Positions 1 to 34,178 of a stretch of DNA of 34,178 nt are shown here, piece after piece (the stretch's first letter is position 1; every line of letters begins with the position of its first letter). Origin of the DNA: Ignavibacteriota bacterium (GTDB lineage: Bacteria; Bacteroidota; Ignavibacteria; Kapaibacteriales; UBA2268); the NCBI GenBank assembly GCA_024636855.1, contig JAGXGG010000003.1:1-34178 (forward strand), in the 5' to 3' direction. A program made the position numbers and the translations under genes. Under the pieces are notes generated by a model. The model was not told the DNA's origin. It saw nothing but the letters and a program-made list of their open reading frames with translations, and ran no database searches.

Positions 1-340
1 AACTAAACCAGTAGAAGTTAAAGTTCCACCGATGGCAGTATTACCATTCGTTGGGTTAACATTAGTTGAACCAACAGTTAAGTTAGCACCAGCAACAGTA
101 GCACCAGCATTAGCCGTAACTAAACCAGTAGAAGTTAAAGTACCACCAACAGCAGTATTACCATTCGTTGGGTTAATTGTAGTTGAACCAACAGTTAAGT
201 TAGCACCAGCAACAGTAGCACCAGCATTAGCCGTAACTAAACCAGTAGAAGTTAAAGTTCCACCGATGGCAGTATTACCATTCGTTGGGTTAACATTAGT
301 TGAACCAATAGTTAAGTTAGCACTAGTAACATCTAAACCA
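1..340 (-). repeat. 117-bp in-frame tandem repeats in the fibre gene
   Basis: Unit boundaries fall at 1, 118 and 235, a period of exactly 117 bp (39 codons). Copies 1 and 2 and the first part of copy 3 are nearly identical at DNA level, differing at a few third-codon and Asn-Val/Thr-Ile positions. Copy 3 loses identity from about 300 onward into a related but older unit. Each unit encodes a STNVNPTNGNTAIGGTLTS-type segment. The array continues past the left edge, so the copy number is unknown. High DNA identity between adjacent units implies recent expansion or homogenisation. Confidence 0.9.
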
Positions 341-1356
341 GCTTTTGCATCAACGTTACCATTGAATGTAGTAAGTCCAGTTCCAACAGTTAAAGTCTTA
401 TTTGTTGTAATTAAAACATCACCGTTTAGCGTTGAAGTACCAGCTACAACTAAATTACCAGTATTAGGGTCAATAGTAGTACCTCCAACAGTTAAATTAG
501 AATTAGTAACAGTTGCTCCTAGTACAGTAAGTGAACCACCTACTGTCATATTTCCATTTTTCTGGATGATAAATGCATCAGATTTATTAGTTGAATCAGT
601 ACCATTACCGATTACAAAAGCTCTGTCAGCATTATCTACAGCAGTTGCGCTAACTGGAACATAAGTAGTATTATAACTACCAATAGAAACTTCACCGTAA
701 GATGGTGCAGTAGTCCCTTCACCGAATGCAACAGCACCATTACCACTTGCTTTATTATCTTTACCTGCAGCGAATGTGAAGTCACCTAAGTTTGCCTCAT
801 TCCAAGAATTTGTATTTACTCTACCTGTTCTGAATGCAGCTTTGCTATGGTCGAAGAAGAATTTAGTTTCTTCTACAGAAGAAAGTCTATCTAATTTAAC
901 CGAACCAAAGACAAAGTCATTTGTTAAGCTTGTTGTATCTGGGAAAGTAACACCTTCTGCAGAACTGAAACCATCATTCAAGATATTACCGTTACCAGTA
1001 GAAGCTTGTGTTGTTATCATATCTAATAAGTTGAATTGTGCAACTAAATTGCCACTAACTATCACATCTACTATTACGTTAGGATTGATATTAGTAGGTG
1101 TTATTCCACCCCAATCCGGATCACCTTCACCTACAACGAAAGAAACTACCCCAGAAGTATTAGGAGTCAGTGTTTTAGAAAAAACACCAGTTAATGGATA
1201 TTTTTTAACTGGATTATTTGGGTCAGTATAGTCGTTCAACTCAACAACAAACGAAGCCCCCGTTGGATAGTTTAGACCAATACGAACTGGCTCTAATGCG
1301 GTACTGCTCATATAAAGCAGAAATACCGTTGTTATTAATAGAATAAATTTTTTCAT
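1..1356 (-). CDS. Fibre/adhesin-like exported protein with 39-residue repeats (partial, runs off left edge)
   Basis: This is an open reading frame of 452 codons with no stop before base 1, so only the N-terminal part is present. The start is ATG at 1354-1356 with an AGGTG ribosome site 5-6 nt upstream. It begins with a signal peptide (MKKFILLITTVFLLYMSSTA), followed by a compact N-terminal domain (about residues 22-160). A YadA-head-like stretch follows (near residues 195-265), with phrases such as GNGAVAFGEG, YGEVSIGSYNT and RAFVIGNGTD. Then come Gly/Thr/Asn-rich repeats of the type TLTSTGLVTANAGATVAGAN. This order is common in Bacteroidota proteins that end in a phage-tail-fibre-like endosialidase chaperone (peptidase S74). 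That terminal domain would lie outside the window, so its presence is inferred. The protein is probably a trimeric surface fibre. The strand opposite contains long open frames that are only shadows of this gene. Confidence 0.85.
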   Translation of the reverse strand, partial: MKKFILLITTVFLLYMSSTALEPVRIGLNYPTGASFVVELNDYTDPNNPVKKYPLTGVFSKTLTPNTSGVVSFVVGEGDPDWGGITPTNINPNVIVDVIVSGNLVAQFNLLDMITTQASTGNGNILNDGFSSAEGVTFPDTTSLTNDFVFGSVKLDRLSSVEETKFFFDHSKAAFRTGRVNTNSWNEANLGDFTFAAGKDNKASGNGAVAFGEGTTAPSYGEVSIGSYNTTYVPVSATAVDNADRAFVIGNGTDSTNKSDAFIIQKNGNMTVGGSLTVLGATVTNSNLTVGGTTIDPNTGNLVVAGTSTLNGDVLITTNKTLTVGTGLTTFNGNVDAKAGLDVTSANLTIGSTNVNPTNGNTAIGGTLTSTGLVTANAGATVAGANLTVGSTTINPTNGNTAVGGTLTSTGLVTANAGATVAGANLTVGSTNVNPTNGNTAIGGTLTSTGLV

Positions 1357-1400
1357 TGCACACCTAATAAAATTGATTTATAAATTTTCCCAAATTAACT

Positions 1401-1428
1401 ATTATCCTAGAATATTTCTAGGAATAAT
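1401..1428. promoter_or_regulatory. Inverted repeat between the divergent fibre and htrA genes
   Basis: An 8-bp perfect inverted repeat (tcctagaa, 3-bp loop, ttctagga; 1405-1423) is extended by atta/taat with one extra base. It lies 45 bp upstream of the fibre start and about 170 bp upstream of htrA. No T-run follows on either strand, so it looks more like an operator than a terminator. The function is inferred. Confidence 0.35.
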
Positions 1429-1597
1429 TAATTTATAAGTCCAATAATTATGCAAAATAAGGAGTTTTTCTTAAAATTAGCGTATATGCGAAACATTCGA
1501 TTTAAAAAATAGTATTTATAAAAGTGACAATAGACAGTCATGATAATGTTTTTTAAAAATAAAAATAATAATAATGATATTTTATGAGAGGTAAGTA

Positions 1598-3115
1598 ATG
1601 AAAAAACAAATGGTCAGATCATCATTATTAATTGCTTTTGGTATGTTTGTTGGAGTTTTATTAATCTCCAATTTCTCTCCAAGTAGCATAGGTGATATAT
1701 TCGCATCAACGAAAAAGTTCGGTGCTGACAAATCCCCAGTAACCCAATCTGATGCTATGAGGACACTAAATACAGCTTTTACTAGTGTCTCGGAGGCTGT
1801 TTTGCCAAGTGTAGTAAGTATAGAAGTGACTTCTTCTAGGAAGAATCCTAAAATGCAAGAGTTCTTTGAGTTTTTCCGACCTCGTGAAAAAGGAGAAGAA
1901 GATGAGCAATTAGTTAAAGGGAATGGTTCTGGAGTTTTTATCTCTGCTGATGGTTATATAGTAACTAATAACCACGTAGTTGAAGGTGCAAAAGAGATAA
2001 AAGTAACGACTTATGACAAACGAACATACAAAGCTACTCTAGTTGGGGCAGACCCATTAACCGATCTGGCTGTTATCAAGCTAGAAGGTGATGGCGATTT
2101 CCCTGCCGCTCATTTTGCTGATATTAATACAGTTAAAGTAGGTGAGTGGGTAATGGCAGTAGGTAATCCGCTAGGGCTTACATCTACAGTTACAACTGGT
2201 ATTGTCAGTGCTATTGGTAGGGGACAACTTGGGATGAGCAGAAATAGCTATTCAGTAGAATACTACATACAAACTGATGCCGCCATAAACCCTGGTAACT
2301 CTGGTGGTGGATTATTCGATATGAATGGTTCCCTAACGGGTATTAATACAGCTATAGCAACAAGTACTGGTAATTATATCGGTTATGGTTTTGCTATCCC
2401 TGTTGATTTGGTGAAATCTGTAGTGGATGACTTGATAGATGATGGTGAGATTAACCGTGGATATATTGGTGTGAGTATTAATAGTGTACGTGATGAAGTC
2501 GAAGCAAGAGCTTTAGGTTTAGATGGCGTATATGGTGTAGTGGTTGGAAGTATCCTGAATGGTAGTGCGGCTGAAGATGCAGGCATAGAGGCAGGAGATG
2601 TTTTGCTGGAGCTAGAGGGTGAGAAATTATTCTCGTCAGGTGAACTGCAAAGCAGAATAGCACAAAAAAGAGCAGGTGATAAAGTAGAAGTACTAATTCT
2701 TCGAAATGGTAAGAAATTAACTAAGACTGTTAAGCTACGCGCTAGAGACGAAGATGAAAAGGGATTTGCTGATAATAGTAAAAAGGAAGCAGAACCAGGT
2801 GTCGGTAAAAACTCTCCTGTAGATTTCGATAAGCTGGGTTTCAAAGTTGAGAAACTCACAGATAAAATTAAAAAAGAATATAGTACCAATCATGGAGTAC
2901 TAATCACTGAAGTCAAGAGATTTAGTGCTGCATCTGATAGAGGTATGTTTCCTAATGGTGTAATTGTAGAAGCTGACAGAAAAGAAGTTAATACTACAAG
3001 AGAACTAAAAGACATAATAGAAGATAAAAAACCTGGTGATGCTATGCTAATCAAGGTAAAATACCCCGAAGTAACCAGAATAATTGCAATACAAATACCT
3101 GATTCGGAAGGTTAG
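1598..3115 (+). CDS. degP: HtrA/DegP-family periplasmic serine endoprotease
   Basis: A 505-residue protein with an N-terminal hydrophobic export signal or anchor (about residues 8-26). A trypsin-like domain follows with a complete catalytic triad: His126 in TNNHVVEG, Asp156 in DPLTDLAVI and Ser235 in NPGNSGGG. Two PDZ domains follow (about 288-375 and 413-500); the first contains GVYGVVVGSILNGSAAEDAG. This is the standard DegP/DegQ order and length. Such enzymes degrade or refold damaged envelope proteins, which fits a neighbourhood rich in outer-membrane and secreted proteins. The ATG at 1598 is supported by AGAGG seven bases upstream. A strong terminator follows, so the gene is probably monocistronic. 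Assignment among DegP, DegQ and DegS is not possible from motifs; two PDZ domains argue against DegS. Confidence 0.93.
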   Translation: MKKQMVRSSLLIAFGMFVGVLLISNFSPSSIGDIFASTKKFGADKSPVTQSDAMRTLNTAFTSVSEAVLPSVVSIEVTSSRKNPKMQEFFEFFRPREKGEEDEQLVKGNGSGVFISADGYIVTNNHVVEGAKEIKVTTYDKRTYKATLVGADPLTDLAVIKLEGDGDFPAAHFADINTVKVGEWVMAVGNPLGLTSTVTTGIVSAIGRGQLGMSRNSYSVEYYIQTDAAINPGNSGGGLFDMNGSLTGINTAIATSTGNYIGYGFAIPVDLVKSVVDDLIDDGEINRGYIGVSINSVRDEVEARALGLDGVYGVVVGSILNGSAAEDAGIEAGDVLLELEGEKLFSSGELQSRIAQKRAGDKVEVLILRNGKKLTKTVKLRARDEDEKGFADNSKKEAEPGVGKNSPVDFDKLGFKVEKLTDKIKKEYSTNHGVLITEVKRFSAASDRGMFPNGVIVEADRKEVNTTRELKDIIEDKKPGDAMLIKVKYPEVTRIIAIQIPDSEG

Positions 3116-3142
3116 AAGTATAGTAATATTATATAAATTCAG

Positions 3143-3178
3143 AATGCCATTCTCTTAGATGAGAATGGCATTTTTTTT
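3143..3178 (+). terminator. Rho-independent terminator of htrA
   Basis: A perfect 12-bp stem (aatgccattctc / gagaatggcatt) with a 6-nt loop is followed by a run of eight T. It starts 27 nt after the htrA stop. Confidence 0.9.
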
Positions 3179-3287
3179 ATGCTTTATATTATCAAGGGTC
3201 GTGTCAATTTGAATATACAAAAGCTCTTAGGTTGAGTAGGGTGTGTACCAAATCAGTTTGATAAGAATTCATAAAACAATATTAAGC

Positions 3288-3315
3288 AAAAAAAAGCCCT
3301 ATCAATTGACAGGGC
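3288..3315 (-). terminator. Terminator of the peptide-transporter operon
   Basis: The stem gccct/agggc (3296-3300, 3311-3315) can be extended by the palindrome tcaattga in the loop. On the minus strand it is followed by eight T (A-run at 3288-3295). It sits 25 nt beyond the stop of the last POT gene. Confidence 0.8.
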
Positions 3316-3339
3316 ATAAAAAAATTATGTAATACTGTT

Positions 3340-5010
3340 TTAATGAATTCCGTTCATCCATTTCTTGAGTGTAGGTACTAATGTTAGTAACAACAATGCC
3401 GCTATTCCTACTACTAGTACACCCCACATCAGATATGTATCAGAGTAAACTAATAAAGTATCCATTTTGGAAGCATTTTCGCTCACGCTTTCTGCGGCTG
3501 TTAATTCTCCTATCAAACCAGCCATTTTATTAGCAAGTGCAATTGATAAGAACCAAGCTCCCATCACGAAGCCAACAGCTTTCTTGGGTGATAACTTAGT
3601 AATCATTGATAGTCCCACAGGGGATAAACTCAGCTCACCAGTTGTATGCAATAAGTACATGACAATTATGAATATCATAGGTACCAGTCCATCAGTAGCA
3701 AAGAACTTAGCACCGATTACTATAACTCCAAACCCAACTGCTAACTGAGAAAGTCCAAGTACGAACTTCATAGGTGTTGATGGTTCTTTCTTATTACTTC
3801 TTAATTTAATCCAAATCCAAGAAAATAGTGGAGCTAGTATCATTATAAAGAAGGCATTAACTGATTGGAATATAGATGCCGGAATTTCGGAACCCATGAC
3901 AAACCTATCTACATTTCTCTCAGTGAATAGTGTTAATGAACCCCCTGCTTGTTCGAATAGTGCCCAAAACATAGTATGGAATAAGAAAAGTACTATTACA
4001 ACCCAGAGTCTCTGACCACCAATTCTTTCTTCTTTGGTACTCATAAAGAATAAGACACCTAATATACCAACACTCATTATTAATAATATCCAAGTAAGAA
4101 TATCACTTAAATTTAAGAATAATGCACATATTGGTATGAATACAATTGTACCAACAAAAGTTAATATTTGATTTCTCCTTAGTGAGGGAGTCATATACAG
4201 TTCAAAATTTGAAGCTTCTAAGCTGTGAACAGATGCTCTCTCTTCAGGTGTTGCATGTAATAGTCTCATCTCAGTAGCTTCATCTACTTCAGGGAAGTTT
4301 TCAAAAGCACTAGGGTTAATACCCTTCTTACCGAGAATTTTATCTCCGGCAAGCCAGAATACTAATAAACCCAGTAACATACCGATACCAGCCAATCCAA
4401 AACCATAATGCCAACTGATTTGCTCACCTACATAACCACAAGTTACTGTAGAAAGCAATGCACCAATGTTAACACCCATATAGAATATAGTGAAGGCGCC
4501 ATCTTTACGACTATCATTTGCACCATAGTATTTACCTAGTAAACTTGAGATATTAGGCTTGAAAAATCCATTTCCAATAATAATAAATGCAAGTGATAAG
4601 AAGAAAAGACTCATATTATCTTCGAAGTACATACCCTGAAATGACAAGGCAAAGTGACCAGCCATCATCAGAATACCACCGAATAGAATCGCCTTACGGA
4701 ATCCTAAAATCTTATCCGCAAGTACACCACCAACAACTGGGAATAAATAAACCATAGCTGTGTATGAGCCATATATACCTAATGCTACACTGTCAGCTTC
4801 ACCTTGTGATAAGCTGGAGAACAATTCTTTTGTCATATACAGAATTAATAAAGCCCGCATACCGTAGTATGAAAACCTTTCCCACATCTCTGCAAAGAAT
4901 AAGATAAATAAAGCTTTCGGGTGTAATTTACGATTTGTGTATATTACTATGGGAACCCATATAATAACGAATACCCAAAAGACTATTAATATAATTAAAC
5001 TTAAATCCAT
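3340..5010 (-). CDS. POT/PTR-family proton-dependent oligopeptide transporter (long form)
   Basis: A 556-residue polytopic inner-membrane protein. It has the family signature ExxERFSYYG at residues 41-50 (proton-coupling Glu41/Glu44/Arg45), the GGVLADKILG loop, and the second signature FTIFYMGVNIGALLST. POT proteins import di- and tripeptides with protons. Compared with its neighbour this protein has an extra N-terminal hydrophobic segment (residues 5-24) and a longer centre with a charged stretch (about 225-275) plus additional hydrophobic helices, as in 14-helix POT members. It is the downstream gene of a two-gene operon, 38 bp after the first transporter, and ends in a clear terminator. 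Substrate specificity is not visible. Confidence 0.9.
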   Translation of the reverse strand: MDLSLIILIVFWVFVIIWVPIVIYTNRKLHPKALFILFFAEMWERFSYYGMRALLILYMTKELFSSLSQGEADSVALGIYGSYTAMVYLFPVVGGVLADKILGFRKAILFGGILMMAGHFALSFQGMYFEDNMSLFFLSLAFIIIGNGFFKPNISSLLGKYYGANDSRKDGAFTIFYMGVNIGALLSTVTCGYVGEQISWHYGFGLAGIGMLLGLLVFWLAGDKILGKKGINPSAFENFPEVDEATEMRLLHATPEERASVHSLEASNFELYMTPSLRRNQILTFVGTIVFIPICALFLNLSDILTWILLIMSVGILGVLFFMSTKEERIGGQRLWVVIVLFLFHTMFWALFEQAGGSLTLFTERNVDRFVMGSEIPASIFQSVNAFFIMILAPLFSWIWIKLRSNKKEPSTPMKFVLGLSQLAVGFGVIVIGAKFFATDGLVPMIFIIVMYLLHTTGELSLSPVGLSMITKLSPKKAVGFVMGAWFLSIALANKMAGLIGELTAAESVSENASKMDTLLVYSDTYLMWGVLVVGIAALLLLTLVPTLKKWMNGIH

Positions 5011-5048
5011 ATTGTTCCAATTATAAAGAGTTTATAAAAATATGTTTG

Positions 5049-6443
5049 TTATAAATTATCATCTGCTAGTTCAAAACCTTCTTGTTCTGGTTTAGCATTA
5101 TCTTGTCTGTCTTCAGCACCATGAGTTAATCTCTTCAAAGGTTTAAGTAATGCTATAACTAGTAATCCAATAATAGTACAGAAAATAGCTATGCCTGTGA
5201 ATATTTCTAGCTCACCAGCTGATTGAGACCACTCACCAAGAGTACCAGCTACAAAATTGCCAACACCAGTTACTGCAAAATAAAGTCCCATCATTAAAGA
5301 TGCATATTTCAATGGGGCCAGTTTAGTTATGAATGATAACGCTACTGGTGATGCACAAAGTTCACCAATAGTGTGGAAGAGATATGCAAATACAAGCCAA
5401 TACATCGCGGATTGACCATTCGCTTCAAATTGTAATGTCGCAGCAGTCATAAATAAGAAACCCCACCCCATAATTATAACACCAATAGCCATTTTGAAAA
5501 GAGAAGATGATTCTTTGCCTTTGACTTTCCATTTATACCAAAATGCTGCAATTGGAACACCAAGTAAGATGATAAATAGTGCATTTACAGATTGGAACCA
5601 AGAAGCTGGAACTGCATCTAACCCAAGTAGAGGAATTGTAAATCCTAAACTTAAGTCTGTTTTCTGTGCTGTATATATATTCATCAATCCACCAGCTTGC
5701 TCAAAAGCTCCCCAGAAAACAATGATTAAAACAAATGAAATCAACATTACTTTTATTCTATCCTTTTCTATCCCAGTAAGTGGTCGTTTCTTTGCAGCCA
5801 ATTCAGAAGGAGATAAATTCTGAGTTCCTTCACCGATTCCAGTAAGATATTTTTGTCCTAACATGAATACTGTTTGACCTAATACCATACCAATACCAGC
5901 TAATCCGAAGCCATAGTGCCATCCATGTACTTCTCCAACATAACCAACAATAAGAGCAGAAAGGAAAGCACCTAGGTTAATACCAATATAAAATATTGTG
6001 AAACCCTTGTCTCTTCTATCATCTCCTGGAGGATAAAGTCCACCTACCATAGTAGAAATATTCGGTTTCAATCCACCTACACCTAATATAATAAGTCCTA
6101 ATCCAGTATAGAAAGCCCAAAGTGCTTCTATAGCAAGTATACCATGACCAAAACAAAGAAGGATACCACCTATGAGGACTGTTCTTTTTTGACCCCAATA
6201 TTTATCAGCAATATAACCACCAACTATTGATAAAAGATAAACTAGAAATGTATACCATTTATATAAATTTATTGCTTCAGTTTCAGTCCAACCAAAACCT
6301 GGATTATCACTTGTAAGTGTACTTATTAAAAACAATGTTAATATAGCACGCATACCATAGTAACTAAATCGCTCCCACATCTCTGTGAAAAACAGGATAT
6401 ATAGTCCTTTGGGGTGGCCCCAGAGTTCTTCTCTTTTTTCCAT
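5049..6443 (-). CDS. POT/PTR-family proton-dependent oligopeptide transporter
   Basis: A 464-residue polytopic membrane protein starting at MEKREELWGHPKGL. This ATG has AAAGGA seven nt upstream and is preferred over an in-frame TTG 36 bp further upstream (6479) that has no ribosome site. The signature ExxERFSYYG is at residues 21-30, followed by IVGGYIADKYWGQKR and FTIFYIGINLGAFLSA. It should import short peptides with protons. The C-terminal tail after the last helix is acidic and soluble. It is first in the operon with the longer POT paralog. Together with the nearby secreted protease and surface proteins it suggests a peptide-using lifestyle (inference). Confidence 0.92.
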   Translation of the reverse strand: MEKREELWGHPKGLYILFFTEMWERFSYYGMRAILTLFLISTLTSDNPGFGWTETEAINLYKWYTFLVYLLSIVGGYIADKYWGQKRTVLIGGILLCFGHGILAIEALWAFYTGLGLIILGVGGLKPNISTMVGGLYPPGDDRRDKGFTIFYIGINLGAFLSALIVGYVGEVHGWHYGFGLAGIGMVLGQTVFMLGQKYLTGIGEGTQNLSPSELAAKKRPLTGIEKDRIKVMLISFVLIIVFWGAFEQAGGLMNIYTAQKTDLSLGFTIPLLGLDAVPASWFQSVNALFIILLGVPIAAFWYKWKVKGKESSSLFKMAIGVIIMGWGFLFMTAATLQFEANGQSAMYWLVFAYLFHTIGELCASPVALSFITKLAPLKYASLMMGLYFAVTGVGNFVAGTLGEWSQSAGELEIFTGIAIFCTIIGLLVIALLKPLKRLTHGAEDRQDNAKPEQEGFELADDNL

Positions 6444-6485
6444 ACTTGATTCCTTTATTTCGATTTGATATAATCTCAAAGCGTA

Positions 6486-6526
6486 GGAAAATATTTGAAC
6501 TTGATTATTAGTTCAAATTATTTTCC
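6486..6526. promoter_or_regulatory. Long inverted repeat upstream of the POT operon
   Basis: The arms ggaaaatatttgaac (6486-6500) and gttcaaattattttcc (6511-6526) match over 15 bp except for one extra T, around a 10-bp spacer. No T-run follows the stem on either strand. The repeat lies 43 bp upstream of the chosen POT start and 73 bp beyond the stop of the OmpA-like gene. It could be an operator for the transporters or a processing/terminator hairpin for the preceding transcript. Confidence 0.4.
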
Positions 6527-6598
6527 GAGTCTTCATTTTAAGAAGCGATAATATATGAAAATAATATCATTTCTTAAGATTTATTGAAAAGATTTTTA

Positions 6599-8527
6599 TT
6601 AATCTATTCGTACAACTATTGCTCTATTGAGCATTCTACCATAGGGGTGTTCATTAGAGAACAGGTATTGCTCGGGGTATATTACTTGCAGATTGTTGCT
6701 ATTGCCACCTATTAGACTTTTAGCTGTATTTGCCCTTCTTTCGGCTAATGCTTTATTATATTCTTCATTACCTAGATTGTCAGTAGAAGCGTAAATAGTT
6801 ACTTTTCTATTTTGCTCTATAGCTTTTCTTACTAATTTGAGTACATCATTATCTACTGATTTGAGACTAGATTTATCGAATTCTGTATAAGCGAGGATAT
6901 GTTGTTCCGTATTTTTCGAACCATCATTAATAGTATTTATAGTTTGCTTTACGTTCTTGACGGTTGGCTCTACTGTGAATGATACATTAGCAGCTGAGTA
7001 AATACCTGAAACCTCGGCATTAGAAATATACTCGAACTTAACTGGCTCATTTTTCTCAAATTCTTTGGTATAATTCTCATCAATTGAGAATTCAAAGTCC
7101 TCATTTTCTTTTTCTACGTTATTACCATTTACATATAGATTTGCTTCTTGGTAATATTCATCTTTTGATGAGTTAACTGTAGTTTTAGGTGTGAATGTTT
7201 TCTTATCAAATTCTATTCTACTATTTATTTCGTATATGCTTTTTATTAATTCAGAATTATCAGAAAGAGCAAATTCAACTTTTCTGTATTCTTCTTTCAA
7301 TTCATTATACTTAAAATCTTTATCAACTATTACTGTCTTTGTTTTAACTCTAGATAAATCAATTCCATCATCTTTTAGTTTTTGCTCTATATTATACAGC
7401 CTTTCTTCTGATATATTCTTTGGCTCGTCACCCAAGTCATAAGTAGAAAGAATAAGTGTCAAAGACTTATCTTCTTTCATCTTTCTAGCTATAGAATTTA
7501 TCATCTCGGTTTGTACATCGAAATCAGAATTTGTAAAACTTTCAATATTATATTTCTTGTAGTTGTAATCAGCACTATCAAAGAACACAACTGGCCTCAA
7601 GGCATATTCTTGTTTAGTTTCATACACTGAGATAGGCATTGTTAGTTTCTGACCATCTTTTATATCATTTCCCTTTTCATCTTTTAGGGTCAAATCAACA
7701 TGGATATATGGCGGTGCAGGAGCTACAACTACTTCTTCTATTATCTTCGGTTCTGGTTGTGGCGGTGGAGCTGGAGCTTTTGGCTCAGGAGTGGTCACAT
7801 TATAAACAAATGATATAGAACCAGACAGTTGAGAAACGAAAAGGTCTTTTCCATCCAATATACTACCCGGTATATAGTTGTATTTCACTTCTGGTCTTAT
7901 AGTCCAATCATCAAAATCATATAGATCATATCTAACGCCAGCAAAAAGTGAAAATATTATAGAATTCATTTCTTCTATACTACCTTCGCCTGTATTTATC
8001 TCTCTACTACCATTCGAAAATGTGAAATCATTCGGGCTTAGTGCAAGTTCATTTTGAGAATAATCTGAAGTCATAGCGAAACCAATATCAGCACCCAATC
8101 CAAATGAAAAGCCACTAAAAAGCTCAGAATATATTGAATTACCAATAGATAATAGTTTTATTGTCGGGTTGAGTTGATGCTCCACCATTACTGGCTGCTT
8201 ATCGAATTCATTTATCTTATACCCTCTGAATCTCTCTTCAGTATATTCACTACTCAAGCCATTGTAGTTAAGTTGAAGTACGTAGCTCGAAGGCAAATCG
8301 AATATTAGATTGCCCATGGCTAATTCCATTCCGAAACCAAAAGTAGGGTCGAGGAAATTACCACCTGTGAATTCATCGCAGCAATTTTCTGAACCTGTGA
8401 ATCCCTTTATGTCGGTAGTGTGCATATTGTAGTTTAGACCAGCGTTTAGAAAATATTTAGTTCCTGTCCTTTCGCCTGCTATTAGAACACTGCTACATAT
8501 AATAAATACTATTAAGATATATTTCAT
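6599..8527 (-). CDS. OmpA-family outer-membrane protein with N-terminal barrel
   Basis: A 642-residue protein with a signal peptide (about residues 1-17, ending VLIAGE). A predicted outer-membrane barrel follows (about 20-245; alternating aromatic strands, FSFGLGADIGF, LFAGVRYDLY). A Pro/Ala-rich linker (about 247-275, EPKAPAPPPQPEPK) leads to middle domains and then a C-terminal OmpA-like peptidoglycan-binding domain. The binding motif is TDNLGNEEYNKALAERRANT (about residues 582-601) and a core strand reads YTEFDKSSL. Two successive segments with OmpA-like character may be present, as another FFDSADYNY element occurs near residue 318. The role is probably anchoring the outer membrane to peptidoglycan. 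The start codon follows the stop of the giant upstream gene after one base, with no separate ribosome site, so translation is probably coupled. Confidence 0.85.
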   Translation of the reverse strand: MKYILIVFIICSSVLIAGERTGTKYFLNAGLNYNMHTTDIKGFTGSENCCDEFTGGNFLDPTFGFGMELAMGNLIFDLPSSYVLQLNYNGLSSEYTEERFRGYKINEFDKQPVMVEHQLNPTIKLLSIGNSIYSELFSGFSFGLGADIGFAMTSDYSQNELALSPNDFTFSNGSREINTGEGSIEEMNSIIFSLFAGVRYDLYDFDDWTIRPEVKYNYIPGSILDGKDLFVSQLSGSISFVYNVTTPEPKAPAPPPQPEPKIIEEVVVAPAPPYIHVDLTLKDEKGNDIKDGQKLTMPISVYETKQEYALRPVVFFDSADYNYKKYNIESFTNSDFDVQTEMINSIARKMKEDKSLTLILSTYDLGDEPKNISEERLYNIEQKLKDDGIDLSRVKTKTVIVDKDFKYNELKEEYRKVEFALSDNSELIKSIYEINSRIEFDKKTFTPKTTVNSSKDEYYQEANLYVNGNNVEKENEDFEFSIDENYTKEFEKNEPVKFEYISNAEVSGIYSAANVSFTVEPTVKNVKQTINTINDGSKNTEQHILAYTEFDKSSLKSVDNDVLKLVRKAIEQNRKVTIYASTDNLGNEEYNKALAERRANTAKSLIGGNSNNLQVIYPEQYLFSNEHPYGRMLNRAIVVRID

Positions 8528-8528
8528 A

Positions 8529-11500
8529 TTATTTAACTATCACTAGGGTTTTGGAACTAATTATTCTATTTTTCTTCAATACTAAATGGTAAGCACCAGA
8601 CATGAATCCACTCGAATCAAATCTAACTATATTCTCACCTGTCTGCAACTTAATTTTCTCTTTATACAACTCTTCTCCTCTTTGATCAAGTAAGACTAAT
8701 TCAAATTCTTCATTTTCGCTAGAATAAATTTGAATATTAGCATTGCTATTGACAGGATTTGGAGATATAGTTTGAATCTCAGTATCTGTGTGTATTATCG
8801 ATTGGTCATTACAAGTAAGTAATAAAGTAAATAATCCAGATTTTTGTGATTCAGTAGTACTTTCTCCCCAGAACGTAGATTTATCAGTATCGAATAACAT
8901 AGTCGAAGTAGATTCTTCGCTTAATCCTGGGTACCCAATTATTTTAGCTAATGTACCTTCTGCTGGGAAATCACCATTGACAGTTAATTTCATCAATCTT
9001 TTACCATTCTCAATACCAACATTCTCGATAGTTGCTTCTCCATATTCAGAAACTGCATACTCAGGAATGAATATTTTAGGATTGATAGTTACATAAGCTT
9101 CGAACTTTCTAATTCCTTTATAACTAGCATTCTCTATGTTGAAAAATGAAATAGAGATAGAAGTTGTATCTATTGGGTCAGCTTCTGTATCATTTATATC
9201 TAATACTGATTCAGCTTGATAGTCAACTATAGTAATAACTCTCTGTGTAAGACAAGGAACAGCTTCTAATTCTAGAGTAGCACTTACATCTATATCACTA
9301 CCTACCCATTCTATTTCTATTTCTTTAGTTTCACCCGGTTGTAAGTTTATAGGTGTTGCTGTATTTATCTTGAAATCAGTTATAGGATTGAGTATAGCAT
9401 TAGTAATTTCTATTGGGTCAACCCCAACGTTCTTTATTGTTAACTTTCTTATTCTTTGTTCTGGAATAAAAGGCAAAGTGGTATGGCTAATTTCTACAAA
9501 AGTACCAATACCTTGTACTCGGAGCTTAGCCGCAGCTTTATATTTCTCTTGGTCACTATGCAATACATAGTAATCAGAAGTAATCGTTCCTACTATATTA
9601 GGTACTACTCTGACAGTAGCAGTAATAGATTCACCAGGAGCAAGAACTGTATCTTGTTTGTAATTCTCAAATGAGAATATATCTGCACTATCAACTTCGA
9701 ATTTATTAAATCTAAGTGGTACAGGATCGCCGTTAGTGAAGATTTTATCTGTCAGGTAAGTTGTATCTTGGATACAAACTTCACCTAAATCAATAATATT
9801 TTGGTTGAATACTATGTTTCTATTTAATCCATTACCAGTTACGAATACAGCATACTCAAGATTACAAGAAGATAGTATCAGAGAGTCCGAAACTATGCTT
9901 GTATCTTTTGGGTTGAATATTATAGATATATCTATACATTCACCAGGTAACAAAGTATCAGGCAATGAGAAATTGTCTACTGAAAAATGAACTTGATATT
10001 TGAATTGTGCTTCCTCTATAAATAAAGGAACCTCACCTTTATTACAGAACTCAACATTAAACGATTTCTTTTCCTCATTGAAAATATATTCGTCTCCAAA
10101 TACAAAAGGTTCTTTCTCTACGATTGGATTTATTATTCTAAAAGTACCATCTGATTCGTCCGTCTCCGGAAATGTAAAGAAGTATTGTTTCATTTTGAAA
10201 TTACCACTTCCTACACTTGCTACCAAAAATGAATTATTTTCTGAAGAATATGCCAATGATTGCATTGCATCAGAGAAAGTCTCTATAATCCCAGATTGAA
10301 GCCCTTTAACTAAATCATATATATTTATCTGATTTTGATATTGGTAAGCAAATATAGCCATATTACCTGTTGGGCTAAACCCAACTTCAACAGGATCAGA
10401 GCCACTAATATTAACGGAAGTTATAATATTTTTAGTCTCCAAATCCCAAATCATTGAGTTTGTTCTTCCTTCATTTGCACGAGCAACAGAGCTAAGACCA
10501 ATCAATTTACCGTCAGGTGATATGTTCAACTTTTCTATTACCGGTGTTCTATAAAACTCTATACTATCTTTTGTTTGAAAATCAGATTTAGAAACTACAA
10601 AGACTTTACCATCTAGTCCACTAACTACCATAAGAGTAGTATCATTTGCTACACCTATATCGGTTATAGGTTGTTGGTATATTACTTCTTGTGTGACATC
10701 TAATGTACTACTATTATATACTCTGAAATAATTGCCAAATCTAGGTAGAATAAGAAACTCATTTTTATCTTTTAGAGTATATATTTGTTCTGGATTAAAA
10801 TCAGAGATATCTATTTTTTCAATTGCAGTTGTATTTCCTACTTGGAATATCGCCAATGTGTCGAAATTACCTATAGAGTAAATAGCAGCAAATCTATCTT
10901 CAGAAATATACTTTGCTGAGAGTGGGAGTTGTCCGCTGTTTCTAGAATTTAGGCTGTATTCTATCCTTGAATTATCTAATTTTACTAAATCCCATTCAGA
11001 TATAGAGCCAACAGAGAATGAAATTGCCTTAGTAGAATTGAAGTTATAGTCTACCGAATAAACACTACTACCAATTGGAAAATTATGCGGTGGTTGTTTA
11101 GTAAAGTCTTGACTAACTTTCATCTTTGCTGTTATTGATGTCTTTCCTGCAGGGACTTTCCAATCCACAGTATCGGCAATAGCCGAGTCAGCACGTACCC
11201 ATGATTCCCCACCATCATAGCTTAACTCTGCTTTAGTAAAAATACTCTTTACGTTTCCTTCCCAAGTTATTATTGTGTCTTGGCAAGGGGTGAATGTTTC
11301 TCCACCATTAGGGAAGTTAAGTTTTAGATTAGTTTTTGCTTCTATTTTCTTTTTATTTCCTTGCACTCTTAGATATACAACAGCCCCTCGGTTATAATGT
11401 ACTTTAATTATAGCCGATTGAGCACCCTCTTCATAAGGAGCAAATTTAACCAATACTTGATTGGATGTGAATATTATATTAGTAGGTAGTGGGTTAGGGT

Positions 11501-12071
11501 TTAAATTACTGCCACGCCACTCAACTATGAAATTATCATTGGAAATAGAAATCGAATCAACTCTAATAGATTTTATCAATCTATCGGGAGTGAGCAAATT
11601 ATAAAAATAGTCGCATTTAATAGATCTTAGAGTCGTATCTCCTAGCGCAGTTGATACGAATTGCAAATCGAATATTCTCGCTCCCTCTGCATTCTTAAAT
11701 CTAAAAGTCCCTATTTTATCTTCTATTTCAGATATTTGTACAGGTAATAATCCAGATTCTTTTTCATGTGTTAGTACTAGGATACCAGAATAAGCTGTTT
11801 CATCTATCGTATTGTGGTCGGGTATCCATTCTATATTCTGCCAACCTTGATTATCAGGTGAAGAGACTGTAAAATCTCTATGGGAGAACGATCCTTCAAG
11901 AAACAATAGATTATTGTTGTTTATTGTCACAAATTGGGAGTTGTAGGTGGCTCTGATTTCCGCTTTTATTAACGGGAAATTCTGATGGTCAATATTCCTA
12001 ATACTCAATACAGGTTGAGATACTAGTAATGTTGGAATAAATATTATTATCAAATAGAATAATTTTTTCAC
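8529..12071 (-). CDS. Large T9SS-exported surface protein with Ig-like, propeller and choice-of-anchor-D modules
   Basis: An 1180-residue protein starting with GTG (12069-12071), preceded by AAGGGA. It has a signal peptide (residues 1-18) and an N-terminal domain. A PNGGE-type Ig domain follows (about 250-325, NGGETFTPC, WDKVPAGKT-like end). A WD40/YVTN-like propeller spans about 330-640. Two or more HYDIN/choice-of-anchor-D Ig repeats follow (about 655-930; FNPKDTSIVSDSL, LAPGESITATVRV, LQPGETKEIEIEW). The last ~78 residues are a T9SS type A sorting domain (SPNPVNSNANIQIYS at the start, GAYHLVLKK near the end). The protein should cross the outer membrane by T9SS and be surface-attached or released. 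It is directly followed by an OmpA-like gene, which may be its outer-membrane partner (inference). Confidence 0.88.
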   Translation of the reverse strand: MKKLFYLIIIFIPTLLVSQPVLSIRNIDHQNFPLIKAEIRATYNSQFVTINNNNLLFLEGSFSHRDFTVSSPDNQGWQNIEWIPDHNTIDETAYSGILVLTHEKESGLLPVQISEIEDKIGTFRFKNAEGARIFDLQFVSTALGDTTLRSIKCDYFYNLLTPDRLIKSIRVDSISISNDNFIVEWRGSNLNPNPLPTNIIFTSNQVLVKFAPYEEGAQSAIIKVHYNRGAVVYLRVQGNKKKIEAKTNLKLNFPNGGETFTPCQDTIITWEGNVKSIFTKAELSYDGGESWVRADSAIADTVDWKVPAGKTSITAKMKVSQDFTKQPPHNFPIGSSVYSVDYNFNSTKAISFSVGSISEWDLVKLDNSRIEYSLNSRNSGQLPLSAKYISEDRFAAIYSIGNFDTLAIFQVGNTTAIEKIDISDFNPEQIYTLKDKNEFLILPRFGNYFRVYNSSTLDVTQEVIYQQPITDIGVANDTTLMVVSGLDGKVFVVSKSDFQTKDSIEFYRTPVIEKLNISPDGKLIGLSSVARANEGRTNSMIWDLETKNIITSVNISGSDPVEVGFSPTGNMAIFAYQYQNQINIYDLVKGLQSGIIETFSDAMQSLAYSSENNSFLVASVGSGNFKMKQYFFTFPETDESDGTFRIINPIVEKEPFVFGDEYIFNEEKKSFNVEFCNKGEVPLFIEEAQFKYQVHFSVDNFSLPDTLLPGECIDISIIFNPKDTSIVSDSLILSSCNLEYAVFVTGNGLNRNIVFNQNIIDLGEVCIQDTTYLTDKIFTNGDPVPLRFNKFEVDSADIFSFENYKQDTVLAPGESITATVRVVPNIVGTITSDYYVLHSDQEKYKAAAKLRVQGIGTFVEISHTTLPFIPEQRIRKLTIKNVGVDPIEITNAILNPITDFKINTATPINLQPGETKEIEIEWVGSDIDVSATLELEAVPCLTQRVITIVDYQAESVLDINDTEADPIDTTSISISFFNIENASYKGIRKFEAYVTINPKIFIPEYAVSEYGEATIENVGIENGKRLMKLTVNGDFPAEGTLAKIIGYPGLSEESTSTMLFDTDKSTFWGESTTESQKSGLFTLLLTCNDQSIIHTDTEIQTISPNPVNSNANIQIYSSENEEFELVLLDQRGEELYKEKIKLQTGENIVRFDSSGFMSGAYHLVLKKNRIISSKTLVIVK

Positions 12072-12137
12072 GAAGTCCCTTAGAAATTTTGCCTTAAGAC
12101 GCTTTTAAAAATAAAATAGTTACAAATATAAATAAAA

Positions 12138-12166
12138 AGAACGCTACATTATTATGTAAGTGCTCT
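12138..12166 (-). terminator. Probable terminator of the thioesterase-propeller-thiolase operon
   Basis: An imperfect hairpin (agaacgctacat / atgtaagtgctct, one bulge, one A-C mismatch and one GU pair, tatt loop) begins 26 nt past the thiolase stop. On the minus strand it is followed by five T (12134-12138). Confidence 0.55.
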
Positions 12167-12191
12167 TTCTATCTAAATATAATTGTTATTT

Positions 12192-13397
12192 TTATACTCT
12201 TTGTATCACAGCGGCATATCCTTGACCAACTCCAATGCACATAGTTACTAGTGCAAATTCTTTTCCTTGCTCTATTAACTCATAAGCCGCAGTTCCTAGT
12301 AATCTAGCCCCTGTCATTCCAAGTGGATGACCAATTGCTATTGCGCCTCCGTTAGGATTCAATCTAGCGTCATCGTCTGCTATGCCCCAAGCTCTAGTAC
12401 AAGCTAATGCTTGAGCCGCGAATGCTTCGTTCAGTTCTATGATATCCAAGTCAGCGAAAGTTAATCCCGCTTTTGCTAATGCTTGGTTTGATGCTTCTAC
12501 TGGGCCTATACCCATTATTCGTGGTTCTACGCCAACTACTGCTGATGATATTATCTTAGCTTTAGCGATTAGTCCATTTTGTTCTAATCCATCTTCGTTA
12601 GCTAATAGTATAGAACAAGCACCATCATTCAACCCAGAAGAGTTACCTGCTGTTACAGAACCATCTTTCTTGAAAGCTGGTCTTAATTTTGAAAGTACTT
12701 CTACAGAAGTACCGGGTCTAATAAACTCATCTTGACTAAAAATAATAGGATCTTTCTTTCTTTGTGGGATTGCAACTGGCATTATCTCTTTTGCCAGTCT
12801 ACCATTTTGAGTAGCTTTCGTGGCTTTCGATTGAGACCAAAAGGCAAACTTATCTTGATCTTCGCGGCTGATACCGTACATTTCAACTAAGTTCTCAGCA
12901 GTATTACCCATGCCATCTGTTCCGTACATTTCTTGCATTTTAGGGTTTACAAATCTCCATCCGAAAGCAGAGTCAAACATCTCCGCACTATTACCCCAAG
13001 CATCAGATGATTTGGATACAACATAAGGTGCACGCGACATACTCTCTACTCCACCAGCTATCATCACATTGCTATCACCTAGTAAAAGTGAACGAGAAGC
13101 ATGAATAGCTGAGGCTAACCCAGAAGAGCAAAGTCTATTGACTGTTTCGCCTGGTACAGAGTAAGGTAAACCAGCTAATAATGCTGACATACGAGCTACG
13201 TTTCTATTCTCTTCACCTGCACCGTTAGCGTTGCCAAGTAATACATCGCCTATGTTCTTCGTATCTAAACTTGGGTTTCGCTTTACCAATTCAGCAATAG
13301 TCATAGCAGCCATATCGTCTGGACGAACTGCGGCTAATGTACCTTTGAAATTCCCAACTGGTGTTCTTATCGAATCTACTATAAATGCGTTTTTCAT
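12192..13397 (-). CDS. Acetyl-CoA C-acyltransferase (thiolase)
   Basis: A 401-residue cytosolic thiolase of usual length. The nucleophilic Cys90 is in NRLCSSGLASA, a NEAF loop is at about residue 320, His357 is in GGAIAIGHPLG, and the acid/base Cys387 is in VTMCIGVGQG. It should carry out thiolytic cleavage or condensation of 3-ketoacyl-CoA in beta-oxidation or related aromatic/phenylacetate-type pathways. The exact substrate (acetoacetyl-CoA, 3-ketoacyl-CoA, 3-oxoadipyl-CoA) cannot be read from motifs. It is last in a three-gene operon, 7 bp after the propeller gene. A PaaI-type thioesterase begins the operon, so a phenylacetate-like assignment is possible, but no other paa genes are in the window. 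Confidence 0.92.
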   Translation of the reverse strand: MKNAFIVDSIRTPVGNFKGTLAAVRPDDMAAMTIAELVKRNPSLDTKNIGDVLLGNANGAGEENRNVARMSALLAGLPYSVPGETVNRLCSSGLASAIHASRSLLLGDSNVMIAGGVESMSRAPYVVSKSSDAWGNSAEMFDSAFGWRFVNPKMQEMYGTDGMGNTAENLVEMYGISREDQDKFAFWSQSKATKATQNGRLAKEIMPVAIPQRKKDPIIFSQDEFIRPGTSVEVLSKLRPAFKKDGSVTAGNSSGLNDGACSILLANEDGLEQNGLIAKAKIISSAVVGVEPRIMGIGPVEASNQALAKAGLTFADLDIIELNEAFAAQALACTRAWGIADDDARLNPNGGAIAIGHPLGMTGARLLGTAAYELIEQGKEFALVTMCIGVGQGYAAVIQRV

Positions 13398-13404
13398 TTT
13401 TTCT

Positions 13405-16400
13405 CTATTTTTTTACTTTTTCTATTTTCTTAAATAATTCGAAATCTAAGTTCTGGATATAAGACTGATAATCGGTCCATTCATTTTCTAAAAATGTATT
13501 TACTTTTGATACCAATTCACCAGACATTCTCTCAATCCTCTCTGCCATAACTCGTTGCGTAGAATTAGGGCTAGCCATAGCAGAGCCGAGATAATACTGT
13601 GCATAACCAGAGTGATGGTTGAAAGTATCTTCTCTTCTGACTATTCCTTTTAGTCCACTCTTACCTCTCAAATAGACTTTGATAGACTCTATCGAATCTT
13701 TGATTGCCTTCGTGCGTTTGCTCAAACTATCTTTTTCTAGCTCTTTGTTTGCTTCCATTAGCTTTTCGTAAATGCCGATTTTTTCTTCTGCTTCATTTAC
13801 TTTGTCCATAGCTTCAGTTGCATCACTTATACTTTCTTCTAGTTTATTGAAAAGCTTTTTCACTGCAACCAAATCACTCATTTTATACTCAACTCTTGGG
13901 TCATGTTCTACAGTAAATTCGGCAGAGTCGCTTGTATTCATGTATGTAAAAACTGCTTTGTATTTACCTGGTAAAACGGAAATGCTACCCGGAGGTGTTG
14001 TCTCTTTTTCAGGCTTTTTAGAACCAGGACCTCTTACTCCATTTGTCTCAAATCCCCAATAGTATCTTTGGATAGCAGTATCGACTTTCATGAAAAGTGT
14101 TCTTACTTCAGTTCCAGACATATCATATATTCTTACTGTTAACGAGTCTTTAGATGGACCTTTGTCTTTCTTTTTCTCTTTATCATCATCTTTTTCTTCG
14201 TCCTTATCTTCTTTTTTATCTTTTTTCTTGGCTTTTGGCTTATTTATATTGAAAGTGAATCGGACACCCATTCTCTCATTAGTACCATCGTACATTGACT
14301 TACCACCAAATCTAGCGCCTGCTGGCTGTTTAGTAGATACCATATAGCTAGTATTTACAGGGAAAAGAGTCAATGGTTTTTCTAATAATTCAGCGCCTTC
14401 TTTTGCTACTTCTCTAAAAGCCGATATATCGTCAAATATCCAAGCTGCACGTCCGAAAGTACCAATTACTAAATCATTTTCTCTTTCTTGGATTTCCATA
14501 TCCAAAGTAGGAACACTAGGGTATCCTTCAGTCCATTTTTGCCAATCTTTTCCTTGGTTGAATGAAATATATAGACCAAATTCTGTACCTAAGAACATTA
14601 AGTTTGGTTCAATTGGGTCTTGGATGAATGAACTTACAAAAGAGCCAATACCTTTTCCTTGCAGAATATTAGTCCAACTACCACCTTTGTTATTAGTATA
14701 AAGTAAGTATGGTTCCCAATTATTCCTTCTGTAATCATTGACTACTACATAGCATTCAGATTCATTGTAAGTAGAAGGACGTATCTGAGGAATCCAAGAG
14801 CCAATAGCTGCTCCACCTAAGTTACCAGTCTTATTTTGCCAGCTGTTACCGTCGTCTGTAGTCAGCTGTATATTACCATCATCAGTTGTCACCCATATCA
14901 TCTTATCATTCAGAGGGCTTGGAGCTATAGCCAATATAGTTGTATAATTCTCAGCTCCTGTAGCGTCAAATGTTAGTCCACCACTCGAATCTTGCTTTTG
15001 CTTTTCTGGGTCATTTGTTGTCAAATCTGGTGATATTATCTCCCAATTTTCGCCTTTATCTGTGCTTTTGTGTAAGTATTGTGAGCCAAAGTAAATAGTC
15101 TTTGTATCAAAAGGATCTGGTGATATAGCTGCGTTCCAATTGAATCTAAGAGTTATAGAATCCACAGGGTGTACTGGTTTTATGAAGTTAGTACCACCAG
15201 TCTCTAAGTCGTATCGGCTTACATTTCCTCCTTGTGACATAGAATAACCATAGCGTTTATCGCTTGGGTCAGGTACTACATCAAATCCATCGCCGAAGCT
15301 AAGTTCTTCCCAATATGCGTTACGGATTCCACCACTTCTCCAAACAGAAGAGGGGCCTATCCAAGATCCATTATCTTGCATACCACCATATACTCTATAT
15401 GGGACGTCATTATCAACTGAAATATGGTAGAACTGAGCTACGGGCAGATTCTCTACGAATCTCCAATTAGCACCTCTATCTTTTGATATTGCCAAACCTC
15501 CATCATTTCCATCTATTATATGATCTGGGTTGCTTGGGTTTATCCAAAATGCGTGGTGATCGGGGTGCACACCATCAGCATAGTAAGCAATCATATTCTG
15601 GAATGATTTACCACCATCTTCAGATTTGTCTATTACCGAGTGAACATTGTATATTCTATTTTCATTCTTCGGGTCTACTCTAATATCTGCATAGTAGAAT
15701 GGACGACCACCTATGTTTTCTGTATTCTGGTTTTTCCAAGTGAAGCCACCGTCTGTACTTTTGTAGAATCCATTGTCTTTTGCTTCTACTAGAGCATATA
15801 CTATGTCTCTATTGCTCTGGCTAATTGCTAGCCCAATTCTTCCTAATTCACCCTTAGGTAGTCCATCTTCATCTGTCAATTCTTTCCAAGTATCACCACC
15901 GTCCAGAGTCATATATAGTCCTGAGCCCTCGCCACCTGATTTGAAAAACCACGGCCAACGGCGGAATTCCCACATAGCTGCGAACATCTTATTAGGATTG
16001 CTCGGGTCAACTATTAGGTCTGCGATTCCAGTTTTCTCATTTACGTATAGGACTTTTTCCCAATTTTTACCACCATCAGTAGTTCGGAATACTCCTCTGT
16101 CTTCCGTTTCGCCCCACGCTGGGCCTTGTGCTCCAACGTAAACTATATCTGGATTATCACGATGGATTATTATTCTATGTATGTTTCTTGAGTTTTCTAA
16201 TCCTAAGTGCTTCCAAGTGCGACCACCGTCTATGCTCTTGTAGATACCATTACCACTTGATTGGCTATTACGAGGATTACCCTCGCCTGTCCCTAGCCAT
16301 ATAACATCAGGATTCGATTGCTGTATCTTGACGTCACCAATTGATTGAGTTGGCAGTTCCTCTGTTATTGGTTCCCATGTTATACCATCATTGGGCGAAT

Positions 16401-16602
16401 ACCACAAACCTCCAGAAGCAGTACCTACATATATATCAGCTGGATTGCTCAGATTAACATCGATAGATGTTACTCTACCACTCATACCAGCGGGGCCTAT
16501 GTTCCTAGGGGCTAATTCTTTGAATTTACTTAGATCTACTTTTTGTGATGTTGCTACTATGGGTAATAGCAGGAGTGCTAACAAAATACATAATTTCTTC
16601 AT
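13405..16602 (-). CDS. Exported VPS10/BNR-type Asp-box beta-propeller protein
   Basis: A 1065-residue protein with a signal peptide (MKKLCILLALLLLPIVATSQ). At least ten Asp-box motifs (S/T-x-D-x-G-x-x-W) occur between residues 60 and 690, including SPNDGITW, SIDGGRTW, TTDGGKNW, TLDGGDTW, STDGGFTW, STDKGENW and TTDDGNSW. They imply one or two large sortilin-like propellers. A very charged Lys/Asp/Glu linker (about 750-790) leads to an Ig/FlgD-like domain and a helical, probably coiled-coil C-terminus. No T9SS sorting domain is visible, so it may stay in the periplasm or outer membrane. Homologues are often named glycosyl hydrolase or sortilin-like, but no catalytic residues can be assigned here. 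It overlaps the thioesterase stop by 4 nt (ATGA) and precedes the thiolase by 7 bp. Confidence 0.85.
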   Translation of the reverse strand: MKKLCILLALLLLPIVATSQKVDLSKFKELAPRNIGPAGMSGRVTSIDVNLSNPADIYVGTASGGLWYSPNDGITWEPITEELPTQSIGDVKIQQSNPDVIWLGTGEGNPRNSQSSGNGIYKSIDGGRTWKHLGLENSRNIHRIIIHRDNPDIVYVGAQGPAWGETEDRGVFRTTDGGKNWEKVLYVNEKTGIADLIVDPSNPNKMFAAMWEFRRWPWFFKSGGEGSGLYMTLDGGDTWKELTDEDGLPKGELGRIGLAISQSNRDIVYALVEAKDNGFYKSTDGGFTWKNQNTENIGGRPFYYADIRVDPKNENRIYNVHSVIDKSEDGGKSFQNMIAYYADGVHPDHHAFWINPSNPDHIIDGNDGGLAISKDRGANWRFVENLPVAQFYHISVDNDVPYRVYGGMQDNGSWIGPSSVWRSGGIRNAYWEELSFGDGFDVVPDPSDKRYGYSMSQGGNVSRYDLETGGTNFIKPVHPVDSITLRFNWNAAISPDPFDTKTIYFGSQYLHKSTDKGENWEIISPDLTTNDPEKQKQDSSGGLTFDATGAENYTTILAIAPSPLNDKMIWVTTDDGNIQLTTDDGNSWQNKTGNLGGAAIGSWIPQIRPSTYNESECYVVVNDYRRNNWEPYLLYTNNKGGSWTNILQGKGIGSFVSSFIQDPIEPNLMFLGTEFGLYISFNQGKDWQKWTEGYPSVPTLDMEIQERENDLVIGTFGRAAWIFDDISAFREVAKEGAELLEKPLTLFPVNTSYMVSTKQPAGARFGGKSMYDGTNERMGVRFTFNINKPKAKKKDKKEDKDEEKDDDKEKKKDKGPSKDSLTVRIYDMSGTEVRTLFMKVDTAIQRYYWGFETNGVRGPGSKKPEKETTPPGSISVLPGKYKAVFTYMNTSDSAEFTVEHDPRVEYKMSDLVAVKKLFNKLEESISDATEAMDKVNEAEEKIGIYEKLMEANKELEKDSLSKRTKAIKDSIESIKVYLRGKSGLKGIVRREDTFNHHSGYAQYYLGSAMASPNSTQRVMAERIERMSGELVSKVNTFLENEWTDYQSYIQNLDFELFKKIEKVKK

Positions 16603-17030
16603 TCAGATTCCTCTATCCAATTCTTGTCTGTTCTATAAGCTGTGCCACGGAAAAGTCCGACTAGCTCGCCTTTCTGATTTTTTACTTCTACGTCTAATAT
16701 CGCTGTTTTGGGTGAAAGCGAGATAGTCTTTGCAGTGGCTGTTATTACCTCGCCTTCCTTTGTTGCCTTAGGGTATTGCATAATTACTGAAGTGGAAACG
16801 GCTTTTTTCCCGTATGAGTTGGAAGCGAAAGCAAATGCACTATCAGCTAGCGAATACGAAATGCCGCCATGCATTATATCAAATCCATTGAGCATTTCCT
16901 TGCGGACGGTCATTTTCAGATGACAATATCCCCGCTCTATAGTAACTAGCTCTATCCCAAGCCATTTGCTAAATGGGTCATTATCGTACATTTGGTGAAA
17001 AACATTTTCAGCAATTTTTAGGTCAGTCAT
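16599..17030 (-). CDS. paaI: PaaI-family hotdog-fold acyl-CoA thioesterase
   Basis: A 143-residue single-domain hotdog protein. It carries the PaaI signature NGFDIMHGGISYSLADSAFA at residues 48-67, including HGG 54-56 and the catalytic Asp63. The family hydrolyses (hydroxy)phenylacetyl-CoA and other aryl/acyl-CoA thioesters in the cytosol, often to release trapped CoA. It is first gene of an operon with an exported propeller (4-nt overlap) and a thiolase. The gene symbol rests on family motif only; without the rest of a phenylacetate cluster the physiological substrate remains open. The region upstream carries a segment shared with the next gene upstream (17061-17099). Confidence 0.85.
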   Translation of the reverse strand: MTDLKIAENVFHQMYDNDPFSKWLGIELVTIERGYCHLKMTVRKEMLNGFDIMHGGISYSLADSAFAFASNSYGKKAVSTSVIMQYPKATKEGEVITATAKTISLSPKTAILDVEVKNQKGELVGLFRGTAYRTDKNWIEESE

Positions 17031-17060
17031 AAAAGTTCAGATTTGTAATAATTCAATCGA

Positions 17061-17099
17061 ATAAATTAAACAAATCTTGAGTATTTTCCATATTGGTTG
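17061..17099 (-). promoter_or_regulatory. Upstream element shared with the 17124-17534 gene (copy 1)
   Basis: This 39-bp segment matches 17567-17605 in the same orientation with 5 mismatches. The distal 20 bp (17080-17099) have only one. Read on the minus strand it starts caac(c/a)aatatggaaaatact and contains a TTTG about 20 bp before a TA-rich segment. It ends 30 bp upstream of the paaI start. It is probably a duplicated promoter or operator (inference). Confidence 0.5.
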
Positions 17100-17123
17100 A
17101 GGAAATAGCGTGAAAATGATTAA

Positions 17124-17534
17124 TTAACCTAACATTGTAGGTGATAGAATTGTCTTACTCAGGATAATTGCAATTATTTTAAGAGCCCCAATAATTACGA
17201 TTAATAGATTAATCAAATGGAAAATTAAATATTTCCCTTTTACTTGTTTTACCTTTTTTATTTTGATGAAATACAATATATTAATTAGGAAAACTAATAT
17301 TGCAGTGATAGTAAAAAACTCATCTAATCTCTCATTTACTTGATTGAATAATACCATTTCATAACTTAAGACAGTGTTTATATTTTCATTTATAAACCTT
17401 TCATACCCTAACACTATATAGCCAATTGAAAGACTAAAAAAGCTAATTAAAAAAAAAGTGATATTTTCTATTTGTAAAAAAGTGAATAGATGTTCATTTC
17501 TATATTGAATGAATTTGTGTATTAAATTCGGCAT
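17124..17534 (-). CDS. Small hypothetical membrane protein
   Basis: A 136-residue protein not recognised as a known family. An amphipathic N-terminus (MPNLIHKFIQYRNEHLF) is followed by three hydrophobic helices at about residues 25-45, 72-92 and 103-127. The loop between the first and second (about 46-70) is acidic and Asn-rich; the one between the second and third is Lys-rich (KIKKVKQVKGK). By the positive-inside rule this puts that loop in the cytoplasm. No Shine-Dalgarno sequence is seen before the ATG. Its upstream region is a near copy of that of the paaI operon just downstream, so the two may be co-regulated. Confidence 0.6.
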   Translation of the reverse strand: MPNLIHKFIQYRNEHLFTFLQIENITFFLISFFSLSIGYIVLGYERFINENINTVLSYEMVLFNQVNERLDEFFTITAILVFLINILYFIKIKKVKQVKGKYLIFHLINLLIVIIGALKIIAIILSKTILSPTMLG

Positions 17535-17566
17535 TTTTATTATTTATTTTATTGGTAATCCATATT

Positions 17567-17605
17567 ATAAATTAATCAAAACGTAAGTATTTTCCATATT
17601 TGTTG
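17567..17605 (-). promoter_or_regulatory. Upstream element shared with the paaI operon (copy 2)
   Basis: This is the counterpart of 17061-17099: the same orientation and 34 of 39 bases identical. It ends 32 bp upstream of the start of the small membrane protein gene, against 30 bp for copy 1. Conserved position relative to two unrelated genes suggests a promoter/operator element. Confidence 0.5.
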
Positions 17606-17730
17606 TCCGATTTAGGAAGAAAAGGCAAATAACAGCTATGATACTATCTGTAAATCCAAATATATCTTGTAATATTGACTGATATTCGATACGTTGACTA
17701 TATGAAAAGAAAAAACTTCAAAGAAATATT

Positions 17731-19020
17731 ATGAAAAACTTATTATTAACCCTAATGCTTGTTGTATTTGCGAGTACAACAATCAAAGCTATTGAAATAG
17801 ACACACTATGGCTCAGAATAGCTGGAGCTGGAGTCCAAGAACTAGACTTTACACCTGATGACAAGTATGTAATTGCTTGGACGAATGCAATAGAGTTTTG
17901 GGAGAAACAACAAGGAGTAAAGGAATTTTCAATTCCAATAGATGTCAAAGCGGTTGGGGATTTTAACTACAACAAGGAAATTCTTGTTTTTGCAAAAGAT
18001 AGTACGCCTAAACTTTTAGATTGGGAAACAAAAGATATTATTGAGGGATTTGAGAAACAAGAAACATTTTTAGGAAGAATAAGAACCGCTAAATCTAAAA
18101 ATGAATTTATGGCAACAAAAGGTCATCACCCAAAAGTAATTTACTTTTGGGATATTAATCAGAAGCAAATACTAGATAGTATTGAGATTATGAAAGAGTT
18201 TGAAAAAAATAACCAGAAATGGGGACGGTCAATTCATGAATATGATTATGTTGGTAATAATGATGAATATTTTTATATTCGGATTAATGATAATAATGCT
18301 TTAACATCAGGATTAAATCCTAAATATGAGGTTGATAATTTTAGTTATTTAATATATAGTAGAGAAACAAAAGAATTGGTTGACTCTTTATTTGCATTTC
18401 AAGTATCTTTTGAAAATTATAACCACGTGGATAAGATGGTTGTTATGAATGACAGAACTAATTTGGCTTGGAATAATAAAGGTGGTGAAATAAATTTTTA
18501 TAATGTTATTCAAAAAAGATTTTATAAAAAATTCTTCAGGAATGATTTTTCTATGGTTAATGACATTGAGTTTAATAACGATGACAAGTTAATTAGCTTG
18601 ACTTACGGAGTAATAAATGTATTTGACCTTGATAACAGTGGTTTATTTGCTTCATTTAACACCAGATCATCATATGGACAATGTAAGCTTTCACAAAATA
18701 AACAATTCATGATAGGAAGCGTTGGGAGTATCTTAATTATGCATCCTGTAACTTTAACTTCAGTTGAAACGAATGCACTTAAAAGCCAAACCACCATTTC
18801 TCCCAACCCCACAAGCAGTATTGTGAACATAGAGCTGAACTGCTCGGAACCGTTGGTGGACTATAAGATAACTGATATTAATGGCGCGACAGTCTCGCAG
18901 GCAACTATCGCAAATCAGTTTGGGAGTCTTCAAATTGATTTCTCGGCTTATACAACAGGGGTTTATTTCCTGACTATCAACTGCAATGAGCCTATGACTT
19001 ATAAGATAATCAAGGAGTAG
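17731..19020 (+). CDS. T9SS-exported WD40-like propeller protein, paralog 1
   Basis: A 429-residue protein with a signal peptide (MKNLLLTLMLVVFASTTIKA). A WD40/YVTN-like propeller region follows (about 30-345), with blade phrases DFTPDDKYVIAWTN, KVIYFWDINQKQILDS and NLAWNNKGGEINFYN. The T9SS type A sorting domain (about 355-429) begins SPNPTSSIVNIELN and ends MTYKIIKE. It is expected on the cell surface or released. The next gene, six bases downstream, is a paralog: the N-terminal and C-terminal thirds are highly similar, while about residues 250-345 are unrelated. The AAGGAG near the stop of this gene serves as ribosome site for paralog 2. The codon composition of the sorting domain is noticeably richer in G+C than the rest. 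Confidence 0.88.
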   Translation: MKNLLLTLMLVVFASTTIKAIEIDTLWLRIAGAGVQELDFTPDDKYVIAWTNAIEFWEKQQGVKEFSIPIDVKAVGDFNYNKEILVFAKDSTPKLLDWETKDIIEGFEKQETFLGRIRTAKSKNEFMATKGHHPKVIYFWDINQKQILDSIEIMKEFEKNNQKWGRSIHEYDYVGNNDEYFYIRINDNNALTSGLNPKYEVDNFSYLIYSRETKELVDSLFAFQVSFENYNHVDKMVVMNDRTNLAWNNKGGEINFYNVIQKRFYKKFFRNDFSMVNDIEFNNDDKLISLTYGVINVFDLDNSGLFASFNTRSSYGQCKLSQNKQFMIGSVGSILIMHPVTLTSVETNALKSQTTISPNPTSSIVNIELNCSEPLVDYKITDINGATVSQATIANQFGSLQIDFSAYTTGVYFLTINCNEPMTYKIIKE

Positions 19021-19026
19021 AATATT

Positions 19027-20349
19027 ATGAAAAAAGTACTTTCAGCCCTATTACTTTTTACTTTTATAACCACAATGATTATGGCAGAGGTAGGAGGTGA
19101 TGACAAAATTATTTGGACAAACTCGAATCAACAATCAAGAAAGTTAGATTTTACACCTAATGATAAGTATATAATTGCTTGGACTAATGAAATACAAATA
19201 TGGAATACTTCTAATGGAAAAATTGAATTTTCAATCCCTACTGAGGTTCTGGGTGACTTTAACTACAACGAGGAGTATCTTGTTTTTGCACAAGACAGTA
19301 CTCCAAAACTTTTAGATTGGAAGACTAAAGAGTTACTAGAAGGTTTTGAAAAAGAAGAAACATTTTTAGGGAAAATAAGAACCGCTAAATCTAAAAATGA
19401 ATTTATGGCTACAAAAGGGGATTACCCAAAAGTTATATACTTTTGGGATATTAATCAGAAACAAATTCTAGATAGCTTTGAGATAATTAAAGAATTTGAA
19501 AGTAATGGACAAACATGGGGCAGGTCAATTCATGAATATGATTATGTCGGTAATAATGACGAATACTTTTATGTTCGGATTAATGATAATAATGCATTGA
19601 CACCAGGATTAAATCCTAAAAATGAGGTGGATAATTTTAGCTATTTAATATATAATAGAGAAACAAAAGAATTGGTTGACTCTTTATTTGCATTTCAAAT
19701 TACAACCAGTAATTTTAATCATGTAGATAAATTAGTTGTAATGAATAATAGAAATAATCTAGCGTGGAATAATAAAAATAGCCAGATACAAATATATAAT
19801 GTAAACAGTCATAGCTTCAATTCAAGAATTGAATTAACTTTCGAAAATGAAGTGGATGAAATAATTTTCTCAAATTATAACAATGTCTTTTATGTAAGTA
19901 GGCCTAGCCCTTCAAAGTACTTAGAGTTATATAGCTATAACACAACAACTCTTGAAAAACAATTCATATTCTTGAAGCATATCATTTCTAATAAAGTCGC
20001 ATTCAATAGTAATAACTCATTAATAGCCTTTAGCGGAATTGATAGTTTAGGTCTTGATATTATTGGCATAATAAATAATGACAATCAATCTAATATTAAT
20101 TCAGAATACAAATCAGTACTCAATCTCTTTCCCAACCCCACAAGCAGTATTGTGAATATAGATTTGAATTGCTCTGAACCCGTGGTGGACTATCAGATAA
20201 CTGATATAAATGGAGCGAAAGTCTCGCAGTCAACTAAAGCAAATCAGAATGGAAATCTTCAAATCGATTTGTCTAGCTATTATGCTGGGGTTTACTTTCT
20301 GACTATCAACTGCAATGAGCCTATGACTTATAAGATAATCAAGGAGTAG
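19027..20349 (+). CDS. T9SS-exported WD40-like propeller protein, paralog 2
   Basis: A 440-residue protein with a signal peptide (MKKVLSALLLFTFITTMIMA), a propeller-like middle and a C-terminal T9SS type A domain (FPNPTSSIVNIDLN to MTYKIIKE). Residues of about 60-240 follow paralog 1 closely (TAKSKNEFMATKG, GRSIHEYDYVGNNDEYFY). The segment of about 250-360 is different. The final 51 nt including the stop are identical to those of paralog 1 (18970-19020 against 20299-20349). Translation can initiate from AAGGAG at the end of paralog 1. A palindrome followed by nine T lies 37 nt after the stop and probably ends transcription. Confidence 0.88.
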   Translation: MKKVLSALLLFTFITTMIMAEVGGDDKIIWTNSNQQSRKLDFTPNDKYIIAWTNEIQIWNTSNGKIEFSIPTEVLGDFNYNEEYLVFAQDSTPKLLDWKTKELLEGFEKEETFLGKIRTAKSKNEFMATKGDYPKVIYFWDINQKQILDSFEIIKEFESNGQTWGRSIHEYDYVGNNDEYFYVRINDNNALTPGLNPKNEVDNFSYLIYNRETKELVDSLFAFQITTSNFNHVDKLVVMNNRNNLAWNNKNSQIQIYNVNSHSFNSRIELTFENEVDEIIFSNYNNVFYVSRPSPSKYLELYSYNTTTLEKQFIFLKHIISNKVAFNSNNSLIAFSGIDSLGLDIIGIINNDNQSNINSEYKSVLNLFPNPTSSIVNIDLNCSEPVVDYQITDINGAKVSQSTKANQNGNLQIDLSSYYAGVYFLTINCNEPMTYKIIKE

Positions 20350-20386
20350 GGACGATGAAGCAAAATGTATTGCTTTCGTTTTTAAT

Positions 20387-20409
20387 GTGACTAAAGTCAC
20401 TTTTTTTTT
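20387..20409 (+). terminator. Palindrome plus T-run after the T9SS pair (also first palindrome of the REP cluster)
   Basis: gtgactaaagtcac (6-bp arms, AA loop, 20387-20400) is followed by nine T. It can act as an intrinsic terminator for the paralog pair. Its core, gactaaagtc, is the same as in the next palindrome. Confidence 0.65.
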
Positions 20410-20556
20410 GGAGAATGTTTGTATCCGTTGACTAAAGTCAACGGCAATATTTTAGGTTATTTAAGCAAGCTGTTTGAAGATAAATTGAATGTATTGCCGT
20501 CGGTTTTAACCGACGGACATAGGAAAGTTACACCCCACTTTGGGACTTTAGTCCCA
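20387..20556. repeat. REP/REPIN-like cluster of four palindromes
   Basis: Four perfect short palindromes lie within 170 bp: 20387-20400 (gtgactaaagtcac), 20425-20444 (ccgttgactaaagtcaacgg), 20497-20516 (ccgtcggttttaaccgacgg) and 20541-20556 (tgggactttagtccca). The second is followed by caatat and the third preceded by gtattg. The two therefore form an inverted pair, each reading attgccgt(t/c)g outward-in, as in REPINs. The outer two share gact..agtc cores. The gene-free stretch 20350-20599 holds nothing else clear. Elements of this type are typically moved by RAYT (Y1 HUH) transposases; none is in the window. Confidence 0.7.
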
Positions 20557-20599
20557 TTGAACTAAAATGTACTTGTCAAATCAATAATAGAAAAACAAA

Positions 20600-21235
20600 A
20601 TGAAAAAACTGATTATTGCCGCTTTATTAGCAAGCATATCCCTTACTGCAAAAGACTTTACCGTAACTACTAACGGAGGTTTATCTATGTTGCAACAACA
20701 AGTAAAAGAGGAAGTCGGGGGACAGAACTTTCCAACTCTGTATAATTATGCAGAAATAAATATGAATATGGAAATGAGGTACAACCTAAATAAATATGTT
20801 TCTGCTGGGGCATATATAAGATATGACTTCGGAAACAGGCAGTATGCAAGTTCTCCTAATTCTACAGAATATTCTGGAATAACTTATATTATAGACACTG
20901 ACTTGGAAGAATTTTGGTTTGGCCCTATAATAAAAGGACACTATAAGAATGTTTTTCTTGGTTTAGGATATGGACTGTCAGCTAAAAGAGTTGATAATTT
21001 CTTAGGTCTTTCGAATGACGATGGATTTGGTAACTCACTTACAACAAACAGTATCGCTTGGTTAATACAGTTAGGAGGCAAATTTGAGATTAATGAGAAC
21101 TTGGATTTTAATATAATTATGGAATATCGTGTCCGCTACTATGATAAAGTAAATGGTTTAAACATTAGAGGTGATTACGTCATTGGAACTCAGAATATAA
21201 CCCCAATGGCAGGAATTTCCTATAACTTTGATTAA
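20600..21235 (+). CDS. Small outer-membrane beta-barrel protein
   Basis: A 211-residue protein with a signal peptide (MKKLIIAALLASISLTAKDF). The rest is made of alternating amphipathic strands, with aromatic girdles such as YVSAGAYIRYDFGN, NVFLGLGYGLSAK and WLIQLGGKFEI, and a final strand MAGISYNFD. This is the pattern of an 8-stranded OmpW/PorT-like barrel; the exact family is not identified. It follows the REP-like cluster and has its own upstream region, with no strong ribosome site. It converges with the VOC gene on the other strand. Confidence 0.75.
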   Translation: MKKLIIAALLASISLTAKDFTVTTNGGLSMLQQQVKEEVGGQNFPTLYNYAEINMNMEMRYNLNKYVSAGAYIRYDFGNRQYASSPNSTEYSGITYIIDTDLEEFWFGPIIKGHYKNVFLGLGYGLSAKRVDNFLGLSNDDGFGNSLTTNSIAWLIQLGGKFEINENLDFNIIMEYRVRYYDKVNGLNIRGDYVIGTQNITPMAGISYNFD

Positions 21236-21300
21236 TTCATTCTACACAATTACAACGATTGAATTCATTAGAATAGGACAGGAAATAGAATAATCGTGTT

Positions 21301-21738
21301 TTACTTTGTAGTTTTATCTTCGTAAAGTTCTGTGAATATTTCGTCTATTGGCTCCCAAAACTCAATCTTATTTCCTTCGGGATCTATGATATGAGCGAAT
21401 TTGCCATAGTCAAAGGTCTCTATTTCACCGACTATTTGCACGCCATCGGCACGAAGGTTTTCTATAAGCTTTTCTATGTTTTGGACACGATAATTAATCA
21501 TGTATTGCTTATCGGAAGGGGAGAAGTACTCAGTATTCTTCTCAAAGGGGCTCCATTGTAGATATCCCTTTTGCTCAGGATTATCTGAGTCTCTGAATTC
21601 GAATAGAGAGCCATATTCGTTAGTAACTAAACCTAGCTTTTCAGAATACCAATTTCTCATATTCTCAGGACTCTCGCTTTTGAAGAATATGCCACCTATC
21701 CCAATAACTTTGGGCTCTTTTTCAGATGATTCTGCCAT
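21301..21738 (-). CDS. VOC-family (glyoxalase/bleomycin-resistance fold) protein
   Basis: A 145-residue protein with two beta-alpha-beta-beta-beta halves. The first reads KVIGIGGIFFKSESPENMRN, with WYSEKLGL as the usual helix. The second includes YMINYRVQNIEKLIENLRAD and ends HIIDPEGNKIEFWEP, where the DPxGNxxEFW motif and its Glu are typical metal-site elements. VOC enzymes include lactoylglutathione lyases, dioxygenases and resistance proteins; the substrate cannot be assigned. The start codon overlaps the upstream lipoprotein stop (TAATG), making it the last gene of a ridA operon. Confidence 0.85.
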   Translation of the reverse strand: MAESSEKEPKVIGIGGIFFKSESPENMRNWYSEKLGLVTNEYGSLFEFRDSDNPEQKGYLQWSPFEKNTEYFSPSDKQYMINYRVQNIEKLIENLRADGVQIVGEIETFDYGKFAHIIDPEGNKIEFWEPIDEIFTELYEDKTTK

Positions 21739-22436
21739 TATCTTGCTTTGCCTCCTCTTTTGTCTTTTACGTTAAAGTCAGTCATTTGCATAGTAGTAAG
21801 CAATTCACCTGGGGCACCATATTGTTCAGTTTTTATTAGCCCAATCCCCTCAGCAAAATAGTATCTAGTTCGTACAGTTTTATTACCATCTATTCTATTA
21901 TCTTTATACATTTTCAATTCACGTTTATTTAGCTCACGTAATTCCTCAAGTACCCAGACTTGATATTCACCCTTTGGTACTTTTATAGTTTGCTGTCCTC
22001 GCCAAATAAATCCTTCTTTGTTCTCGACTTGTTCACCTTCTTTTGGGTTGTTAGGTACTACCCAACCAGACTGCAATTCTTTGTAATACCAATCATTTAC
22101 AGTTAGTAAATGCGTACCATTTTCACATTTCACGAAGTAGAAATTCATGCTTTTTTTGCCATCACGGCAAGCTCTGTATGCCTCAAATGGGATTCGCTCA
22201 CCATTTTGGACATAGTAAATAGTATCCAAATCGCATAACTCGAGTTTGTAATCTTCCCTTGTCTCTTCACCATCTACTATTTTAGTTACATCGTAAGTCC
22301 AGCTGTTGCCCGCTTCAATAGGGAAATACATAGACGTAAGACCTTTGTCTTGAAAATCAGTGCAAGGCGGTTGGAAACCACTGGTCTTGCATCCATACAG
22401 TGTTATTGCTATTAGTACTATCAGTATTTTTTTCAT
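21738..22436 (-). CDS. Putative lipoprotein of unknown function
   Basis: A 232-residue protein with a lipoprotein signal peptide and lipobox LYGC (lipidated Cys16). The mature part is rich in beta strands. A motif near the N-terminus reads YFPIEAGNSWTYDVTKIVDG, common in Bacteroidota lipoproteins. Later segments include GFIWRGQQTIKVPKGEYQVW and YYFAEGIGLIKTEQYG. It may be periplasmic or on the outer membrane. It overlaps ridA by 4 nt and the VOC gene by 1 nt, so it is translated from the same transcript. No function can be given. Confidence 0.75.
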   Translation of the reverse strand: MKKILIVLIAITLYGCKTSGFQPPCTDFQDKGLTSMYFPIEAGNSWTYDVTKIVDGEETREDYKLELCDLDTIYYVQNGERIPFEAYRACRDGKKSMNFYFVKCENGTHLLTVNDWYYKELQSGWVVPNNPKEGEQVENKEGFIWRGQQTIKVPKGEYQVWVLEELRELNKRELKMYKDNRIDGNKTVRTRYYFAEGIGLIKTEQYGAPGELLTTMQMTDFNVKDKRGGKAR

Positions 22437-22867
22437 TGTTTAGTTTCTTCTATTATTGCTATACATTTTAGTTCGATTGCGATAGGAGTAGGCAAACTAT
22501 GGATACCTAGAGTCGTTCTCGCTGGTTGATTATCTTTGAAATACTCTGCGTAAATCTTATTATATTTCGGAAAATCATCTTTCATATTAGTAAGAAACAC
22601 AGTAACATCGATTAAGTTACACCAATCGCTACCACAAGCCTCTAAAATTAGCTTTACATTATTGAAAACGGAGTGGCATTGAGTCTCTATATCGTAGCTT
22701 TCTATATTGCCATTTGGATCCAAAGTTACACCGGGAATTTCTTTTTTGCCACGTTCTCTAGGCCCTACACCGGAGAGGAAAAGAAGATTCCCTACTTGTC
22801 TAGCGTGAGGGTATAGTCCTACTGGCTCTGGTGCTTTATCCGAATTTAATCTAATATCATTACTCAT
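22433..22867 (-). CDS. RidA/YjgF/UK114-family enamine or imine deaminase
   Basis: A 144-residue protein of family length. Motifs include GNLLFLSGVGPRERG, the ARTT active-site arginine loop (about residues 115-118) and IAIELKCIAI at the C-terminus. RidA proteins hydrolyse reactive enamine/imine intermediates from PLP enzymes. The longer central loop (KKEIPGVTLDPNGNIE) resembles 2-aminomuconate-deaminase-like members, so a catabolic role is possible. It heads an operon with a lipoprotein (4-nt overlap) and a VOC protein. Its 5' leader is a close copy of that of the neighbouring T9SS gene (24865-24942). Confidence 0.88.
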   Translation of the reverse strand: MSNDIRLNSDKAPEPVGLYPHARQVGNLLFLSGVGPRERGKKEIPGVTLDPNGNIESYDIETQCHSVFNNVKLILEACGSDWCNLIDVTVFLTNMKDDFPKYNKIYAEYFKDNQPARTTLGIHSLPTPIAIELKCIAIIEETKQ

Positions 22868-22946
22868 ATTTTACTACAAAAGTGTTTTTGTTAAAATTTA
22901 TTTTCTGTAATATAATAAACACGCATAACATTACTAAATGAAAGTG
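22868..22946 (-). promoter_or_regulatory. Duplicated promoter/leader, copy 1 (upstream of ridA)
   Basis: The distal 41 bp (22906-22946) are identical to 24902-24942. The proximal 38 bp up to the ATG align with 24865-24901 at roughly three quarters identity. On the minus strand it contains gttatgcgtg, then tattatatta, a plausible -10-like region. It lies directly upstream of the ridA start, at the same distance as copy 2 from its gene. Confidence 0.65.
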
Positions 22947-22992
22947 GATAATATGGATTATATTGTACAAATCACACGGTTAAATTATTACC

Positions 22993-24864
22993 TTACCTCA
23001 CTATCTCTATTATCTCAGTTTTAGTAATTGTTGGGGTTGTTAGTTTTATGTAGTAGCGGCCAGATTGGAAGTCATTTATGTTAACTGTGTATTCGTTATT
23101 ACCCATTGCCGCTTCCCCCGAATATAAGTCAACTATTCTTCTACCTAATACATCATATATTTCAAGAGTAATATCGGTGTTTTCCTCTAGTATGACAGTC
23201 ACTATAACAGAACTATTTTGCTCATTAGTATATGCGTAATAATCAAAGTCAGGGATGATAGTTTCCTCAGGTGCTTTTATTGAAAATACTGCGTCTGAGG
23301 TGTCGGATTGGAGGGGTTGAGATGAACCAGCTATTTTAAGAATCCAAGAATCATATCCCCCTTTTGGGTTTGTTATATCTCCATCGAAAGAGTTTGAATA
23401 ACCTGCGACTAGATAGTTGCCATTCAATGTTTGAACTATTGATTGTGCTACATCAGAACCTTTTCCACCGTACGATTTATGCCAGTCAAGTTTTCCGTCT
23501 TCTTTTAATTTTAAAACCCAATAATTACCTCTTGGTATGATATTGTCAGGAACAAATTTTGAAGAATTACCCGCAACAATATAGTCACCATCTAATGTTT
23601 GAATTATTGAATATGCTACATCAGAACCAATTATTCCAAATGACTTTGCCCATTCTAAATCTCCATTATTTTTTAACTTTAATATCCAATAGTCAAAAAA
23701 ACCATTTGGTCCGGCATTATCAAATTCTGGTGAGTTACTATAACCCGCAACTATATAGCCACTATCTAATGTTTGAATTATTGAATATGCTTCATCATTA
23801 CCACTGCCTCCATAAGATTTTTGCCATTCAAGCTCTCCATATCTATTCAATTTTAATATCCAATAGTCGCCACCCCCTTTGGGATTTGAAACGTCTCCAT
23901 CATTAGAAAAACTATTACCAGCTACTATATAGCCGCTATCAAATGTTTGAGTTATTGATTTAGGGAAGTCTTCACTACTCCCTCCATAGGATTTTTCCCA
24001 CTCTAATTCACCATCATTTTTCAACTTGACAATCCAATAATCTCTATCTCCTAAGGGGTTAGAAATATCTCCGTCTGATGATTCACTGTAGCCTGCAACT
24101 ATATAACCACCATCTGATGTTTGAGTAATTGAATAAGGAAAGTCATTACCACTGCCTCCATAAGACTTTTCCCACTCTAATTCACCATCATTTTTCAACT
24201 TGATAATCCAATAATCTCTATCAGTTAATTTATCTCCTTTAGGATTAGAAATGTCACCTTCTGATGATTTACTGTAACCTGTAACTATATAGCCACCATC
24301 TAATGATTGATTAATTGATAGTGCTACATCGTCTAACTTACCTCCAAAAGATTTTTCCCACTCTAATTCACCATCATTTTTCAACTTGACAATCCAATAA
24401 TCATTATTTCCTAAAGGGTTAGAAATATCTCCGTCTGATGATTCACTTGAACCAGCAACTATAAAACCACCATCAAAGGTTTGCGCTACTGAAAAAGCTC
24501 TATCTATACTACTTCCTCCAAAAGATTTTTGCCAAATAATACTTCCTTCTTCTTGAGCTGAGTCTTTTGAAATTACTTTGTGGCTAACTAAAAATAAACA
24601 ACTATCTGACTCAATTTGAGGTACCTTCCAATCGAAACTTAACCCAACGGTTGAGTCTGCAACTGTACTCCAAGTTACTCCATTGTCGGGACTAAACTCT
24701 AGCTTTATTTTCGTCGTGTCTGGTACTCCTTCCCAGCTTATCGTTGTTTCAGCCCCTGCCTCAAATACTTCACCTCCGTTCGGGTGAGTGAGTTTCAACT
24801 CGTCGGAAATCAGTCCCTGATTTGAAAGCATTATTAGTGCTAATATTATGTGAATAGGTCTCAT
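22993..24864 (-). CDS. T9SS-exported protein with seven propeller repeats
   Basis: A 623-residue protein with a signal peptide (about residues 1-20). A PNGGE Ig-like domain follows (about 24-95; THPNGGEVFEAGAETTISW). Seven repeats of about 57 residues (about 108-510) come next, each with W-x-K-S-(F/Y)-G, D-x-GYIVAG-x-S and DYW-(I/V/L)-(V/L)-KLK. These probably form a seven-bladed propeller. The last ~80 residues are a T9SS type A sorting domain (LEIYDVLGRRIVDLYSG, SGRYYIKL). It is a surface or secreted protein of unknown ligand. Repeats 2, 3 and 4 share near-identical DNA (compare 24001-24030, 24178-24207 and 24361-24390), so the array expanded recently. It lies upstream of ridA but has its own leader. 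Confidence 0.88.
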   Translation of the reverse strand: MRPIHIILALIMLSNQGLISDELKLTHPNGGEVFEAGAETTISWEGVPDTTKIKLEFSPDNGVTWSTVADSTVGLSFDWKVPQIESDSCLFLVSHKVISKDSAQEEGSIIWQKSFGGSSIDRAFSVAQTFDGGFIVAGSSESSDGDISNPLGNNDYWIVKLKNDGELEWEKSFGGKLDDVALSINQSLDGGYIVTGYSKSSEGDISNPKGDKLTDRDYWIIKLKNDGELEWEKSYGGSGNDFPYSITQTSDGGYIVAGYSESSDGDISNPLGDRDYWIVKLKNDGELEWEKSYGGSSEDFPKSITQTFDSGYIVAGNSFSNDGDVSNPKGGGDYWILKLNRYGELEWQKSYGGSGNDEAYSIIQTLDSGYIVAGYSNSPEFDNAGPNGFFDYWILKLKNNGDLEWAKSFGIIGSDVAYSIIQTLDGDYIVAGNSSKFVPDNIIPRGNYWVLKLKEDGKLDWHKSYGGKGSDVAQSIVQTLNGNYLVAGYSNSFDGDITNPKGGYDSWILKIAGSSQPLQSDTSDAVFSIKAPEETIIPDFDYYAYTNEQNSSVIVTVILEENTDITLEIYDVLGRRIVDLYSGEAAMGNNEYTVNINDFQSGRYYIKLTTPTITKTEIIEIVR

Positions 24865-24942
24865 AGTTCAGTGCAAAGGTATTATTGTTAAATTTTATTT
24901 TTGTAATATAATAAACACGCATAACATTACTAAATGAAAGTG
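24865..24942 (-). promoter_or_regulatory. Duplicated promoter/leader, copy 2 (upstream of the seven-repeat T9SS gene)
   Basis: 24902-24942 is identical over 41 bp to 22906-22946 and lies 38 bp from its start codon (39 bp for copy 1). The similarity continues, weaker, to the ATG and stops sharply beyond the distal end. The two downstream proteins (RidA enzyme and T9SS propeller) are unrelated, so the element was duplicated independently of the coding sequence. Confidence 0.65.
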
Positions 24943-25053
24943 ATTAAATAAGAAAGAATATGGAAATTAGATATATAATAGAATATTTATTCGATATTCT
25001 TTATTTGTTGGATAGTTAATATAATCAATAATGGAAATAATATGGTACTAAAA

Positions 25054-25085
25054 AAACAGGCTGAATACTTAAATTCAGCCTGTTT
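25054..25085 (-). terminator. Terminator of the EF-hand gene
   Basis: A perfect 13-bp stem (aaacaggctgaat / attcagcctgttt) with a 6-nt loop. On the minus strand it is followed by a T-run (A-run at 25050-25056). It begins 22 nt past the stop of the EF-hand gene. Confidence 0.9.
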
Positions 25086-25107
25086 GATAGTTTAGATTAA
25101 TTAATGA

Positions 25108-25644
25108 TTAAACATCAATGTAATAAAATTTAAAAGCATTAAATTCGAATTTACTTAATACTCCATTCCCATCAATATCCCAGTTGTTGAAAGCAAACTC
25201 CGCTAATTCATATTCGCTTATATAGTTATCGCTGTCAGAATCGATATCAGTGAAATATTCAGTATTATATATGACATCATAGTACTCATTATACTCTAAT
25301 TTGCCATCTTTGTTGACATCTATCATACCAATTTCTTCATGAATTACATAATCATCATAGAAGTAGTTATAACCTATTAGCCACTCTTCGTCTGAAAGTA
25401 GGTTGTCGTTATCAGTGTCCAAACCAGCGTATGATTTCTTGAAAAATCCTTCTTCTATGATACCTTTTTCATCAAAAGGATCAGCCCAAGCTGGGAAGAA
25501 CTCACTTCGAAATTTTTGAGTAAATTCGTGTTTTTCTATTAATTTGTCACCATCTTTATCCCATTCTGGAAAAGTTGTCTGTGCTTGAAGGCCTAATCCG
25601 AATAAGAAAATCAGGCATGTCGTTAATGATTTCTTGAATATCAT
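25108..25644 (-). CDS. Exported EF-hand (calmodulin-like) calcium-binding protein
   Basis: A 178-residue protein with a signal peptide (MIFKKSLTTCLIFLFGLGLQAQ). Five canonical 12-residue EF loops follow at residues 29-40 (DKDGDKLIEKHE), 76-87 (DTDNDNLLSDEE), 109-120 (DVNKDGKLEYNE), 135-146 (DSDSDNYISEYE) and 156-167 (DIDGNGVLSKFE). Each has Asp at position 1 and Glu at 12. A sixth degenerate loop is near 55-66. The ATG at 25642-25644 has AAAGGTG eight bases upstream and gives a clean signal peptide; an in-frame start at 25707 would add 21 residues before it and is not preferred. It probably binds calcium in the periplasm or outside the cell; the partner is unknown. Confidence 0.88.
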   Translation of the reverse strand: MIFKKSLTTCLIFLFGLGLQAQTTFPEWDKDGDKLIEKHEFTQKFRSEFFPAWADPFDEKGIIEEGFFKKSYAGLDTDNDNLLSDEEWLIGYNYFYDDYVIHEEIGMIDVNKDGKLEYNEYYDVIYNTEYFTDIDSDSDNYISEYELAEFAFNNWDIDGNGVLSKFEFNAFKFYYIDV

Positions 25645-25785
25645 AATAATCACCTTTTGTTTATTAAAAATGTTAATTATAGCAATAACGTAATAAAAAT
25701 AAAACACAATTCCAAATATTAGTCATTATTATAAAGGATTTAGCGCTAAATGAGAAAGCTCGATAGGACTTAAAGGAATTCTAAT

Positions 25786-25950
25786 ATCAAAACAAATACA
25801 ATTGAACAGAAATTTAGTGAAATAATGATTTTGAATCTAAGTTACAAAATAGAGTTTTAACCAATTGAGTCGGAAAACCATGATCATAAAAAACCTTTGT
25901 AGTGAAAAAACTACAAGGGTTTTTATTTGTGAGTCCAGAGGGAAATTCGA
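25786..25950 (+). repeat. Duplicate of receptor 3' end, terminator and tRNA 3' end (copy A)
   Basis: 25786-25882 is identical over 97 bp to 27118-27214 and holds the last 24 codons plus stop of the TonB-receptor remnant. The similarity continues, diverged, through a hairpin (25889-25924; 15-bp stem with one wobble, then T-run) to about 25950. There gagtccagaggga corresponds to the 3' end of the tRNA gene (gggcccagaggga). The rest of the gene-free stretch 25645-26145 shows nothing else clear apart from presumed promoters. Confidence 0.85.
25889..25926 (+). terminator. Terminator hairpin in copy A
   Basis: A 15-bp stem (aaaaacctttgtagt / actacaagggttttt, one GU pair) with a gaaaaa loop, A-run before and T-run after, so it can work on both strands. 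It corresponds to the hairpin at 27221-27257. Where copy B has an inner C-A mismatch, copy A is paired. Confidence 0.7.
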
Positions 25951-26145
25951 GCTGTATTTAGCTCCATTCCGAAAATCTTGATAATTAAGTATATTTGCTA
26001 AAGATTAGATCTTATCCCTTATTAAATTTTGTATAAACCTAACTAATAGTTATGTTAACCTTTACAATATAACCAATGCTGGATATGATTAAGTTTAATA
26101 GTAAACTTATTTCAATTGTTGGCAGTAATTAAACCCCAAAAAATT

Positions 26146-26538
26146 ATGAAATTAAAATCTAAAACATCGATAGTCTTACTTGGAGTTGCTGTAGGCTTTA
26201 TTGCATATTCTTTTGCTGAAGAATATCCAGGTAACACAATTTTGGGAATTGATTCTACCAATTTTAGCTGGATATTATTGAGTTTAGGTGCACTTGTAGG
26301 ATCATTTTTAATTCAAATCTATATGCAATGGTCTGCATCAAAAACAGCTTTGCTAACCTACTCAGGTCTCATCCTTGGTGTAATTGCAGAGATATTTTAT
26401 GACGCTATTATTTTAAATCTCAATCATAATATGGCTCCTATAGAAATTATTATTATTTCATTTATAGTTTTGCCTTCAGCTTTTCTAGGCGCTTTTTCTT
26501 CAAAGCTTATTCAATACTTAATTAACAGAAAATCTTAA
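26146..26538 (+). CDS. Small hypothetical membrane protein
   Basis: A 130-residue protein starting at ATG 26146 (MKLKSKTSIVLLGVAVGF). An in-frame TTG at 26116 is possible, but neither start has a clear ribosome site. Four hydrophobic segments lie at about residues 8-24, 43-60, 69-92 and 97-120, with a short acidic stretch after the first (EEYPGNTILG). The family is not recognised. Its last five codons and stop (INRKS) lie where a different frame already encodes the TonB-receptor remnant (LTENLKVSIEPYSQYL). Its 3' end may therefore have been created by the junction and the protein may be truncated or chimeric. Confidence 0.5.
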   Translation: MKLKSKTSIVLLGVAVGFIAYSFAEEYPGNTILGIDSTNFSWILLSLGALVGSFLIQIYMQWSASKTALLTYSGLILGVIAEIFYDAIILNLNHNMAPIEIIIISFIVLPSAFLGAFSSKLIQYLINRKS

Positions 26539-27192
26539 AGTTAGTATTGAACCATATTCTCAATATTTGAGTATTATACCTGTTTCGCCTAATAGTTACA
26601 AAACAACTCTTAACACTCAGAATAATTTGTTTTTCAATTCACCATTAGTAGGTAATGGAACTGGTAGAAATATGGGTATTGATTTTACCCTGGAACGATA
26701 CTTAAATAAAGGATTATACTTTCTCTTATCTGCTTCAATATTTGATTCCAAATACACTGCAAATGATGGAGTTGAACGCAATACAAGATTTAATAAAAAC
26801 TATATATTCAATGCAACTATCGGTAAAGAATGGCAAATGGGTAAAAACGATGATAACCTACTTAGCGCAAATTTACACTTAATTATTATGGGGGTAATAG
26901 AATAGAATCCATTGATTTAAACAATTCCCAATTAAGAAAGGACATAATTTATGGGGAAACAAATGGTGAACTCTCATTTGCTAATAAGAATACAGATACT
27001 CCAATGCTTTCTTTTACTATTTCATATAGAACTAATTATCAAAACAGCTCATCTGTATGGACTCTACAGATGCTTAATGCAACTAGTACGAAAGAATTTG
27101 ACAAGGACTATTATAACATCAAAACAAATACAATTGAACAGAAATTTAGTGAAATAATGATTTTGAATCTAAGTTACAAAATAGAGTTTTAA
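26521..27192 (+). pseudogene. C-terminal remnant of a TonB-dependent receptor/outer-membrane barrel, frameshifted
   Basis: The reading frame LTENLKVSIEPYSQYLSIIP, then NMGIDFTLERYLNKGLYFLLSASIF-type strands and FNKNYIFNATIGKEWQMGK, matches the last third of Bacteroidota TonB-dependent receptors with a carboxypeptidase-regulatory N-terminus. At about 26877-26883 one base is missing (expected His-Leu-Asn-Tyr-Tyr-Gly-Gly), after which the frame continues RIESIDLNNSQLRKDIIYGE to LNLSYKIEF and a terminal Phe. About 220 codons remain; the plug and most of the barrel are absent. The left end abuts the small membrane protein gene. Family assignment is by motif recall and the last Phe; the frameshift is seen directly. 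Confidence 0.75.
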
Positions 27193-27283
27193 CCAATTGA
27201 GTCGGAAAACCATGTTCGTAAAAAAACCCTTGCAGTGTAGAACTACAAGGGTTTTTTGTTTGTGGGCCCAGAGGGACTTGAAC
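27118..27283 (+). repeat. Receptor 3' end, terminator and tRNA 3' end (copy B)
   Basis: This is the intact partner of copy A: 97 bp identical (27118-27214), then diverged similarity across the terminator and into the first ~20 bp of the tRNA gene as read on the plus strand. The two copies are direct repeats about 1.33 kb apart. Confidence 0.85.
27221..27257. terminator. Bidirectional terminator between receptor remnant and tRNA
   Basis: A 12-bp perfect stem (aaaaaacccttg / caagggtttttt), extendable inside by agt/act, with A- and T-tracts on both sides. It serves the plus-strand remnant and the minus-strand tRNA, whose 3' end is 6 nt away. Confidence 0.85.
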
Positions 27284-27336
27284 CCCCGGCCAACGGATTA
27301 TGAGTCCGTTGCTCTAACCAACTGAGCTATGGGCCC
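27263..27336 (-). tRNA. tRNA with CAU anticodon (elongator Met, or Ile2 with modified C34)
   Basis: A 74-nt cloverleaf: acceptor GGGCCCA paired with TGGGCCC plus discriminator A, D-arm GCTC/GAGC with AGTTGGTTA loop, anticodon stem ACGGA/TCCGT with loop CTCATAA (anticodon CAT), and T-arm GGGGG-TTCAAGT-CCCTC. CCA is not encoded. It is not initiator-like, as the first pair G-C is normal. CAU may be read as Met or, after lysidine modification, as Ile (AUA). The acceptor and D-arm sequence would suit either. Confidence 0.93.
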
Positions 27337-27417
27337 TACATACTATTATTTCATTTCTGTTTATAATAGAGTTTCAAATATAAGAATATTTTTTTAATTC
27401 CAAATATAAAATATTTT

Positions 27418-28185
27418 TTAAAAATTCACTAGCCCTACCATTACTCCAAATCCGACTTTCAATCCAGAAATATCAAAATTGGGGTTAACTGTTGAAGTTC
27501 CTATTGTATTATGTGTCCACTTAGTATCTTGACCTATTGTTAGGTTGTAACTTGCATCAGCTCTTATTATAATGAAATTAGCAAGTGCATATTCTAATTG
27601 AATATTTGGCATTGCAAAAAAGTAGTTTTTCTCTAATCTATCAGTCCCAAAAGCACCAACTTGTTTAACATCATCTATTGTAGTTGAGGAGGCAAATGTC
27701 TCATAGGTTATATCACCCCAACCTGCATTAACGCCAGCTAATATAGCAAAGTGTTCAAAAGGGACATATCCATAGTGCATACTAAACCCAAACATACTTG
27801 CAGTTAAACTTACTTGCTTTTTCCCTAAAATTGCGGAATCTTGAGCAGTTGACATTGGATAATCAGCCTGATCTGACTCTATACTTCCCCCATATCCAAA
27901 TACTCCTAGTCTCAAATTTTTCACCCAAGGAATACCCGTTAATCCTTGACCACCTGTCAATTGAATAGGTGATGAAAGTTGTAATTCTGGACAATCACAG
28001 AATGAATTGAGATTATCTTCTTTTATCATTAGCCAATCGAAAGTAACACCACCAGCTAAAACAAAATAATCTAGTGATTCTTGCTTCATTGGTTCATTAT
28101 CGAATGGCAAGTCCATATCATCGTCCTGTGCCGTTAGGAACATCGGGAACATAATTAGCGACAGTAGTAATAATATTTTTTTCAT
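27418..28185 (-). CDS. Outer-membrane beta-barrel protein, tandem paralog 3
   Basis: A 255-residue protein with a signal peptide (MKKILLLLSLIMFPMFLTAQ) and an acidic N-terminal stretch (DDDMDLPFDNEP). Barrel strands follow (YFVLAGGVTFDWLMI, LRLGVFGYGGS, SMFGFSMHYGYVPFEHFAIL, ANFIIIRADASYNLTIG), with final Phe in GLVNF. It is the last of three adjacent paralogs. The family is PorT/OmpW-like in appearance but not identified. It lies 21 bp after paralog 2. A Cys pair (CDCP, about residues 62-65) is absent from the other two. Confidence 0.8.
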   Translation of the reverse strand: MKKILLLLSLIMFPMFLTAQDDDMDLPFDNEPMKQESLDYFVLAGGVTFDWLMIKEDNLNSFCDCPELQLSSPIQLTGGQGLTGIPWVKNLRLGVFGYGGSIESDQADYPMSTAQDSAILGKKQVSLTASMFGFSMHYGYVPFEHFAILAGVNAGWGDITYETFASSTTIDDVKQVGAFGTDRLEKNYFFAMPNIQLEYALANFIIIRADASYNLTIGQDTKWTHNTIGTSTVNPNFDISGLKVGFGVMVGLVNF

Positions 28186-28206
28186 GTTCTTATATTTTTT
28201 TAAAAA

Positions 28207-29016
28207 TTAAAAATTAGCCAATCCAATCATTATTCCAAACCCAACTTTCAGACCAGATAAATCTAAATCTGAATTTTCACTGCTAGTTCCTAAGTTGTTG
28301 AATGTCCACTTGTCATCTTGTGCAAATGTTAGATTGTACGATGCGTCTACTCTTAGGATTATGAAGTTTGCAAGAGCATATTCTAACTGAATATTAGGCA
28401 TAGCGAAAAAGAAATTTTTATCAAGTCTGTTCATTCCAGAGCTATAGGGACTATTTTCTTGGTAAGTAACCCTATCTTGATTGACAACGGAACCACTCAT
28501 CTCATGAGTTATATCGCCCCAACCAGTATTCACACCACCAAGTACAGCGAAATGCTCGAATGGGACATATCCATAGTGCAGTGAAAAACCGAACATGCTT
28601 GCTGTTAATGTTCTTTGTGAATGAGAACGGCTAGGTTCTGGATTTGGGGTGAAAACAATTGTAGGTAAATCAAGAGTTCCAGATTCTTTACTACCACCAT
28701 AGCCAAATACACCTATTCTTAGATTTTTCACCCAGGGAACACCTACAACACATTGTCCTCCTAACAGTTGAATTGATCCAGAGAGTAAAAGCTCATCTGG
28801 TAATTCACTTGAATTTCCAACAAGAAAACTATTCAAATCGTCATCTTTTATCATCAGGAAATCATAAGTAACACCACCAGCTAAAACAAAGTATTCAAGT
28901 GATTTTTGCTTTATTGGTTCATTATCGAATGGTAAATCTATCTCATCGTCTTGTGCCGTTAGTAACATCGGAAATAAAAGAACCGAAAGTAGCAATAATA
29001 TTTTCATTATATTCAT
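28207..29016 (-). CDS. Outer-membrane beta-barrel protein, tandem paralog 2
   Basis: A 269-residue protein. By comparison with its paralogs the start may be the second Met (29007, MKILLLLSVLLFPMLLTAQ). The strands are as in paralog 3 (YFVLAGGVTYDFLMI, LRIGVFGYGGSKESG, SMFGFSLHYGYVPFEHFAVL), ending GLANF. Insertions of differing length fall between the conserved strands, notably near residues 110-125 and 165-190, probably surface loops. It sits 15 bp after paralog 1 and 21 bp before paralog 3, in the same transcript. Confidence 0.8.
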   Translation of the reverse strand: MNIMKILLLLSVLLFPMLLTAQDDEIDLPFDNEPIKQKSLEYFVLAGGVTYDFLMIKDDDLNSFLVGNSSELPDELLLSGSIQLLGGQCVVGVPWVKNLRIGVFGYGGSKESGTLDLPTIVFTPNPEPSRSHSQRTLTASMFGFSLHYGYVPFEHFAVLGGVNTGWGDITHEMSGSVVNQDRVTYQENSPYSSGMNRLDKNFFFAMPNIQLEYALANFIILRVDASYNLTFAQDDKWTFNNLGTSSENSDLDLSGLKVGFGIMIGLANF

Positions 29017-29031
29017 ATATTAAACTTGATA

Positions 29032-29817
29032 TTAGAAATTAGCTAAACCAATCATAACTCCAAAACCAACTTTCATACCATTTAAGTTGAAGTCTGGGTT
29101 TACAGAATTTGAACCTAAATTGTTATAAGTCCAATCTGTATCCTGCCCTACTGTCAGATTATAACTAGCGTCTGCTCTTAATACAATAAAACTAGTTATA
29201 GCATATTCTAACTGTATATTAGGCATAACGAAGAAGTAATTTTTTTCAAATCTTGAAACACCAAAAGGAATGGTTGTTTGAGCATCTTTTGGACTTGTAA
29301 TAGCGTTAAAACTTTCATAAGTTACATCACCCCATCCAGCATTAACTCCACCAAGTATTGCGAAATGTTCGAATGGTACATATCCGTAATGAACACTAAA
29401 CCCAAACATACTAGCAGTTAAACTTGTCTGAGAGCTAAACGTACTTGTAAATGGGTCACCATTTGGATCTATCCATGGGTAATTTTCTTCTAATAAATCC
29501 GACTCTACACTACCACCATAACCAAATACACCGAATCTTAGATTCTTAATCCATGGAAGCCCTAAAACACCTTGACCACCAGTTAACTGAATAGGTCCTG
29601 AAAGAGTTAAATCGCCTGAGTTACCCAAAAAAGAATTTAAGTTGTCTTCGTTTATCATTAGAAAGTCGTAAGTAACACCACCAGCTAATACGAAATATGT
29701 ACGATCGTCATCTCTTAGCGGCTCATTATCGAAAGGTAGGTTATCTATTTCGTCATCTTGTGCAGTTAGGAACATCGGTAACATAAGTACTGACATTAAT
29801 AATAATATTTTTTTCAT
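29032..29817 (-). CDS. Outer-membrane beta-barrel protein, tandem paralog 1
   Basis: A 261-residue protein with a signal peptide (MKKILLLMSVLMLPMFLTAQ). The same barrel strands (YFVLAGGVTYDFLMI, LRFGVFGYGGSVES, SMFGFSVHYGYVPFEHFAIL) end in MIGLANF. It is first in the three-gene array, with GGAGAAAC before the ATG, the only one of the three with a good ribosome site. The three proteins differ mainly in the predicted loops. Confidence 0.82.
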   Translation of the reverse strand: MKKILLLMSVLMLPMFLTAQDDEIDNLPFDNEPLRDDDRTYFVLAGGVTYDFLMINEDNLNSFLGNSGDLTLSGPIQLTGGQGVLGLPWIKNLRFGVFGYGGSVESDLLEENYPWIDPNGDPFTSTFSSQTSLTASMFGFSVHYGYVPFEHFAILGGVNAGWGDVTYESFNAITSPKDAQTTIPFGVSRFEKNYFFVMPNIQLEYAITSFIVLRADASYNLTVGQDTDWTYNNLGSNSVNPDFNLNGMKVGFGVMIGLANF

Positions 29818-29909
29818 TGTTTCTCCAATTTTTAATTTATTAATTAACTACAAAAATAATGAATTATACGAGACTTACATATTATTACGATTATTTACCT
29901 ATTAGTTTT

Positions 29910-29917
29910 TATATTTG
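29910..29917 (+). promoter_or_regulatory. Possible Bacteroidota-type -7 promoter element of thrS
   Basis: TATATTTG matches the Bacteroidota consensus TAnnTTTG and lies 35 bp upstream of the thrS ATG. No perfect -33 TTTG is seen at the usual spacing. Confidence 0.4.
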
Positions 29918-29952
29918 TAGTCTATTTTAAGACCAAAACTAGCTTAATTATT

Positions 29953-31893
29953 ATGAAAATCACATTTCCAGATGGCAACGTAAAGGAATTTCCTCAAGGC
30001 ACTAGCGGCTACGAGATAGCCAAATCTATATCTCACGGTTTAGCTCGCAACGCGCTGGGTATAGTACTCAACAATGATGTAAAATATGAACTACATAGTC
30101 CTATCAACGAAGATAGCACTATCAAATTTGTAACCTTTGCGGATGAAACGGGTAAGGATTTCTTTTGGCACTCTTCTGCTCACTTACTAGCAGAAGCATT
30201 GCAGGAACTTTACCCAGGTGTAAAATTCGGTATAGGTCCATCAATTGAGAGTGGCTTTTACTATGATATAGACATGCCTGGTGATGATACACTATCGTCT
30301 GATGATTTTCCGAAAATAGAGAGCAAGATGAAAGAGCTAGCTCAGAAAAAATCAGAATATGTAATGTCCGAAGCTACTTGGGAAGAAGCTTATGAATTTT
30401 ATAAAGAGAAAGGAAACGAGTATAAGTTAGACTTGCTCGAAGGACTAAAAGGTCAGCCAATTACTTTCTGTACTCAAGGAAATTTCAAAGATTTATGCCG
30501 TGGTGGTCATATACCAAACACTGGCGAAATCAAAGCAGTCAAACTATTATCAACAGCATCAGCATATTGGAGAGGGGATAGTGACAATGCTACTTTGACC
30601 CGTGTTTACGGTATTACTTTCCCTAAAGCCTCTATGCTAGACGAATTTTTGGAAATGAGAGCCGAAGCACAAAGACGTGATCACAAAAAATTAGGTCCAG
30701 AACTTGGCATCTATATGATTAGCCAGAAAGTGGGACGTGGGTTACCAGTATGGCTGCCAAATGGTACTGTACTTCGCCGTAAATTAGAAGGATTTATAAA
30801 AGAAGAATTATTAAAACGTGGCTACCAAGAGGTAATAACTCCACATATCGGAAATTTAGAACTTTACAAAACTTCTGGTCACTACCCATATTATGCAGAA
30901 TCACAATTCGCACCTATGAGCGTAGAGGAAGAAGAGTATATGCTAAAACCGATGAATTGTCCGCATCACCATCAGATATACAGCTCAGAGCAGCGTTCAT
31001 ATCGTGATTTGCCAGTGCGTATAGCTGAGTTCGGTACTGTTTATCGTTACGAACAATCTGGCGAGTTGAATGGTATGTCACGTGTACGTGGCTTTACTCA
31101 AGATGATGCACACATATATTGCACTGAAGAACAGCTAAAAGACGAACTAATCAACTGTATAGAGCTAACTCAGCTTGTGTTTGAGACTTTCGATATGGAA
31201 GTAACTACACGTCTTTCATTCCGTGATGACCAAGAAGGCAAATATGCAGGCGACGAAGAAGGATGGGAAAAGTCAGAAAGAGTTGTAAAAGAAGTAGCTG
31301 ATTTTTTGAAATTAGACTATTTCATTGGATTAGGCGAAGCCTCATTCTATGGACCCAAAATTGATTTTATCGTACGTGATGCTATCGGTCGTAAATGGCA
31401 ATTAGGAACAGTGCAAGTCGATTACGTGATGCCAGAGAGATTCGAGTTAGAATACATAGGCTCAGACAATGCACCTCACCGTCCAGTTATCATACACCGT
31501 GCACCATTCGGGTCAATGGAGCGATTCATATCGATTCTAATAGAGCACTATGCAGGGAATTTCCCATTTTGGATAGCACCAGTACAAGTTAGCGTACTAC
31601 CGATAACAGATAGACAAAATGATTTTGCTGAGAAAATAGTCAACTCACTATTAGCTTCTGGCTATAGAGTGAAGTTCGATAATCGTTCGGAAGGTGTAGG
31701 CCGTAAAATAGCCGAATCCGAACAAGCAAAAATACCTTATGCCCTAATAATAGGGGATAGAGAGCAAGAAAGCGAAACAGTTTCTATACGCCAACACACT
31801 AAGGGCGATGTAGGTACTAGCACTATAACTGAAGTAATGGAGCTATTCGCACAGCTCAACCAGCCGGGCGGCGAGAAAGAAGCGGAAGGGTAA
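29953..31893 (+). CDS. thrS: Threonine-tRNA ligase
   Basis: A 646-residue class II synthetase of normal length. Domains in order: TGS (residues 1-62); second additional (editing) domain with HSSAH (His73, His77) and CRGGH (Cys182, His186); catalytic core (about 240-535) with zinc ligands Cys336 in KPMNCPHHH, His387 in QDDAHIY and His515 in VIIHRAPFG; C-terminal anticodon-binding domain (about 540-640, with NRSEGVGRKIAESE). It charges tRNA-Thr with threonine and edits serine. It is followed by gmk with a 1-nt overlap (TAATG). No long leader with T-box or operator-like tRNA mimic is obvious in the 135 bp upstream. Confidence 0.97.
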   Translation: MKITFPDGNVKEFPQGTSGYEIAKSISHGLARNALGIVLNNDVKYELHSPINEDSTIKFVTFADETGKDFFWHSSAHLLAEALQELYPGVKFGIGPSIESGFYYDIDMPGDDTLSSDDFPKIESKMKELAQKKSEYVMSEATWEEAYEFYKEKGNEYKLDLLEGLKGQPITFCTQGNFKDLCRGGHIPNTGEIKAVKLLSTASAYWRGDSDNATLTRVYGITFPKASMLDEFLEMRAEAQRRDHKKLGPELGIYMISQKVGRGLPVWLPNGTVLRRKLEGFIKEELLKRGYQEVITPHIGNLELYKTSGHYPYYAESQFAPMSVEEEEYMLKPMNCPHHHQIYSSEQRSYRDLPVRIAEFGTVYRYEQSGELNGMSRVRGFTQDDAHIYCTEEQLKDELINCIELTQLVFETFDMEVTTRLSFRDDQEGKYAGDEEGWEKSERVVKEVADFLKLDYFIGLGEASFYGPKIDFIVRDAIGRKWQLGTVQVDYVMPERFELEYIGSDNAPHRPVIIHRAPFGSMERFISILIEHYAGNFPFWIAPVQVSVLPITDRQNDFAEKIVNSLLASGYRVKFDNRSEGVGRKIAESEQAKIPYALIIGDREQESETVSIRQHTKGDVGTSTITEVMELFAQLNQPGGEKEAEG

Positions 31894-32456
31894 TGTTCAA
31901 GAAAAAGCTCATAGTTCTATCTTCTCCTAGCGGTGGTGGCAAATCAACATTAGCTAATTATCTGATGACTCTATATCCGGAGATTCGTTTTTCTGTGTCA
32001 TGTACTACTCGTAAAATACGAGAAGGTGAAGTTCATGGTAAAGACTATTTCTTCCTAACAAAAGAAGAATTCGAAGAGAAAGTAGCAAACGGAGAATTTG
32101 CCGAATACGAACAGATATTTGGCAACTACTATGGCACTCTGAAATCTGAAATAAAAAAACATCTGAACTCTGGCAACTCTATACTTTTCGATGTGGATGT
32201 AAAAGGAGCAGTATCACTGAGAAGAAATTTCCCTGATGATACTCTTCTATTATTCATATATCCACCAAGCTTCGAAGAACTACAACGTAGATTAGAAAAA
32301 CGAAGCACAGAAAGCCCAGAAGAGTTGTACACCAGACTAGAGAGAGCAAAAGAAGAGCTAGAATACAAAGAGCTATTCGATCACTCTATCCTCAATGATG
32401 TTTTACAAACGGCATTCAATGATCTAGAAGAAGTAATAAAAGAAAATCTGAGTTGA
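31893..32456 (+). CDS. gmk: Guanylate kinase
   Basis: A 187-residue protein with P-loop SPSGGGKST (residues 11-19) and GMP-binding motif SCTTRKIREGEVHGKDYFF. The FAEYEQIFGNYYGT segment, DVDVKGA and the lid region RLEKRSTESPEELYTRL are also present. It phosphorylates GMP to GDP for nucleotide synthesis. Length and motifs are standard. It is coupled to thrS by one-base overlap, an unusual partner; thrS is often followed by infC. Confidence 0.96.
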   Translation: MFKKKLIVLSSPSGGGKSTLANYLMTLYPEIRFSVSCTTRKIREGEVHGKDYFFLTKEEFEEKVANGEFAEYEQIFGNYYGTLKSEIKKHLNSGNSILFDVDVKGAVSLRRNFPDDTLLLFIYPPSFEELQRRLEKRSTESPEELYTRLERAKEELEYKELFDHSILNDVLQTAFNDLEEVIKENLS

Positions 32457-32485
32457 GCAAGAAAATATTCAGCTACTTTTAATCC

Positions 32486-32516
32486 ATTCAGATAAAATAT
32501 GGATAAGATTTGGATA
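32486..32516 (+). promoter_or_regulatory. 31-bp direct repeat upstream of fic, copy 1
   Basis: attc(a/g)gataaaat, then gataagat, then tggata; 27 of 31 bases agree with 32541-32571, and the two starts are 55 bp apart. It is possibly a binding site for a regulator (inference). Confidence 0.5.
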
Positions 32517-32540
32517 TTTAATATCAGCATATTATATTGT

Positions 32541-32571
32541 ATTCGGATAAAATACAGATAAGATATGGATA
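32541..32571 (+). promoter_or_regulatory. 31-bp direct repeat, copy 2, covering the fic start codon
   Basis: The same sequence as 32486-32516 with four differences; its last seven bases include the fic ATG. A protein bound here would block initiation of transcription or translation, as in autoregulated toxin-like operons (inference). Confidence 0.5.
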
Positions 32572-33641
32572 AATACACAAACAAACTCAACTTCAATTTT
32601 CAGACAAACCAGAAAGTATTGAAGCTAATTTCTCAGATTGATCTATACAAAGGCAAATGGAATAGTATAGAGAAACAGGAGAATACATACCTCAAAGAGC
32701 TACGGAAAATAGCTACTATTGAGAGTATTGGCTCTTCCACTCGGATAGAAGGTTCGACTCTATCTGATAAAGAAATAGAAAAATTGCTCAATGACATAAA
32801 GATAACCAAATTAACTACAAGAGACGAACAAGAAGTAATTGGATATTTTGATACATTGGAGGTAATCTATGACAACTACTACAATATCCAATTATCAGAA
32901 AACTATATAAAACAACTTCACAATAACCTACTCAAGCACAGTGATAAAGATGTAAGACATAGAGGTGAATATAAATCTTTATCAAATAAAGTAGTTGCCA
33001 AATATCCTGGCGGAATAGAAAAAGTAATATTCAACACTACTAAAATTCATCTAGTAAATAATGAAATGAGTGATTTGATTAGTTGGACTAATGAACAATT
33101 GAAACTAATGGAAATTCATCCACTAATCATTGCAGCTAATTTTATTTACGAATTCCTTTCTATTCATCCATTCCAAGATGGGAATGGCCGATTATCAAGA
33201 CTACTAACTACATTAATTCTATTGCAAAATGATTATCTATTTATTCAATATGTATCGTTCGAAAATCTTATTGAAACTACAAAGAAAGAATATTATCAAG
33301 CTCTGATGAAATCTCAGAAGAACAGATATAAGAAGTCTGAAAATATTTCGGTTTGGACTTTATACTTTCTCGAAAAGTTGAATAACTTAACACAAAAACT
33401 AGATTCAAAATATGATATCCTAAAATCAAAGGGTGGATATTTGAATGAAAGACAAAAAGAATTGTTTAGTTACTTATCAGATAATCAACCACTAAAAATA
33501 TCAGATTTGGCTATTGCATTTGATTACATAAACATCCACACATTAAAGAAAGATTTGCAGTATTTGAAAAAAGAGCAGATAATATCTACGATTGGTAAAG
33601 GCAAAGGAACAGTTTATATTATATCAGATGACAAAAAGTAA
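32565..33641 (+). CDS. Fic-family AMP-transferase-like protein with autoinhibitory motif and winged helix
   Basis: A 358-residue protein. The N-terminal helical region carries an inhibitory (S/T)xxxE(G/N) motif, SSTRIEG (Ser58 to Gly63). The Fic core motif HPFQDGNGR is at 201-209 with catalytic His201. The C-terminal ~65 residues (about 293-358) form a winged-helix-like domain (DLAIAFDYINIHTLKKDLQYL). This is the class II Fic layout, in which the inhibitory helix precedes the core in the same chain. The usual activity is transfer of AMP from ATP to a protein hydroxyl. The target is unknown; the winged helix may bind DNA and control its own gene through the repeats at 32486-32571. It lies 108 bp after gmk. 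Confidence 0.9.
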   Translation: MDKYTNKLNFNFQTNQKVLKLISQIDLYKGKWNSIEKQENTYLKELRKIATIESIGSSTRIEGSTLSDKEIEKLLNDIKITKLTTRDEQEVIGYFDTLEVIYDNYYNIQLSENYIKQLHNNLLKHSDKDVRHRGEYKSLSNKVVAKYPGGIEKVIFNTTKIHLVNNEMSDLISWTNEQLKLMEIHPLIIAANFIYEFLSIHPFQDGNGRLSRLLTTLILLQNDYLFIQYVSFENLIETTKKEYYQALMKSQKNRYKKSENISVWTLYFLEKLNNLTQKLDSKYDILKSKGGYLNERQKELFSYLSDNQPLKISDLAIAFDYINIHTLKKDLQYLKKEQIISTIGKGKGTVYIISDDKK

Positions 33642-33732
33642 AAGTCAAAGCCTTATAATTTGATAGATTATAGTATATTAGGAATATTATTAGTTACAGA
33701 TTAACAATATTTGGAGCCATTACTATGAGAAA

Positions 33733-34170
33733 TCAACCTATAATAGTACCTAATTGGTACTGGGTAGCACCATTCTTATTTCTTAATGTCGGAATAAATT
33801 CAGTTGGGCTATCTGCTGTCACTACTTTTATAGTAGGTTCTAAATAGAGACTCTGGGTATTAAATATTGCATCTGATAATCTACCACCAATAATATCACC
33901 CTTTAGATTCTGTATTACTCTTATACTATCGGCATAATCATCGTTACTTGATTGTCCAGCAGTAGGATAGCCGTGGTAAAGATTCATTAATAATGCGTCA
34001 TCTAATTTTTTACCTGGCGTTCCCCAATTCCAACCTAAAATAAAATCATGTTGAACAGGGTCAATAATGTCATAATTTGCAGTTGTATCTGTAAGTATAG
34101 GTAAAGGGTCTATTTTGTTTTGACCCAATAACATTATTGGAACAAATAATAGTAAGAGGAGCTTTTTCAT
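33733..34170 (-). CDS. Short exported protein, possibly truncated
   Basis: A 145-residue protein with a signal peptide (MKKLLLLLFVPIMLLGQ) and AGGAA before the ATG. The mature part (PILTDTTANYDIIDPVQHDF, ILGWNWGTPGKKLDDALLMN) has no recognised domain. It looks like the N-terminus of a larger Bacteroidota surface protein, and the chain stops shortly after EFIPTLRNKNGATQYQLG. No T9SS domain follows in any frame in the 90 bp to the fic gene. It may be a naturally short protein or a remnant of a larger one. Confidence 0.55.
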   Translation of the reverse strand: MKKLLLLLFVPIMLLGQNKIDPLPILTDTTANYDIIDPVQHDFILGWNWGTPGKKLDDALLMNLYHGYPTAGQSSNDDYADSIRVIQNLKGDIIGGRLSDAIFNTQSLYLEPTIKVVTADSPTEFIPTLRNKNGATQYQLGTIIG

Positions 34171-34178
34171 TTCCTACT

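Follow-up and report, generated by a model that had tools for sequence, protein, structure and literature searches.

Mobile promoters, as reportedly described by Matus-Garcia et al. in 2012 and van Passel et al. in 2014, are said to be near-identical upstream sequences dispersed over a genome. A different way for a promoter to reach a second gene is promoter capture by tandem duplication, which was described for newly arrived genes by Li and Bock 2019 (via the accessible part of PMC11111574). In Arabidopsis, transposed genes are flanked by direct repeats that are homologous to the target site in a sister species, and the part of the report accessible to us proposes insertion of a recombination circle (PMC2869330). 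For Ignavibacteriota, we found no report of a promoter-duplicating gene insertion in a literature search that reached few subscription papers.

The window, i.e., the whole analyzed stretch of 34,178 nucleotides, is contig C23 of assembly G000 (3.1 Mb). We compared G000 with three genus mates that are available as MAGs, G001 (3_bin.102), G002 (HKST-UBA125) and G003 (HGW-Ignavibacteriae-4, Ignavibacteriota). The window contains two copies of a segment with a 41-bp core, hereafter R. The copy in front of ridA is denoted R1 and the copy in front of a gene with a T9SS sorting tail R2. The features of the locus are:

21301 to 22436, minus strand: rest of the ridA cluster, a 232-aa protein and a 145-aa glyoxalase-family protein (gene calls, Pfam)
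22433 to 22867, minus strand: ridA, the resident gene of R (PF01042; protein 96–97% identical in the three genus mates)
22877 to 22946, minus strand: R1, the ridA copy of the putative promoter region, with the 41-bp core at 22906–22946 (sequence, genome search)
22877 to 22884, minus strand: -7-like box of R1, CACTTTTG, one base off TAnnTTTG
22993 to 24864, minus strand: apparently inserted gene between R1 and R2, encoding a secreted 623-aa repeat protein with a T9SS C-terminal sorting tail (PF18962 above cut-off)
24874 to 24942, minus strand: R2, the second copy, before the T9SS-tailed gene, with the 41-bp core at 24902–24942 and an outer flank like that of the single G003 R
24874 to 24881, minus strand: putative -7 box of R2, TACCTTTG, ending 9 bases before the ATG of the T9SS gene

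A first-pass annotation of this DNA had reported identity over 41 bp between 22906–22946 and 24902–24942, and the window sequence bears this out. The two cores have their near ends 39 and 38 positions away from the first start-codon base of ridA (22867) and of the T9SS gene (24864), respectively, both on the minus strand and again as reported. Over 70 bp, R1 and R2 were 93% identical. The downstream proteins are indeed unrelated, i.e., one belongs to the RidA family (PF01042) and the other carries a T9SS sorting tail (PF18962). The 232-aa protein of the ridA cluster had a weak DUF3108-like match below cut-off.

The first-pass annotation had suggested searching the genome for the core. An 81-bp query had 21 matches at E ≤ 10 in the 3.1-Mb assembly G000, among which only R1 (100%) and R2 (93% over 70 bp) were strong; the third-best match covered 22 bp (E = 0.06) and the remainder were weaker. 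Likewise, a 33-bp core with up to three mismatches was found at two places in G000, and its backward control at none. With just two copies, 2 kb apart, R is not a dispersed repeat, and a genome-wide regulon is ruled out as well.

A relaxed R pattern detected the segment in all four genus genomes, with one copy each in G003 and G002 and two each in G000 and G001. In every one of these genomes one copy precedes ridA, and we therefore regard R as native to ridA. The gene order of the ridA cluster is identical in G001, G002 and G003. Within the genome contig collection the pattern matched three stretches, all from the three genus mates, and among viral contigs it had no match. No R was visible by eye in front of three distant ridA relatives from outside the genus (E ≤ 1e-40).

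Positions 21301–22945 and 24860–24969 of the window map onto overlapping stretches of G003 contig C12, i.e., 34729–33085 and 33167–33055, respectively. On its inner side the single R of G003 corresponds to R1 and on its outer side, over 27 bp or so, to R2; no 623-aa T9SS gene separates ridA from the upstream flank in this genome. We hence read G003 as the empty site and the two R copies in the window as the borders of an insertion. Outer-flank likeness between R2 and G003 is short, about 40 bp, with p = 0.01, compared with p = 0.44 for R1 and R2 (200 shuffles per pair, 15 pairs, raw p values). A sharp distal end of the repeat, which had been claimed earlier, is thus found for R1 and R2 (extension score 3), whereas in other pairs the likeness continues for a further 17 to 41 bases. 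The same annotation had proposed that a regulatory segment was copied without its gene. Its view of R as regulatory-looking can be kept, as R is native to ridA, precedes two unrelated genes and has a predicted promoter box at a fixed distance from the start. Copying without the gene is not supported in that form; the comparison with G003 gives a gene-sized insertion bordered by R copies.

The explanation that we favour, with somewhat more confidence than doubt, is that a new gene came to lie next to a resident promoter, which was duplicated and would now serve both genes. In an ancestor, an accessory T9SS-tailed gene, co-oriented with ridA, would have been placed between ridA and the neighbouring gene upstream. 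The promoter region would have been doubled during arrival, such that ridA kept R1 and the new gene obtained R2. Each copy has a TAnnTTTG-like box at its inner end, which would be recognized by RNA polymerase carrying the housekeeping sigma factor. Since the R copies are direct repeats, recombination between them could remove the gene and would leave a single R, as in G003. The gene would most likely have entered by recombination at promoter homology with DNA from a relative, i.e., with a linear or circular piece that carried the gene and an R-like promoter. Our main reason for preferring this route is that the divergence between the window copies is about as large as that between the species; insertion of a repeat-formed circle, or promoter capture through tandem duplication, could have led to the same arrangement.

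A misjoin during metagenome assembly could also place two R copies on one contig. The genomes with identified records are metagenome assemblies, and coverage of the G001 contig is listed as 0.85. We nevertheless consider an artefact extremely improbable, as R1 and R2 are not identical, a second assembly (G001) shows a like layout with other cargo, and both outer and inner flanks agree with G003.

R in gene sense consists of the core followed by an AT-rich leader that ends in a -7-like box. In flavobacteria, the -7 box of promoters read by the housekeeping sigma factor is TAnnTTTG (PMC9723704, accessible part). It is exact in four of the six R copies, i.e., window R2 (TACCTTTG), G002 and G001 R1 (both TACTTTTG) and G001 R2 (TACATTTG), and one base off in window R1 and G003 (both CACTTTTG). 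The motif was enriched close to starts in three genomes, being found at most 60 bp from the start in 25 of 163 (G000), 24 of 137 (G003) and 17 of 61 (G002) usable upstream regions; the corresponding counts were 7, 7 and 5 for the reversed motif and 15, 6 and 2 for the opposite strand. Between the two G001 copies, likeness stops one base past the box, and the second copy continues into its own leader. In five of six copies, only 9–10 bases separate the end of the box from the start codon, whereas the genome peak is at 20–40. The predicted message would hence be nearly leaderless, which speaks against the promoter reading; leaderless messages amount to 5.5% in F. psychrophilum (PMC9723704, accessible part). 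In the favoured explanation, R is the putative promoter region of the ridA gene cluster.

Strict conservation of the distal part against drift in the leader had been taken as a sign of selection on a binding site, and this argument turned out to be weak. In the 90 bp upstream of 15 usable G000–G003 orthologs, ridA included, identity ranged from 74 to 97% with a median of 87%, which is also the value for R before ridA. For nine genes compared between G000 and G002 the median was 81%, with 84% for R before ridA. Exceptional conservation of R was thus not found; being conserved like other upstream regions, R before ridA gives no demonstration of binding-site selection.

Weaker likeness does reach both ATGs in the window, as had been stated. 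Across 15 pairs of R copies (39 core and 29 leader columns, raw p values), the window pair differed at none of the core and six of the leader columns (p = 0.004) and the G001 pair at none and four, respectively (p = 0.03). G002 against G001 R2 also gave p = 0.03, because G002 is identical to G001 R1, and the remaining 12 pairs were above 0.05. A core that is constant within genomes beside a drifting leader, and that lies directly upstream of the putative promoter, would suit the earlier proposal of shared regulation, i.e., that the core is a selected operator or activator site, copied so that the T9SS gene follows ridA regulation. We regard this as unlikely: conservation of R before ridA does not exceed the local background, two copies in G000 leave no wider regulon, the two species pairs are unlike at 5 of the 39 core bases, and the core contains no significant inverted repeat (best palindrome p about 0.5). 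Nothing in the present data shows a common regulator for the T9SS gene and ridA.

G001 and G002 were 97.7% identical over 3125 bp until just beyond R, and the second R of G001 lies 1.5 kb farther. The G001 copies enclose three unrelated small ORFs (134, 130 and 128 aa) whose products look lipoprotein-like by eye; relatives of the 134-aa ORF occur elsewhere in G000 and G003 (45–48% identity). Two species hence carry different cargo between R copies on the ridA side, the T9SS gene in G000 and the three small ORFs in G001. The same site with different cargo would also be expected if R were the attachment site of a site-specific recombinase and the gene with its R a mobile cassette. Two observations point in this direction: R has constant arms whereas its centre varies from one species pair to the other, and G002 has a Phage_integrase gene at a distance of about 1 kb from R. 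However, an integrase near R is found only in G002, where it adjoins a tRNA-Met end copy as the likelier target, the palindrome search in the core was negative, and the repeats at the thioesterase and accC loci (see below) are unrelated in sequence. We hence consider a recombinase cassette very unlikely.

The interval between tRNA-Met and R measures 2.3 kb in the window and about 16 kb in G003, and is thus probably an island site. A 116-bp direct repeat (97%) at 25778–25952 and 27110–27336 of the window flanks small ORFs, includes a terminator and carries a partial tRNA-Met end copy (27262–27336). A similar tRNA-end copy adjoins the Phage_integrase gene in G002 (L044, 6466–6531 and 6683–7477). 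Window positions 27418–29817 hold three paralogous genes in tandem, each about 260 aa long, and similar genes adjoin the tRNA-Met of G003. At the contig end (window 1–361), a 117-bp unit is present in three tandem copies (87–94%).

Promoter capture by tandem duplication within the locus offers another origin of the two copies. A block of gene and R upstream of ridA would have doubled, with R becoming fused to the gene start and the outer copy eroding later. In both the window and G001, the end of a T9SS-tail gene lies immediately upstream of R. The match between the flank of window R1 and G001 R2 extends from R across the spacer and into this gene end (81% over 188 bp). The R2 junction places a ridA-type promoter region at the T9SS gene start, as promoter capture expects, and capture of that kind has been described for E. 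coli (PMC11111574, accessible part). Against this, no T9SS remnant is seen upstream of R2 in the window, where the flank resembles G003, whereas G001 has a T9SS-tail gene upstream of its R2. Moreover, the genes inserted at the thioesterase and accC loci have no second copy alongside. We therefore see tandem duplication as possible rather than probable.

The match of the R1 flank has to be weighed against the fact that T9SS-tail DNA is common to several genes in three of the four genomes. The stretch at window 22993–23120 and its counterparts (L059, L060, L062, L058, L061) are 83–92% identical over 63–76 bp between genes of G000, G001 and G003. The likeness of the R1 flank to the flanks of G001 R2 and G002 is in keeping with a more complicated history. 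Two leader states are common to window R1 and G003 but missing from R2, which at these positions equals G001 and G002. Under the favoured explanation, either the duplication would predate the split of G000 and G003, with loss in G003 via recombination between the copies, or R2 would have come from another lineage. Concerted evolution of the core was considered in view of its species-pair-specific centre and rejected. G003 alone has G for T, and the window copies keep the T of G001 and G002, so that the window pair is explicable without homogenization.

A second case was found in the window at a thioesterase gene:

16599 to 17030, minus strand: resident gene of the 4HBT thioesterase family (PF03061)
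17061 to 17099, minus strand: inner copy of a 39-bp upstream segment, 30 bases before the thioesterase gene
17124 to 17534, minus strand: apparently inserted 136-aa gene, no Pfam match, unrelated to the thioesterase
17567 to 17605, minus strand: outer copy (87%), 32 bases before the 136-aa gene

G003 and G002 each have one 39-bp copy at this site without the 136-aa gene, which had no match at E ≤ 0.01 anywhere in these two genomes. The outer copy before the new gene is nearest to the single copy of G003 and G002, including its flank, and the resident thioesterase has the diverged copy. Next to this locus, a tandem pair of paralogous genes lies at 17731–20349; the first of the two has a T9SS sorting tail.

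A third case concerns a biotin-carboxylase-like gene, which we take to be accC. Here, 139-bp copies with two differences flank a 135-aa gene in G003; G000 has one copy and lacks this gene there. G001 also has the 135-aa gene, which is split there across two contig ends; the G001 copies show 19 differences in 136 positions. With the gene present in both genomes, 2/139 differences in G003 compared with 19/136 in G001 fit recent homogenization in G003.

Alignment of G000 to G003 (114,872 bp) gave three repeat-bordered insertions, those at the ridA and thioesterase loci and one on C106. The last of these has a duplicated gene 3′ end as its repeat and was therefore rejected as a promoter case. Two G000/G003 indels, on C47 and C106 (there with a 7-bp repeat), and one more against G002 (window 12171–12189) had no long repeat. 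Other indel rows were paralogous genes (window 19018–20131), and the G000–G003 tally leaves out C13 and two C106 rows. A pair on C20 of G000 (118-bp repeat, 96%) was set aside as it was without a clear empty site.

We also compared 921 upstream regions from the four genomes, within each genome and at a cut-off of 48 bits, in a non-random sample that includes the window and contigs partly picked for weak R or T9SS-relative matches. Among 2858 pairs of unrelated genes no more than 8 kb apart, 15 shared an upstream segment, as did 14 of 214,724 other pairs. All 15 near sharing pairs were co-oriented, compared with 1552 of 2858 in the background. In 400 kb of E. coli K-12, the sole foreign control genome and one with a different base composition, the counts were 0 of 971 near and 4 of 26,995 other pairs. 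A laxer cut-off gave 21 near pairs and 20 others. On inspection of 14 of these 21 near pairs and one distant pair, some were promoter-like (G001 R, accC, thioesterase), and terminator hairpins (C14, L163, L181) and coding-end-like segments (C13, L174) occurred as well. The process is hence not special to promoters, and the survey supports the view that local duplication of intergenic segments is frequent in the genus, with no promoter-only rule. At 70646–88373 of G003 contig C14 (L185–L201, L149), one terminator-like hairpin precedes several unrelated small genes in a cassette-like manner.

Duplications may survive only where both genes retain a promoter, which would make promoters seem special. 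It is a doubtful, tentative generalization that single genes are taken up recurrently in a perhaps promoter-linked manner, with an upstream region of 39–139 bp duplicated to give a removable promoter-gene cassette. Each locus would then repeat its own promoter, and a dedicated repeat family would not be required. Such insertions would explain upstream sequence common to unrelated neighbours, which is easily misread as shared regulation. Promoter-duplicating insertion may moreover be one way in which newly arrived genes become switched on. For the question of how such genes come to be expressed in bacteria, insertions of this kind with empty sites in sister species would give natural, datable cases.

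Like mobile promoters, R is a near-identical upstream sequence before non-homologous genes of one genome. Mobile promoters are reportedly dispersed, in contrast to the R copies, which are local, adjacent, co-oriented and 2 kb apart, and each of our loci has its own sequence. With the Bacteroidota sigma-A promoter, R shares the TAnnTTTG box at its inner end, exact in four of six copies (PMC9723704, accessible part); it differs in that this box is unusually near the start codon in five of six copies. As in promoter capture (Li and Bock 2019, in the part of the citing source accessible to us), a neighbouring putative promoter would have been duplicated in front of a gene, which there led to expression. 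In that work, however, laboratory selection was applied and the gene itself was duplicated, whereas at the ridA locus only a short putative promoter region is doubled and the gene is single. The transposed Arabidopsis genes, finally, resemble our cases in that a moved gene lies between direct repeats that match the target site of a sister species. According to the accessible part of that report, these are plant genes with mostly genic repeats, whereas the present cases are bacterial and their repeats are often putative promoter regions.
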